From a virus, in IMG/VR virus record IMGVR_UViG_3300022538_000174, positions 1 to 44,698 of that record: a stretch of 44,698 nucleotides of DNA, one strand, 5' to 3'. Below, piece after piece: positions 1-44,698 of the stretch. Under the pieces are notes generated by a model. That model had not been told where the DNA came from. It was given only the letters and a program-made list of their open reading frames with translations, and did no database searches. A program made the position numbers and the translations under genes. The number at the start of each line of letters is the position of its first letter. Within the stretch, counting starts at the first letter, position 1.

Positions 1-141
1 ATGCGGCATGTAGTAACTCCAGGTTCTCGAAGTGATTGCCGATGACTTCCATCCAATCGCCTATTTCTGTACAATCATAAGATGGAGACTGTCCCAGCTG
101 CCCCTTGCACTCGACATAAAACGCCCCATAAGTGCAAACGC
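1..141. repeat. Terminal direct repeat, first copy (circle overlap)
   Basis: Bases 1-141 are identical to 44558-44698. The repeat lies inside a coding sequence that reads continuously across the junction, so the unit genome is 44,557 bp. A length of 141 equals a common maximal k-mer of short-read assemblers. An assembly overlap of a circular or permuted genome is therefore more likely than a true physical terminal repeat. Confidence 0.95.
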
Positions 142-415
142 AATCGCCCGATTTGTTTAAGGGCAGTTTCCCGAATCGCACAATACCAATATCTCCCACA
201 TCATCTTTTAGTATATCCCCCGCATAAATCTCAGCGCCGTTCTTGTCCTTCAGGCCGACGAACTGCAAGAAGAGAACTTTATTGCCATGATCACTCTCAA
301 TCTCACATTCAGAGAACCAATCACCCAAACCAGGGGATTCTTCATCGGAGTAAAACATCTGATTGCACCAATCAGGTTTCTTTTCAAACCAAGCCCGGAA
401 CTTAAGTACATTCAT
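1..415 (-). CDS. YopX-like phage protein (cut by the window start)
   Basis: The product begins MNVLKFRAWFEKK and contains a stretch like FVGLKDKNGAEIYAGDIL, the signature of the YopX family of small phage proteins of unknown function. The ATG at 415 overlaps the end of the ERF gene and follows a GGAG site. Reading continues through position 1 and across the circle junction into 44557-44553, where it ends in TAA, giving about 139 residues. Its product may be an accessory regulatory protein; the family has no proven activity. Confidence 0.85.
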   Translation of the reverse strand, partial: MNVLKFRAWFEKKPDWCNQMFYSDEESPGLGDWFSECEIESDHGNKVLFLQFVGLKDKNGAEIYAGDILKDDVGDIGIVRFGKLPLNKSGDCVCTYGAFYVECKGQLGQSPSYDCTEIGDWMEVIGNHFENLELLHAA

Positions 416-1568
416 TTTCTTTCTCCTTGTCGGCTATCATTTCCTTGATTATCACGATCTGATCCTTGTACCAAGGCAGATCATGGGGTTCCCTTGCGAT
501 CTCTTTTTCCATGCCGTCAGTAAACTCCTTGGTCAGTGCAGGGCATTTCAGCAATTCGGCCAGTTCATCGTGAACCTTTTTGATCTTATCCTTGGCTTTG
601 CCGATAGCGGTATTCAGCCACTTGCCCTTGAGGTTGCGCAGGGAACGCTCCTTCTTGATTTCGCCGTCGCTTTCAAAGGTAGTCAGCTCTATAAGTTCAT
701 CCGAAAGCCTTTTCTTCTCCTCAGCCAAGAGGCGTTCTTTCTTCGGGTCTACCCCGGTGATCTCGCACAGATAGCCATAGAGTTGTTTTTGCTTGTCGGC
801 ATCAGTCTTACCAATAGTCTCTGGCCTGGGGGCTTTGGTATCGGTGCCTTCGGGGAGATCGGGCAGGTCTTTTGTGGCTTCTTTTGGTGTGGGGGCAGAT
901 ACCTGACCCTGTCTCCCATCGTCGTCTTTATCAGCACTCATAAGCCCAAGTGCGCCGATAAGCGTACTGCGCTCTAAGTAAGTTCTGGAAGATTGACGCC
1001 CATGAATTGTGCTTTTATTCCCGCTAGTATCTATCGGGGCACTCTGCGATGACCTTTCAGAATGGCCGTCAACGTGAGTAATAACACAGGTAACTTCCAT
1101 TAAATCAGGCCCGTCATTAAACTCCCACCGATGAGACAGCCCGCATTCAGCGGCGGCCTCTTGTATTTGAGGCTGTATCTTACCCAAAGATGTATGGTCA
1201 TAATCAATAACAGCGCCAGACTTGGTTACATAATGAACGTGCTTATCTTTTTTAAGCGTCGGAACAAGCTTCTGGAATTTCGAGAGTGCCTCATAAAAGG
1301 CTTTCCGTGCCTCCTGTGCATCCCACCGCTCCTTCATAGCCACCAGCCGCTCAAGCTTATCAATGTCCAAGTCCTGCTGGACGGCTATCTCAAGCAGCCT
1401 TGACGGGCCTTCAGTGGCTACCACCAGGGCATTCTCTTCTCCCTCCCCAATGGCGGCGTCAAACTTTTGCGCTTCTTTTGTACGATCTTGCTCAGTCATA
1501 TTTTCTTCCTCCTCTTGTAGCCGCGCCCTTTGTTCCGGGTCATCACTAAGCATATCTGAAACGTGCAT
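402..1568 (-). CDS. erf: ERF-family single-strand DNA annealing protein
   Basis: The 388-residue product carries an ERF-superfamily core at about residues 80-220: EARKAFYEALSKFQ, then VTKSGAVIDYDHTSLGKI, and RSTLIGALGLMSADKDDDG near 200-218. ERF proteins anneal complementary single strands during phage recombination and genome circularisation. An acidic N-terminus (1-50) and a charged, probably coiled C-terminal half (230-388) make it longer than the usual 200-300 residues. The ATG follows GGAGGGG at good spacing. RusA lies further along the same transcript, which fits a recombination role. Confidence 0.85.
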   Translation of the reverse strand: MHVSDMLSDDPEQRARLQEEEENMTEQDRTKEAQKFDAAIGEGEENALVVATEGPSRLLEIAVQQDLDIDKLERLVAMKERWDAQEARKAFYEALSKFQKLVPTLKKDKHVHYVTKSGAVIDYDHTSLGKIQPQIQEAAAECGLSHRWEFNDGPDLMEVTCVITHVDGHSERSSQSAPIDTSGNKSTIHGRQSSRTYLERSTLIGALGLMSADKDDDGRQGQVSAPTPKEATKDLPDLPEGTDTKAPRPETIGKTDADKQKQLYGYLCEITGVDPKKERLLAEEKKRLSDELIELTTFESDGEIKKERSLRNLKGKWLNTAIGKAKDKIKKVHDELAELLKCPALTKEFTDGMEKEIAREPHDLPWYKDQIVIIKEMIADKEKENECT

Positions 1569-1777
1569 TATTCCCCTCCAGCAGGTTTATAATCAGGATA
1601 AAGCAACTTCGTCAACCCCTCAAAGGTCAGGAGATCAGGTTCTTCCTCTTTCTCGAAGGTAGCGTGTTCTCCACACTTTGAGCAAATAGCATCGCCGTCA
1701 ACTATCTCGCCAGCCGACAAAGCCCAACAGCAACTTGAGCGCATATCCTGATCTGGCGTCCAATAAGGGTTGCCCAT
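1568..1777 (-). CDS. Small putative zinc-binding protein, 69 aa
   Basis: Not recognised by name. It has a CC pair near residues 16-17 and a CSKCGEH motif near 32-38, which could make a minimal zinc site, followed by an acidic segment. Its ATG shares TAATG with the upstream 51-residue gene, and its end abuts the ERF start. Translation of these three genes is therefore probably coupled. Confidence 0.6.
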   Translation of the reverse strand: MGNPYWTPDQDMRSSCCWALSAGEIVDGDAICSKCGEHATFEKEEEPDLLTFEGLTKLLYPDYKPAGGE

Positions 1778-1932
1778 TATTCCCCTTCCCTTTTGTCCAA
1801 GTTTATGTCATCTAAGAGTTCACGGCACTTCAGACAATATAGCCCCTCGGTCGCTAGTTCCTTCCCGCACCCGACACACATCTCAGGCTCGAACTCGAAA
1901 AGCCGGTGTCCGATGTCTTGGTCTTCAGTCAT
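1777..1932 (-). CDS. Zinc-ribbon microprotein, 51 aa
   Basis: Translation from the ATG at 1932, preceded by a near-perfect AAAGGAG site, gives a protein with paired CVGCGK (about 19-24) and CLKCRE (33-38) motifs, a classic four-cysteine zinc ribbon. It stops in TAATG shared with the next gene. It is the first gene after the long non-coding array. Its function is unknown; a nucleic-acid-binding or protein-contact role is plausible. Confidence 0.7.
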   Translation of the reverse strand: MTEDQDIGHRLFEFEPEMCVGCGKELATEGLYCLKCRELLDDINLDKREGE

Positions 1933-1953
1933 CGTTTACTCCTTTCAAAGTTC

Positions 1954-2018
1954 ACAGGGGAGAGAAAAAGAGGGCACAAACCCGATGTAGTAAGTAACCC
2001 AAAAGGACTCTCCCCTGT
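1954..2018 (-). ncRNA. Unit U1 of array A (type I)
   Basis: Arms 1954-1964 and 2008-2018 are perfectly complementary over 11 bp (ACAGGGGAGAG). They enclose 43 bases that include a GGG/CCC mini-hairpin. It is the unit closest to the start of the 51-residue gene, only about 20 bases from the ribosome binding site. Confidence 0.45.
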
Positions 2019-2029
2019 TTCAAATAACG

Positions 2030-2091
2030 TTGGCAGAGGGCGGGCAGGGACTCACACCCTACCTGGTTGTCTCTAACGCCACCTCTGCCAA
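2030..2091 (-). ncRNA. Unit U2 of array A (type II)
   Basis: The closing helix is 10 bp perfect (2030-2039 with 2082-2091). Two inner arms fit a three-way junction on the minus strand. One is a 7-bp stem (2057-2063 with 2043-2049) with a 7-base loop and one G-U pair; the other is a short stem within 2065-2080. On the plus strand the G-U pair becomes a mismatch. Confidence 0.5.
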
Positions 2092-2104
2092 TTTCAAAGG
2101 TCCC

Positions 2105-2164
2105 GGGGGGAGTGTTGCAACGGTCAGGGTCTTGTACGTTTCCCCGACGACTCATACTCCCCCC
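2105..2164 (-). ncRNA. Unit U3 of array A (type I)
   Basis: Arms 2105-2113 and 2156-2164 pair over 9 bp. An inner stem pairs 2142-2148 with 2123-2129 over 7 bp including one G-U on the minus strand. Immediately before it in the transcript is a CCCC-GTA-GGGG mini-hairpin at 2170-2180 and a TTTGACATTGCCC linker, the same arrangement as before U6. Confidence 0.45.
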
Positions 2165-2194
2165 TGTTACCCCGTAGGGGCAATGTCAAAGATA

Positions 2195-2283
2195 GCCCCG
2201 TCCCCGTGCCCGTGGTCTTTCACACCACCTGGTAATCTGGGCGTAGGAACTGACTTCACAGCCAGTAAACGGGGGTGCGGGGC
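2195..2283 (-). ncRNA. Unit U4 of array A (type III)
   Basis: The closing helix (2195-2207 with 2269-2283) has 12 pairs with one small internal loop. Inner arms are 2249-2254/2261-2266 (6 bp, one G-U on the minus strand, 6-base loop) and 2212-2216/2224-2228 (5 bp, 7-base loop). This again fits a three-way junction. Confidence 0.5.
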
Positions 2284-2296
2284 ATTTCAAATAACG

Positions 2297-2386
2297 TTGG
2301 CAGAGATAGCCATCGCCGACCAAGGCAATTCGTGAGTTGGTGTCTCCATGTTTCCCGTATCTCACTAGTTAGCCCACCTCTGCCAA
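2297..2386 (-). ncRNA. Unit U5 of array A (type II)
   Basis: Arms 2297-2305 and 2378-2386 pair over 9 bp with the same sequence as U2. The interior is different and 30 bases longer, with stems 2332-2336/2361-2365 (GTGAG/CTCAC) and 2312-2317/2324-2329 (6 bp, one G-U on the minus strand). Confidence 0.5.
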
Positions 2387-2399
2387 TTCAAAAAGCGCC

Positions 2400-2448
2400 G
2401 GGGAGAGCGTATACATCGCCGGGCCGGGTAAGCCCCTTGACTCTCCCC
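2400..2448 (-). ncRNA. Unit U6 of array A (type I)
   Basis: Arms 2400-2407 and 2441-2448 pair over 8 bp (GGGGAGAG/CTCTCCCC) around 33 bases. It is preceded in the transcript by a 5-bp hairpin (2451-2455 with 2466-2470) and a TTTGACATTGCCC linker, matching U3. A 47-codon ORF with a good AAAGGAG site (ATG near 2505) reads through this unit; I regard it as doubtful. Confidence 0.4.
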
Positions 2449-2573
2449 TATGCCCAGCTTCATCCGGGCAATGTCAAATATCTGAGGCCAGCGCCGAGCC
2501 ACAGCCATGCTATAACTCCTTTACCGTTTTTGCTTAACCTTACTTGCGATAGCAACGCTGACCCCATGTGTAA

Positions 2574-2963
2574 TTATTTCTCCAGCCGATCAAGGATTTC
2601 ATGGAGGATTGGCTTGGTAACCAATAAGCCGCAGACTTTAATGCAACCATCGCCGAATATAACTTCCCTGCCCCCTACCTTAATCGGCGGCAGTTCCGGC
2701 TTGGCCTTCTCGACGAGCTCAAGGCAGAAGAATGGGAATCCCCAAGATGATAACCCCCCCTTGAATCCTATCCTTATACTATTTGAATGCTTGTTTACCG
2801 ATTCAACAATGCCAGTTTCTCCGACTAATGTCTCTTTTCCCTTTGAGGTCTGACATCCATATCCCATTTCAAAGTTGCTGTGTTTACGAATCACTCTAAC
2901 CTTATCCCCGACCTCAATCCCGCAATGCTCCTGCATTACCAGGTACGCTTCTTCTATGTTCAT
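2574..2963 (-). CDS. Unknown protein with KOW/SH3-like segment, 129 aa
   Basis: The segment IEVGDKVRVIRKHSNFEMG (about 16-34), followed by LVGETGIVESV, resembles a small beta-barrel of the KOW or SH3 kind, also seen in the 79-residue gene nearby. The rest is unrecognised. It ends just before the non-coding array. The ATG is preceded by an AGGAGG-type site and lies one base downstream of the preceding gene's stop. Confidence 0.6.
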   Translation of the reverse strand: MNIEEAYLVMQEHCGIEVGDKVRVIRKHSNFEMGYGCQTSKGKETLVGETGIVESVNKHSNSIRIGFKGGLSSWGFPFFCLELVEKAKPELPPIKVGGREVIFGDGCIKVCGLLVTKPILHEILDRLEK

Positions 2964-2964
2964 A

Positions 2965-3324
2965 TTAGCCTCCTGTTTGTTGTGGAAGTATCAGCATTTC
3001 TTTGACGACGATGACGCGACGGCAATTATCCCGTCCCTCGGCTAAAATACCTCGGAACTTGGCTTTCCTCACTATGTATTTACCATCTCTGTGCCTATTA
3101 CAATAAGATAACCAATGTCGCGCTTCTCTTCTGGTCTGATATAAGTGAAAACCAAGCGGGTAATCTTCACTACCATCATCTTTGGACTTTAGCCAAACAC
3201 CTTCTTTCCTAATACCGCCGTAATATTCTCCTTTAAATTTTTTGTTGACAACTTCAAAGACCTTCCAGCCAAAGCCTTCCTGCTTGCGGTCTCTGGTAGT
3301 TAAAGTAACTTCAGTAAGACACAT
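2965..3324 (-). CDS. Unknown phage protein, 119 aa
   Basis: Not recognised. The sequence has a WKVFEVVNKKFKGEYYGG segment followed by LYQTRREARHWL, suggesting a small alpha/beta fold. Translation starts at ATG 3324 after AATGGAGG. That leader is shared with other gene starts in this genome (39583-39619 and others). The upstream gap contains a long helix that runs to the previous stop codon. Confidence 0.6.
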   Translation of the reverse strand: MCLTEVTLTTRDRKQEGFGWKVFEVVNKKFKGEYYGGIRKEGVWLKSKDDGSEDYPLGFHLYQTRREARHWLSYCNRHRDGKYIVRKAKFRGILAEGRDNCRRVIVVKEMLILPQQTGG

Positions 3325-3346
3325 TATTTAGCCTCCATTGTTAAAG

Positions 3347-3433
3347 TTTCGCCCCCGCCGTTTCGAGGGTAGATCATGGTGTATCATTGTTGCCTGGGCT
3401 TGCCAAGCGTTCGGTGAGAAAGCGGGGGCGAAA
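3347..3433 (-). ncRNA. Stop-to-RBS helix element
   Basis: Bases 3347-3358 and 3422-3433 are perfectly complementary over 12 bp (GCGGGGGCGAAA on the minus strand), enclosing 63 bases. One arm starts immediately after the stop codon of the 79-residue gene; the other ends about 12 bases before the GGAGG of the next gene. An inner hairpin (3392-3397 with 3403-3408) has one G-U pair on the minus strand. This is probably a folded intercistronic RNA. Confidence 0.55.
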
Positions 3434-3673
3434 TCATAATGCTTTAGCCTTGCGGGGCAATGCTCTCAGGTTTTCACGGCACCAATTAAATACGTAGCTA
3501 GTGTCAATATCTTCATCTAGCTTTATTGTTATCGGCATTGACATTTTTGTGAATCCTACTACGGTGGCAAAACAACCTATATAATGCTCGCCCAGGGAAC
3601 CCCCACCCTTTATCCCCCAACCCCCGGTAACCTTCACCCGGTCGCCTTTTACCAACTTTCTCGGTTTAGTCAT
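3434..3673 (-). CDS. KOW-like small protein, 79 aa
   Basis: KGDRVKVTGGWGIKGGGSLGEHYIGCFATVVGF (about 9-41) has the GDRVKV start and turn-rich pattern of KOW/SH3-type barrels, which often bind RNA or ribosomal partners. The function is not known. It overlaps the upstream gene by ATGA and is followed directly by the helix element at 3347-3433. Confidence 0.6.
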   Translation of the reverse strand: MTKPRKLVKGDRVKVTGGWGIKGGGSLGEHYIGCFATVVGFTKMSMPITIKLDEDIDTSYVFNWCRENLRALPRKAKAL

Positions 3674-3888
3674 TTTGCCAGTTGCTCCAAGTTATGACGT
3701 TTGATCGACGCCCGTAGGATGTTAATGGCCTTCAAACCCTCGGCTTCAGAGAATCGGCGTTCCTTTCCCCGGCCTCGGTTCAGGGGGATCACCACTCCCG
3801 TCTGGACCAGATAGCGGAGCCGCCAATAACACCAGCCCGTCCCGGCCAGTGCGTTGATCTCGGTTGTGCTGTAGGTTTTAGGAGTCAT
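3670..3888 (-). CDS. MerR/excisionase-like helix-turn-helix protein, 72 aa
   Basis: The N-terminus YSTTEINALAGTGWCYWRLRYLVQTGVV, followed by RGRGKERRFSEAEGLKAI, matches the winged-helix layout of MerR-type or excisionase-like DNA-binding domains (helix, turn, recognition helix, basic wing, RRFSEAE). It is probably a phage regulator. No integrase is visible, so a recombination-directionality role is unlikely. The Shine-Dalgarno site is weak. Confidence 0.65.
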   Translation of the reverse strand: MTPKTYSTTEINALAGTGWCYWRLRYLVQTGVVIPLNRGRGKERRFSEAEGLKAINILRASIKRHNLEQLAK

Positions 3889-3899
3889 TTCGGCTTTTA

Positions 3900-4094
3900 C
3901 TAAGCAGCAGTGAATTCAGTGTAATATGATCCTTCTATCCGTTTCAAGAACCAATATTTAAGACCATTGTAAATCATACACTTCTTCCATAGGCGAGAGG
4001 GTCTCCAATAGCCAGCAAACTGATTTCTTGTGTATATCTCATGGTAACATCTATTTGGAGTCTTGACCTCAAATAATAAAATATCCGCATCCAT
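3900..4094 (-). CDS. Unknown small protein, 64 aa
   Basis: The start at 4094 is chosen because AAGGAG sits five bases upstream; the longer reading upstream has no site. The sequence MDADILLFEVKTPNRCYHEIYTRNQF is rich in aromatic residues and ends in YYTEFTAA. It is the first gene after the late terminator and a promoter-like repeat (4198-4213). It may therefore head the operon that leads to ERF. Confidence 0.6.
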   Translation of the reverse strand: MDADILLFEVKTPNRCYHEIYTRNQFAGYWRPSRLWKKCMIYNGLKYWFLKRIEGSYYTEFTAA

Positions 4095-4197
4095 ATATTC
4101 TCCTTTTAGTTGATCGTGTCCATAATCGACGCTGCAAAGGTAAAGAAGAACAAATCGGTGTGCAAGGGAAATCTTCAGCCTTGCCAATATAATTTTG

Positions 4198-4213
4198 TTT
4201 TCTCGACGGGGAA
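4198..4213 (-). promoter_or_regulatory. Repeated motif, copy 1: candidate promoter or operator
   Basis: The 16-base string TTTTCTCGACGGGGAA is identical to 32175-32190. On the minus strand each copy is followed by an A/T-rich run and then a gene: here the 64-residue gene behind the late terminator, there the TerS-like gene. It may be a phage promoter element or a regulator site heading two operons. Confidence 0.45.
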
Positions 4214-4230
4214 AGGGGATTTTAGGGCGT

Positions 4231-4261
4231 AAAAGCAAGGGCCAGATTTCTCCGGCCCTGC
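4231..4261 (-). terminator. Intrinsic terminator of the late/lysis operon
   Basis: On the minus strand GCAGGGCC (4261-4254) pairs with GGCCCTTGC (4243-4235) with one bulged base, followed by TTTT (4234-4231). It lies about 200 bases downstream of the last holin candidate and before the next operon. Confidence 0.7.
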
Positions 4262-4264
4262 GCA

Positions 4265-4283
4265 TCTCGTGACTTACACGAGA
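4265..4283 (-). other. Perfect 7-bp hairpin before the terminator
   Basis: TCTCGTG (4265-4271) pairs exactly with CACGAGA (4277-4283) around a 5-base loop. It lies between unit U7 and the terminator. There is no T-tract, so it is not a terminator by itself. Confidence 0.6.
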
Positions 4284-4297
4284 CTGGTTGTATCATA

Positions 4298-4343
4298 GCG
4301 GGCTTTCAGTGCTAGCAGCCTATCCTGCGTCCAGGAAACCCGC
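4298..4343 (-). ncRNA. Unit U7 of array B
   Basis: GCGGG-C-TTTC (4298-4307) pairs with GAAACCCGC (4335-4343), nine pairs with one bulge. Inside, CCTG/CAGG closes a tetraloop and GCTAGC is self-complementary. It is separated from U8 by a linker containing TTTGAA on the minus strand, the same linker word as in array A. Confidence 0.45.
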
Positions 4344-4360
4344 CTTATCTTCAAAGAGCA

Positions 4361-4425
4361 TTGGCAAAGCCGCAAAGCACGCCCGCTCGCAGGCGGTTTG
4401 GAATATCTTCTATTGACTCTGCCAA
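4361..4425 (-). ncRNA. Unit U8 of array B (type II)
   Basis: On the minus strand TTGGCAGAG (4425-4417) pairs with CTTTGCCAA (4369-4361), nine pairs including one G-U. In U2 and U5 the same helix has C in place of that U, a change that keeps pairing only on the minus strand. An inner stem at 4380-4395 again contains a G-U on that strand. It sits in the 3' untranslated region of the lysis genes. Confidence 0.5.
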
Positions 4426-4464
4426 AGAACGGTCTAATTTACACCCGCACCTTGCGAATGCAAA

Positions 4465-4713
4465 CTATTTGTTTGTAATATTGGAGTCCATCACCTCTTT
4501 TATCTCCTTGACCTTCTTAGAGATTTTGGTAAACCTGGCATTGTAGGCCACACCAGTCCATAGGCCGATCAGTGTAACGAGAACCCCGTAGGTCTCAATC
4601 TCTACTAATCCAAAAAGAAAAGACAGAGATAGAATAGTGAATGCGCCAATACCTATCTGCCTTTTCTTGCTACTTTCGCCTACAAACAATCCGACTATGT
4701 TCTTTAACATCAT
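4465..4713 (-). CDS. Holin-like membrane protein, 82 aa
   Basis: Two hydrophobic segments, about residues 21-37 (IGAFTILSLSFLFGLVE) and 41-58 (YGVLVTLIGLWTGVAYN), with a charged C-terminal tail fit a two-helix holin. It sits directly after a second small membrane protein and the endolysin, sharing ATGA with the former. A holin would permeabilise the inner membrane to release the endolysin. No family match is certain. Confidence 0.65.
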   Translation of the reverse strand: MMLKNIVGLFVGESSKKRQIGIGAFTILSLSFLFGLVEIETYGVLVTLIGLWTGVAYNARFTKISKKVKEIKEVMDSNITNK

Positions 4714-4919
4714 TTATCTCCTTGTGTTCGTCTGAGAAGCTCTTCCACGCCTATCTTGATATACTCAATGTCCTTGCCTATTTTTGCAATCTCAACATCA
4801 TGCCTATCAATTCGTTTTTCAAGACTGTTGCCATACCCAACAACTCCTATTATCGCAGCGATAACAAGGGTTGTTATTATTTTAACGGCGACGCTATTCT
4901 TACTCTTCAATTTATGCAC
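4710..4919 (-). CDS. Small membrane protein with coiled coil, holin- or XhlA-like, 66-69 aa
   Basis: One transmembrane helix (about 11-29, VAVKIITTLVIAAIIGVVGYG) is followed by a heptad-like segment (RIDRHDVEIAKIGKDIEYIKIGVEELL). This layout resembles XhlA/haemolysin-type lysis proteins. The start may be GTG at 4919 or TTG at 4910; the latter has GAGGT at better spacing. It lies between the endolysin and the other holin candidate. Confidence 0.6.
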   Translation of the reverse strand: MHKLKSKNSVAVKIITTLVIAAIIGVVGYGNSLEKRIDRHDVEIAKIGKDIEYIKIGVEELLRRTQGDK

Positions 4920-4920
4920 C

Positions 4921-5316
4921 TCAATTTGATATTAATTCTATATGGGGAAGATCATCAAACCGTTGGTCATCAAAGTCCTTATCTCGATCCCAGTCTCCGC
5001 CCCAACGAATGCCGATTCCCATGAAATTTGCAATTGCCATGAATAAACCGGCCATGTAAAAGAACCGCTCCCGGTCTTCCCAGTCAATAGGAAACGGCAC
5101 AACGTCAACCGCTATTGAAGGATGCTGGTTGTGTTTGCTCATAGGCCAATGTTTCTTACTCTTGCCTTCTTTGACGGCTTTCTCCTGATCCATCTGGCCT
5201 CGGAAACCTTGGATAATCTTTACATCATATTGCCGGATTAACTCCATACAAATTCGCTGTAGCCGCTCATCGCAAGTTGCTAATATGGTAAGGCTCTTTT
5301 CGCTGAAACGTGGCAT
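4921..5316 (-). CDS. M15-family peptidase endolysin (L-alanyl-D-glutamate type)
   Basis: The 131-residue product has the zinc-peptidase pattern SKHNQHPSIAVDVVP (61-74), IRWGGDWD (103-110) and DLPHIEL (122-128), typical of phage VanY/T5-type endolysins that cut the peptide stem of peptidoglycan. Likely zinc ligands are H62, D71 and H125. No signal peptide is seen, so release depends on the adjacent holin candidates. It abuts the gene for the internal protein at 5316. Confidence 0.88.
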   Translation of the reverse strand: MPRFSEKSLTILATCDERLQRICMELIRQYDVKIIQGFRGQMDQEKAVKEGKSKKHWPMSKHNQHPSIAVDVVPFPIDWEDRERFFYMAGLFMAIANFMGIGIRWGGDWDRDKDFDDQRFDDLPHIELISN

Positions 5317-8300
5317 TATTCAACTCCTCCCGGCATTTTATCCTGAGCGATTTCAACCAATATTTTACCCCTGACGGCTTCTCTTATGCGCCTGATGATA
5401 CTTTCGATTATTTTATCCTTGGCTTGATTTGCTTCGAGCGTATCCTTTGCATCAACCCATGCCTTTGAAGTAATAACCCTCTTCAATTCTTTGTAGATTG
5501 CCTCGCCGGAAAGTGTAAGGTATCTATCATATTGCTCATCAGTAAGTTCAGTGCCTCTTATCTTCTTTGCTGGCATCCCCGGACTTATCCCTAATCTTTG
5601 AAGTTCTAATTCTACGGGGTCTTTGGTCGCCTTGGATGCCTTATAGGGGAGCCACTGTCTTATGGGACCGCCAGGGAGCAATATCTCTTGTCCGAATACT
5701 GTCTTCCTTGCTGGGACAGTTTCTGTTAGAAATGGTATCTGTGCTCTGGTGGCCTCGGATACTGTCTTGGGGTCTCGCAATACTACCTTGCCTGTTTTAA
5801 CAGCTTCGGTGGCTCTGCCCATTGATCTCAGGAATGAGGAATAAGGCACAAAAGAAGTTGGGAATCGCTGGCCGAAACGCCTCATGGCTGTATATCCACC
5901 ATCTCCCCTACTGATATTCTCCAAGAGATCAGAAAGCTGGGATACGTAGGAAACGTCAAGTAAGTATCTGCCAAATTCCATTCCCATTTTGGTAATAGAT
6001 TCTGAAGTTGGTGCTTTGCCTCTATCTCTCCAGGCATCACCAACAATAGCCACCATAGCGATAGGCGTACCGAAAGGCTCTATTCGCCTGTAAGAAATCC
6101 AATGATTCCCAATTTGCACTGACCAAGGGAGTTTGCCCTGAGCATAGAACCTTTCTCTTTCTGATGGACTTTTCGGAGCCGCCCCGACTAATTCACCATC
6201 AAGATACTTCGTTGCAAAGTAAGTAGCTATCAATGTACCTGCAATTTGATTTGTAATTACACTAGATAACTCTTGCCCGCGCAATTGTTTCCTTTGTAGT
6301 GCCACCCCAATTCCAGGAGTTAATTCAACACCCCTCTTCATCAAATTCCCTGGAGTTCTTACAAAAGGAATTATGAATCTACCCCCAGGAATCTGATTCC
6401 TGAGAGAAATTATAGATGACCCAACTTTACCCAAGGCATCCATAAAAGTAGTATAATCAGAGAACTTCCCGGCAGCCTTCATCATGGCATCTGTAGGATT
6501 CTGTTTCAATTCAGCAAAACGGACATTCAGTTTATCACCACGCAAGCCTTCTTTCAGTGCTGTTCTCATAGCAGTTGCACCGATCTCTGCGTCATAGGCA
6601 ATAGACCTGAAAAACACATCTTCAGCTCTTAACATTCTTGACGGAAAAGAAACAGCCGGGGCCGCTACTCTCGCTATTGCACTTGGAGATCGTGCAAAGG
6701 ACTCTAAAGATTTGCCAATATCAATCCCCCACTTAGTCATATCGGATTGGAGTTCACCCGTTCTGATGAGTTTTAATACTTTTGGAACGGCTGTTTTTAT
6801 TCCTGTTTTATAACCAATCCACATAGGCGCAATTTCACGAAGGTAATATTCTCTCTGTCTGCCTTGGAATTTAGCAACAGGAATATCAACTACTGCTCTA
6901 ATTGCCCTCCAAGGCGTTTGAAAAGCCTGCCATGTCGTATTGCTGATAGTATTAACAAGATGAGTCGGCGGGCCAGAAAGGATGCAATTATACCAGAACT
7001 CCCACATATATTCCCTGAAAGTGGGCTTCTCTGTGTTCCTTAAAAATTGAGCAAACTCCCTTGGATTGCTAGGATCAATCCTTTTATAGAGATCAATCAC
7101 CCGCTCCCATTCAGCACGACTTTCAGGTGGTATCTCACCGATCTTCTTCAATGCCTCCATCTGAGGCTTAGTATATTTCTGGTGTTTCTGAAGTATGCGA
7201 CCCGCCTCTGCACTGATTTGTCTTGCCGGTTCAAATACTGATTCCAGCGATTTACTAAGTTGGTCTTGGAATCCAATAATATCCTTACTGGTGAGGTTCG
7301 CTGTATCCATCTTCCTGATAAGAGCATCAGTCTTGGCGGCGGCGTCAGTGAGGTTCTGGACACTCTTGGTGAGAATGGCAGTTGCCTTCCCCTGCCCGTA
7401 TTGATCGGCAAAGGTTTTTATCTCAGATTCCTTTATCCCCACCGACATTGCATCTGTGGCGTCCCATCCTACCGTCTGCTGGGGATGTTTGTCTGAAATG
7501 TCCCTCAACCGATTCTTGGCGGTTTCCTGAATCTCCATACGCTCACCCTCAACGGTAAGCCGTTTTCTCGCCTCTACGGGCTTAACACCCTCAACTGGTA
7601 CTTCGGGGCGTATTTCAGGTTTAACGTACTCTACGGGCCTCATAGGAGGCTCTACTGGCTTTTCTGTGGGGTATTCTACGGGAAGTTTAACGCCAACTTC
7701 CTGTTTAACAGGCTCTCTTATCCTCATAGCCCGAAACTGCTCTTGCGTAGGTTTCTGCCCTAATGCCATCAATCCGGCCCCCAACATGGCATCTCCGGCA
7801 ACTCGACCCCACTCCCGCTGTTCTGCCGGAACCTGCAATTCCGATACAGCAGAAGGCACTCCAAATACCACCGCTCCACCAGCCATTGCAGGTACTCTTG
7901 GTAAGACCGCCAGACCTTTCAGCGATCCATGAAGCAATGCTCCTTGAGCACCCCCCTTTAAAGCACCTATCGCTGGGCTTTCACCCCGCTGAATAGATTC
8001 ACCAGCACCCATTGTCGCCATATAGGTAACGAGACCTGTTTGACTTATTACAGGGAGGTCAGTCCCTAGTCTGCCCATTCCATAATAAAGTGCATGTGCA
8101 ACTTCTCCAATAAATCCTTCCCTGGGGATATCTTTGCCTTTATGCTTTTCTGCCCACTTATCCCACAAATTAGATAAATCCTTAAAAGCCCCCCCTCTTG
8201 GGATACCGAACTTATCTTCTAAATATACAGTGAAGGCATCCATAGCTTTAAGCCAACCAGCCTGTCCCTCAGCAGCTGCCAATCCTATTGTATGTAAAGG

Positions 8301-8504
8301 TTGTAAAAGTGCCCTATTGAAGAATTGGCTTATTGTTCCTGGAGAAGATACTTTAGACGGAGGGATTTCTGGCAATAAAGATGTATTGTATCCAGGATAT
8401 TTCTTCAAAATAGCACCAACCAAAGTGCTATCATCAAGAGCAGAATAACTTGGATACTGCACCTTTATCCTCCCGGCAAGCTCCTGTGTACTTACTTGAG
8501 GCAT
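5316..8504 (-). CDS. Large polyvalent internal virion protein, 1062 aa
   Basis: The N-terminus ELAGRIKVQYPSYSALDDSTLVGAILKKYPGYN is a motif common to phage internal virion proteins. The middle contains YNCILSGPPTHLVNTISNTTWQAF, characteristic of large polyvalent proteins carrying LPD38-like segments. A proline/valine/glutamate-rich linker lies at about 255-310. Such proteins are packaged and may be ejected with the DNA. No lytic or polymerase motif was recognised. It lies between the lysis genes and two smaller putative virion proteins. Confidence 0.7.
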   Translation of the reverse strand: MPQVSTQELAGRIKVQYPSYSALDDSTLVGAILKKYPGYNTSLLPEIPPSKVSSPGTISQFFNRALLQPLHTIGLAAAEGQAGWLKAMDAFTVYLEDKFGIPRGGAFKDLSNLWDKWAEKHKGKDIPREGFIGEVAHALYYGMGRLGTDLPVISQTGLVTYMATMGAGESIQRGESPAIGALKGGAQGALLHGSLKGLAVLPRVPAMAGGAVVFGVPSAVSELQVPAEQREWGRVAGDAMLGAGLMALGQKPTQEQFRAMRIREPVKQEVGVKLPVEYPTEKPVEPPMRPVEYVKPEIRPEVPVEGVKPVEARKRLTVEGERMEIQETAKNRLRDISDKHPQQTVGWDATDAMSVGIKESEIKTFADQYGQGKATAILTKSVQNLTDAAAKTDALIRKMDTANLTSKDIIGFQDQLSKSLESVFEPARQISAEAGRILQKHQKYTKPQMEALKKIGEIPPESRAEWERVIDLYKRIDPSNPREFAQFLRNTEKPTFREYMWEFWYNCILSGPPTHLVNTISNTTWQAFQTPWRAIRAVVDIPVAKFQGRQREYYLREIAPMWIGYKTGIKTAVPKVLKLIRTGELQSDMTKWGIDIGKSLESFARSPSAIARVAAPAVSFPSRMLRAEDVFFRSIAYDAEIGATAMRTALKEGLRGDKLNVRFAELKQNPTDAMMKAAGKFSDYTTFMDALGKVGSSIISLRNQIPGGRFIIPFVRTPGNLMKRGVELTPGIGVALQRKQLRGQELSSVITNQIAGTLIATYFATKYLDGELVGAAPKSPSERERFYAQGKLPWSVQIGNHWISYRRIEPFGTPIAMVAIVGDAWRDRGKAPTSESITKMGMEFGRYLLDVSYVSQLSDLLENISRGDGGYTAMRRFGQRFPTSFVPYSSFLRSMGRATEAVKTGKVVLRDPKTVSEATRAQIPFLTETVPARKTVFGQEILLPGGPIRQWLPYKASKATKDPVELELQRLGISPGMPAKKIRGTELTDEQYDRYLTLSGEAIYKELKRVITSKAWVDAKDTLEANQAKDKIIESIIRRIREAVRGKILVEIAQDKMPGGVE

Positions 8505-8508
8505 AATA

Positions 8509-9180
8509 CTATTTGAATAATCCCAAGGGATCAGTTCTCACAGTATCAAGCGTAGCCCCTGTAGTTGTTGGCCCTTGAACTGGTCTTGTTGGGGTTAATG
8601 TTTGAGAGGGTAGTTTGAGAGCATTCATAACAGATTTCGGATAATTGAATCCATGCTGAAGTCTCAGATCAGAAAGAATATTATTTAGTTCAACCCCTTC
8701 GACTTCATCATCCCATTGAGGTTTTATAAGACCGCCGAGAGCAGTCATTATGGGATCACCACGCAGGAAATCCCTGCGTTGCTTCATCAACTGCTCTGCT
8801 CTTTTTCTAAGACTTCCCTTTTCTTCTTTAAGTCTTGTTGCGCCAACTTTCTCCGTTGCTTTTGCCTCTTCCCCTGCAATTTGAACCCTCGACACTGTTT
8901 GGCCGGGGGACATTCTTTTCAAGGGCATTGGCGTGATTTGCTGTCTTTGTTGTTTCGGTGCTCCACCCCTCATCTCTATGAGCGTATCGGCTATGGAGAT
9001 TATCCGGGGATCGTCCGGGTAATGTTTCTCAAGAAGCTTTAGCGTTTTTTCAAGGTTCTGAATCTCATCCTGTCGACCCTTTCTTTCCTGCTCAAGTCTC
9101 TGTCTGCGGGATGCGGCAAACTGAGGGCCAAAACCCTTTGCAAAGCCCGCCGCTATTGATAAACCGCCTGATTGTGGCAT
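8509..9180 (-). CDS. Putative internal virion protein, 223 aa
   Basis: Not recognised. The Gly/Ala-rich start SGGLSIAAGFAKGFGPQFAASRR leads into a long charged helix (about 27-60), a Gln-rich patch (80-90) and more helical sequence. Such composition is common in proteins packed inside podovirus heads. A good AAGGAG site precedes the ATG. Context is the main argument. Confidence 0.6.
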   Translation of the reverse strand: MPQSGGLSIAAGFAKGFGPQFAASRRQRLEQERKGRQDEIQNLEKTLKLLEKHYPDDPRIISIADTLIEMRGGAPKQQRQQITPMPLKRMSPGQTVSRVQIAGEEAKATEKVGATRLKEEKGSLRKRAEQLMKQRRDFLRGDPIMTALGGLIKPQWDDEVEGVELNNILSDLRLQHGFNYPKSVMNALKLPSQTLTPTRPVQGPTTTGATLDTVRTDPLGLFK

Positions 9181-9196
9181 TATATCTTACTCCTTA

Positions 9197-10240
9197 TTAG
9201 CCAAACAAACCGCCAAAGAAAGAACCGACACCTGTGGCAATATCACCATAAAGGCCATACTCTGTTGCCTCTTCCTGTAGTCTTATCTTGTCGGCCCAGG
9301 TTGTTTTCCCCCAATCAAATTCCTGCCCCCACTGACCGGCCTCAATGTTGAACTGCCTAATCTGTTCTGCCAAACTTTGTTGGAATTGACCACCGGCCAT
9401 TGCCATTTCTCTTTGCCGTATCCCCAACTCCTCTCCGCTTATCATGGCACCAATGCCATACTGTTGAGCCCCTGCTACTTGTTGCTGTGTTTGAAGATTA
9501 ATCTGTTTTATCAGATCGGACATACTTCTTGCACCGGCTTCCATTCCCCCTGCCGTTAATTGCTCAATTTCCCCTGCTGTACGGCCTTGGGCCAGCAAAG
9601 CCTGTTGCGTCATCCTGGACATCTTGCCAATACCACGAGCGCCCAGTCTTTGCGCTTCAGCCGCCTGGAGTGCGCCGATTCTGCGTTGTTCTTCCTGCCA
9701 GGCCGCTACCGCATCAGCCAACTGTTGCGAGAAGTCTTCTTCCTCTTCTTCATCAGGAGTAACTTCGGGGCCAAGCCCACCACCAACTGATTCTACATCC
9801 GAAGGTTGTCCGGCCGCCAACCAATCATTATAATTCAGAAACCCGCCAGAATCCAGATAGTCCTGATAATCAGCGGTTCCAGCAGGCGGTGGCTCAACTG
9901 GTGGTTCTATAGGCGGCTCTCCTGGCTCTCCAAAAGTATCCCTATATTCTTGATATAAATTTGCCATCCCTTGTAACTGAGTGGCAGACATATTTTCCCA
10001 ATCAACATCGGGATAATTTTCTGCCATCCAATCTGCCCAACTCAACATCTCAGTAGGTGGCTCTCCCGGCTCTACAGGCGGTTCTACAGGGGGCGGTTCT
10101 GGTGGTGGTTCATCATCTCTGGGAGCCAACGGCTCTGGCATACCCTGAGCTATCCATTCGTCTAATTTCAGGTGGCCGCCATTGGCAATGTACGCTTTGT
10201 GTAGTTCAAACGCTTCTCCCGGTGTAAATTCTTCAGCCAT
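9197..10240 (-). CDS. Putative virion protein with Pro/Glu repeats, 347 aa
   Basis: Short degenerate repeats appear in the first half: HLKLDEWIAQG, FLNYNDWLAAG and WADWMAENYP. They are separated by runs of P and E such as PPPEPPPVEPPVEP. Residues 175-320 are Gln/Ala-rich and helical (QTQQQVAGAQQYGIGAMI). The C-terminus TGVGSFFGGLFG is glycine-rich and hydrophobic. The pattern resembles internal or ejection proteins of podoviruses; no enzyme motif is visible. Confidence 0.6.
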   Translation of the reverse strand: MAEEFTPGEAFELHKAYIANGGHLKLDEWIAQGMPEPLAPRDDEPPPEPPPVEPPVEPGEPPTEMLSWADWMAENYPDVDWENMSATQLQGMANLYQEYRDTFGEPGEPPIEPPVEPPPAGTADYQDYLDSGGFLNYNDWLAAGQPSDVESVGGGLGPEVTPDEEEEEDFSQQLADAVAAWQEEQRRIGALQAAEAQRLGARGIGKMSRMTQQALLAQGRTAGEIEQLTAGGMEAGARSMSDLIKQINLQTQQQVAGAQQYGIGAMISGEELGIRQREMAMAGGQFQQSLAEQIRQFNIEAGQWGQEFDWGKTTWADKIRLQEEATEYGLYGDIATGVGSFFGGLFG

Positions 10241-10241
10241 C

Positions 10242-10484
10242 TCAACTCTCCTTCTCTTCCAAAACTGTTTCCTTGGCGGGCGTACCGTTATCGCTGGGTA
10301 CAGGCGGCGCTATCCCCTCCAGTTCATCCAACTGCTCCAACGCACCTATCTGCTTCAGCAGTGATTCCCTATCAATCGTCAATGCTTGCTGCTGCTTGGC
10401 AATCCTGTACTCCAACGTGGCGATCTGTTGCAGTCGCTTCTCCCGCTCTTCCTGAATCTTTATCTTACCGTTTTTCTTAGACAT
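10242..10484 (-). CDS. Coiled-coil small protein, 80 aa
   Basis: From the ATG at 10484 (sharing TAATG with the fibre gene) the product is MSKKNGKIKIQEEREKRLQQIATLEYRIAKQQQALTIDRESLL. This is a basic start followed by a strong coiled coil, then an acidic tail. It may be an assembly or chaperone factor for the adjacent fibre; that role is inferred from position only. Confidence 0.6.
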   Translation of the reverse strand: MSKKNGKIKIQEEREKRLQQIATLEYRIAKQQQALTIDRESLLKQIGALEQLDELEGIAPPVPSDNGTPAKETVLEEKES

Positions 10485-12103
10485 TATGTTGCCGTCCCTA
10501 GTTTGTCCGAGGTGTAATTCATACACATGCCATGAAGTTCCGCATCTGCATCCAAAGTATCATTTACAGCATCATCGCCAATTCGTCTAATTCGGAAATG
10601 TAAACAATTATCATTGACACCCGGCGCAGCTAAGGTGAATGTCGTTAAAGTAAGACCCTCTGCGGTACTGGAAGATTCAGAAGTGCCCCCGGCATCGGTT
10701 GAGCTTAACAAAGTGTCATCTGCCCCTGCTGTTGTATCTTCATCTGCTGCCCTCCATATATATTCTATCTGCCACTCGCACTTTTTCTCTGTTGCAGTCG
10801 AACTCCACCCTATTGTTAAAGTCGGTGCTGTTGTTCTATACATACGGTTAGGTATTCGGATGTTGCCCGCTACACCGTCTTGCTGTCCATCAGTAAACTG
10901 CCATGCGCCAGAAACGCCATGATTTACATATGCTGCCGCTAACCCTACCGGAGCTTCTTTTAAGCCTTGAACGCCAAGCCACAAAGAATTTGTAACCATT
11001 GCCGTGCCAGTCATCGTCAGTATTCCATCAGCGGCGAAGGCGGAGTAGTTAGTGGCTTGATCTCCAAGACGGGTTGTGCCGACATTGTGGAACCCTGTCT
11101 GTGGCGTCGCCGTCCCGAAGCCGACGTAGCCAGTGGTAGTCTTTATAACAACTACATCATCTGCCCCACCTGGACTCGCATCGTAAAGGTGAAGATCGTG
11201 GTCTCCATCTCTTTGACCAATTGTCCACATTGTAGCACCAGCGTCTTGGAATAGAATTTGCCTATAGCCAGTATCCGCTACTGCTCGATTGATGGATATT
11301 TCTCCATCGTATGCTTCCACTAGCGACCCTGGCGTCGCCGTCCCGATGCCGACGTTGCCACCAACAAGAATAGTTAAAAATGGGGCTGGTATGTTTCCAG
11401 TAGGGTCAGTTGTATCATAAGAAATTAAAAATTTATTATCATGGTCATCAATACCTGTCATCCAATATGAATTCTCATCACTTAGACCATACACAGCATA
11501 AGCATCTTTAGCAGAACCAGATGAATATACTTTCAAAATGGCATCGTCTCCAGTGTTTTGAATATGTAAATTCGCCCCAGGACTACTCGTCCCGATGCCG
11601 ACGTTGCACCCCATAAACGCAGCATATCCCGCTGTGTAAAATTCCAACCGCTCGGCTGCTGAGATGCCGACATAGTTCCCATTGGAGAGCAATATATCTC
11701 CGCCCACAGTCAGATTGTTCGAGATATTCACCTCAGTCGAGGCATTGATGTCTACCGTCGGAGCGGTAATCTCCAATTCAGTATCGGCGTCAATGTCCAA
11801 CTGCCCATCTGCACTGGAGTAAATCGACAGCCCCGTATCCCTGAAGTATATCCGCCTATCATCCAGCATCCTTCCGCCAGACTTCAGCAGGTAGTCGTCC
11901 ATCGTGTGAATTGAAGGCGTCCGGGTGAAAGGTGCCGAGAAGAAATGGGTATTTATCCCGGTCTTCATTGTCTGGTAGAACCGCCCCTTATGGGTTACAT
12001 TCGTGCGAATATCCCCTATCTTGCCGTCTCTGGGCACAGGCATCCCTGTCAGGATTTCGTCCTGCTTGGCGTCTAGAGCTAGTTGTATTTCCTGGTCAAT
12101 CAA
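10484..12103 (-). CDS. Tail fibre/appendage protein with NVGIGT repeats, 539 aa
   Basis: Repeated strings of the form NVGIGTSSPGANLHI, NVGIGTATPGSLVE and YVGFGTATPQTGFH are hallmarks of trimeric beta-helical phage fibres and spikes. The N-terminal 60 residues probably attach to the tail and the C-terminus to receptors. The start is TTG at 12103, overlapping the preceding gene's end, with AGGAGA upstream. No chaperone or intramolecular peptidase domain is recognised at the C-terminus. Confidence 0.75.
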   Translation of the reverse strand: MIDQEIQLALDAKQDEILTGMPVPRDGKIGDIRTNVTHKGRFYQTMKTGINTHFFSAPFTRTPSIHTMDDYLLKSGGRMLDDRRIYFRDTGLSIYSSADGQLDIDADTELEITAPTVDINASTEVNISNNLTVGGDILLSNGNYVGISAAERLEFYTAGYAAFMGCNVGIGTSSPGANLHIQNTGDDAILKVYSSGSAKDAYAVYGLSDENSYWMTGIDDHDNKFLISYDTTDPTGNIPAPFLTILVGGNVGIGTATPGSLVEAYDGEISINRAVADTGYRQILFQDAGATMWTIGQRDGDHDLHLYDASPGGADDVVVIKTTTGYVGFGTATPQTGFHNVGTTRLGDQATNYSAFAADGILTMTGTAMVTNSLWLGVQGLKEAPVGLAAAYVNHGVSGAWQFTDGQQDGVAGNIRIPNRMYRTTAPTLTIGWSSTATEKKCEWQIEYIWRAADEDTTAGADDTLLSSTDAGGTSESSSTAEGLTLTTFTLAAPGVNDNCLHFRIRRIGDDAVNDTLDADAELHGMCMNYTSDKLGTAT

Positions 12104-15100
12104 GGACTGTTATCTCCTCATCTGGTACTATAAAATCTTCAATCTCAAATCTTGAATTGCTACACTCAAAGCTGAAAGAGAATAATTTGGCGGTAACATT
12201 TAGTTGAATCTCAACATTTTTAAACCCTGATGAACTTGCATCTATTAACATTGTTTTAAACGCACTTGTACTCCCGTCCAAAAATATTTCAAGAGTAATG
12301 TCCGCTCCAGAATAATGAGTCAAGTATCCTTTACCGAGAATCTTATTTTTGTAAGGAGTACCATTATCGTATTCTTTGGTTTTAATCTCACCAGCCTCAT
12401 CGCTGCCAGCAAAAAGATTACCCAATTGTAGGCTCGATAATCGGCCAGAACTAACAGTCTCTCTTAAAATCTCCGGTTCATTATGAATCGCAGTTACTGT
12501 AGGGCCACCCCAACAGCCGATAGAAACAATATTACCATAAACACAGCTAGCAGATAAGTTTTCTCTACTCCAAGATTTAGTCTCAAATGAATATATCCAT
12601 ACTTCTATTGAAGTTGCATCGCGAGTATCTGGCACAAAGAAAAGCCTTTTTCTTTTCATACTGTAGCCCATTGCTGGGGCATGAATGGTAAGTGATTGGT
12701 ATGACTTACGTTTCATAAGAGTCAATTCTTCTACGCCTGGGAATAAAGTAATTGCTGATTCATCTGCAACACATAAACCAAACGGCGTGATAGCATTAGC
12801 ATGATCCCATTTACTACCAACTCCATTATACCTACCTAGTTCCCTCAAAGTACCTGGTTGAAGTACTACAACACTCCTTTCCATTAATACCCACCAATTA
12901 CTATTAAAATAAGATATAGATATAATCTCATCCCCTGAATAGAGACCAACATCCTTAGACATGCTTAATAATGCTATGTCAGGCGTTCCAGGCTGAGTTT
13001 CTATAACTCTACTTCGCTCACGAATCGTTTGTTCATTTTCGTCTTTCGTGTCAATATTACCATAAAGCACTTTTGAACCGTCAGTATCACAGGCTCCCCA
13101 CCTGATTGCTGGAACTTTGACTTTAGCCGCCCTACCTGTATTGGTGAAGTAGGTGAATGCTTTCTCCCCTGTGAAGGGGATGTAGAATGTCCCTACCGCC
13201 GTTGTGCTGGCGGCCCCTCCACACCAATCTTGAGAGTTATAAGTTGTTGAAACACCGAGACTGTTTACCGCAGCGGCAGGCAGTGTAATTGTATTAGTTA
13301 CCTGAGATTCAACTATTGAACACATTGATGCTGGTTCTATTGCCGAACTGGAACCAATGGCGATCAGGTCATAGATGCTCAGCCCATGAGCGTCGGACTC
13401 TAAGGTGGTCCCACTGCCACCAGAAGCATCCGAAGTTTCTGTATGCTGTATAGCCGCCATTATTGGACACCAGTACCCGGTATTCTCATCATCAAAGACC
13501 AGTTCCGATTCACTCCAGCCCTTGTTAATGTCAAGAGTTACAATCTCATACCAGTCTGGATCATCATGGAACTTGTAGTACAACCTAATAGCCGTTATCC
13601 GTCGATTCCACGAGGCTTGTGCCGCTCCCGTATATACTTCCACCATAAATGCCCTGGCATCGGCAGCGGTAACTATAGTCCCCATCTCGACACCAACATC
13701 TCCACTAGAGGTTTTCCCTAGTGCAGTCTCCTGCACATGGTCAAATACAAAGGTGGCCGTCACCCTGTCTCTGGCATTCCACTCAACGTCTACCGCCTTA
13801 TCCGGCCAATCGGCGTGATGAGCCGCCGCTATATGGATTGCCACTTCATTTGCCGCACTTGTGGCATCACCTACTCGGCTCCCCAAAACAATCGTCGGGG
13901 CTACAAGTTCCTGATTCTGCAACTTCCAAGCATTATAGGACTCCTGCATCGGCGGGGCAACATATCTTCCACCATTAAGTCCATATCTGCTACGCTGGAG
14001 AGAAACAGTATCCATCGTAAACGATCCTTCGGTAGAAGTTGTCTCAGCAGCGGTTATGGTAAAAGCCGCCGTTGAAGCGGCAGCAGCAGATGTAAAGTAA
14101 ACCGTATGAGTCCCCGCAGTTATCGGCAAACTAACAGAAGCCGAAGATAATGCACTAAGAACAAGTGTAAAATCACCGTCTGGAGCAGTCGTTACCGCTA
14201 TGGTATATGTGAATGAATAACCGACACTGTTTTCTGCTGTTATGGCTCTGTTTGCAGCGGTTTGTATCAGAGTGCCATTAAGGGTTCCCCCAGCGAATAC
14301 AAATGCGCAGTTCCCGCCACTATCGTCTGCAACTCCCGTTACATCCCAATCAGCGTGAGTGGCGAAATCCGTTTCATTCAGATTCTCAGCAACCCCTACA
14401 ACTTCTCCCCAGAAATCCCGCTTGATATGACCATACCATTGAGAAGCATGGTCATCGTAGAAATTGCCATTGGAGACCCTCAAATCACCCCGAATAGCAA
14501 ACATTGAAATATCAGGCAATGGATATAAATATGCAGAAACACTGGCTTCATCAGTAAGAGCCTCTTGGACATCTACTGAATTAGCCGCTGGTTCTTTAGT
14601 CTTTACTGTGTAATAACCATTATTATCGGTTGTATTGAATACTCTTATGATTTCGCCGACTTCGTAATTCGCTAGGTTCGCATGACCGCTTATCCTGTCT
14701 GTAGACGCAGTAAAAGTTATATTGCTTGACCCCTGGACAAGCCGATTGCTTGTGGCTCTTTCCCATCCTCCCTTGGCTGTCGTTTCGTCAATAAATTCAG
14801 TATCAGCATCGCCAGATTGTTCTTTTGTATTGAATCTGTGAATATTTATTTCCCATGCGCCAGCTGATTTAACTATCCTTGCCAGTACTTTATACAAAGT
14901 TGAAACTTGTCTTGGAGTAGTGGAATTGTCCCATTCAGCCCGATATTCAATAATCCCTTGACCTGGCATAGCATAAGAGTCATCAATGCCTCCCACCTTA
15001 GATACATTGGCAAGGGATTTAACGGATTTTGTAATGTGATCCGCCCTCACATTTTTGAATACCTGGAACTGATTCTCCCCCAAATCTCTGGCACTCAGGA

Positions 15101-15143
15101 AATCAACTTCGCCGCCGTCAAATCTGTCGAGGATTATCGCCAT
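12096..15143 (-). CDS. Large beta-rich tail protein (nozzle/stabiliser-like), 1015 aa
   Basis: The start MAIILDRFDGGEVDF and many short hydrophobic repeats fit the large beta-propeller tail proteins of podoviruses. Residues roughly 140-210 resemble part of the 183-residue protein (15564-16115): ITFTASTDRISG, GEIIRVFNTTDNNGYYTV. Residues roughly 285-390 resemble part of the 459-residue protein (17257-18636): TAANR, ITAGTHTVYFTSAAAAST. It is therefore a mosaic of modules shared with neighbouring structural genes. The product is probably on the tail. Confidence 0.65.
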   Translation of the reverse strand: MAIILDRFDGGEVDFLSARDLGENQFQVFKNVRADHITKSVKSLANVSKVGGIDDSYAMPGQGIIEYRAEWDNSTTPRQVSTLYKVLARIVKSAGAWEINIHRFNTKEQSGDADTEFIDETTAKGGWERATSNRLVQGSSNITFTASTDRISGHANLANYEVGEIIRVFNTTDNNGYYTVKTKEPAANSVDVQEALTDEASVSAYLYPLPDISMFAIRGDLRVSNGNFYDDHASQWYGHIKRDFWGEVVGVAENLNETDFATHADWDVTGVADDSGGNCAFVFAGGTLNGTLIQTAANRAITAENSVGYSFTYTIAVTTAPDGDFTLVLSALSSASVSLPITAGTHTVYFTSAAAASTAAFTITAAETTSTEGSFTMDTVSLQRSRYGLNGGRYVAPPMQESYNAWKLQNQELVAPTIVLGSRVGDATSAANEVAIHIAAAHHADWPDKAVDVEWNARDRVTATFVFDHVQETALGKTSSGDVGVEMGTIVTAADARAFMVEVYTGAAQASWNRRITAIRLYYKFHDDPDWYEIVTLDINKGWSESELVFDDENTGYWCPIMAAIQHTETSDASGGSGTTLESDAHGLSIYDLIAIGSSSAIEPASMCSIVESQVTNTITLPAAAVNSLGVSTTYNSQDWCGGAASTTAVGTFYIPFTGEKAFTYFTNTGRAAKVKVPAIRWGACDTDGSKVLYGNIDTKDENEQTIRERSRVIETQPGTPDIALLSMSKDVGLYSGDEIISISYFNSNWWVLMERSVVVLQPGTLRELGRYNGVGSKWDHANAITPFGLCVADESAITLFPGVEELTLMKRKSYQSLTIHAPAMGYSMKRKRLFFVPDTRDATSIEVWIYSFETKSWSRENLSASCVYGNIVSIGCWGGPTVTAIHNEPEILRETVSSGRLSSLQLGNLFAGSDEAGEIKTKEYDNGTPYKNKILGKGYLTHYSGADITLEIFLDGSTSAFKTMLIDASSSGFKNVEIQLNVTAKLFSFSFECSNSRFEIEDFIVPDEEITVLD

Positions 15144-15562
15144 TATTGATTATGCCTTTCCATTACTCTAACACGTGATTCTACTTTTCTTGCATTAGAA
15201 TTAATGCTATTAATTTTCTCCACCATCCTGATCTGTGAATTTTGCATTTTGCGGATAAGGTTAGTATTCATAGTTATTTGCTTCTGTAGTTTTGATTTCT
15301 CCCCGTTGGCAAACTCCAGTTTTAATATTCTGTCGCTAAAAGAGGATATTTGGCCCCCATGCTCCTTAACAGTCGTAGCAATTATTTCAATGTCCTGGCG
15401 TGTATTGGCGTCCATTACACCAGATGTCTCTGCATCTATGACCAGTCTTCTAATATCTTCACCAAATGTAATTATCAGAAGTGCTACAACCGTAGCGATT
15501 ACAGTCCTGAATCCTACAACAAGTTGATTAGTTTCGGGGTCTACACGAGAAGACCACTGCAT
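15143..15562 (-). CDS. Membrane-anchored coiled-coil protein, 139 aa
   Basis: One hydrophobic helix (about 17-34, FRTVIATVVALLIITFG) is followed by a long coiled coil (about 60-135). It stops in TAATG shared with the large tail protein. Possible roles are a tail-associated ejection component or a holin-like accessory; the sequence does not decide. Confidence 0.6.
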   Translation of the reverse strand: MQWSSRVDPETNQLVVGFRTVIATVVALLIITFGEDIRRLVIDAETSGVMDANTRQDIEIIATTVKEHGGQISSFSDRILKLEFANGEKSKLQKQITMNTNLIRKMQNSQIRMVEKINSINSNARKVESRVRVMERHNQ

Positions 15563-15563
15563 T

Positions 15564-16115
15564 TTATAAATCCCCGTACTCCGCCCGGAAGTTGCCTTCC
15601 TGGAACTCGTTCTCCGCTATCAAGTCGGCAAGGTCACTGTTGAATGCCCTGGCAATCCTATCACCACCGCCCAGTGCGAACTTATCCGCAATCCTTGACG
15701 CTGCGAGGGAAGAGATAGCATCCTGGTAGTCTTCTTCAAAAGGCGTAACGGTCGTAAAGGTAATCTGGTTTGCGCTGATCCCCTCGCTAGTCAAGACTTC
15801 CTTGTTATGTAGTGTAATCCTTCCAAGCACCACCGTTTTCGCCAGATATTCCCCATCGTTGGTAAGAGAATTACTGACCCTAACCATATCACCTGCCTTG
15901 AAGATATTCGGACTGGTAACGAATTTATTATTACCATCAGTGATATAGTCGTCATCGGTGTCACTGTGGACAAATGCTATGTTCGACACTTCCGACGTAT
16001 AGGTTACTTCTGATAGGAGCACAGGCTTCTTGACCCCCATTACCCGTATTTCGTAGGTGCTACCGCTCTCAGGTTCAATACAGAGCGAACCCTGGACAAG
16101 TGAGTATCTGGACAT
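15564..16115 (-). CDS. Virion-associated protein, 183 aa
   Basis: The central part, with SNIAFVHSDTDDDYITDGNNKFV then FKAGDMVRVSNSLTNDGEYLAKTV, is a beta module seen in many phage structural proteins; a related segment lies in the 1015-residue tail protein. The C-terminal 60 residues are helical (ISSLAASRIADKFALGGGDRIARAF). Its place between the small basic protein and tail genes suggests a head-tail or tail component. Confidence 0.6.
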   Translation of the reverse strand: MSRYSLVQGSLCIEPESGSTYEIRVMGVKKPVLLSEVTYTSEVSNIAFVHSDTDDDYITDGNNKFVTSPNIFKAGDMVRVSNSLTNDGEYLAKTVVLGRITLHNKEVLTSEGISANQITFTTVTPFEEDYQDAISSLAASRIADKFALGGGDRIARAFNSDLADLIAENEFQEGNFRAEYGDL

Positions 16116-16291
16116 TACCGGCGCTTCCTAGACCTGCTTGTGGTCTTCCTGCGCCCCTTCTGCCTAACAGGCGCTCCCCCGGCCCTGGCCCCCATGAACC
16201 GCTTTTGCTTTGCAGTCAGCGGTTTACCATGAACCGTGCCGTGTCGCAGTATTTTTCGAGCTTTACGCTTCGTAAGCTTCTTGCTGGCCAT
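16115..16291 (-). CDS. Small basic phage protein (MASKKLTKRKA type), 58 aa
   Basis: Translation from ATG 16291, behind a strong AAAGGAG site, gives MASKKLTKRKARKILRHGTV then GKPLTAKQKRFMGARAGG and an Arg/Lys-rich end. Short basic proteins with KxLTxKQKRFxGA recur near structural genes of many phages, role unknown. It overlaps the end of the homing endonuclease gene by 29 bases and shares TAATG with the next gene. Confidence 0.75.
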   Translation of the reverse strand: MASKKLTKRKARKILRHGTVHGKPLTAKQKRFMGARAGGAPVRQKGRRKTTSRSRKRR

Positions 16292-16769
16292 GTTTCATCT
16301 CCTTTAATTGCCATTCAAACCATTGACGTCGAGCTATCTCTTCATCATCGGGTCGAACATTAGTATTAGAGAAATAGCATTCATCATAAAATCTTATCGC
16401 CATCTCTGCTTGATCACGTTTCCCTTTCATATAGGGTAAGATTTGCTTGAGAAAGTTTGCCGCTCGCTTCCCATATAACCGAACATCATAACAAGTGCCA
16501 GTTCGAGTAAGGCGATGCATCTTTAGAGAATGATACGACGCCGTAAGACAGGCCATAAATTCAACTGGCCCTTCATCCATCATTGATACAGACATCATTA
16601 GCTGATGGTACGGTACAGTTCTTGTTCCAGTTGGCTTCTTGGAGTAGATACCAATACACCCTTCCCCATCTATTAAGCCAGCTAAATATGCTTTATCAAC
16701 GTCACTAAGGGATGGCATCTGCTGATGCTCCCCTGCCCGCTTTTTCCGTTTCTTCTTAGGATGTGGCAT
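16263..16769 (-). CDS. LAGLIDADG-family homing endonuclease, freestanding, 168 aa
   Basis: YLAGLIDGEGCIGIYSKK at 28-45 is the LAGLIDADG helix with the catalytic acidic residue. One such motif in 168 residues predicts a homodimer that cuts a long DNA site. It lies between structural genes with no intron or intein evident. Its first residues, MPHPKKKRKKR, resemble a tiny ORF at 44525-44566. The start has GAGGGA. The 29-base overlap with the next gene suggests insertion into an existing gene junction. Confidence 0.85.
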   Translation of the reverse strand: MPHPKKKRKKRAGEHQQMPSLSDVDKAYLAGLIDGEGCIGIYSKKPTGTRTVPYHQLMMSVSMMDEGPVEFMACLTASYHSLKMHRLTRTGTCYDVRLYGKRAANFLKQILPYMKGKRDQAEMAIRFYDECYFSNTNVRPDDEEIARRQWFEWQLKEMKHGQQEAYEA

Positions 16770-16779
16770 TTATCCCTCT

Positions 16780-17241
16780 TTACTGTTCTTTAATCTTTGA
16801 CGAAAAGTCCTCCAACGCTTTCATGTAGAACAGGAATCCCGCCCAGGACAGATCAAAAGCCTCACGAGCCTTGAAGATTATCAAACCAGTAGCCTTGCTC
16901 CAGACAACCTGGGCATCGAGGGTTTCCATCGTAATGTCAAGAACAACGTCGCCTGCGCCATTACCGTCAATACTCAGTTTGTACTCAAGCGGAAGATCGG
17001 GATCGTGGTGGGTGTGATTCCCTGTCGCATGGGCGATAATTCCAATCCAGTATTCAGTCCACCCCGTTATCCTGTCAAACCAACCGACCGTCATTTCATG
17101 ATCGGTGGTGGTCTCTCCGCTTTTAACCCCTCCGTGGGGTGGCTCAAGTCCATGATTATAATAGGTATACAGGGGCGTCCAGATGCTACTTGGACAGGTG
17201 AGCGCCGTCAGTTCAATTCCAAATCCGGCTTCGAGAGCCAT
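16780..17241 (-). CDS. Putative structural protein, 153 aa
   Basis: Not recognised. The sequence alternates polar and aromatic beta-like strands (IWTPLYTYYNHG, GWTEYWIGIIAHATGNHTHHDPD) with a helical C-terminus. Histidines at about 90-98 (HATGNHTHHD) are notable. It sits in the tail cluster, with TAAGGAGGA before the ATG. Confidence 0.55.
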   Translation of the reverse strand: MALEAGFGIELTALTCPSSIWTPLYTYYNHGLEPPHGGVKSGETTTDHEMTVGWFDRITGWTEYWIGIIAHATGNHTHHDPDLPLEYKLSIDGNGAGDVVLDITMETLDAQVVWSKATGLIIFKAREAFDLSWAGFLFYMKALEDFSSKIKEQ

Positions 17242-17256
17242 ATCATTCCTCCTTAT

Positions 17257-18636
17257 TTAAAGTCTATATGCTGCAATTTTTCCTGATGTAGGAACTATTC
17301 TCGACCATCTCCCCCTGATATTGGGGTCGCCAGCCAATTCCGTAAGTGTTACACTGGTAAGGTTATCACCGACTATTGCCGTTGCCGAAACTGTGGCATC
17401 CCCTCCTATCGGACGAATCATTACCCATTCATCCGTATCGGGATTAGAGGCAGCATCGCAACACCTTGAAAGGGCAATATTGCTTATCGCCAACATCCCC
17501 GCCGTTGCAGCGGTTGATATGGCTTGAAGTACAAAATCAGCCGTACTAGCATCGGAAGCCGCCTGGAAGTAAGTTGAATTATTACCCGCAGTTAACGTCA
17601 ACGAGGTCGATGTCCCGGCAAACGTTTCTATGGTTATATCAAGAGCACCGGCTGGTGCAATAGCCTGCTTTATAGCAACCGTATAGTCTAGTTTATATTC
17701 TTTTGAATCCTTCCCCTTGGCGTTTATGCCTGAAGTAGGTCTATTCGCTGCTGTTTGAGTCAGTGTTGATGTTTGATTAGCTGACCAGGCATAACTTCCT
17801 ACTGAGTTGCCAACATAGATAACCGCTTCTGAGCCACCAGTAGCATTACTGACGGTAAACAGGTCATTGGCTACTACTGCACTACCCTTGGCGATTGCCA
17901 AGGCGTTATCTGTCGTATCTCCAGTTCCATTAACCTTGAATACCTGGCCTACAGTGGGGGCGACACCAAGCAGTGTAAGGCTGAAGTTATCCACTTGGGG
18001 CAACTGGTTATTGTAAACCGTCCCGTAAAGGCATAACCCACCCGTCACTCCTGCTTGGACAGTGAAATCTATTAATTGATCTCCGTCACTGCCTTGAAAA
18101 TTGCCGAAGTTTTGTGCCCGGGCATAATCCATAAGCTGATACCAACCTCTATTAGTCAACGAGTTATTACACCAGAACGTGACCCTATATGTCACACCTG
18201 CTGTCATGGGTGCATTAGCAACCGGCAGAGAACAGTATTGCCCAATAGAGTCATGGAGAATATTCAAGTATCCCGCAGCCGTCGAGAAAGACTTCAGTCC
18301 ACCATCGTTTACCCATTCATTTGTACCCGAAAAGTCCTGGTTGTGTACGTCGGTAATGAGATTAGTCTCAGAACCACCAGACTCAAACAATTGACCAAAG
18401 GGTGTAGTGTTAGAAAAAAACGCCGCCAAATCAGCATCATGCCCATCTGTTACTGTCAATTCGGTGTCACAATCTGATGTATGCAGGTCGTTAGTAGGTG
18501 TCCAATAGGTATCACCTAATTCCGTGCCTTCGTTCAACTGCTCCGTAGGGTCAACCTCATCAAAGCCTTCGGCCAGATATTGCGCCCTCATCATCTTGTC
18601 ATAACTCCAGCGAGTTAATCCTGTTGATCTTGTCAT
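17257..18636 (-). CDS. Tail-associated protein with carbohydrate-binding-like module, 459 aa
   Basis: The protein is beta-rich. Residues about 85-225 contain GVTYRVTFWCNNS and similar strands seen in jelly-roll carbohydrate-binding modules. Residues about 290-395 (TQTAANRPTSGIN to ISNIALSRC) resemble a segment of the 1015-residue tail protein. It may bind glycans on the host surface; this is inferred from fold-like pattern only. GGAGG precedes the ATG at 18636. Confidence 0.55.
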   Translation of the reverse strand: MTRSTGLTRWSYDKMMRAQYLAEGFDEVDPTEQLNEGTELGDTYWTPTNDLHTSDCDTELTVTDGHDADLAAFFSNTTPFGQLFESGGSETNLITDVHNQDFSGTNEWVNDGGLKSFSTAAGYLNILHDSIGQYCSLPVANAPMTAGVTYRVTFWCNNSLTNRGWYQLMDYARAQNFGNFQGSDGDQLIDFTVQAGVTGGLCLYGTVYNNQLPQVDNFSLTLLGVAPTVGQVFKVNGTGDTTDNALAIAKGSAVVANDLFTVSNATGGSEAVIYVGNSVGSYAWSANQTSTLTQTAANRPTSGINAKGKDSKEYKLDYTVAIKQAIAPAGALDITIETFAGTSTSLTLTAGNNSTYFQAASDASTADFVLQAISTAATAGMLAISNIALSRCCDAASNPDTDEWVMIRPIGGDATVSATAIVGDNLTSVTLTELAGDPNIRGRWSRIVPTSGKIAAYRL

Positions 18637-18637
18637 T

Positions 18638-18964
18638 TTACGTTTCCTCCGTCCATGTTGGTGTTTGTATGTCTTCTAAGTCACTCTCAACTCCTGTAAG
18701 ACTCTTTCTTTGGGTATAGTGTATGAGAGTGTCATCAAAGTAAACCCGCCCAAGTCTCAGCAATGCCAGTGGCAGTTTATACAAACATTGATCTGCTACA
18801 CTGGTTGCATACCACGATGATTCGACTATCTCAAACCGGGCATTCAAAGTTCTCTGGGCCTTGTTTAACTCAACGTCCAGAACGCTGTCCGGTATGTGCT
18901 GAGTATCCGGCCCCAGCATACTGCGGGTATCGCCCCTTAATTCTCTGAGGTTTTTCCTGCTCAT
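18638..18964 (-). CDS. Short adaptor-like protein, 108 aa
   Basis: LRGDTRSMLGPDTQHIPDSVLDVELNKAQRTLNARFEIVESSWYATSVADQCLYKLP has the layout of phage head-tail adaptor proteins: N-terminal helices with an LNxAQ motif, then a YxLP strand. It overlaps the 325-residue adaptor by ATGA. It looks like a shortened paralogue of the two larger adaptor genes next to it. Confidence 0.55.
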   Translation of the reverse strand: MSRKNLRELRGDTRSMLGPDTQHIPDSVLDVELNKAQRTLNARFEIVESSWYATSVADQCLYKLPLALLRLGRVYFDDTLIHYTQRKSLTGVESDLEDIQTPTWTEET

Positions 18965-19938
18965 TCTTTCCTCTGTGGTGATTGTATGCCTGCCGCTTTC
19001 TCAATCTGGGCCAGTTGAATCTCCTGGCCGTAAGACTGGGCGATCTCAGCGTATCGCCGTGCAAGGTCTTGCTCAATCGCATTCCGCTCTTGGGTCATCT
19101 TCAGTTTCCCCATAGCCTTCGCCTGGGCACCCATGATGATAAGATCGACGTATTCAGTGGGTACATCTACCATTGAAGCCGTAGAGGTCGCTACAGCGAG
19201 TCTGGTGGAATTGTTACTCGTTACCGTCTTAGCGCCGGTAATGGTCACTACAGCACTAGAAGAAGACGAACTCACGCCCGTAACCGTCTGGAATACATTG
19301 TCAATTATGTCTTCGAGATTGGCCGCACCAGCATCATTGCTCGCTGCGACAAAATAGGCATAATCTTCGGCCACAGCAGCCTTGATAACGAACCGGATGC
19401 CATCCACATCAATGTAATCGTCTGTGGTAGCGGAGGCAAAAGTCACTGTGAAGACATTGGTATCCCCCGCCATCTCGTCCGGCTTGCGAATGAAGTAGAG
19501 TACGGAACTGTCAGTAGTCAGGGCAGTTGCCGATACCCCGACGAAGACGTATAGTTTCTCCCCGTAGATAGCGTAGGCATATTCATTGTCGTAGGTTGTT
19601 TCCCCAAGCATGTGTTCCAGCCTGTCAAACTCTTTAGGCTTCCAGACCGTTGAGGCGTCTTCCAGGATAAACTTCGTTATCTGGGCAATCTTCGTAGCAG
19701 CATAGTTGCTTGCCAGAGAAATGGCAGTAACCGCACCGGCAGTAGCAGTAACCGATACAGTCTCGCTCTTCCCGTACCACTTATTGACCAGAATCCCCAT
19801 CCGGTTGAAGAAGTTGAACTGCTCCATGTTAAGCCAGCGGTTGATCTCCTCGTCGATAATCTCATCATTTGGTTTTATCCCAACCCTGGATTGCACATCG
19901 CTTCGGGCTTCTTTTCTGGAAATGTCACTTAAAGCCAT
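18961..19938 (-). CDS. Head-tail adaptor protein with inserted Ig-like module, 325 aa
   Basis: N-terminal helices (1-50) and the strand region around YEKLYVFVG fit podovirus adaptor or tubular proteins. An inserted 95-residue module (about 160-256) contains VDGIRFVIKA, ANLEDIIDNVF, GVSSSSSSAVVTITGAKTV. The same module occurs twice in the 411-residue neighbour. The C-terminus is helical and charged. It probably forms part of the ring below the portal. Confidence 0.65.
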   Translation of the reverse strand: MALSDISRKEARSDVQSRVGIKPNDEIIDEEINRWLNMEQFNFFNRMGILVNKWYGKSETVSVTATAGAVTAISLASNYAATKIAQITKFILEDASTVWKPKEFDRLEHMLGETTYDNEYAYAIYGEKLYVFVGVSATALTTDSSVLYFIRKPDEMAGDTNVFTVTFASATTDDYIDVDGIRFVIKAAVAEDYAYFVAASNDAGAANLEDIIDNVFQTVTGVSSSSSSAVVTITGAKTVTSNNSTRLAVATSTASMVDVPTEYVDLIIMGAQAKAMGKLKMTQERNAIEQDLARRYAEIAQSYGQEIQLAQIEKAAGIQSPQRKE

Positions 19939-21173
19939 TATCGTCTCCTCCCATATTGTTGATTTATCACCATAATACTTTGCGTATAGAACTGCATCAG
20001 AGCAACGGCCATGTCATACCGCTGCATCTGCTCGTAAACCCTCATTACCGCATAGTCTACTAACAACGGTTCCAAGTGATCTGGAAGATCACACGAAGCC
20101 GCCGTACTTTCGGCAACTGTCAGTCTGGTTGAATCACTGCTGGTAACTGTTTCGGCACCAGTTATGGTAGCTATAGCAGCTGACACACTGATACTAACAC
20201 CAGATGCCGTGTCGAATACATTGTCGAAAAGGTCTTCTATATTTGCGGCGGTTTCATTATTACTGGTCTCAGCCTTGAAATCAGCAAACTCAGTAGTGGC
20301 CGACGCCTTGTGTGTAAGAACAATCCCATCAATTGTAACCGTTGCGGCAGCAGCAATATTGCTGTAATCCGATACTGTGAGTGTCCAGACATTCGTTCCT
20401 GCCTTATTTGTCTGTGGTGTTTTAATACCGTAGATAATCGCCATCGCCGCACCACTCACCGGGGCTGCGGAGAAATACACCTGATCGTCTGCAATGGCGT
20501 AATACTTGGTAGCCCCGTCAGCACTGTCCACTTTGTAGTCCGAATGTTTCCCCTCACGGATTGTGAACAATTCCGCCAAAGACATCCGTTTCAGGCGGTA
20601 AAGGGCGCTATCGCTACCTATCTCTGCCCTGACCTCTGTCGCCCGCAGGAAATTAGTCGGCAAGGTCAGTTCGGTAGCGGAACCATCTCCGGTGAGATTG
20701 AATTTTTCCGCTAACCCCGTATCCCCCGCCATCAAAGCTTTGTCAACACACTTATCCGCTATGTCCAACTGCCCATCCAGTAGGAACTGGTCGATGTCAG
20801 ATGTATAGGGTGGTTCGTCCTGATAGGTGGAAGAGGATATGGCAAAGCCCGTCGCATTGTCAGTAGTGACCGATCTTGACCCGGTGATGGTAACTACACC
20901 CGCACTGGAGGAAGACGAAACCCCTGTAGTGCTATCGAATATGGCATCTATCAGGTCTTCCAGGTTATCCCCGGTAGCGGTAGCGTCAGTCTCTTTCTTG
21001 AACTGCGCCAGCTCAACCGCTGCCGATCCGGTTATACAGGTCAGAATAATCCCATGTACCGTTACTGTATCGCCGTCAGCCACCGAAGCGTAGGTAATCG
21101 TTACGGTATGCGAGCCCAGGCCCAGGCCCAACCGCCTGCGGACTCGATCCCCAAGAGTAACCAAGGTTGCCAT
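19938..21173 (-). CDS. Head-tail adaptor protein with two Ig-like modules, 411 aa
   Basis: Residues 120-255 (DQFLLDGQLDIADKC, LPTNFLRATEV, LYRLKRMSLAELF, KYYAIADDQVYF) follow the adaptor pattern of podovirus tubular proteins. Two copies of a beta module flank it, at about 22-116 and 260-360, both with (D/A)NxEDLxDxxFD then GVSxSxSAxxxTITG. The C-terminal helix ends INQQYGRRR. It overlaps the next adaptor gene at the stop codon. Confidence 0.68.
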   Translation of the reverse strand: MATLVTLGDRVRRRLGLGLGSHTVTITYASVADGDTVTVHGIILTCITGSAAVELAQFKKETDATATGDNLEDLIDAIFDSTTGVSSSSSAGVVTITGSRSVTTDNATGFAISSSTYQDEPPYTSDIDQFLLDGQLDIADKCVDKALMAGDTGLAEKFNLTGDGSATELTLPTNFLRATEVRAEIGSDSALYRLKRMSLAELFTIREGKHSDYKVDSADGATKYYAIADDQVYFSAAPVSGAAMAIIYGIKTPQTNKAGTNVWTLTVSDYSNIAAAATVTIDGIVLTHKASATTEFADFKAETSNNETAANIEDLFDNVFDTASGVSISVSAAIATITGAETVTSSDSTRLTVAESTAASCDLPDHLEPLLVDYAVMRVYEQMQRYDMAVALMQFYTQSIMVINQQYGRRR

Positions 21174-21182
21174 CAGACCTCC

Positions 21183-21689
21183 TTAGATCAAATCCCGATT
21201 ATTTAAATCCAATATATTGTAACAAGTAGTGGTCGTTGCTATATCACCAGTACCACCACCAGTATATTCATCAGTGCCTGCTATCCATTCGTTAGTAGCA
21301 TGAGCTTGAACAGTAACATAACCAATCGCACACTGGTTCGCCGGGATAGCAGGCATATGGGCTATAGCTTCTGCCTCACTTGCCCATCCAGTTGTGCCAG
21401 CACCCCAAGTACCATCCAAGGCCAAAGAAGTATCCGCCGAAACCACCATAACATTCCAGTAAGCGGCTACACATTTCTGCCCCGTCCCATGATCTACGTC
21501 CGTTTCATCAGCCAGTGTGTAGATAGTCCCATCAATTGTGTAAAAACACTCCGTACTATTACGAATGGCCGAATGATCTGCTTTTATTGCAAGAGTCGGA
21601 TTTTCAAGTGGGGCAGTCTTGAGATTAACCAGATATTTATACAGCTCTCGCCAACCCATCCCGGTGCCTGTCATTTTCCCAGAGATCAT
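21183..21689 (-). CDS. Virion protein paralogue B, 168 aa
   Basis: Tandem paralogue of the next gene. Shared features are LENPTLAIKADHSAIRNST (about 34-52), SEAEAIAHMPAIPANQCAIGYVTVQA (about 103-128) and a C-terminal NILDLNNRDLI. The repeated arrangement between the capsid and adaptor genes suggests a head decoration or head-completion protein, but no named family was recognised. Confidence 0.6.
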   Translation of the reverse strand: MISGKMTGTGMGWRELYKYLVNLKTAPLENPTLAIKADHSAIRNSTECFYTIDGTIYTLADETDVDHGTGQKCVAAYWNVMVVSADTSLALDGTWGAGTTGWASEAEAIAHMPAIPANQCAIGYVTVQAHATNEWIAGTDEYTGGGTGDIATTTTCYNILDLNNRDLI

Positions 21690-21699
21690 GATATTCTCC

Positions 21700-22197
21700 T
21701 TAGATTAAATCAAGGTTGTTTACACCCATCAGGTTGTAGTAAGTGGTGGCCGCTGCTACGGTTCCACCAGTCCCACCATAAAGGGCATCAGTTCCAGCCG
21801 TCCATGTTGCAGCGCCAGCCTGAATGGTTACATATCCTATTGCACACTCTCCTGATGGTATAGCAGGCAAGTGAGCTATGGCCTCAGCTTCACTCACATA
21901 ACCAGTTGTCCCTGACGGCCAAGTACCCGTTAGGGCACCAGTGGTAGCCACTGAGATCAAAACCACGTTAAACAAACCTGAAGTCATGTGTTGCGCCGTA
22001 CCGGTATCGCAAACACCATTGACCGCATCGGTGTAAAGCACTCCGGCAATTACAAAATCATACGCCGTACTATTATCAATATCGAAATGAGAGGAGTTTT
22101 TTGCAAGCGTAGGATTGCCCAATGGTCGAGTCCTGAGATTATTCAGGTAATCATACAAATCACCCTGATTAAACCCGGACGCTCTTATTTTCGCCAT
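21700..22197 (-). CDS. Virion protein paralogue A, 165 aa
   Basis: The start at 22197 is chosen because AAAGGAG lies seven bases upstream; the longer reading lacks a site. It aligns by eye with its neighbour: GNPTLAKNSSHFDIDNST, SEAEAIAHLPAIPSGECAIGYVTIQA, NLMGVNNLDLI. Two divergent tandem copies next to the major capsid gene fit a decoration or head-lining function. Confidence 0.62.
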   Translation of the reverse strand: MAKIRASGFNQGDLYDYLNNLRTRPLGNPTLAKNSSHFDIDNSTAYDFVIAGVLYTDAVNGVCDTGTAQHMTSGLFNVVLISVATTGALTGTWPSGTTGYVSEAEAIAHLPAIPSGECAIGYVTIQAGAATWTAGTDALYGGTGGTVAAATTYYNLMGVNNLDLI

Positions 22198-22259
22198 TTT
22201 TATCTCCTTTGTGGTGTCCGGGGCACCCCGAAAGACACCCCGGATCACACGGTTTAAGA

Positions 22260-23264
22260 CTACGCAGTCAAGTCGGTGTTGCTGGTGCAGTAATCTATGA
22301 CAGCAAAGTCTTCGCTGTTAAACAAAGTCTTTTTAAAGCCGTAGATCGTCCCTGCGGCCACACCATGCTTGTTGCTGTAATCAAAGTCCTTCTCGGCCCA
22401 GATGGGTTCGTCTGCTTTCGCATAGCAACCCGCCTGTGCTCCGAGGAACAGGTTTTCCGAACCATGAACCGAAGCACTACCACCATCGTCAAACGTGGTA
22501 ATGTTCTCATGGCTGTGGACTACTATGCCGCTCCAGAGGAAGTCCGCACCCTTGAAGATGGGATTGTCCTTTCCTCTCTCGCGAGCTTCACGGTGTCCTT
22601 GCGCCCAGGTTGAATCCTGTTTCAGGTCATATAGCGCCTCTTCACTCAGAATCAGAACGTAATGATTATCCCCATCAACTTTGATGGACCTAATCTTCAC
22701 TTCTGCCGCGTTATAAGGCTCTACAGCGAGCTTCCACAGAATGTCAATACCCTTGGTGGTCACTACATCGCCAGTCGCCAGGCTTGTCTTGTAACCCGTT
22801 GAAAAGCGATAAGTGCCAGCGGCATCTTCTCCCAGTGTTCTGGTCGGAGATGCAGTGAGGGTATCGAATATATCCTCATCTATATACTCCGCCAGCCAGA
22901 TTGCGAGTAGCGTCCGGGCGTTTGTTCTGAAGTCGTACAGGTGGCTTCTGTCATGGAGCCGACCCTTGGAACGGGCAGCATTACGTACCTGGTCAATAGT
23001 CACGTTCATATCGTACGTGACAAGACCTTCCTCGTTGCCCTCAAGGGTTCCGTCTCCGGTGACTCCGCTACCAGTCATCCTCATAATCAGTCCGAAGGTG
23101 ACATCATCACCTTCTTTACCACTGAGTTCGTTTTTTTCCTCAATGATATTGTTCGGTCCTTTACCCATAAAGCGTTTGAAGTAGATTTCCTTCTCAGCCT
23201 CACGGTAAAGTTCCCGGCCCCACCTGGAGACCAGGAGATTCGCAGTAAATGATGTGTCTGCCAT
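22260..23264 (-). CDS. Major capsid protein, N4-gp56 family
   Basis: The 334-residue product starts LLVSRWGRELYREAEKEIYFKRFMGKGPNNIIEEKNELSGKEGDDVTFGLIMRMTGSGVTGDGTLEGNEE, the typical beginning of the N4-gp56 capsid family (HK97 fold), followed by VTIDQVRNAARSKGRL. Size and position after scaffold and a small head gene agree. It forms the icosahedral shell. A strong AAGGAG site precedes the ATG. Confidence 0.9.
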   Translation of the reverse strand: MADTSFTANLLVSRWGRELYREAEKEIYFKRFMGKGPNNIIEEKNELSGKEGDDVTFGLIMRMTGSGVTGDGTLEGNEEGLVTYDMNVTIDQVRNAARSKGRLHDRSHLYDFRTNARTLLAIWLAEYIDEDIFDTLTASPTRTLGEDAAGTYRFSTGYKTSLATGDVVTTKGIDILWKLAVEPYNAAEVKIRSIKVDGDNHYVLILSEEALYDLKQDSTWAQGHREARERGKDNPIFKGADFLWSGIVVHSHENITTFDDGGSASVHGSENLFLGAQAGCYAKADEPIWAEKDFDYSNKHGVAAGTIYGFKKTLFNSEDFAVIDYCTSNTDLTA

Positions 23265-23276
23265 TTCTCAGTCTCC

Positions 23277-23750
23277 TTATTGTGGTATGACGACGTACTC
23301 AACCACCAATACTCCAACCCCTGCTGTCCAGTCTGCGACTCCAGTGATGAAATCAACAGTCCGGGCTGCTGTGTGGAAATTATCGGCATGAGTAAGTACA
23401 TTGGAGAGAACATCTGATCCATCTCCAGTGGGTGCGGCAAGTACCACACCTTCCGCCATGTTTGATACCGCACCATCAGTTGCAGAAATCATAACGACAT
23501 TAGAGCCTGTGCTCTCCTGAATCTGCATGGTAGCGGAACCGCCGGAAGTCCAAGTTGTTTCTACGATAAAATAGCTCCTCGTAATGGCGGTTCCAGCGGG
23601 TATGTCGAGAATGCAGAACGTACCCGTCGAGTACGATAGTACATCCCGGTAGTCAACACGACACATAAGGGTCTGGAACGCATTGCCTACTCCGCCGCCT
23701 TCACCATGTCCGAGGGGCCGCTTACCGTAATTAAAGGCTATAATAGCCAT
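23277..23750 (-). CDS. Putative head protein, 157 aa
   Basis: Beta-rich with ILDIPAGTAITRSYFIVETTWTSGGSATMQIQESTGSN and a repeated valine-rich end. It lies between scaffold and major capsid genes, where decoration or minor head proteins are often encoded. No exact family was recognised. GGAGTTTAAGCA precedes the ATG. Confidence 0.6.
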   Translation of the reverse strand: MAIIAFNYGKRPLGHGEGGGVGNAFQTLMCRVDYRDVLSYSTGTFCILDIPAGTAITRSYFIVETTWTSGGSATMQIQESTGSNVVMISATDGAVSNMAEGVVLAAPTGDGSDVLSNVLTHADNFHTAARTVDFITGVADWTAGVGVLVVEYVVIPQ

Positions 23751-23784
23751 TGCTTAAACTCCTCAAAATCTCCAGCCGTAAGAA

Positions 23785-24744
23785 TCACTCCTTCGGGGCG
23801 TCGGGAATTTCCCGCAACTTCCTTTCCCGTTCAGCATCAGTTTTGGCATTCCACTGGGCTTGGGTTTCAGCCTCACCTCCTGTGGTGTCAACTTCTGCTG
23901 GTGGAGAAGTGGGAACATCGGAAACTGTCTTAGGCAACGCTGAGGCCGCCTTAATAGCTTCCGCCGTTTCCTTACCCTTCGGGGTTTCCTCCGGCTCGGA
24001 GGGCGTTTCAGTTATTGCACCGAATAGATCGGCATAAGCCTCTTCCAGCGAAACTGGTTTACCAGCAGCACGGGCCATATTATCGGCATGTTGGCCAATA
24101 GTCAGGCGCTTCTCAGGAGAAATATCCTTATGATCGTCAGTAAACTGCTTTATCATCTCCCTGACAGGTTGAGCTCTTTCGTATTGACCAAGACCTTTGG
24201 CAATCCGTTGCTCGGATGCACTATTTCTCCGGTCAATCTCTCTAAGAATCCATTCGCTATGAGCCTTATGAGAGGCTTCGTCAAAGGGATCGTAAGCAGG
24301 CTCCAGGTCTTCAGGTTCCGGTTTGGGTTTCGGTTGGGTCTGCTTACGCAATTCCCCCAACTCTCCACCCTGCCGGTCAATCGTACCCTGTTTTTCTTGG
24401 AGTGCCTTTTCCATCTCTTCGACGCTCTCATACTGGCCCGCATAAAGGTGCTTAGGCGGCTCTTCCTTCGGGGGTTCTGACGGGGGTTCTTCTACAGGCT
24501 TCACCGGCTCCTCCACTGGAGGGGTTTCCGGTGGTTCTTCAGCCTTTGCCGGTGGTTCCGCCGGAGGTTTCTCTGGAGGTTCCTCTACTGGAGGAGTTTC
24601 CTTCGGAGGTTCCGGTAGTGTTTCCACCAGGTCATCGCCCCTTAGTGCTGCTTCCCGCATTTCAGGCGTGAATTTCTCCCAATGTGACTGAGTTTCAGCC
24701 ACTACTGGTACTGTTTCTGCTGGTGTTTCTATTGGTGCTGTCAT
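23785..24744 (-). CDS. Scaffolding protein, 319 aa
   Basis: Starting at ATG 24744 (AGGAG seven bases upstream), it has a Pro/Glu/Lys-rich region with repeats of PPEKPPAEPP type (about 50-120). A helical, charged C-terminal half follows (ASEQRIAKGLGQYERAQPVREMIKQF). This composition and position between portal and capsid genes are typical of scaffolds, which fill the procapsid and are removed at packaging. Confidence 0.72.
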   Translation of the reverse strand: MTAPIETPAETVPVVAETQSHWEKFTPEMREAALRGDDLVETLPEPPKETPPVEEPPEKPPAEPPAKAEEPPETPPVEEPVKPVEEPPSEPPKEEPPKHLYAGQYESVEEMEKALQEKQGTIDRQGGELGELRKQTQPKPKPEPEDLEPAYDPFDEASHKAHSEWILREIDRRNSASEQRIAKGLGQYERAQPVREMIKQFTDDHKDISPEKRLTIGQHADNMARAAGKPVSLEEAYADLFGAITETPSEPEETPKGKETAEAIKAASALPKTVSDVPTSPPAEVDTTGGEAETQAQWNAKTDAERERKLREIPDAPKE

Positions 24745-24766
24745 TTCCGTTCTCCTATGTCTCGGC

Positions 24767-26632
24767 TCATGCTGGGGTGTCCTGGCCTCCACCAGGCTCA
24801 AGCTGTGAGGTGCCCGATTGTAACATCATGGATTTTTGGGTTTTGACCTCCTGAAGGATTTTATCCGCATTGGGTGAATCCGACAGTCTTATGAGGTCCT
24901 CTATAATGAGGGCAGGAGGTATCCCGTACTGTAACATGGCCATTGTATTAGCCAATTGCCATCTTCTCGCAGTCGGGCTGCTTTCCTCATTAATACCGCA
25001 ATCATACTTGACGAAGCGGTAATTATTCAGGAATTGAGCGATTGCCTGTTTGCTCACTTCCAAATCTTGATTGCCTATAATCCGCCTTATCTTGGACGGC
25101 GGGTAATATTGCTGGACATATCCGAAACACTGTGTCAGTGTTCTTATCTTCAGCATATCCAGGTTGTCTAAAAGTTCTGTTACGCCCATCATTCCATGCC
25201 TGATGCGGGTCTGGGCGGCAATACCGCTTTCCTTGGAGCCTGAAGCCACTCCTTGCATGGGAAGGTTCACACCACCAATATTCGTAGCGTCGATTTCAGC
25301 CTGTTGCTCCATTGCGGCAATATTGGTTAAAATAGGCAGGAACTTCTGGTCCCTTTCGTGAATGACATCTTCCCATTTCCCTCTATGCCCTATCCATTCG
25401 CCGGAAATCTGCATCGCCTCAAGGTCTTCTTTGGTAACGCCCTTGTTTAGTTGGAAGAATCCAGCCGCTTTCGGTGCCCGGTTGAGAATATCTAATCCCT
25501 GACTCCGGCGCTTGTTCTTTTCATCCTGCAACCCCATCAGCCCCTCGACAATGCCACTAGACCTGAGTTTTCCGTCATTTCGCTCACCCAGATAGCCAAA
25601 TCCCATGATTATCGGGAAGTCGTTGTGGTCATAAGGCAATTTCTCTTGTTTTTCCAGCATTGCCCCGGCAGTAAAGATAGCCATGTGTATCTCTTTCGCC
25701 TGCCGTTTGATAATAGCATGGCCGTTGACGTCAGAACCCTTCAGTATTTCAACCAGCTCTTTCTCTGTTTCGGGCTGATAATTGGTCTGATTCCTCACTC
25801 TGGCATAATTGATCATACTGGCCGTCGTGGGGTTTTTCATAAATTGGTCAAGAGTGAATACCTGCCCAGTATCGTACTGAAAAATGAAATCCTTTGTCAA
25901 AAACTTCCGCTCGTATATCTCGGCCACCCGGCGTTTAGCCCTCATTGGGTCAATGTATTGGGTATAGCTGATCCCACTACCCTCGAAGTAATCCAGATCA
26001 TCGCCTACAATGGCCTTGATTATCTCCTCAGTGCTCATGTCGGGGCTCAATTCCGCTATATCCGCCCCCGGCCAGATACTCTTGATCTGATCGTTAGTCA
26101 TCCAGCGGTTGCGCTTCATATAGACCCAATCACTCTGATCCGGCTCAAGACCCTGGGGATCAATCTCAACCCTGAATGGCGATTCCCTCCTGGGGTCTAC
26201 TTCCGCCATATAATCGTCGCCCTGACGGATATGATTGTCAGTCGCACACATCCCACAGGTAACTATATCCTTGAAGGTTCTGGAGAACATCCGGCTCATA
26301 CGCTTATTGCGGTCTAAATGCTTCAAAACAAAGGTTGCTATGGCCGCTTGTTCCTTATCGCCGCCCTCAAATGGCAATGCCTCAAATCCACTTCTGAAGT
26401 CGTGCTCAATCCCAACAAGGGTGTTCTGCTTGGGAGAAATAAGGTCGATTTCCAGAACCGGACGCTTTTCAGAGATCAACTTGTCTCGACTATCCCTGTT
26501 GTCGCCATCCCATTGCCCATGCGTAGTATACAAATAGCAGTTCTGAATCTTCTCTTTGAGGTCTTTATTGCCCTCATAGAGGTACTTATCGACTTCTCTG
26601 GCGTCTTTCAGTTCTGTCTGTTCGTCAGCCAT
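24767..26632 (-). CDS. Portal protein, P22-like, 621 aa
   Basis: Size and motifs agree with the P22-type portal family: VGIEHDFRSGFEALPFEGGDKEQAAIATFVLKHL near 70-105, DPRRESPFRVEIDPQG near 145, and a C-terminal helical barrel region. It forms the dodecameric ring through which DNA is packaged and to which tail adaptors bind. The ATG at 26632 shares TGATG with the end of terL. Confidence 0.85.
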   Translation of the reverse strand: MADEQTELKDAREVDKYLYEGNKDLKEKIQNCYLYTTHGQWDGDNRDSRDKLISEKRPVLEIDLISPKQNTLVGIEHDFRSGFEALPFEGGDKEQAAIATFVLKHLDRNKRMSRMFSRTFKDIVTCGMCATDNHIRQGDDYMAEVDPRRESPFRVEIDPQGLEPDQSDWVYMKRNRWMTNDQIKSIWPGADIAELSPDMSTEEIIKAIVGDDLDYFEGSGISYTQYIDPMRAKRRVAEIYERKFLTKDFIFQYDTGQVFTLDQFMKNPTTASMINYARVRNQTNYQPETEKELVEILKGSDVNGHAIIKRQAKEIHMAIFTAGAMLEKQEKLPYDHNDFPIIMGFGYLGERNDGKLRSSGIVEGLMGLQDEKNKRRSQGLDILNRAPKAAGFFQLNKGVTKEDLEAMQISGEWIGHRGKWEDVIHERDQKFLPILTNIAAMEQQAEIDATNIGGVNLPMQGVASGSKESGIAAQTRIRHGMMGVTELLDNLDMLKIRTLTQCFGYVQQYYPPSKIRRIIGNQDLEVSKQAIAQFLNNYRFVKYDCGINEESSPTARRWQLANTMAMLQYGIPPALIIEDLIRLSDSPNADKILQEVKTQKSMMLQSGTSQLEPGGGQDTPA

Positions 26633-28053
26633 CAATAACCCATAAATGCTTGTTTGTTAAGTCCGCGATTCCGATTGATCCAATACCGCTCCCGGACAGG
26701 TCTCTTCGGCTTCTCCGAAGCGTGCAGGTGATTCGCCATATATCTGAGATCATCACAGTAATGATCCTTCACCTTTTTCGGCCGCTCAGGATCGTTCCGT
26801 ATACCCTGAACCCGCATCTCATCCCAGCGGTAATTCAACACTTCATCCCAGAAACCCTCAAACTGCGGCAAATCGAACACCCTTATGCGCCGCTCTTGCC
26901 ATGCCCTAGCCACATTATCAATCCCTCCGCCCAGATCATTATTGGCGGGTTCAAAATAGAATCCGAAATCTTCATACTGCCGGGCTATAGTATATTCACT
27001 CTCCCGCTCACGGAATATGTCGGGATCGGCCAGGAAAGCCGTTATGTCCTGCCCGTGTACCTTTGCCTCAAGCACTGAGGAGTGATAATCAACCCATCGA
27101 CCTGCTTCGCTGTGACAGTCATAGAGATACCAGTTCCCGTCAAAATCCACCGCCACAAACAATATCGCAGTCGGGTTTCGATGCCCATGATCCAGAATAA
27201 CGTATCTATCCCAATGCTTCGAGATTTTGAAGGGCTTGACTACGTGTCCACCCTGTTCCGGGTGCTTGGCATTAAAGGGTTGTTGCCGGGCGTCCGGCCA
27301 GACCAGACCTTCAAAGTTCTCCCACGACCCATAGACAAACCGTTGCACCCATCTGTCGGGCATATTGGTCAATAAGCTGCGTATATAGTCCCAAGGCAGG
27401 TGTGGATTATCACAAACGTCGAAGGTAACGTCTTCCTGGCAGGCAGGCGGGGGGACTCCTTCTTTCCAGACTACCCCCGACACATGTCCAGTGCCGTTTC
27501 TCCCCGAATGGCGAATGAATCTGTTCCAAACCCAACTGTGTCCATCGGGGTTGCAGGTGGCTAAGCTATGTCTTCGGGATCGTTTGCGCCGCAACCTGGC
27601 ATTACCGGCTATCCAGACCTCTTCGTCAATCTCTTCCAACTGGTCAACGCCAAAAAAGCCCAGGTTCATCGAGTTGACCTTCTGAATCGCCTCTCTTGAA
27701 GAGTCCAACTGCATATAAACAATTTTAGACTTGTTTAGCAATTCTATCTCATGTTCTTGTTTATTATGACGTTTGATTATCTCTGGCGGAATCATATCCA
27801 GCAAGGAGACAAGGGTTGATTTATTGAACGAGTCGATGTATTTCCGCCCCAGCAACGAAAGATTGCCAGGGAATCTGATTGAATCATGAGCACAGGCATA
27901 AACGAGGGCGTCAGTCTTTCCCCAGCCAAAACTGCCATCGGCCAGAGTCTCATTTTTCCGGGTAAAAAAGTCCAACAGCTTCTTCTGCTTCGGAAGCGGC
28001 CTGGACGGGTTTCCCTCCTCAGTTCTGAATCCTATGTATGCTTCTGTTCCCAT
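26632..28053 (-). CDS. terL: Terminase large subunit
   Basis: The 473-residue product has Walker A GSFGWGKT (40-47), Walker B FFGVDQLEE (133-141), a coupling motif around SLATCNPDG (163-171) and an RNase H-like nuclease with D288 (VILDHGHRNPTA) and a C-terminal DDLRY. It pumps and cuts DNA. The ATG at 28053 is chosen for the conserved N-terminus; its only Shine-Dalgarno-like G-run lies inside a strong hairpin that ends five bases upstream. Confidence 0.93.
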   Translation of the reverse strand: MGTEAYIGFRTEEGNPSRPLPKQKKLLDFFTRKNETLADGSFGWGKTDALVYACAHDSIRFPGNLSLLGRKYIDSFNKSTLVSLLDMIPPEIIKRHNKQEHEIELLNKSKIVYMQLDSSREAIQKVNSMNLGFFGVDQLEEIDEEVWIAGNARLRRKRSRRHSLATCNPDGHSWVWNRFIRHSGRNGTGHVSGVVWKEGVPPPACQEDVTFDVCDNPHLPWDYIRSLLTNMPDRWVQRFVYGSWENFEGLVWPDARQQPFNAKHPEQGGHVVKPFKISKHWDRYVILDHGHRNPTAILFVAVDFDGNWYLYDCHSEAGRWVDYHSSVLEAKVHGQDITAFLADPDIFRERESEYTIARQYEDFGFYFEPANNDLGGGIDNVARAWQERRIRVFDLPQFEGFWDEVLNYRWDEMRVQGIRNDPERPKKVKDHYCDDLRYMANHLHASEKPKRPVRERYWINRNRGLNKQAFMGY

Positions 28054-28057
28054 AATG

Positions 28058-28097
28058 AAAAAGCCCCACCGCAGCTCCAATATGCTGCTAGCGGGGC
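28058..28097 (-). terminator. Intrinsic terminator-like hairpin abutting terL
   Basis: On the minus strand GCCCCGCTAGCAGC (28097-28084) pairs with GCTGCGGTGGGGC (28075-28063), two 5-bp blocks around a small internal loop, followed directly by TTTTT (28062-28058). Four bases separate the T-tract from the terL ATG. The 3' arm also contains the only G-rich ribosome binding candidate, so the hairpin could limit both transcription and translation of terL. Confidence 0.65.
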
Positions 28098-28143
28098 ATG
28101 TACCTGACGACAATGCCTTATGTCAGTCAGTAATTACTTCAAA

Positions 28144-28344
28144 TTAATTCTCCACATCAATAGCGTGGCCGTTTATCCTTGTGATTTTACAGAACGCGTA
28201 GTTCTGCCTGAACCATGTCCAGGGTTTATACCAGAATCGCCGCCTGCATCGTTCAATCAGATCCTCGGATGCTGTGAGCCCACAAGTAATCTTAATACTG
28301 TCGCCAACAGCAAACCCTGAAGTTGTAAAAGAGGCATCTGTCAC
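28144..28344 (-). CDS. Small protein with WYKPWTWFR motif, copy 2, 66 aa
   Basis: The GTG at 28344 overlaps the stop of the previous gene (GTGA) and has AAGGAG upstream. The product contains RRFWYKPWTWFRQN (about 35-48), nearly the same as RCWYKPWTWFRKQ in the preceding gene, so the two are paralogues. The Trp-rich patch may contact membrane or protein. Function unknown. Confidence 0.65.
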   Translation of the reverse strand: MTDASFTTSGFAVGDSIKITCGLTASEDLIERCRRRFWYKPWTWFRQNYAFCKITRINGHAIDVEN

Positions 28345-28487
28345 TTCAAATCATCTCCTTGTTTGCGAAACCACGTCCATGGTTTATACCAGCACCTATT
28401 TAACCAAGCGGTAAAAGCAGCGCTTGTAACCAACACGTAGTAATGCTTGCCATCTATAGTAATTGGGCTGATCGGAATATCTGTCAC
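28341..28487 (-). CDS. Small protein with WYKPWTWFR motif, copy 1, 48 aa
   Basis: It starts with GTG at 28487 inside GTGA, preceded by AAGGAGG, and ends in GTGA at 28341. The sequence runs MTDIPISPITIDGKHYYVLVT to RCWYKPWTWFRKQGDDLK. It shares the MTD start and the Trp motif with its downstream paralogue. The coupling strongly supports translation. Confidence 0.65.
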   Translation of the reverse strand: MTDIPISPITIDGKHYYVLVTSAAFTAWLNRCWYKPWTWFRKQGDDLK

Positions 28488-28759
28488 TTCAGATCAACCT
28501 CCTTGGTCAATGGTTCTAAAATCCCCTTAGCGCGACATTGCCTTGCCCAACGACGGATTGTCCCTATTGACATTTCTAATAAGGCACAGCAAGTATTAAG
28601 ACTAATCGCCCCCCATCCCTCCCTAAAAAGCCAGTTGTTCGCGGATGCTATTTGGCTTGGCCCCCCTGGAGATAAGAGTAGTATTTTCTCATTTGCTAAA
28701 TCAAGCACGGCAGCAAGAATCATCTCAGAACAAAGTCTTGTATACCCGTCTCGTATCAT
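28484..28759 (-). CDS. Helix-turn-helix protein upstream of terL, 91 aa
   Basis: Residues about 51-78 (AISLNTCCALLEMSIGTIRRWARQCRAKG) form a convincing helix-turn-helix with recognition helix SIGTIRRWARQ. The first half, ILAAVLDLANEKILLLSPGGPSQIASANNWLF, may be a phage DNA-binding module. It could be a regulator or an accessory packaging factor. It starts in ATGA and stops in GTGA within a chain of coupled genes. Confidence 0.65.
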   Translation of the reverse strand: MIRDGYTRLCSEMILAAVLDLANEKILLLSPGGPSQIASANNWLFREGWGAISLNTCCALLEMSIGTIRRWARQCRAKGILEPLTKEVDLK

Positions 28760-28887
28760 TTCAGGTCAACTTCCTCGGTCATCTCAATTTTGTTTATCCG
28801 GCCACCGCCGATGGAAATGTGGACAACGCAGCGCAACCCTTTGCGTAGCAATTCACCTATCCATTCCAGTAATCGGCCAGCAGTCAC
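28756..28887 (-). CDS. Coupled small basic protein, 43 aa
   Basis: GTG at 28887 lies in GTGA with the previous gene. The product is VTAGRLLEWIGELLRKGLRC followed by VVHISIGGGRINKIEMTEEVDLK. The C-terminus EEVDLK mirrors KEVDLK of the next gene, because the same Shine-Dalgarno cassette is encoded at both junctions. Unknown function; an amphipathic N-terminal helix is apparent. Confidence 0.55.
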   Translation of the reverse strand: MTAGRLLEWIGELLRKGLRCVVHISIGGGRINKIEMTEEVDLK

Positions 28888-29006
28888 TTCCAGCACCTCC
28901 ACCAGAATGTGAAAGGCCCAATTATAAACCAATAACCAACAAGACCAGACCCAAATGAAAAACCCTTAGCGGGCATACGGAAAGATGCTTCAGGGACAAA
29001 GTGCAT
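28884..29006 (-). CDS. Tiny Trp-rich membrane-like protein, 40 aa
   Basis: MHFVPEASFRMPAKGFSFGS is followed by a hydrophobic aromatic stretch (about 20-36, LVGYWFIIGPFTFWW) and RCWK. It could insert in the membrane. It ends in GTGA shared with the next gene, the first link of a five-gene coupled chain. The Shine-Dalgarno site is poor, so the start is uncertain. Confidence 0.45.
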   Translation of the reverse strand: MHFVPEASFRMPAKGFSFGSGLVGYWFIIGPFTFWWRCWK

Positions 29007-29026
29007 CTTAAAGCGCCCAATCGTCA

Positions 29027-29449
29027 TCAGTCCCGCTCCTGTAAGTCCTGATGCTGGAAGTGCCGCTTCAGTAACGCCGGGTCTATATCGTATTTGTCTG
29101 ACGCCTTATCCGCAAGATTCTCCAGCATCAAGTTCACTTTACCCCTGGCGTCACCACCATCCAACACTACGTCGATGTCGTGGCAAATCCCATAAGTGGC
29201 CTTTTGCATCCGGTCTTCAAACTCTGCCTGCCCCTCACCCTTCCAGGGGGAAATTGAAAAAATCGCACAAAGGGTATATCCACCCCTCGATCCCTGGACA
29301 TAATACCCGTGAGTCACCATTGACGGGACAACAACCCCTCCCTCGGTTGTGTGGGGTTTGACGCCGTGCCGTACCTTCCAGGCGTATCCCTTGGGCATCC
29401 TACTTGAGGGTGCCGACTGGTGCTGGCGGGGGATAAGGATGTTAGGCAT
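29027..29449 (-). CDS. Unknown protein, 140 aa
   Basis: Not recognised. The sequence has GYAWKVRHGVKPHTTEGGVVVPSMVTHGYYVQG (beta-rich), then SPWKGEGQAEFEDRMQKA and a helical acidic end. The start overlaps the end of the 89-residue gene by eight bases. It lies in the block between the TerS-like gene and terL. Confidence 0.55.
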   Translation of the reverse strand: MPNILIPRQHQSAPSSRMPKGYAWKVRHGVKPHTTEGGVVVPSMVTHGYYVQGSRGGYTLCAIFSISPWKGEGQAEFEDRMQKATYGICHDIDVVLDGGDARGKVNLMLENLADKASDKYDIDPALLKRHFQHQDLQERD

Positions 29450-29711
29450 AGACTTCCTTGTCTAGCCATTCTCTGAAAAAGAATATCCCCCTCGACAGAA
29501 CCTCTTCTCTGTTATCAGGCTCATCAAGGTCAACAAGATCACCCGATTCGTCATACAAATCAAATCGAAATGCGTTTCTATATCTCTCCCCATTCTTAAT
29601 TACAGAAAGAGCAACCCCACATCTATTATTAAGATCGAAAAGCGCCCATTTCAATTCTGCATTAGGGAACTCTTCCTCCAGGGCATCTGTCAACCAATCA
29701 AAGTTATCCAT
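29442..29711 (-). CDS. Unknown acidic protein, 89 aa
   Basis: ATG at 29711 shares TGATG with the upstream stop and has GAGGT at suitable spacing. The product is rich in Asp/Glu and aromatic residues (DWLTDALEEEFPNAELKWALFDLNNRCG), likely a small alpha/beta protein. No family recognised. Confidence 0.55.
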   Translation of the reverse strand: MDNFDWLTDALEEEFPNAELKWALFDLNNRCGVALSVIKNGERYRNAFRFDLYDESGDLVDLDEPDNREEVLSRGIFFFREWLDKEVYA

Positions 29712-30193
29712 CAATCTACCTCATTCGCCGTGCCATCGCTGATAATCTTCGGGGTGTCAACTATTTTCAGGAAGGACTTCCCCTTCCTGCCGTCAATCCA
29801 CTCCTGGGCACGGTAAAGGACGTTGGTCTGTCCCACCAGGAGATATTCTATGCCGCCAATCTTGCCGCGGTCTCCCCACAAATAGGCCGCCAGCCGTCTC
29901 CACCAGGGCAATGAGTCTATCATCTGGACACACTGCAAAATATCAACTTTTGGGCCTGAAGGATAATTGGTTTGAATCTCAAATCTTGTATATCTTGCCC
30001 GGCCTGTCTTGGGGTTGAGTGTTCGGGCGAGTTCTTCTTTTGCTTTCATTTTCTTCTCTATCAAATCCAATCCGGCTGACCTAAGAATGTCTTTCTGCCG
30101 CTGTACTTCACGAGTTGCCGCCTGACCCATCAGGGGTTTCAATGGTTTGCATTTTGGATTCTGAATGGGTCTTGGCCTACTCATCGAACTCAC
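29711..30193 (-). CDS. Unknown protein, 160 aa
   Basis: A proline/lysine-rich N-terminus leads to a coiled segment (REVQRQKDILRSAGLDLIEKKMKAKEELARTL). A C-terminal domain has SLPWWRRLAAYLWG and ILQCVQMIDS. The WWRRLAAYLWG stretch is amphipathic and may sit at a membrane. Function unknown. Confidence 0.55.
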   Translation of the reverse strand: MSSMSRPRPIQNPKCKPLKPLMGQAATREVQRQKDILRSAGLDLIEKKMKAKEELARTLNPKTGRARYTRFEIQTNYPSGPKVDILQCVQMIDSLPWWRRLAAYLWGDRGKIGGIEYLLVGQTNVLYRAQEWIDGRKGKSFLKIVDTPKIISDGTANEVD

Positions 30194-30731
30194 TTACGCT
30201 TACCATTTCCACTGTTGCCGGATTGTCCACTATCGCATGGTCTTTCATTATAACCGTCGGTTGCTTGATATTGTGGTGCTTGTCGCTCTCGGCGAAACAT
30301 ACCACCCGACAACGCATTTCACCCGATTCTTCATGCTCGTGGGAACAGGGCGCACACATACCAGAATTATGAATCACACAGACCGGATAACGGTTTATGT
30401 CCAAAGCCCGAAATGGGAACTCGCACTTCCGGGGATCAATCTTCTGCATCAGGGGCTTAGATTCAACCGGCGCTTCCGTCATTTCAACCTCCGGGGTCGA
30501 AACGTAACCTGGGGGCGGCTCACCGGGGGCATCTATCACATCCTCGGTGGCCTCTACTTCCGGGAATTCCTTCACCTTCTCCCGCAGATACTTCAGCAAC
30601 GTCTTCCGGTTGGCACTCGCCTTCTCCGATAGACCCAACTGAACAAACTCCTCACGGGTCAATGCCGGATCAGCAGCCTCTATCGACGCCTTAACAACCT
30701 CAATCGTCTCGTTCAAACTGGGAAGTACCAT
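30177..30731 (-). CDS. Cysteine-containing unknown protein, 184 aa
   Basis: The start at 30731 has GGAGG seven bases upstream. The first 60 residues are helical (TIEVVKASIEAADPALTREEFVQLGLSEKASANRKTLLKYL), then a Pro/Glu-rich linker. Residues about 105-150 are Cys-rich (KCEFPF, YPVCVIHNSGMCAPCSHEHEESGEMRCRVVCF) and could bind zinc or an iron-sulphur cluster. Function unknown. Confidence 0.6.
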   Translation of the reverse strand: MVLPSLNETIEVVKASIEAADPALTREEFVQLGLSEKASANRKTLLKYLREKVKEFPEVEATEDVIDAPGEPPPGYVSTPEVEMTEAPVESKPLMQKIDPRKCEFPFRALDINRYPVCVIHNSGMCAPCSHEHEESGEMRCRVVCFAESDKHHNIKQPTVIMKDHAIVDNPATVEMVSVSEFDE

Positions 30732-30754
30732 TATTCTGCCTCCTGTCGATTTGT

Positions 30755-30943
30755 TTATAAGGTCAATGTCCGAATCTGCCAAGGCTCCGGCCAAGGCCAG
30801 GGCGCTACTGGCGATGGAGAGAGAGGGACACAAGGAATCGACTTCTGAACCCCCTCGTTACAGCCCTTGCACTCTTCTACCTTCGGGCTGTAGACCTTCC
30901 CGCAATTCGGACAAACCCAACCACTCTGATCCTTAGCACCCAT
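30755..30943 (-). CDS. Zinc-ribbon protein, 62 aa
   Basis: WVCPNCGKVYSPKVEECKGCNEG (9-31) is a compact CxxC-CxxC zinc ribbon of rubredoxin-like spacing, followed by a Pro/Trp-rich tail (SPSPVAPWPWPEPW). GGAG is five bases before the ATG. Likely a nucleic-acid or protein contact module. Confidence 0.65.
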   Translation of the reverse strand: MGAKDQSGWVCPNCGKVYSPKVEECKGCNEGVQKSIPCVPLSPSPVAPWPWPEPWQIRTLTL

Positions 30944-31000
30944 TATAACTCCTTTTGTAAAATCACTTTATAGTCGTTCTATATGATGGGGGGATAACAC

Positions 31001-31309
31001 TTAAGCCCCAATCCCCACATTGCCATCGCTCCCAATAATCAATTTATGCCAGTCATCAGGATTCTCAGGATCAGGTACCAATAGAAAATTGCGGTAAAAC
31101 TCTTTGCGGGTTATTGTCTTTTTAAACTCGCCATCAACACATATATCATAAATTTCTTCCCAGGTCTCTTCCGCTATACGAGACCGAAAGGTGATTTCGT
31201 ATGTGCCAATAAAGCTGGATCTGTTGCCCACAATGTGTAATTTAGCCGCAGGACTAGTTACCCCAATCCCCGTGTTGCCTGTTGGCGTAAGTGTATATGT
31301 ATCATTCAT
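31001..31309 (-). CDS. Short fibre-like protein, 102 aa
   Basis: TGNTGIGVTSPAAKLHIVGNRSS (10-32) and a terminal GSDGNVGIGA match the repeat found several times in the tail fibre gene (10484-12103). The middle (EETWEEIYDICVDGEFKKTITRKEFYRNF) is different. It lies next to the TerS-like gene, far from the fibre gene. It may be a fibre remnant or an exchangeable appendage piece. Confidence 0.55.
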   Translation of the reverse strand: MNDTYTLTPTGNTGIGVTSPAAKLHIVGNRSSFIGTYEITFRSRIAEETWEEIYDICVDGEFKKTITRKEFYRNFLLVPDPENPDDWHKLIIGSDGNVGIGA

Positions 31310-31341
31310 TTAGGAAAGCCCTTTACAGTAAGAGTATATGA

Positions 31342-31367
31342 TGGGTGTATATACGTATATCGACCCA
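31342..31367. promoter_or_regulatory. Nested palindrome, possible operator
   Basis: A 12-base palindrome (31349-31360, ATATACGTATAT) is flanked by TGGGT (31342-31346) and ACCCA (31363-31367). The dyad is typical of an operator. It lies in the 207-base gap upstream of the short fibre gene; the rest of that gap shows G-runs and no convincing gene. Confidence 0.45.
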
Positions 31368-31404
31368 CCCCCAGGGGCGGTCCCTCCCCCCCCCCTCTGT
31401 GCAG

Positions 31405-31437
31405 AATATATACCTTTTGTGCGTGAATATGTGTCAA
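31405..31437 (-). promoter_or_regulatory. Candidate sigma70-like promoter
   Basis: On the minus strand TTGACA (31437-31432) is followed after 19 bases by TATATA (31412-31407), or after 21 bases by TATATT. The spacer is longer than ideal. It would drive the short fibre gene and genes beyond, with the palindrome 40 bases downstream. Confidence 0.4.
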
Positions 31438-31516
31438 TCCTATTGCAATGTTGCTGTAAGTCATTGATATTACTGATCCCGCTGTCTCGACTATACATAA
31501 TGGTTCTTATCTGCAC

Positions 31517-32158
31517 TTACTCAAAATCCGCATCTATCACCGGCCCAACCTTGCGCTTAGTGTCGGTGATGGCGTAGCCAAGGTTGATAGTGATACCACC
31601 AATGAGGGCAGCTGCCTTGTCCTTATAGCGGTCGTCCCTAGCCTTGAGGTGGAACATATTCAGGGATGCTGACATCCGGTCCTTGGGATCACACTCCAAG
31701 GCCCTTGCCAAACTCTTGTCCTCCAGGTCATTAACTATCTTGGAATTACGATAGTTACGACAAGCGTCCCATGCTGTTGCAAAGTCAGCAGATGACAATC
31801 GAGCCTCGTATACTGTCTGGTAAGACAATCCTATCTTTCGGGCTGCTGCACCGTCGGTACGGCATGCAATCACCGCTTTTAAGTAATCCAAAGACCAGTT
31901 AGGCCAATGGAGTTTGGGTTTCAGGGGGATAAGCTTTTTAAGTACATTCTCTTTGCTTTGCACCTCACTTTGTTCAATCCCAGTAATAGCATCCACAGAT
32001 ACATCCTTACTACATCCTTCCGGAGGGATGTTAATTACATCCTCTTCAGATGGGGTGATAGGAGCAAGAGTAACGGGGTTGGCTAGTACGAGTGCTTGGC
32101 GTTGCTTTTGGCTGTCTTTCACGGTGCGGAAGGTAAATTGATGTTTCCTGATATACAA
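31517..32158 (-). CDS. Terminase small subunit-like DNA-binding protein, 213 aa
   Basis: Residues about 88-150 (WSLDYLKAVIACRTDGAAARKIGLSYQTVYEARLSSADFATAWDACRNYRNSKIVNDLEDKSLARAL) match the helix-turn-helix and following helix of many phage small terminase or homeodomain-like proteins. The start appears to be TTG at 32158, since no in-frame ATG lies near. It is separated from terL by about 3.5 kb, which is unusual. A transcription regulator is the alternative. Confidence 0.6.
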   Translation of the reverse strand: MYIRKHQFTFRTVKDSQKQRQALVLANPVTLAPITPSEEDVINIPPEGCSKDVSVDAITGIEQSEVQSKENVLKKLIPLKPKLHWPNWSLDYLKAVIACRTDGAAARKIGLSYQTVYEARLSSADFATAWDACRNYRNSKIVNDLEDKSLARALECDPKDRMSASLNMFHLKARDDRYKDKAAALIGGITINLGYAITDTKRKVGPVIDADFE

Positions 32159-32174
32159 GACATTTCTTAAATTA

Positions 32175-32190
32175 TTTTCTCGACGGGGAA
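32175..32190 (-). promoter_or_regulatory. Repeated motif, copy 2: candidate promoter or operator
   Basis: Identical to 4198-4213. Here it lies 17 bases upstream of the TerS-like start on the minus strand. The AATT-rich run on its downstream side is also shared. It fits a site controlling the late operon. Confidence 0.45.
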
Positions 32191-32223
32191 GGGCGTTTAA
32201 TCAAGAAATGCTGAAAAAAAGAC

Positions 32224-32250
32224 TTGACAGACGGTATCCGACGGTAGTAA
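32224..32250 (+). promoter_or_regulatory. Plus-strand promoter with direct repeats
   Basis: TTGACA at 32224-32229 is followed by two direct repeats GACGGTA (32230-32236 and 32240-32246), 10 bases apart. A weak -10 (TAGTAA, 15-base spacer) overlaps the second repeat. One-helical-turn repeats over a promoter suggest a regulator site. It heads the only plus-strand operon. Confidence 0.5.
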
Positions 32251-32295
32251 CGTGTGATCGTGAATATGACAACTAACCAACAGGGGAATAGAACA

Positions 32296-32598
32296 ATGGC
32301 ACAACTCAATCAAATAGGCAAACATGCCACCACCATAAGCACGATTGACGGGGTAACATCAGTAGTGTATCACTCAACAGCGGTTGTGCGGTTCGATAAG
32401 GACAAGATCGTCCTGAACTCTAACGGCTGGCACACTCAAACCACTAAAAACAGAATGAACCAGACATCGCACCAGTTCGGCCTTGGTTACAGGGTTTACC
32501 AAAAGGATTATGAGTGGTTTGTTGAGTTTGGCGGGGAAGTTTACGGATTTGCCGATAAAATGACCTTGGAAGCAGACGGTAGCGTAACCTACGCCTAG
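32296..32598 (+). CDS. Unknown phage protein with RMNQ motif, 100 aa
   Basis: The start at 32296 follows AGGGG nine bases upstream; longer readings lack a site. The sequence VVYHSTAVVRFDKDKIVLNSNGWHTQTTKNRMNQTSHQFGLGYRVYQKDYEWFVEF contains the GWxTxTTKxRMNQ pattern seen in short proteins of many phages, role unknown. It is the first gene of the plus-strand operon. Confidence 0.68.
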   Translation: MAQLNQIGKHATTISTIDGVTSVVYHSTAVVRFDKDKIVLNSNGWHTQTTKNRMNQTSHQFGLGYRVYQKDYEWFVEFGGEVYGFADKMTLEADGSVTYA

Positions 32599-32638
32599 CC
32601 AGAACGGTTCCGCCGGGGTTCGATTCCCCGGCTGGCAC
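32598..32638 (+). other. tRNA T-arm/acceptor-like hairpin
   Basis: GCCGGGG (32612-32618) and CCCCGGC (32626-32632) pair over 7 bp around the loop TTCGATT. This loop fits the tRNA T-loop consensus. GCCAG (32598-32602) can pair with CTGGC (32632-32636) as an acceptor-like stem. D and anticodon arms are missing and no CCA follows. It could be the 3' end of a host tRNA (an attP core) or a tRNA mimic; no integrase is present. Confidence 0.6.
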
Positions 32639-32641
32639 AAA

Positions 32642-32730
32642 GTGAATACGACGCCACATACTCAACAATTACCCCTGGCCGGGAACCTCTGCTCGTTACC
32701 GAGCTGTCGTATTCACATCCCGGCCAGGGG
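32642..32730 (+). ncRNA. Interlocked inverted repeats (pseudoknot-capable leader)
   Basis: A = GTGAATACGAC (32642-32652) pairs exactly with A' (32706-32716). B = CCCCTGGCCGGGA (32672-32684) pairs exactly with B' (32718-32730). Their order is A-B-A'-B'. A third hairpin (32691-32695 with 32700-32704, tetraloop) lies between B and A'. The element ends 10 bases before the GAGGGA of the next gene. Only one base separates A' from B'. Confidence 0.7.
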
Positions 32731-32749
32731 CTATCTTAATGAGGGAATC

Positions 32750-32938
32750 ATGGCCATCAATAAAGTCTTAGTAAAAAAGATACAACGGTTATCACAAAAG
32801 TATTACGATGACCTCCAGCGTATCTATGATGACGAAATGGACTTGGAGACCTATGAGAACAGTCCCGCTGTCGAAGCCAGCGTAATAGCGCAAGGGGAAG
32901 CCGAAGCCACTGTAAATGCCGATATTGAATGGGATTAA
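32750..32938 (+). CDS. Small acidic protein, 62 aa
   Basis: ATG at 32750 has GAGGGA just upstream and immediately follows the interlocked element. MAINKVLVKKIQRLSQKYYDDLQRIYDDEMDLETYENSP is a basic-then-acidic helical sequence. Unknown; its expression may be controlled by the leader structure. A longer GTG-initiated reading would cross the repeats and is less likely. Confidence 0.62.
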   Translation: MAINKVLVKKIQRLSQKYYDDLQRIYDDEMDLETYENSPAVEASVIAQGEAEATVNADIEWD

Positions 32939-33016
32939 CCAATGAAGGTCAAATATCAAGAAGTAGCAACCGACGGTAAGCGCATATATATAAAACCAAC
33001 TACAAGTGAGGGAATT

Positions 33017-33433
33017 ATGGAACACACACCTGGACCTTGGGAAACACAAGACGGCTTTGTCCGCTCCGGTCCACTAGGACACCCCGATACAAAGCCAATC
33101 TGTTATATCCAGACATCTGCACGTAAACCGAACGTTGCCGAAGCCAACGCCAACGCCCGCCGGATAGTCTCTTGCGTGAATGCCTGTAAGGACATGAGTG
33201 ATCCAGAGGCCGAGATCAAGCGATTGAAACGCTACGATGAAACGCCCAAGTGTCATCACGGGCACGTCAGTCTGCCTCTGCATCTTTGGGATTGCCCCAC
33301 CTGTACTGAGCAACTCCGTCGGGACAAGGCGGAACTGGTGAAGGCGCTTAAAAAAATCTTTGCCGACAGCGAAGAATATTACATACAGGATATTGCCGAA
33401 GTCGCCATCGCCAAGCACGGAAGGGAATCCTAA
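33017..33433 (+). CDS. Unknown phage protein with MEHTPGPW start, 138 aa
   Basis: MEHTPGPWETQDGFV, followed by ANANARRIVSCVNACKDM, is a start and core known from many phage proteins of unknown role. A reading 25 codons longer (from 32942) exists, but GAGGGAATT precedes 33017. Residues about 83-97 (CHHGHVSLPLHLWDCPTC) hold His and Cys that could bind zinc. It overlaps the next gene by one base. Confidence 0.7.
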   Translation: MEHTPGPWETQDGFVRSGPLGHPDTKPICYIQTSARKPNVAEANANARRIVSCVNACKDMSDPEAEIKRLKRYDETPKCHHGHVSLPLHLWDCPTCTEQLRRDKAELVKALKKIFADSEEYYIQDIAEVAIAKHGRES

Positions 33434-33663
33434 TGCCAGAAGATAAGCCCCTGTCCCGGTCTAGCCACTACCTGCACAAGCACAATGCCGTCAGGCCGTA
33501 TATAGCCATACCCAAGGCGCTGTGGGCGGATTTCCAGCGGGCGGTAGACAAAGAGAACGCCCGGACAAATAAGCCAGAGCTGCGCCTGTCAAGGTCGTAT
33601 GTGGTGGTTACGCTAGTTGCAGATTGGGTCTATAAGAGGGTGGACAAACCAGAAAAGGGCTAA
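33433..33663 (+). CDS. Small putative DNA-binding protein, 76 aa
   Basis: RPYIAIPKALWADFQRAVDKENARTNKPELRLSRSYVVVTLVADWVYK has a strand-helix-helix order compatible with ribbon-helix-helix proteins. The match is weak. It overlaps the end of the previous gene and is followed two bases later by the next ATG. Confidence 0.55.
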   Translation: MPEDKPLSRSSHYLHKHNAVRPYIAIPKALWADFQRAVDKENARTNKPELRLSRSYVVVTLVADWVYKRVDKPEKG

Positions 33664-33664
33664 C

Positions 33665-33937
33665 ATGAAGATAAACTACTCTGTGAGTCGAAAGAACGCC
33701 AGTCAGAACGGGAGTCTTGACCTACCCCAATACACCAACGCCGATTGGGGGAAGGAGCGTGTTCACAATAAAATCAGAAGGCTCATAAAAAGCAAGCATC
33801 CTCGGTGGACTCTTGTAGGCTATGCTGTCGCCCACAAGCCCGCAAAGGTAAGCACAACCGAAGCCTACGAAGTTTTCTCAGAAGAATGGAGCGGTGATGC
33901 CCTTGCCCGTGCAATAACAGACAGGACAACCCAATAA
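33665..33937 (+). CDS. Unknown protein, 90 aa
   Basis: The start at 33665 is just after the preceding stop. MKINYSVSRKNASQNGSLDLPQYTNADWGKERVHNKIRRLIKSKHPRWTLVGYAVAHKP has no recognised family. It is the last plus-strand gene and meets the minus-strand operon end to end. Confidence 0.55.
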   Translation: MKINYSVSRKNASQNGSLDLPQYTNADWGKERVHNKIRRLIKSKHPRWTLVGYAVAHKPAKVSTTEAYEVFSEEWSGDALARAITDRTTQ

Positions 33938-33978
33938 GCAAAAGAGTAGAACAATGGCAAGCTGAAGCCATACATAAC

Positions 33979-34016
33979 CTCGCCTAAGCCCCTGATCGTG
34001 CGCTAGAGCAGGCGGG
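33979..34016. terminator. Possible bidirectional terminator at a convergent junction
   Basis: CTCGCCT (33979-33985) pairs with AGGCGGG (34010-34016), 7 bp with one T-G, around a 24-base loop, in the gap between convergent genes. There is no clear T-tract, so this is a weak call. Confidence 0.3.
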
Positions 34017-34020
34017 TTAA

Positions 34021-34662
34021 TTAATTGCGCCTATCCTTTTTGCGGCTTTCTGTGCGCCAAATACTCCCGTCAATACTGAAAAGCCGGGTGTTAAGCGTGT
34101 AAACACCTACCTCATTGTTCCAACTATACTCCTCCCACCCGTCTTTGAATGCTACGCCGAAAAAGGATTGCTTCCGCCGTTCTTCCCCGCTGCGCCTAGG
34201 GACAACCCTTCCCCTCTTCCCCTTGCTGAAGTCGTATTCAGGTTTCATGTCTGGAGCTTCCTCGGCGCCTTTGCATTGGGGGCATTTAGCGCCGTGCTTA
34301 GATAGCTTCGCGCTACCACATTTACAAACTCTTAGCCACCCGCTCCCCCCGCACATCTGGCAGACCTTTTTGTCGTCCTCAACAATATGGTCGCCTTCAA
34401 AGAGGCGCTTGAGCTTCTCCAAAGCATAATGCGAGTCAGTTTGCTTATGATAACAGCGTAATAATATTTGGAGGACTTTCGCCTCCGGGAACTCCCCCCT
34501 CGTCAGCGGGGCGATGCGGTCGTAGAGGGCTTTAGCGTCCCCAGTATTGGGATAGTCTTTGACAGGAGGCGGTACACTACCATCATCTAACCCCTTATTA
34601 TACCAAAACTGCGAATATCTATGTATTACCTCTATCGCTTCCTGCTTCCGGTCATCCATCAT
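34021..34662 (-). CDS. Zinc-finger protein with DnaJ-like CxxCxGxG, 213 aa
   Basis: The start at 34662 shares ATGA with the upstream gene and has GGAAGG at good spacing. Residues about 98-130 (CQMCGGSGWLRVCKCGSAKLSKHGAKCPQC) form a zinc-binding cluster like the central DnaJ domain. The N-terminus EAIEVIHRYSQFWYNKGL is helical. It may act with the replication operon in which it is the last gene. Confidence 0.6.
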   Translation of the reverse strand: MMDDRKQEAIEVIHRYSQFWYNKGLDDGSVPPPVKDYPNTGDAKALYDRIAPLTRGEFPEAKVLQILLRCYHKQTDSHYALEKLKRLFEGDHIVEDDKKVCQMCGGSGWLRVCKCGSAKLSKHGAKCPQCKGAEEAPDMKPEYDFSKGKRGRVVPRRSGEERRKQSFFGVAFKDGWEEYSWNNEVGVYTLNTRLFSIDGSIWRTESRKKDRRN

Positions 34663-35042
34663 TGCCATCCTTCCTTTGCCCACTGTTTGTTGTGTGCGCG
34701 ATTCATAAACAGCCTGCACCATGCTTCGCAGGGCTGGTCAATCTTCCACGCCTCCATGTAGTCCACCATCTCCCGGTGCATAATAATCATTGCGGCACGG
34801 ATATGCTTTTTTGACTTAAGCAATGCCGGGGCGTAGTGCTGACTGAATAGGATGTTCTGCCAGTCCTCTTGGCGGGGCAGCCAGACGTAATCTTTCTTTT
34901 CCCACTTCCACAAGGGGCCATCTAGGGTGACTATATATGTGTTATCCTTCTGCATTACACAAAGCGCCCTATCGCCTTTCTTCTGTTCCCACTGCCCTTG
35001 AATCTCCTTACAGTCGCATTGTTTAATGTAAGTTTCATTCAT
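34659..35042 (-). CDS. Unknown protein, 127 aa
   Basis: ATG at 35042 follows GGAGGCTAACG, one of four near-identical start cassettes in this operon. The N-terminus YIKQCDCKEIQGQWEQKKGDRALCVMQKDNTYIV is beta-rich and the C-terminus is helical with Trp/Cys (CEAWCRLFMNRAHNKQW). Unrecognised. Confidence 0.55.
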   Translation of the reverse strand: MNETYIKQCDCKEIQGQWEQKKGDRALCVMQKDNTYIVTLDGPLWKWEKKDYVWLPRQEDWQNILFSQHYAPALLKSKKHIRAAMIIMHREMVDYMEAWKIDQPCEAWCRLFMNRAHNKQWAKEGWQ

Positions 35043-35286
35043 CGTTAGCCTCCAGTATATTACGACATTTCTCACACAAATCCCTGAGCCGGGGGGTTTT
35101 CCTTCCCTCTTCATAAGTCCGATACTTCCAATTGTCGGCAATTCCGCAAAGAGGTGCTCTTGAAGCCAGACCAAATGTTTTTATAGCAGCATGGAATTTG
35201 TCTGTCGGTTCTGGCGTAATGCTGTCGAGGGCATCAGCCTCTATCCACAGCGCCCATATAATTTCAACTTCCCTTGTCTCACGCAT
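35035..35286 (-). CDS. Unknown protein, 83 aa
   Basis: The start has GGAGGCTGACG. The product has a helical first half and a Cys-containing end (CEKCRNILEANDE). The last residues are the translated start cassette of the next gene. No family recognised. Confidence 0.55.
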   Translation of the reverse strand: MRETREVEIIWALWIEADALDSITPEPTDKFHAAIKTFGLASRAPLCGIADNWKYRTYEEGRKTPRLRDLCEKCRNILEANDE

Positions 35287-35560
35287 CGTCAGCCTCCTTG
35301 CAATTTCTCAGGATAAACTCTCCCAATTCTCTCAATTGAGGATCTTTTTCGGGAACGCTCCAATCGTTTTCCATCTTTACTAAGCATCCAAACATGATCT
35401 TAATGCCAGCCCAGACTCTTTTATACGCACTTACAAAATTACATGGGCCTATGCGTGTTACAAAATAAAGAGAAACTATATTCCCTCCCTCTTCTCCATC
35501 GTAGCATTCTGCTCGTATCAGGTGGTCTCGTGAACCACAGCCACACTCAAAATGTTGCAT
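35279..35560 (-). CDS. Unknown protein with N-terminal CGCGS, 93 aa
   Basis: MQHFECGCGSRDHLIRAECYDGEEGGNIVSLYF begins with a possible metal-binding CxCxS and continues as an alpha/beta sequence. GGAGGCTGAAG precedes the ATG at 35560. It ends in KEADDA, encoded by the following gene's start cassette. Confidence 0.55.
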   Translation of the reverse strand: MQHFECGCGSRDHLIRAECYDGEEGGNIVSLYFVTRIGPCNFVSAYKRVWAGIKIMFGCLVKMENDWSVPEKDPQLRELGEFILRNCKEADDA

Positions 35561-35867
35561 CTTCAGCCTCCTTAATGTTTTGAATACTTGGGGGAATCTC
35601 AAACCAGTAATGTCCGCCTCTCTCAGACTTCATCCAACATAATGTCCAGAACATCAAATTAGCTCTTAATGCCCCAAGAATCTCCTCATTGCCCGACCAA
35701 CCGCCAGTGTGTAGCTCGACTTTATTTTCATCACGTATTATTTGACGATCAGCCCATCGCCAGCGATCTACAATAAAGTCAAGTAGCCCGCTCACATTGG
35801 ATTTCAATACATCCCATTCCTCAATGGTTTTCAACTCATTATCGTCTGGGTATCCGTCTTTATCCAT
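35547..35867 (-). CDS. Unknown protein, 106 aa
   Basis: It looks related in length and style to the preceding gene: GLLDFIVDRWRWADRQIIRDENKVELHTGGWSGNEEILGALRANLMFWTLCWMKSERGGHYWFEIP. The segment (F)WxxxWMKSERGGHYWFEIP may align with phage proteins of unknown role. GGAGGCTGAGG precedes the ATG. A folded intergenic element lies directly upstream. Confidence 0.55.
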   Translation of the reverse strand: MDKDGYPDDNELKTIEEWDVLKSNVSGLLDFIVDRWRWADRQIIRDENKVELHTGGWSGNEEILGALRANLMFWTLCWMKSERGGHYWFEIPPSIQNIKEAEDATF

Positions 35868-35892
35868 CCTCAGCCTCCTTGGTTAAAAGGGC

Positions 35893-35979
35893 TAGGTGGG
35901 GGGCAACGGCTAGTTGATAGACAATAACCTGCCATTTCTGGTCAAGCACGACCTGGTTTCATTGCCCCCCATGCACCTA
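35893..35979 (-). ncRNA. Stop-to-RBS helix element
   Basis: TAGGTGGGGGGCAA (35893-35906) pairs with TTGCCCCCC (35962-35970) and, after a 4-base bulge, ACCTA (35975-35979): 14 pairs. One end overlaps the stop codon of the preceding gene and the other reaches to within about 12 bases of the next ribosome binding site. A GGTC/GACC hairpin sits in the loop. Confidence 0.55.
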
Positions 35980-36258
35980 CCCGCTAAGTTTCTTAATGTA
36001 TTCAAAATAATCTCTCAAAACAAAATAATTCTTGCCGGTGCCCCAAATTACTTTCGCTACAACCTTCATTATACCCGCAGCCAAATGTATTGACTCGTCA
36101 AGTCGCATTTCCCAGTCAAAAATTCCATTTGTCCCCGTAAATCGAATACGAACGACATCCAACGGGTTCCCTCTGGACTTATTATGAACAACACCAACCT
36201 TGCAGGAATGCCCCGGCTTGCCCTCACTGTGCCAACTCCATATCGTTTGTTGTTTCAA
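35977..36258 (-). CDS. Unknown protein, 93 aa
   Basis: The start is probably TTG at 36258 within TTGA shared with the previous stop. The product KQQTIWSWHSEGKPGHSCKVGVVHNKSRGNPLDVVRIRFTGTNGIFDWEMRLDESIHLAAGIMKVVAKVIW is a small beta/alpha protein with an end resembling DNA-interacting phage proteins. No certain family. Confidence 0.5.
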   Translation of the reverse strand: MKQQTIWSWHSEGKPGHSCKVGVVHNKSRGNPLDVVRIRFTGTNGIFDWEMRLDESIHLAAGIMKVVAKVIWGTGKNYFVLRDYFEYIKKLSG

Positions 36259-36671
36259 AACGGCACCGACTCTTCCCCTGGTTCCGGCACCCAGCCATCC
36301 CCGAAGTCGTAATCTGGGGCGCTTTCCGGCTCCGGGCATACCTGGGTGCCACTTTCGGCTTTTGCGGGCGTGGCGGGTGCCTGGGGGCTGTTAACCGGCT
36401 CTTCTGGCTTATACGTCGCCAGTACCTTGTTCAACTCGCCTTCGCTTGGCTGTCGGCCAAGAGTAAGGTGACATTCCAGGTTTTTGATTAGGGTCTCCAG
36501 CAGGATTATGTTTATGTGCCGCCCGGAACTCTTTGCCAGGCTAACAAGCTCTGGCTTTGGCTCTGCCGTGCCACCATAACAGGTACACTTGCCGATCTCT
36601 TCCACGTTCCAATGCTTGCCGGTCCAGACCAGATCGAACACAAAACCCTGGGTGCAGAGTTGGCAACTCAT
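36255..36671 (-). CDS. Protein with N-terminal zinc finger and disordered tail, 138 aa
   Basis: SCQLCTQGFVFDLVWTGKHWNVEEIGKCTC (2-31) has four cysteines suited to zinc. Residues 85-130 are Pro/Ala/Glu-rich and likely disordered, ending in DYDFGDGWVPEPGEESVPF. It follows the DUF1376 replication gene with ATGA overlap, so a loader or adaptor role is possible but unproven. Confidence 0.55.
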   Translation of the reverse strand: MSCQLCTQGFVFDLVWTGKHWNVEEIGKCTCYGGTAEPKPELVSLAKSSGRHINIILLETLIKNLECHLTLGRQPSEGELNKVLATYKPEEPVNSPQAPATPAKAESGTQVCPEPESAPDYDFGDGWVPEPGEESVPF

Positions 36672-37342
36672 TTATAAAGTCCCCCTGAACCATCTTTCAC
36701 ATCATCCCAGAAATCGTCATTTTTGGCTACTTTCTTATTATCCCTTGATAACCAACCATTTACGAACTTGTTAAGGTTTTTATATCCCTTCTGAGTATTG
36801 CTGAAAGCATAGGCTCTGGCCTCCAAGATGCACTGCGCTATATCAATACCGGGGTAGGCCCGCTCCCATATTACTAACTGCTGTTCAGGGATACTGTCAA
36901 AGAAGTTTGCTAATTTCTGCTCATAAGCAGTAAATGGCTTTTCTTCTTTCTTTTTTTCTGGTTCTTGCTCTGACTTCTTACTCTTACTCTTACTCTTACT
37001 CTGAATACCTATGGCTTTCCTAGTGGGTGACCCATAACGTAACCTAGCCCCTTTTCTGCCACCTTCAACCTGTTTATTGAGAAGAGCTTCCTTTTCAAGC
37101 CTTATCTCATATAGTTTAGGATTGACAAGTTCGCCTGAAATGCATTCGGTAAATTTCAACTGTAGGACAGGCCATTCATTAGCACACTCGATAGGTAACC
37201 TACTAGGTATGCTACTAAGTGACCCATTCTCCCACTGATAACAGAGCAAGTCAATGAAAACCCCCTTCTCTGCCTTGGTCATCCCGGCAGTACCAACCAG
37301 CCATTGCTTTGCATCAAGGGGGAACCAGGGGAGATTATTCAT
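36668..37342 (-). CDS. DUF1376-family replication protein (replisome organiser-like), 224 aa
   Basis: NLPWFPLDAKQWLVGTAGMTKAEKGVFIDLLCYQWENGSLSS (3-43) is the typical start of DUF1376 proteins, found in phage replication modules. A Lys/Ser/Glu-rich linker lies at about 108-140. The C-terminal 80 residues (FDSIPEQQLVIWERAYPGIDIAQ, NKFVNGWLSRD) resemble the C-terminus of phage initiators. It may bind the origin or recruit host helicase. No other initiator is visible. Confidence 0.7.
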   Translation of the reverse strand: MNNLPWFPLDAKQWLVGTAGMTKAEKGVFIDLLCYQWENGSLSSIPSRLPIECANEWPVLQLKFTECISGELVNPKLYEIRLEKEALLNKQVEGGRKGARLRYGSPTRKAIGIQSKSKSKSKKSEQEPEKKKEEKPFTAYEQKLANFFDSIPEQQLVIWERAYPGIDIAQCILEARAYAFSNTQKGYKNLNKFVNGWLSRDNKKVAKNDDFWDDVKDGSGGLYK

Positions 37343-37344
37343 GG

Positions 37345-37815
37345 CTAAAATGGGATTTCTTCATCTTTGATGTTTATAATTTTAGCCGAATGATATTCAG
37401 CATCTTCTTTTGAAAGCAGAAACCCCTTAGATGTCTTCATGTTATTTTCTTCTATCTCTCGTATTTTGGCTAGTCTTTTCAACTCCTTTTTTGAGAACAT
37501 ATACAATATATCATAATTGCCAATAGCATATATCCAGGAATTATCATTTCTAAATACCCCAGAAGGTACATATTCAGCATTTGAGGGAGCTGTCTTTTCG
37601 GCGGTTTCTATCCATAAATTCCCACTATCTTTATATATCATATCATACTTAATTTCAAAACCCGCCTCACTTTCTCCATATTGTAATTGCTCCCACTCAC
37701 TTTCGTAAAGGCCAATATCAAAACCCAATTCCTCTTTTATAACACCGGCAATGTAGTTTTGGTAACGGACTCCTTCATTCATCTTCCCTACATAATATTC
37801 AGTCTTTGCTTTCAT
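37345..37815 (-). CDS. Possible PD-(D/E)XK-type nuclease beside the methyltransferase, 156 aa
   Basis: The start at 37815 overlaps the end of the MT-A70 gene. Residues about 8-25 (VGKMNEGVRYQNYIAGVIKEEL) and FEIKYDMIYKDSGNLWIETAEKTAPSNAEYV suggest an acidic cluster followed by E-x-x-E-K, reminiscent of but not identical to a PD-(D/E)XK site. If real, it may be the restriction partner of the methylase or a recombination nuclease. The assignment is tentative. Confidence 0.5.
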   Translation of the reverse strand: MKAKTEYYVGKMNEGVRYQNYIAGVIKEELGFDIGLYESEWEQLQYGESEAGFEIKYDMIYKDSGNLWIETAEKTAPSNAEYVPSGVFRNDNSWIYAIGNYDILYMFSKKELKRLAKIREIEENNMKTSKGFLLSKEDAEYHSAKIINIKDEEIPF

Positions 37816-38779
37816 ACCCCCAACCTTCCCACTCGTTGGGTAAATCTCCCCTTGCGAACAACTCAATGCGGGGGCCATTGGGGTAAAGTTCATCTATAAT
37901 AGACCTGAACTCTTCTGGCTTTTGTGAGTGTTTCTTGGTTTTTTCTATACTTACTACACTATCGTATAATTTGGAGTTATCTGGCATACAGCTGCCGCGA
38001 GTACAGACCAATAATAATTCATGTCTCACCGAATTGTAATGGCCATAATTATGTTTTATCTTATCCCAAACAAACGCCGCCTTGTAGACAAAACCCCACG
38101 CTTCTATAACTTTAAAGGACTCTGCGAGAAGCGGTGAAGTAACCCAAATAAATAGAACGGCATCGCTATGTGCAAGGTTGATTACTGGCAGGTCACATAA
38201 TTCATATATTTTCATCGTTGGATAATGGTCTTCAGCACCAGAATAGTTTTTTAGACCCCTGCGTGAATCGCCATAGAACCAAGGGGGATCTGCGTAGATA
38301 ACTCTATATTTACCTTTTGGGAATTTACCATCGCTGGCTATCTCATTGTGACGCTTATGTATTTCTGATTTACGAGCTAATGAAGCCACCCCTGCAACAG
38401 TTACTTCCTTGTGTTGCTCACGCAATTCATTAAGGTGGGCTTCAAATTCATTCTCCGGGACGGCTGCTATTTTCTGGGATAGGCTGGAAGTATCGCGGGA
38501 AATGCCAAGATCGGAAAGGCTTGGAGCAACGGTCGTGTCTCTCGACCGTTGATATTCACCAGGTTGTTGTCTCTCTGTTTCTGCCAGCAATTCCCCCATC
38601 CTTCGCATAGCCCGGAGTTTTATTTCGCTGGCCCAGGATACCATTTCAGTGTCCTTAGCTTGCCGAGCGTAAGCCCGAACAGCATCGGCTTTATCGTGGA
38701 TGTCTTTTGCCTCGTCCACCTCTTTGGCTTCCCTTAATGCAATACGAGCCGCTTCGTAACGAACAAGTTTATCAGTCAT
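37799..38779 (-). CDS. MT-A70-family adenine DNA methyltransferase, 326 aa
   Basis: VIYADPPWFYG places the catalytic DPPW at 164-167, followed by MKIYELCDLPV, FIWVTSPLL and HSQKPEEFRSIID, the standard MT-A70 order. These enzymes methylate adenine N6. The N-terminal 150 residues are helical and may be a DNA-binding part. It is the first gene behind a TTGACA promoter and an unusual folded leader. Confidence 0.88.
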   Translation of the reverse strand: MTDKLVRYEAARIALREAKEVDEAKDIHDKADAVRAYARQAKDTEMVSWASEIKLRAMRRMGELLAETERQQPGEYQRSRDTTVAPSLSDLGISRDTSSLSQKIAAVPENEFEAHLNELREQHKEVTVAGVASLARKSEIHKRHNEIASDGKFPKGKYRVIYADPPWFYGDSRRGLKNYSGAEDHYPTMKIYELCDLPVINLAHSDAVLFIWVTSPLLAESFKVIEAWGFVYKAAFVWDKIKHNYGHYNSVRHELLLVCTRGSCMPDNSKLYDSVVSIEKTKKHSQKPEEFRSIIDELYPNGPRIELFARGDLPNEWEGWGYESKD

Positions 38780-38795
38780 TCATTATCTCACAAAA

Positions 38796-38900
38796 GTGCC
38801 CCACCCCCAGGCTTGAGAGCAAACACCAACACAAGGAAGGTAATGCACCTGGGGAGGGGCAGGTTTGAGTAATGCGATATGTTAGTGTTTACTCTCATTA
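38796..38900 (-). ncRNA. Interlocked leader of the methyltransferase operon
   Basis: On the minus strand GAGAGTAAACAC (38894-38883) pairs with GTGTTTGCTCTC (38824-38813), 12 pairs with one G-U. GCCCCTCCCCAGG (38858-38846) pairs with CCTGGGGGTGGGGC (38809-38796). The order is A-B-A'-B' and only 3 bases separate the last two arms. A 5' GGTAATG (38900-38894) can also pair with either of two CATTAC segments (38872-38867 or 38843-38838). It occupies almost the whole untranslated leader. Confidence 0.7.
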
Positions 38901-38904
38901 CCCT

Positions 38905-38934
38905 AGAGTTTATCTTGTTGAAAAGCCGTTGTCA
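38905..38934 (-). promoter_or_regulatory. Sigma70-like promoter of the methyltransferase operon
   Basis: On the minus strand TTGACA (38934-38929) is followed after 18 bases by TAAACT (38910-38905), or after 16 by GATAAA. Transcription would start near 38898, at the first base of the interlocked leader. Confidence 0.6.
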
Positions 38935-39237
38935 AGGACTATTGTTCGCTATCTCTTCTTCTACCAGTTCCATCATACGTTCCATTGTAGACAACGAGAC
39001 ACTGTACGGCATATAGGCTTGTCGCCAACACCTAGATTCATTATCCCATCGATCTTCATATATAGAAAGCGTAGGCTCCCGATTAGGATGGGGGATTATG
39101 GCGAATCTCAGCCTATAACAAAAAGGCAAAGTAAAGAAGGCCACACCATAATCTTCTGGTTCATTAGGGAGATCATTAGTAGCAGTACGGCTAAAAGTCC
39201 ATTTCGCATCAACGGTTCCGGCTGGTTTTTTCTTCAC
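38932..39237 (-). CDS. Unknown protein, 101 aa
   Basis: GTG at 39237 lies in GTGA with the previous gene and has GGAG five bases upstream. KWTFSRTATNDLPNEPEDYGVAFFTLPFCYRLRFAIIPHPNREPTLSIYEDRWDNESRCW is a beta-rich sequence without known family. The end overlaps the -35 of the methylase promoter, so this gene closes its own operon. Confidence 0.55.
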   Translation of the reverse strand: MKKKPAGTVDAKWTFSRTATNDLPNEPEDYGVAFFTLPFCYRLRFAIIPHPNREPTLSIYEDRWDNESRCWRQAYMPYSVSLSTMERMMELVEEEIANNSP

Positions 39238-39422
39238 TTTATCTCCTTTTTGCTGTTTCGCCGCCGCATTCTCTCAGCTTGGGCGACTGTTTTCCCGGCA
39301 CCCGGACAGAAGACCCAATGTATCTGGCCGATGTAGCCACTATGTTGCTCCATATCGCCGTTGGGCAGGATTACCACCTTGGTGTCGCACAGGGGGCAGG
39401 GTTTCTTGGGGGGCGAGTTCAT
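39234..39422 (-). CDS. Zinc-binding small protein, 62 aa
   Basis: PCPLCDTKVVILPNGDMEQHSGYIGQIHWVFCPGAG contains CxxC, two histidines and a further Cys, compatible with a zinc ribbon or HNH-like remnant. The C-terminus is very basic (ERMRRRNSKKEIK). ATGA overlap with the preceding membrane protein. Function unknown. Confidence 0.6.
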   Translation of the reverse strand: MNSPPKKPCPLCDTKVVILPNGDMEQHSGYIGQIHWVFCPGAGKTVAQAERMRRRNSKKEIK

Positions 39423-39580
39423 TGGGAGTCCTTCAAAACTTCTATAGCGTGAAATAGGGCCATTACAATCAATGCCCCCACCAGATATGTAGTATGGTGG
39501 TCTGTTTTACCAACAAGGTGCAAGATAGACATGATAGCCATGAAAAGTCCTATCACGATAATGATTATTCTATGTTTCAT
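39419..39580 (-). CDS. Two-helix membrane microprotein, 53 aa
   Basis: From ATG 39580 the product is MKHRIIIIVIGLFMAIMSIL followed by a short loop and a second hydrophobic segment (TTYLVGALIVMALFHAI). AATGGAGG precedes the start. It shares ATGA with the next gene. It could act on the host membrane, for example in superinfection exclusion; this is not shown by the sequence. Confidence 0.65.
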   Translation of the reverse strand: MKHRIIIIVIGLFMAIMSILHLVGKTDHHTTYLVGALIVMALFHAIEVLKDSQ

Positions 39581-39582
39581 CG

Positions 39583-39619
39583 TTCCTCCATTGTGTTAAA
39601 GATTCCCCCGCTACGATCC
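39583..39619 (-). promoter_or_regulatory. Start-associated leader motif, copy 1
   Basis: The minus strand reads GGATCGTAGCGGG, GGAATCTTTAACAC, AATGGAGG and then the ATG at 39580. The same string with few changes precedes genes at 39904 and 40762, and partly at 3324. It combines the Shine-Dalgarno site with about 25 conserved upstream bases. Confidence 0.5.
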
Positions 39620-39649
39620 GCGCTACCACATCAAGAAACAGGTGCCAGT

Positions 39650-39904
39650 TCATGCTTCCTCCATGTTTTTAAATGTCTCAATCGCTTCTGGCGTTAAGTT
39701 CCGCTCATGATCACCTTCTCCCCCGTCCAAAAAGCCACACCTGTCTAACTCTTTAACAAGTTCCTCTGGTATGAAAAATTCTGGAATGGTACAGTTAGTA
39801 ATATGACTACGAACAATACCGCCGCCATGTTTAATGGAGCTGAAATTAGCACGCAGATTCTTCTTGTTGAATTTTCCCAATACACTTTTGCATCCTTTCA
39901 TCAT
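39650..39904 (-). CDS. Unknown protein, 84 aa
   Basis: MMKGCKSVLGKFNKKNLRANFSSIKHGGGIVRSHITNCTIPEFFIPEELVKELDRCGFLDGG. A basic N-terminus and a helical acidic C-terminus are evident; no family recognised. The gene has its own start-associated leader (39910-39944). Confidence 0.5.
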   Translation of the reverse strand: MMKGCKSVLGKFNKKNLRANFSSIKHGGGIVRSHITNCTIPEFFIPEELVKELDRCGFLDGGEGDHERNLTPEAIETFKNMEEA

Positions 39905-39909
39905 CTTAA

Positions 39910-39944
39910 TCCTCCATTGTGTTGTAGATTAGCCCGCTACGATC
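39910..39944 (-). promoter_or_regulatory. Start-associated leader motif, copy 2
   Basis: Minus strand: GGATCGTAGCGGG, CTAATCTACAACAC, AATGGAGG. It lies in the 32-base gap between the Dam gene and the 84-residue gene and overlaps the end of Dam. Conservation of the upstream part beyond the ribosome site suggests more than ribosome binding. Confidence 0.5.
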
Positions 39945-40374
39945 CAAGCCCAGCAGAGGGCGGCCTGAAGATTACAATTGCCAATGGCTGAGGCAGTCCA
40001 TACTTTGCCCCCTTGAATTTAGGGCGACCCCGAATGAACCGCACCTCTCCTTTCTCACAGTAATCATGCCACCAATTTGTATTTGTCCTAGAGGGCAAGA
40101 GACAAACTACTGTTGTTCCATTAAGTGATTCTTCATAGGCTTTTTTTACCCACTTTCCCTGTTCTCCAAATGGCGGATTCATCCAACAAACACCAGACCA
40201 GACCTGATTCAACCCATTGTCAACATCTGTAAAATAATTAGCACACTTTGCATTATGAGATTGCGCGCAAACGTCAAGAGTAAAAGAAAACTCCCCGTCA
40301 AGTGGCAAGAATATCTCACCTGGAGTTTCCCAGTCCTGTTTAGCAGAGTCAAATTTTGTCTCAAATCGTGCCAT
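39937..40374 (-). CDS. dam: Phage DNA N6-adenine methyltransferase (Dam family), 145 aa
   Basis: DWETPGEIFLPLDGEFSFTLDVCA (about 14-37), CWMNPPFG (63-70, catalytic NPPF), LLPSRTNTNWWHDYC and VRFIRGRPKFKG follow the order of the phage Dam family. It methylates adenine N6, probably protecting phage DNA. The ATG at 40374 shares TGATG with the previous gene. It is the second adenine methylase of this genome. Confidence 0.9.
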   Translation of the reverse strand: MARFETKFDSAKQDWETPGEIFLPLDGEFSFTLDVCAQSHNAKCANYFTDVDNGLNQVWSGVCWMNPPFGEQGKWVKKAYEESLNGTTVVCLLPSRTNTNWWHDYCEKGEVRFIRGRPKFKGAKYGLPQPLAIVIFRPPSAGLGS

Positions 40375-40580
40375 CAATTCGCTGCATCAGCACAAGATTG
40401 ACAGTGAGTGCCGCTTGTCCAATGATATTCTTCACCGGGCGGGATTTCTTCATTGCATGACACACAGCGATAAACCCGAATTGCTTTTGCCCCCGTATAG
40501 AGAGCCATTATGTGCGGCGCAAGTCGCCCAAGCGGAACATTCCAAATGAGCCAAGATAGAAATTTGTACCAATAAGTCAT
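40374..40580 (-). CDS. Zinc-binding small protein, 68 aa
   Basis: The start at 40580 shares ATGA with the preceding gene and has GGAGGG upstream. The first 35 residues are Trp/Leu-rich (MTYWYKFLSWLIWNVPLGRL) and may be membrane-peripheral. Then CVSCNEEIPPGEEYHWTSGTHCQSC gives a four-cysteine zinc site. Function unknown. Confidence 0.6.
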   Translation of the reverse strand: MTYWYKFLSWLIWNVPLGRLAPHIMALYTGAKAIRVYRCVSCNEEIPPGEEYHWTSGTHCQSCADAAN

Positions 40581-40762
40581 CTCTTGTATTCCCTCCATTC
40601 TATTTCTAGCGGGTCTACGACGGGTCCATGATTTGAATCTCCACTCCAAGAACCCATCCTGAGCAGCCCTGAGCCTGCATCTGTAACATAGCCGAAAATC
40701 CAGGAACCAGGATTATTCTTCTTAAACCGCCAATAAATCATCGTACCTATTTGTGGGCGCAT
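40577..40762 (-). CDS. Unknown small protein, 61 aa
   Basis: MRPQIGTMIYWRFKKNNPGSWIFGYVTDAGSGLLRMGSWSGDSNHGPVVDPLEIEWREYKR is a short beta-rich sequence with a pattern like small SH3-type barrels. It carries its own start-associated leader and overlaps the next gene by ATGA. Confidence 0.55.
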   Translation of the reverse strand: MRPQIGTMIYWRFKKNNPGSWIFGYVTDAGSGLLRMGSWSGDSNHGPVVDPLEIEWREYKR

Positions 40763-40769
40763 TGTTATT

Positions 40770-40801
40770 CCTCCAATTTGTAGATTATCCCGCTATGATC
40801 C
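40770..40801 (-). promoter_or_regulatory. Start-associated leader motif, copy 3
   Basis: Minus strand: GGATCATAGCGGG, ATAATCTACAA, ATTGGAGG. The stretch GATAAT, 17 bases after ATGACC, could also serve as a promoter -10. It overlaps the end of the 46-residue membrane gene. Confidence 0.5.
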
Positions 40802-40933
40802 AGGGCGGTCATCTCGGCCCGGCCCCAGGAACTCAGGCATCTTCCTGATGCGCTCGTCCGACCTGTGGCTGATCCTGCCGATGATAAGAGCCAAGAAAAT
40901 GATCCCCAGCCCTATGCCGATGATCCATTCCAT
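40793..40933 (-). CDS. Single-span membrane microprotein, 46 aa
   Basis: MEWIIGIGLGIIFLALIIGR is a clear transmembrane helix, followed by a charged tail (ISHRSDERIRKMPEFLGPG). GAGGGA lies eight b upstream of the ATG at 40933. Membrane role unknown. Confidence 0.6.
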   Translation of the reverse strand: MEWIIGIGLGIIFLALIIGRISHRSDERIRKMPEFLGPGRDDRPGS

Positions 40934-40934
40934 G

Positions 40935-41297
40935 TTATTTGTCCCTCAGTTCTTTGAGGGCGTCATCAAATTGAAGCAAATAATCAGGCTTCTCGATAAG
41001 ATCGTCGGGCACGCAGTCGGTAACCAAATCAAATGCAGCCTTTAATGCCGCTCTCGTCTTCTCCACCCGCTCCCAGTGCTGTGGATACTTTCCTTCCTCC
41101 CCTAGAAACCATACATCAATATGTTTTGCCTGGGCCTCAACAATAAAACAAGGAATACATCTTAATCCTTCACCATCTTTATAGCCGGTTACTTGTTCCC
41201 ACAGATGGCTTGGCACATGCCAAACATAGTCATACGGCGTCATACATCTTTGGCAACTCTCGCCCTCCCAGCCATCAATCTGCTCTTCAACTGTCAT
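40935..41297 (-). CDS. Zinc-binding protein, 120 aa
   Basis: CQRCMTPYDYVWHVPSHLWEQVTGYKDGEGLRCIPC (15-50) is a split CxxC...CxxC zinc site with conserved aromatic residues, known in several phage proteins of unknown role. The C-terminus is helical. It shares ATGA with the preceding membrane gene. Confidence 0.65.
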   Translation of the reverse strand: MTVEEQIDGWEGESCQRCMTPYDYVWHVPSHLWEQVTGYKDGEGLRCIPCFIVEAQAKHIDVWFLGEEGKYPQHWERVEKTRAALKAAFDLVTDCVPDDLIEKPDYLLQFDDALKELRDK

Positions 41298-41470
41298 CGG
41301 GGTCCTCTTAATCTGATAATTCTAATACCTGAGCCGAATCCCCAAACTGTCATACAGGCGATCATGCCCCAGTCTCCATATAGCCAGTTACCGATCATTG
41401 CAGCAAATACTACAGTTAGGAGCCAGCCCACCCAAGCGCAAAATCCCAATATCATTCCCTTGTCAGTCAT
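41294..41470 (-). CDS. Two-span membrane microprotein, 58 aa
   Basis: Translation from ATG 41470 gives MTDKGMILGFCAWVGWLLTV, continuing VFAAMIGNWLYGDWGMIACM and a charged end. Two hydrophobic segments span about 6-24 and 33-47. GGAGGCCGCTG precedes the start, and ATGA overlaps the following gene. Function unknown. Confidence 0.6.
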   Translation of the reverse strand: MTDKGMILGFCAWVGWLLTVVFAAMIGNWLYGDWGMIACMTVWGFGSGIRIIRLRGPR

Positions 41471-41813
41471 CAGCGGCCTCCAGTTCTTTGAGGGCGTTTT
41501 CTATGGATGCTATTCTGTATTGCAACACAGTACGGGCCTGGGGCAGTTCTTCTATTATCGCCCTAAATTCATTCTGGCAAGCCCTCATTTCAACTATTGC
41601 CTTCTCCACCCGCTCCCGCTCCTGCTGGAGTTCGGTAAGGGTGATTTTACATACATCGTTGCACATTCTTAGCGTAGTTTCTAAGTCTTTTATACGCTCC
41701 TCAATCTGGTCGGCGGTGGTCTTGATAGCGGCCTTGGTATCCTCGTCCATATCACCATGATCTACAAACGATTGCTCCACTAATTCCGTCAAAGTTTTTG
41801 TTAGATCATACAT
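41463..41813 (-). CDS. Coiled-coil protein, 116 aa
   Basis: Nearly the whole sequence is predicted helix with heptads (DQIEERIKDLETTLRM to ELQQERERVEKAIVEMRACQNEF to ASIENALKELEAADD). A good AAGGAG site precedes ATG 41813. It may be an assembly or host-interaction factor; no family assigned. Confidence 0.6.
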   Translation of the reverse strand: MYDLTKTLTELVEQSFVDHGDMDEDTKAAIKTTADQIEERIKDLETTLRMCNDVCKITLTELQQERERVEKAIVEMRACQNEFRAIIEELPQARTVLQYRIASIENALKELEAADD

Positions 41814-41815
41814 TG

Positions 41816-42154
41816 TTACTCCTTCATTGCCATGTATGCGGCTTCGCTGATTGCACGACTAAGGGTTTCACACCATCTGCTCATATGGTCTTTGCCCTCG
41901 ACGTGCAAAATTACCTGGTACTTGCTGCCACACCTTTCAATCTCCAGCTCCCAATCGCCAAACTCATCCAGCAGACCTAGCGCCGCATTGTTGTCGCCGG
42001 GCCAGTTGCGTATTCTGGGAGCGCATTGTTTGCCCTTTGAAATATCCAGCCAATAACGAAATCTGCCACTAACGGAAACATGCACTTTCATTCCCAACTT
42101 CTTTGCTATCGCCAGCCGGAGGTCAGCATCGGTCATCTGGGATATGTCAGTCAT
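41816..42154 (-). CDS. Phage ABA-sandwich/NinX-like protein, 112 aa
   Basis: DADLRLAIAKKLG at the start, WPGDNNAALGLLDEFGDWELEIERCGSKYQVILHV in the middle and WCETLSRAISEAAYMAM at the end match the layout of phage ABA-sandwich proteins (helix-beta-helix). Their function is unknown. AAGGAG is properly spaced. Confidence 0.65.
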   Translation of the reverse strand: MTDISQMTDADLRLAIAKKLGMKVHVSVSGRFRYWLDISKGKQCAPRIRNWPGDNNAALGLLDEFGDWELEIERCGSKYQVILHVEGKDHMSRWCETLSRAISEAAYMAMKE

Positions 42155-42156
42155 CG

Positions 42157-42654
42157 TTACTCCTTACTGAATTGTGTTACTAAGAAGCGCACCCTCATTT
42201 GGAAGATTTCTCCCCGCTTGCGGAATCTGCGCCAGTTTTTCCCGGCATTGTATCTTGGGTAGGCCCAGAAGTAGGCTTCTCGTTTGTTATGCCCAAGTCG
42301 GCGGAAATAGCAGATATTGTCCTCGAATATCTGGAGCGCCAACCGGGCTTCCTCTCTAAAATCGCCAACAATGGATAGAGAAGCAGTTTTATTTCCTCGT
42401 CGTTCCAACATTGTGTTAGCAGTTTTGCGGCTGATTCCAAAAGGTCCAAATGATAACTCGTCATGGTTTATATCCCTCCCTAGTGATGATTCCATCCATG
42501 CTATAGCTGATAGCGTATGCCCTAGGCCATATTGTTTCCCAAATTCATAACATTTCTCCGCAAATGCCTTCTGGCTGCTGTCGGCGCTGTTCCACCAGAC
42601 TGCCGGTTGTGCATACAAAAATCCAAAGAATAGTATGATAACGCATAGCCTCAT
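42157..42654 (-). CDS. Secreted lytic transglycosylase/lysozyme-like protein, 165 aa
   Basis: MRLCVIILFFGFLYAQPAVW is a signal peptide or signal-anchor. Residues 49-60 (SAIAWMESSLGR) carry a catalytic-type Glu55, followed by FGPFGISRKTANTML and a C-terminal YPRYNAGKNW, the pattern of SLT/goose-type transglycosylases. It cuts glycan strands. It is far from the M15 endolysin and among recombination genes, so its timing may differ from lysis. Confidence 0.72.
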   Translation of the reverse strand: MRLCVIILFFGFLYAQPAVWWNSADSSQKAFAEKCYEFGKQYGLGHTLSAIAWMESSLGRDINHDELSFGPFGISRKTANTMLERRGNKTASLSIVGDFREEARLALQIFEDNICYFRRLGHNKREAYFWAYPRYNAGKNWRRFRKRGEIFQMRVRFLVTQFSKE

Positions 42655-42660
42655 AGGATT

Positions 42661-42945
42661 TCACGTTGTCTCCAGCGCCCTACGGCTAGCAGGGGTGAGT
42701 TGACTTTCATGTTCTTTTGCAAAAGCCCGGCAGAGATCAGTCAGCTCCCTTACTGCTGACAGTCCTTCACCTTCCGCTCCCGCCAATGTCAATAATACAG
42801 CCCGGACATTGTGGGGCTTACCATTTGAAAACTCTGCTATCTTAGAAGTGAGAGTCCCTTTGTCGTGAAAAACTCTTGGCTTCTTGTTTACATCCATACC
42901 ATAGTAGCCGTTTTTCAGCCACCTTTGATATTTCATGGGCGTCAT
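42661..42945 (-). CDS. Unknown protein, 94 aa
   Basis: MKYQRWLKNGYYGMDVNKKPRVFHDKGTLTSKIAEFSNGKPHNVRAVLLTLAGAEGEGLSAVRELTDLCRAFAKEHESQLTPASRRALETT. An N-terminal beta part and helical C-terminus; no family. ATGA overlap with the previous gene. Confidence 0.5.
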   Translation of the reverse strand: MTPMKYQRWLKNGYYGMDVNKKPRVFHDKGTLTSKIAEFSNGKPHNVRAVLLTLAGAEGEGLSAVRELTDLCRAFAKEHESQLTPASRRALETT

Positions 42946-43166
42946 CTCATCACCTCCGGCTTTCCGAACCGCTCCTTGTAGGCTTCATCCAACGTTAATG
43001 CCCCCCAATTTGATGAATTGTCGCGGATTATTTGCTTCGCCATCTCCAGCACTTCCTCCCCCCGCTTATCCTCAGCGCCCCTGATCTCGGCTTTTATGGC
43101 CCTGTAAATCCCATCAATGTCATGTGCGGTTAATGTTTGGCCTTCTTCTAATTCAATCTTGCTCAT
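42942..43166 (-). CDS. Unknown acidic helical protein, 74 aa
   Basis: MSKIELEEGQTLTAHDIDGIYRAIKAEIRGAEDKRGEEVLEMAKQIIRDNSSNWGALTLDEAYKERFG. Mostly helical and acidic, without recognised motif. It overlaps both neighbours by four bases. Confidence 0.5.
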   Translation of the reverse strand: MSKIELEEGQTLTAHDIDGIYRAIKAEIRGAEDKRGEEVLEMAKQIIRDNSSNWGALTLDEAYKERFGKPEVMR

Positions 43167-43393
43167 TTCAGCGCCTCCAGTTGGTGACGAATCTCGTGCA
43201 TTCTCGCCCAGAATTTGTCCGTATGCGGTTGAGTAAATATCATTTTCACTACTTCCTCGTGCAGCTTGGCAACAGGGATGGCGGCTCTGATAAGCTTGAT
43301 AATACTCTCATTCCAGCCGTCTCCGCCGCCCTCTTCATAGGGATACTCAAATATAGATAATGATTCCTTCAGCACCGCTTTAGGTGATGTCAT
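43163..43393 (-). CDS. Unknown protein, 76 aa
   Basis: The start at 43393 is preferred because GGAGG lies five bases upstream; an ATG four codons earlier overlaps the RusA stop. MTSPKAVLKESLSIFEYPYEEGGGDGWNESIIKLIRAAIPVAKLHEEVVKMIF is partly helical. No family recognised. Confidence 0.5.
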   Translation of the reverse strand: MTSPKAVLKESLSIFEYPYEEGGGDGWNESIIKLIRAAIPVAKLHEEVVKMIFTQPHTDKFWARMHEIRHQLEALK

Positions 43394-43404
43394 TGCTCCC
43401 TCCA

Positions 43405-43860
43405 TTAGTAAATGATCTCGATTTCCGTCCGGGGTCGGTGGCTGTAGATTTTATAGGCCCAGCCAATCTGCACTTGCCCGTCATTCTGCCAATATACCCC
43501 CGCTAGAGCGTCCATAACGAACTTTATCTGGTTATCAATATCAAATCTTGCCTTAGTGTGTGCGACGTCTCTAAGAATGATTTTAGATGAGATTCCTGTT
43601 GTCCCCCCGCTCTTGATATATATGTCGAAATCCTCCACATCAACCTTGAATCGCTTAGTCGCCCTTTTGGGAACTGGCATCCAGAATACCAGCCGCAATA
43701 TCACCGCTCCCTCAATCGGTTTATCAGGCGCATTGTCCCGGCACAAGGCTAGAAAGTCCGCCTTGTCCGAGGCTGAAGGGTCGTAGCGCCCCCACTTCCC
43801 GGTGCGGTGCCGTTTCTGTGCCTGGGGGTTGCCGAGGACTTCAAAGTGGATTCTATTCAT
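43405..43860 (-). CDS. rusA: RusA-family Holliday junction resolvase, 151 aa
   Basis: PQAQKRHRTGKWGRYDPSASDKADF, PVPKRATKRF and RFDIDNQIKFVMDALAGVYWQNDGQV show the RusA core with D107, D109, D117 and D127 as probable catalytic acids. RusA cuts Holliday junctions symmetrically, resolving recombination intermediates before packaging. It lies in the same transcript as ERF across the circle junction. Confidence 0.88.
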   Translation of the reverse strand: MNRIHFEVLGNPQAQKRHRTGKWGRYDPSASDKADFLALCRDNAPDKPIEGAVILRLVFWMPVPKRATKRFKVDVEDFDIYIKSGGTTGISSKIILRDVAHTKARFDIDNQIKFVMDALAGVYWQNDGQVQIGWAYKIYSHRPRTEIEIIY

Positions 43861-44072
43861 TTCTCCAACTCAATTAGGATGCGCTTGATCTTCTTCTTGC
43901 GGCCCTTGCGGAGACGGATTGAAAAAATGCTATGGAAAGATTCAGCACTAAAACATATTATGTCATATTGATAAATACCACTATGGGATAACCCGCTGGG
44001 GTCTTCTGTGTGGAGATTGTAATGACCATAAGGGGTATTCTCCCTGCTCAGCCACAGTTCCTTTTTCGCCAT
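43857..44072 (-). CDS. Small basic protein, 71 aa
   Basis: GGAGGT lies four bases before ATG 44072. MAKKELWLSRENTPYGHYNLHTEDPSGLSHSGIYQYDIICFSAESFHSIFSIRLRKGRKKKIKRILIELEK has a very basic end. It overlaps the 3' end of the previous gene by 92 bases and shares ATGA with rusA. Confidence 0.6.
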   Translation of the reverse strand: MAKKELWLSRENTPYGHYNLHTEDPSGLSHSGIYQYDIICFSAESFHSIFSIRLRKGRKKKIKRILIELEK

Positions 44073-44337
44073 GATTACCTCCTGTTAGTCCTTTAGGTAG
44101 TGTTCCTGCTTTCCATCCATCATATCGGGCTTTGCGAATTGCGGCCCAGTTCTTGCGCCACATTTTTGCCCGGCGAAGCCCTTTCTTGGCAGCCTTCCGG
44201 GTGAGATTATATTCTTGGCAATACGCCTTGATTTCTTGGCGGCTGGGATTGATACGCCGCTTGGCAAGGTTGTCCTTGTTCCATCCGAAGTAACCCCATC
44301 CCCAATGATCCCACAGCCAAAGGAGTGCTTTTTTCAC
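43981..44337 (-). CDS. Basic tryptophan-rich protein, 118 aa
   Basis: GTG at 44337 is in GTGA with the preceding gene. LWDHWGWGYFGWNKDNLAKRRINPSRQEIKAYCQEYNLTRKAAKKGLRRAKMWRKNWAAIRKARYDGWKAG is basic with a helix-turn-helix-like part. The last 30 residues overlap the next gene in another frame; a frameshift or earlier natural end near 44085 cannot be excluded. Confidence 0.5.
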   Translation of the reverse strand: MKKALLWLWDHWGWGYFGWNKDNLAKRRINPSRQEIKAYCQEYNLTRKAAKKGLRRAKMWRKNWAAIRKARYDGWKAGTLPKGLTGGNHGEKGTVAEQGEYPLWSLQSPHRRPQRVIP

Positions 44338-44528
44338 GATTTTCTTCCTGTCGATAGTATCTGCCCAAAGAACGCCCTAGTACGTCCGAATAAAGGCTTC
44401 TTTGCAAAGTCCCGCTCGGTTTGTTTCTGCCCCCGCCCTTTACGTAGACGTTTACGGGCCGTATTGAGCCGTCGCTTTTCTTTAAGCCAGCCCTCTATCG
44501 TCATACCTTTAGGTGATATGAATATCAT
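44334..44528 (-). CDS. Small basic protein, 64 aa
   Basis: MIFISPKGMTIEGWLKEKRRLNTARKRLRKGRGQKQTERDFAKKPLFGRTRAFFGQILSTGRKS is strongly basic with a helix and likely binds nucleic acid. It starts in ATGA shared with a 13-codon ORF and ends in GTGA. Confidence 0.55.
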   Translation of the reverse strand: MIFISPKGMTIEGWLKEKRRLNTARKRLRKGRGQKQTERDFAKKPLFGRTRAFFGQILSTGRKS

Positions 44529-44566
44529 GCCTTCTTCTTTTTGCGCTTGGGCTTAGGATGCGGCAT
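44525..44566 (-). CDS. Possible 13-residue microprotein (MPHPKPKRKKKKA)
   Basis: ATG at 44566 follows GGAG seven bases upstream and stops in ATGA shared with the next gene, so it should be translated, as at neighbouring junctions. Its first residues resemble the N-terminus of the LAGLIDADG protein (MPHPKKKRKKR). It may be only a coupling peptide. Confidence 0.4.
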   Translation of the reverse strand: MPHPKPKRKKKKA

Positions 44567-44698
44567 GTAGTAACTCCAGGTTCTCGAAGTGATTGCCGAT
44601 GACTTCCATCCAATCGCCTATTTCTGTACAATCATAAGATGGAGACTGTCCCAGCTGCCCCTTGCACTCGACATAAAACGCCCCATAAGTGCAAACGC
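44553..44698 (-). CDS. YopX-like gene, C-terminal end (continues at 1-415)
   Basis: This is the other side of the circle junction: the last 48 codons of the gene that starts at 415, ending in TAA at 44555-44553 (FENLELLHAAS). It overlaps the 13-codon ORF. It is not a separate gene. Confidence 0.85.
   Translation of the reverse strand, partial: VCTYGAFYVECKGQLGQSPSYDCTEIGDWMEVIGNHFENLELLHAAS
44558..44698. repeat. Terminal direct repeat, second copy
   Basis: Identical to 1-141; see the first copy. Joining the ends here restores one uninterrupted YopX-like reading frame. Confidence 0.95.

Follow-up and report, generated by a model that had tools for sequence, protein, structure and literature searches.

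The early operon of the phage in virus record IMGVR_UViG_3300022538_000174 contains a promoter and, ahead of the gene for an MT-A70 family methyltransferase (ATG at 38779), a leader whose long complementary arms are interlocked in the order A-B-A'-B'. This observation is confirmed here as real, and there is a high probability that the leader is a genuine RNA structure element, with a function that we infer from its layout; the case for structure is strong, that for a mechanism indirect. Our best reading, to which we assign a probability of about 0.55, is that the leader folds during transcription as a pseudoknot or a switch and acts on translation initiation, that its pairing has been selected rather than its sequence, and that the same design has been reused before other replication and modification genes.

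Genome, promoter and operon

The window, i.e. the whole stretch of DNA that was analysed, comprises the 44,698 bases of the virus record. A perfect direct repeat of 141 bases is present at both ends (1-141 and 44558-44698), and the window is therefore probably the complete genome of a phage with either circular permutation or terminal redundancy. A 35-kb fragment from another record (L006/G001, IMGVR_UViG_3300022539_000128) shares an identical terminase with the window phage and matches the right end of the window at 100%; it stops before the leader region.

The leader is encoded on the minus strand. In this part of the early operon, the gap between a 101-aa ORF (39237-38932) and the MT-A70 gene (38779-37799) is unusually long, and the leader occupies it. 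The features are as follows.

38907-38935, minus strand: predicted sigma-70-type promoter, TTGACA-17-TAAACT, 10/12 to consensus
38780-38903, minus strand: leader, from the predicted transcript start to the base before the ATG, 124 bases
38878-38897, minus strand: arm A (5' side), pairs with A' (38833-38814)
38867-38875, minus strand: arm C, GCATTACTC, with two possible partners, the 5' GGTAATG and GTGAGATAATG around the ribosome-binding site
38848-38863, minus strand: arm B, CCTGCCCCTCCCCAGG, partner of B'
38839-38845, minus strand: CATTACC, by complementarity a second alternative partner of the 5' GGTAATG
38814-38833, minus strand: arm A', partner of arm A
38798-38812, minus strand: arm B', ends 18 nt before the ATG
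38780-38791, minus strand: weak Shine-Dalgarno sequence GTGAG plus the bases after it, which the minimum-energy fold pairs with arm C
37799-38779, minus strand: MT-A70 family methyltransferase, 326 aa (PF05063, 2.3e-21)
37345-37893, minus strand: 182-aa protein whose fold is predicted to be that of a PD-(D/E)XK-like nuclease (structure model and invariant residues)
36668-37342, minus strand: primosomal/replication-like protein (DUF1376 below cut-off; PHROG 9327)

The -35 box TTGACA (38935-38930), which overlaps the stop codon of the upstream ORF, is separated by 17 nt from the -10 box TAAACT (38912-38907). The genome as a whole has five sites with a perfect -35 box and at least 10/12 matches overall, where shuffled sequences give 1.15. 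Promoter and start site are predictions from the sequence; the start would fall at about 38902-38900, the 5' edge of the arms, which agrees with the original prediction that a TTGACA promoter starts the RNA at the leader. That prediction gave no strand, and both elements can now be placed on the minus strand.

The genes behind the leader appear to be a methyltransferase-nuclease pair and a replication gene, to judge from the MT-A70, PD-(D/E)XK-like and replication-like products. The operon had been expected to encode DNA modification and a replication protein, and this is borne out by the PF05063 match and by the third gene, which matches PHROG primosomal and replication families. A homologue of the 182-aa protein follows MT-A70 in 11 related phage loci, and the gene pair (37345-38779) is conserved in L003, L013, L014, L016-L022 and L028. 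The nuclease-like partner belongs to no Pfam family. The best alignments of the AlphaFold2 model of the 182-aa protein (mean pLDDT 78.6) are with PD-(D/E)XK nucleases (I-Ssp6803I with Z 9.0, Eco15I and Hjc with 8.1 each, NhoI, PvuII), and Foldseek gave no match for it at E <= 0.001. The predicted assignment is based on the leading aligned chains, which are of that superfamily (Z 9.0 to 8), together with the invariant residues E80, K82, D84, E96 and E99.

The same early region encodes a second DNA methyltransferase (39937-40377; Dam family, PF05869, 5.6e-30). A dispersed 36-base repeat (GGATCGTAGCGGG..AATCT..AACACAATGGAGGA) is present on the minus strand at 39584-39619, 39910-39945 and 40765-40802; located just before small genes, this repeat may be a shared leader and ribosome-binding segment.

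Architecture and folding of the leader

The original prediction had the order of the arms right, but its lengths of 12 and 13 pairs need correction: A:A' consists of 20 continuous pairs (17 Watson-Crick and three G.U) and B:B' of about 15 pairs with one bulge, with duplex energies of -29.5 and -30.1 kcal/mol, respectively. The two alternative CATTAC partners that had been noticed for the 5' GGTAATG (38902-38896) were located at 38875-38867 and 38845-38839. The pairing of GCATTACTC with GTGAGATAATG at the ribosome-binding site is part of the minimum-energy fold. Only about 1-2 nt link A' to B'.

Such an arrangement is not expected by chance. The interlock score of the leader was reached by none of 1000 dinucleotide shuffles (simple stem score), and among 2876 genome windows on both strands the leader ranks first. 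The fold z-score is -2.87 for the minus (mRNA) strand versus -1.19 for the plus strand. The nested alternatives are all within 3 kcal/mol of each other: B:B' together with C on the ribosome-binding site gives -45.3 kcal/mol, B:B' together with A:C gives -44.8 kcal/mol, and A:A' gives -42.4 kcal/mol. When prefixes of growing length are folded, A:C appears first, followed by A paired with the second CATTAC and, from about 85 nt, by A:A', which is replaced by B:B' once B' is complete at about 109 nt. The final exchange, with A:A' folded until B' appears and B:B' winning thereafter, was also obtained in simulations of four other leaders, namely the three of phage contig L091 and the second leader of the window, which are described below.

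Part of the leader (38827-38857) is complementary over 31 nt to a segment of the MT-A70 coding sequence (38386-38416), a match that was considered and dismissed: its score is reached in 11 of 60 shuffles genome-wide, which is chance level, though locally in only 3 of 300.

Relation to known RNA families

The Rfam scan recommended with the original prediction matched no family: none of the Rfam 15 covariance models, which include riboswitches, leaders and the c4 antisense RNA (RF01695), reached its gathering score anywhere in the window, and the best result within the leader was a 16-bit chance match. The leaders of L094/L095 (see below) gave no Rfam match either. The suggested likeness to riboswitches finds no backing in an Rfam match or in evidence for a ligand. 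An attenuator is likewise not clearly indicated: B:B' is followed by ACUUUUGUG, with a run of only four U, and was not called by the terminator scanner; the hairpin that the scanner did call, at 38823-38800, is another one and has few G-C pairs.

Homologues were sought by way of MT-A70 (three close and 80 distant relatives), the terminase, the replication proteins and the upstream proteins, and none was found with this leader; DNA searches of phages and plasmids also yielded no homologue. In the close MT-A70 relatives L002, L003 and L004 (41-60% identity), the upstream genes are overlapping or unrelated. Among the 80 further relatives, a comparable leader was present in one phage only (L055/L091), and no sequence homology was seen between its leaders and that of the window. 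An exact match to arm A in contig L005 was rejected, as it sits inside unrelated sequence.

The same layout in other leaders

A second interlocked leader is present in the window phage itself.

32642-32730, plus strand: second interlocked leader, 11 + 13 perfect pairs; next ATG at 32750
32642-32652, plus strand: arm A, GTGAATACGAC, pairs perfectly with A' (32706-32716)
32672-32684, plus strand: arm B, CCCCTGGCCGGGA, pairs perfectly with B' (32718-32730)

No promoter was found directly before it. The plus-strand segment immediately ahead of this leader (32599-32640) forms a hairpin resembling a tRNA T arm (GCCGGGGTTCGATTCCCCGGC, closed by GCCAG/CTGGC), for which a tRNA fragment, an attachment site and a processing site are candidate readings. 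Elsewhere in the window, the non-coding stretch at 1940-2520 (minus strand, before the ORF at 1932) holds a row of hairpins with 10-bp stems, such as TTGGCAGAGG/CCTCTGCCAA and ACAGGGGAGAG/CTCTCCCCTGT, with loops of 35-70 nt and repeated TTTCAAA spacers. Some of these resemble tRNA acceptor and T arms, and one pair is again interlocked (score 25); ARAGORN and Rfam find nothing in the stretch.

The one exception among the MT-A70 relatives, the 12-kb phage contig L055/L091, belongs to a 30-kb record (L094/L095). Three leaders built on this plan, with arms in the order A-M-C-A'-M'-C', are found there, ahead of an MT-A70 gene, an HNH and primase gene pair, and a DnaD-like gene. Each is located behind a near-consensus promoter (TTGACA-16/17-TATAAT or TATGAT), and the distance from the end of the -10 box to the ATG is 113-117 nt, versus 127 nt in the window. 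In Nitratiruptor phages NrS-2 and NrS-3, which are in culture, a DUF6291 gene is preceded by an interlocked leader whose hairpin loop, GTTGGTCCTT, has AAGGACCAAC as its partner; this partner, the last arm, is the Shine-Dalgarno sequence beside the ATG. One more interlocked leader, in L208, precedes a helicase-like gene behind a promoter-like sequence. The distance from the end of the last arm to the start codon is 0-20 nt in all members.

A census of phage loci comprised 2212 leaders, of which four scored at least 26 compared to none in 4424 shuffles, a count that is not independent of the discovery because L094 was brought in on account of its leaders; one of these four, L208 605, has repeated TATCGAACC blocks and is doubtful. 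With stricter settings, three of 1857 leaders scored at least 27 versus 0.25 in shuffles. The design appears to be rare, since none of 81 phage leaders picked solely by a consensus promoter and a Shine-Dalgarno sequence has two interlocked arms of at least 8, and a general enrichment behind consensus phage promoters was accordingly discarded. No leader of lambda, T7, TP901-1, N15 or A118 scored 23 or more in the census, and no further member came from about 400 genomes of a single bacterial phylum in which DUF6291 and MT-A70 loci were examined. A promoter leader of another kind was encountered in L099 (minus strand, 8195-8033), which has two hairpins, a GTTGTGG/CCACAAC loop-loop match and an outer stem that includes the Shine-Dalgarno sequence; it resembles a riboswitch-like three-way junction and has no Rfam match.

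Selection on pairing

Leaders 1 and 2 of L091 are paralogues that can be aligned in register from promoter to start codon and have TTTATAAGGAT in common. Of 21 pairs, 10 have changed on both sides and still pair, six of them in A:A' and four in the second interlocked helix. This number was reached by none of 500 shuffles, and registers slid by 1-3 positions give 0-2; the comparison is a single one between two sequences, informative through its many sites. As neither interlocked helix has been lost, both must be in use by the RNA, either at once or one after the other. Arms within an element pair fully or nearly so, whereas pairing is poor when A and C arms are exchanged between elements.

A further indication comes from the non-Watson-Crick positions inside the arms of seven leaders, which in the mRNA sense comprise 10 G.U, no A.C and five others. 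The arms were found with a strand-symmetric score, but some members were found with a score that tolerates G.U, which biases this count; in the four leaders found by exact Watson-Crick arms (L091 leaders 2 and 3, NrS-3 and the plus-strand leader of the window) the ratio of G.U to A.C is 6:0. The 10 to 0 asymmetry points to selection on pairing of RNA, not of double-stranded DNA. Although no homologue of the window leader was found, the compensatory changes in L091 and the G.U asymmetry thus lend indirect support to pairing of its arms in RNA.

Proposed mechanism and alternative explanations

In our model, the MT-A70/nuclease/replication operon has the leader as its structured 5' untranslated region. 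RNA synthesis would begin at arm A, and a 5' hairpin would form first, by pairing of A with C and then with A'. As B' emerges, the loop arm B would pair with it beside the ribosome-binding site, after which the RNA may either hold both helices as a long-armed pseudoknot or refold from A:A' to B:B'. The state of the leader would then set the ease with which ribosomes start at the MT-A70 gene. The order of folding, the action on translation and any signal involved are what we infer. Translation initiation is the most likely target, since the last arm lies near the ribosome-binding site in all members. Members differ in whether the Shine-Dalgarno sequence is free, as in L091, or paired, so that the effect on translation may not be the same in all. 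With a linker of 1-2 nt between A' and B', a classical coaxial pseudoknot would be strained in the window leader, which makes a switch as likely as a static knot, although a stack through the continuous A'-B' strand could be compatible with the lengths of the other loops.

A different possibility is an autogenous translational operator, in which the methyltransferase, the nuclease or the replication protein encoded by the operon would bind a pseudoknot in its own leader. The analogy is with gp32 of T4 and RB69, whose gene has a 5' pseudoknot upstream of the Shine-Dalgarno sequence (PMC535899, PMC3014915), and most downstream genes with a recognised product do encode DNA-acting proteins. These proteins are mutually unrelated, however, and the arm sequences are not conserved, so that no common protein site is visible; moreover, arms of 9-20 pairs abut the ribosome-binding site here, where gene 32 has a pseudoknot of about 28 nt and a single-stranded AU-rich tail. 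We regard this explanation as unlikely, though still the foremost of the alternatives. Somewhat less probable is a role in mRNA stability or processing, with A:A' hiding the 5' end from 5'-dependent decay and the B:B' hairpin serving as an RNase III site before the ribosome-binding site. The position of arm A at the predicted 5' end in the window and L091 leaders would fit, as would B/C helices of 14-25 pairs ahead of the ribosome-binding site, but a simple hairpin would suffice for such purposes and two conserved interlocked helices would be left unexplained.

Inverted repeats that adjoin a promoter and precede replication genes could also act in the DNA, as an operator, a replication origin or a recombination site. 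A strand-symmetric DNA site does not predict the ratio of 10 G.U to 0 A.C in the mRNA sense, nor the difference in fold z-score between the strands (-2.87 and -1.19), and the layout is always found directly ahead of a start codon, which makes an element of this type very improbable. We give equally little credence to chance complementarity within an ordinary intergenic gap. The failure to find a homologue of the window leader would be in keeping with it, but the shuffles (0/1000), the rank of 1 in 2876 windows, the second leader in the same phage with its 11 + 13 perfect pairs, and the recurrence and covariation in other phages all argue against it.

Comparison with known leaders and significance

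The leader belongs to the general kind of pseudoknot leaders, and differs from the named examples in size, arm length, reuse within a genome and lack of sequence conservation. In gene 32 of T4, T2 and RB69, a 5' leader pseudoknot upstream of the Shine-Dalgarno sequence is part of a translational operator bound by gp32 (PMC535899, PMC3014915). The similarity is that interlocked arms occur at the 5' end of the leader of a phage mRNA, before genes of a DNA-replication type. The compact gene 32 pseudoknot is followed by a single-stranded AU-rich region with UUAAA repeats, which takes up more than 40 nt before the start and is bound by gp32, whereas the window leader has only 18 nt from B' to the ATG and no UUAAA repeats. 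The present leaders span about 90 nt, sometimes have three interlocked helices, and occur several times per genome before different genes. Gene 32 encodes the single-strand-binding protein that binds its leader; the first gene here is MT-A70.

The tisB mRNA has an H-type pseudoknot at its 5' end, for which a role in helping 30S/S1 to initiate on structured mRNA has been proposed (PMC7708055). It shares with the present leaders the pseudoknot-type arms at the 5' end, but its stems have 9 and 5 pairs and its sequestered ribosome-binding site is about 100 nt downstream, as compared to 0-20 nt between the last arm and the start codon here. A distant single-stranded standby region of the tisB type is absent from the window leader, where the last arm lies 18 nt before the ATG. 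The alternative partners of the 5' arm and the near-equal energies are reminiscent of riboswitches and attenuators with mutually exclusive helices, from which the leaders differ by the lack of an Rfam match, of a conserved ligand-binding core between members and of a clear terminator.

At least three other phages have this design, in another sequence, ahead of similar genes, which suggests a little-noticed RNA control switch. If interlocked leaders with long arms are recurrent in unrelated phages ahead of replication and modification genes, a form of RNA control has escaped notice because its shape, rather than its sequence, is conserved. More tentatively, and with less confidence than we have in the main reading, the leaders may represent a class of phage regulatory RNA defined by geometry rather than sequence, with two or three long interlocked helices in a promoter-proximal leader, several copies per genome ahead of replication and DNA-modification genes and with private arms, and a timer based on ordered co-transcriptional folding. 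With private arms, the copies in one genome would not pair among themselves, and members of such a class would be missed by family searches that rely on sequence. Since the cultured phages NrS-2 and NrS-3 carry one leader, direct testing is possible, and interlocked leaders are natural material for studying strand exchange during transcription.
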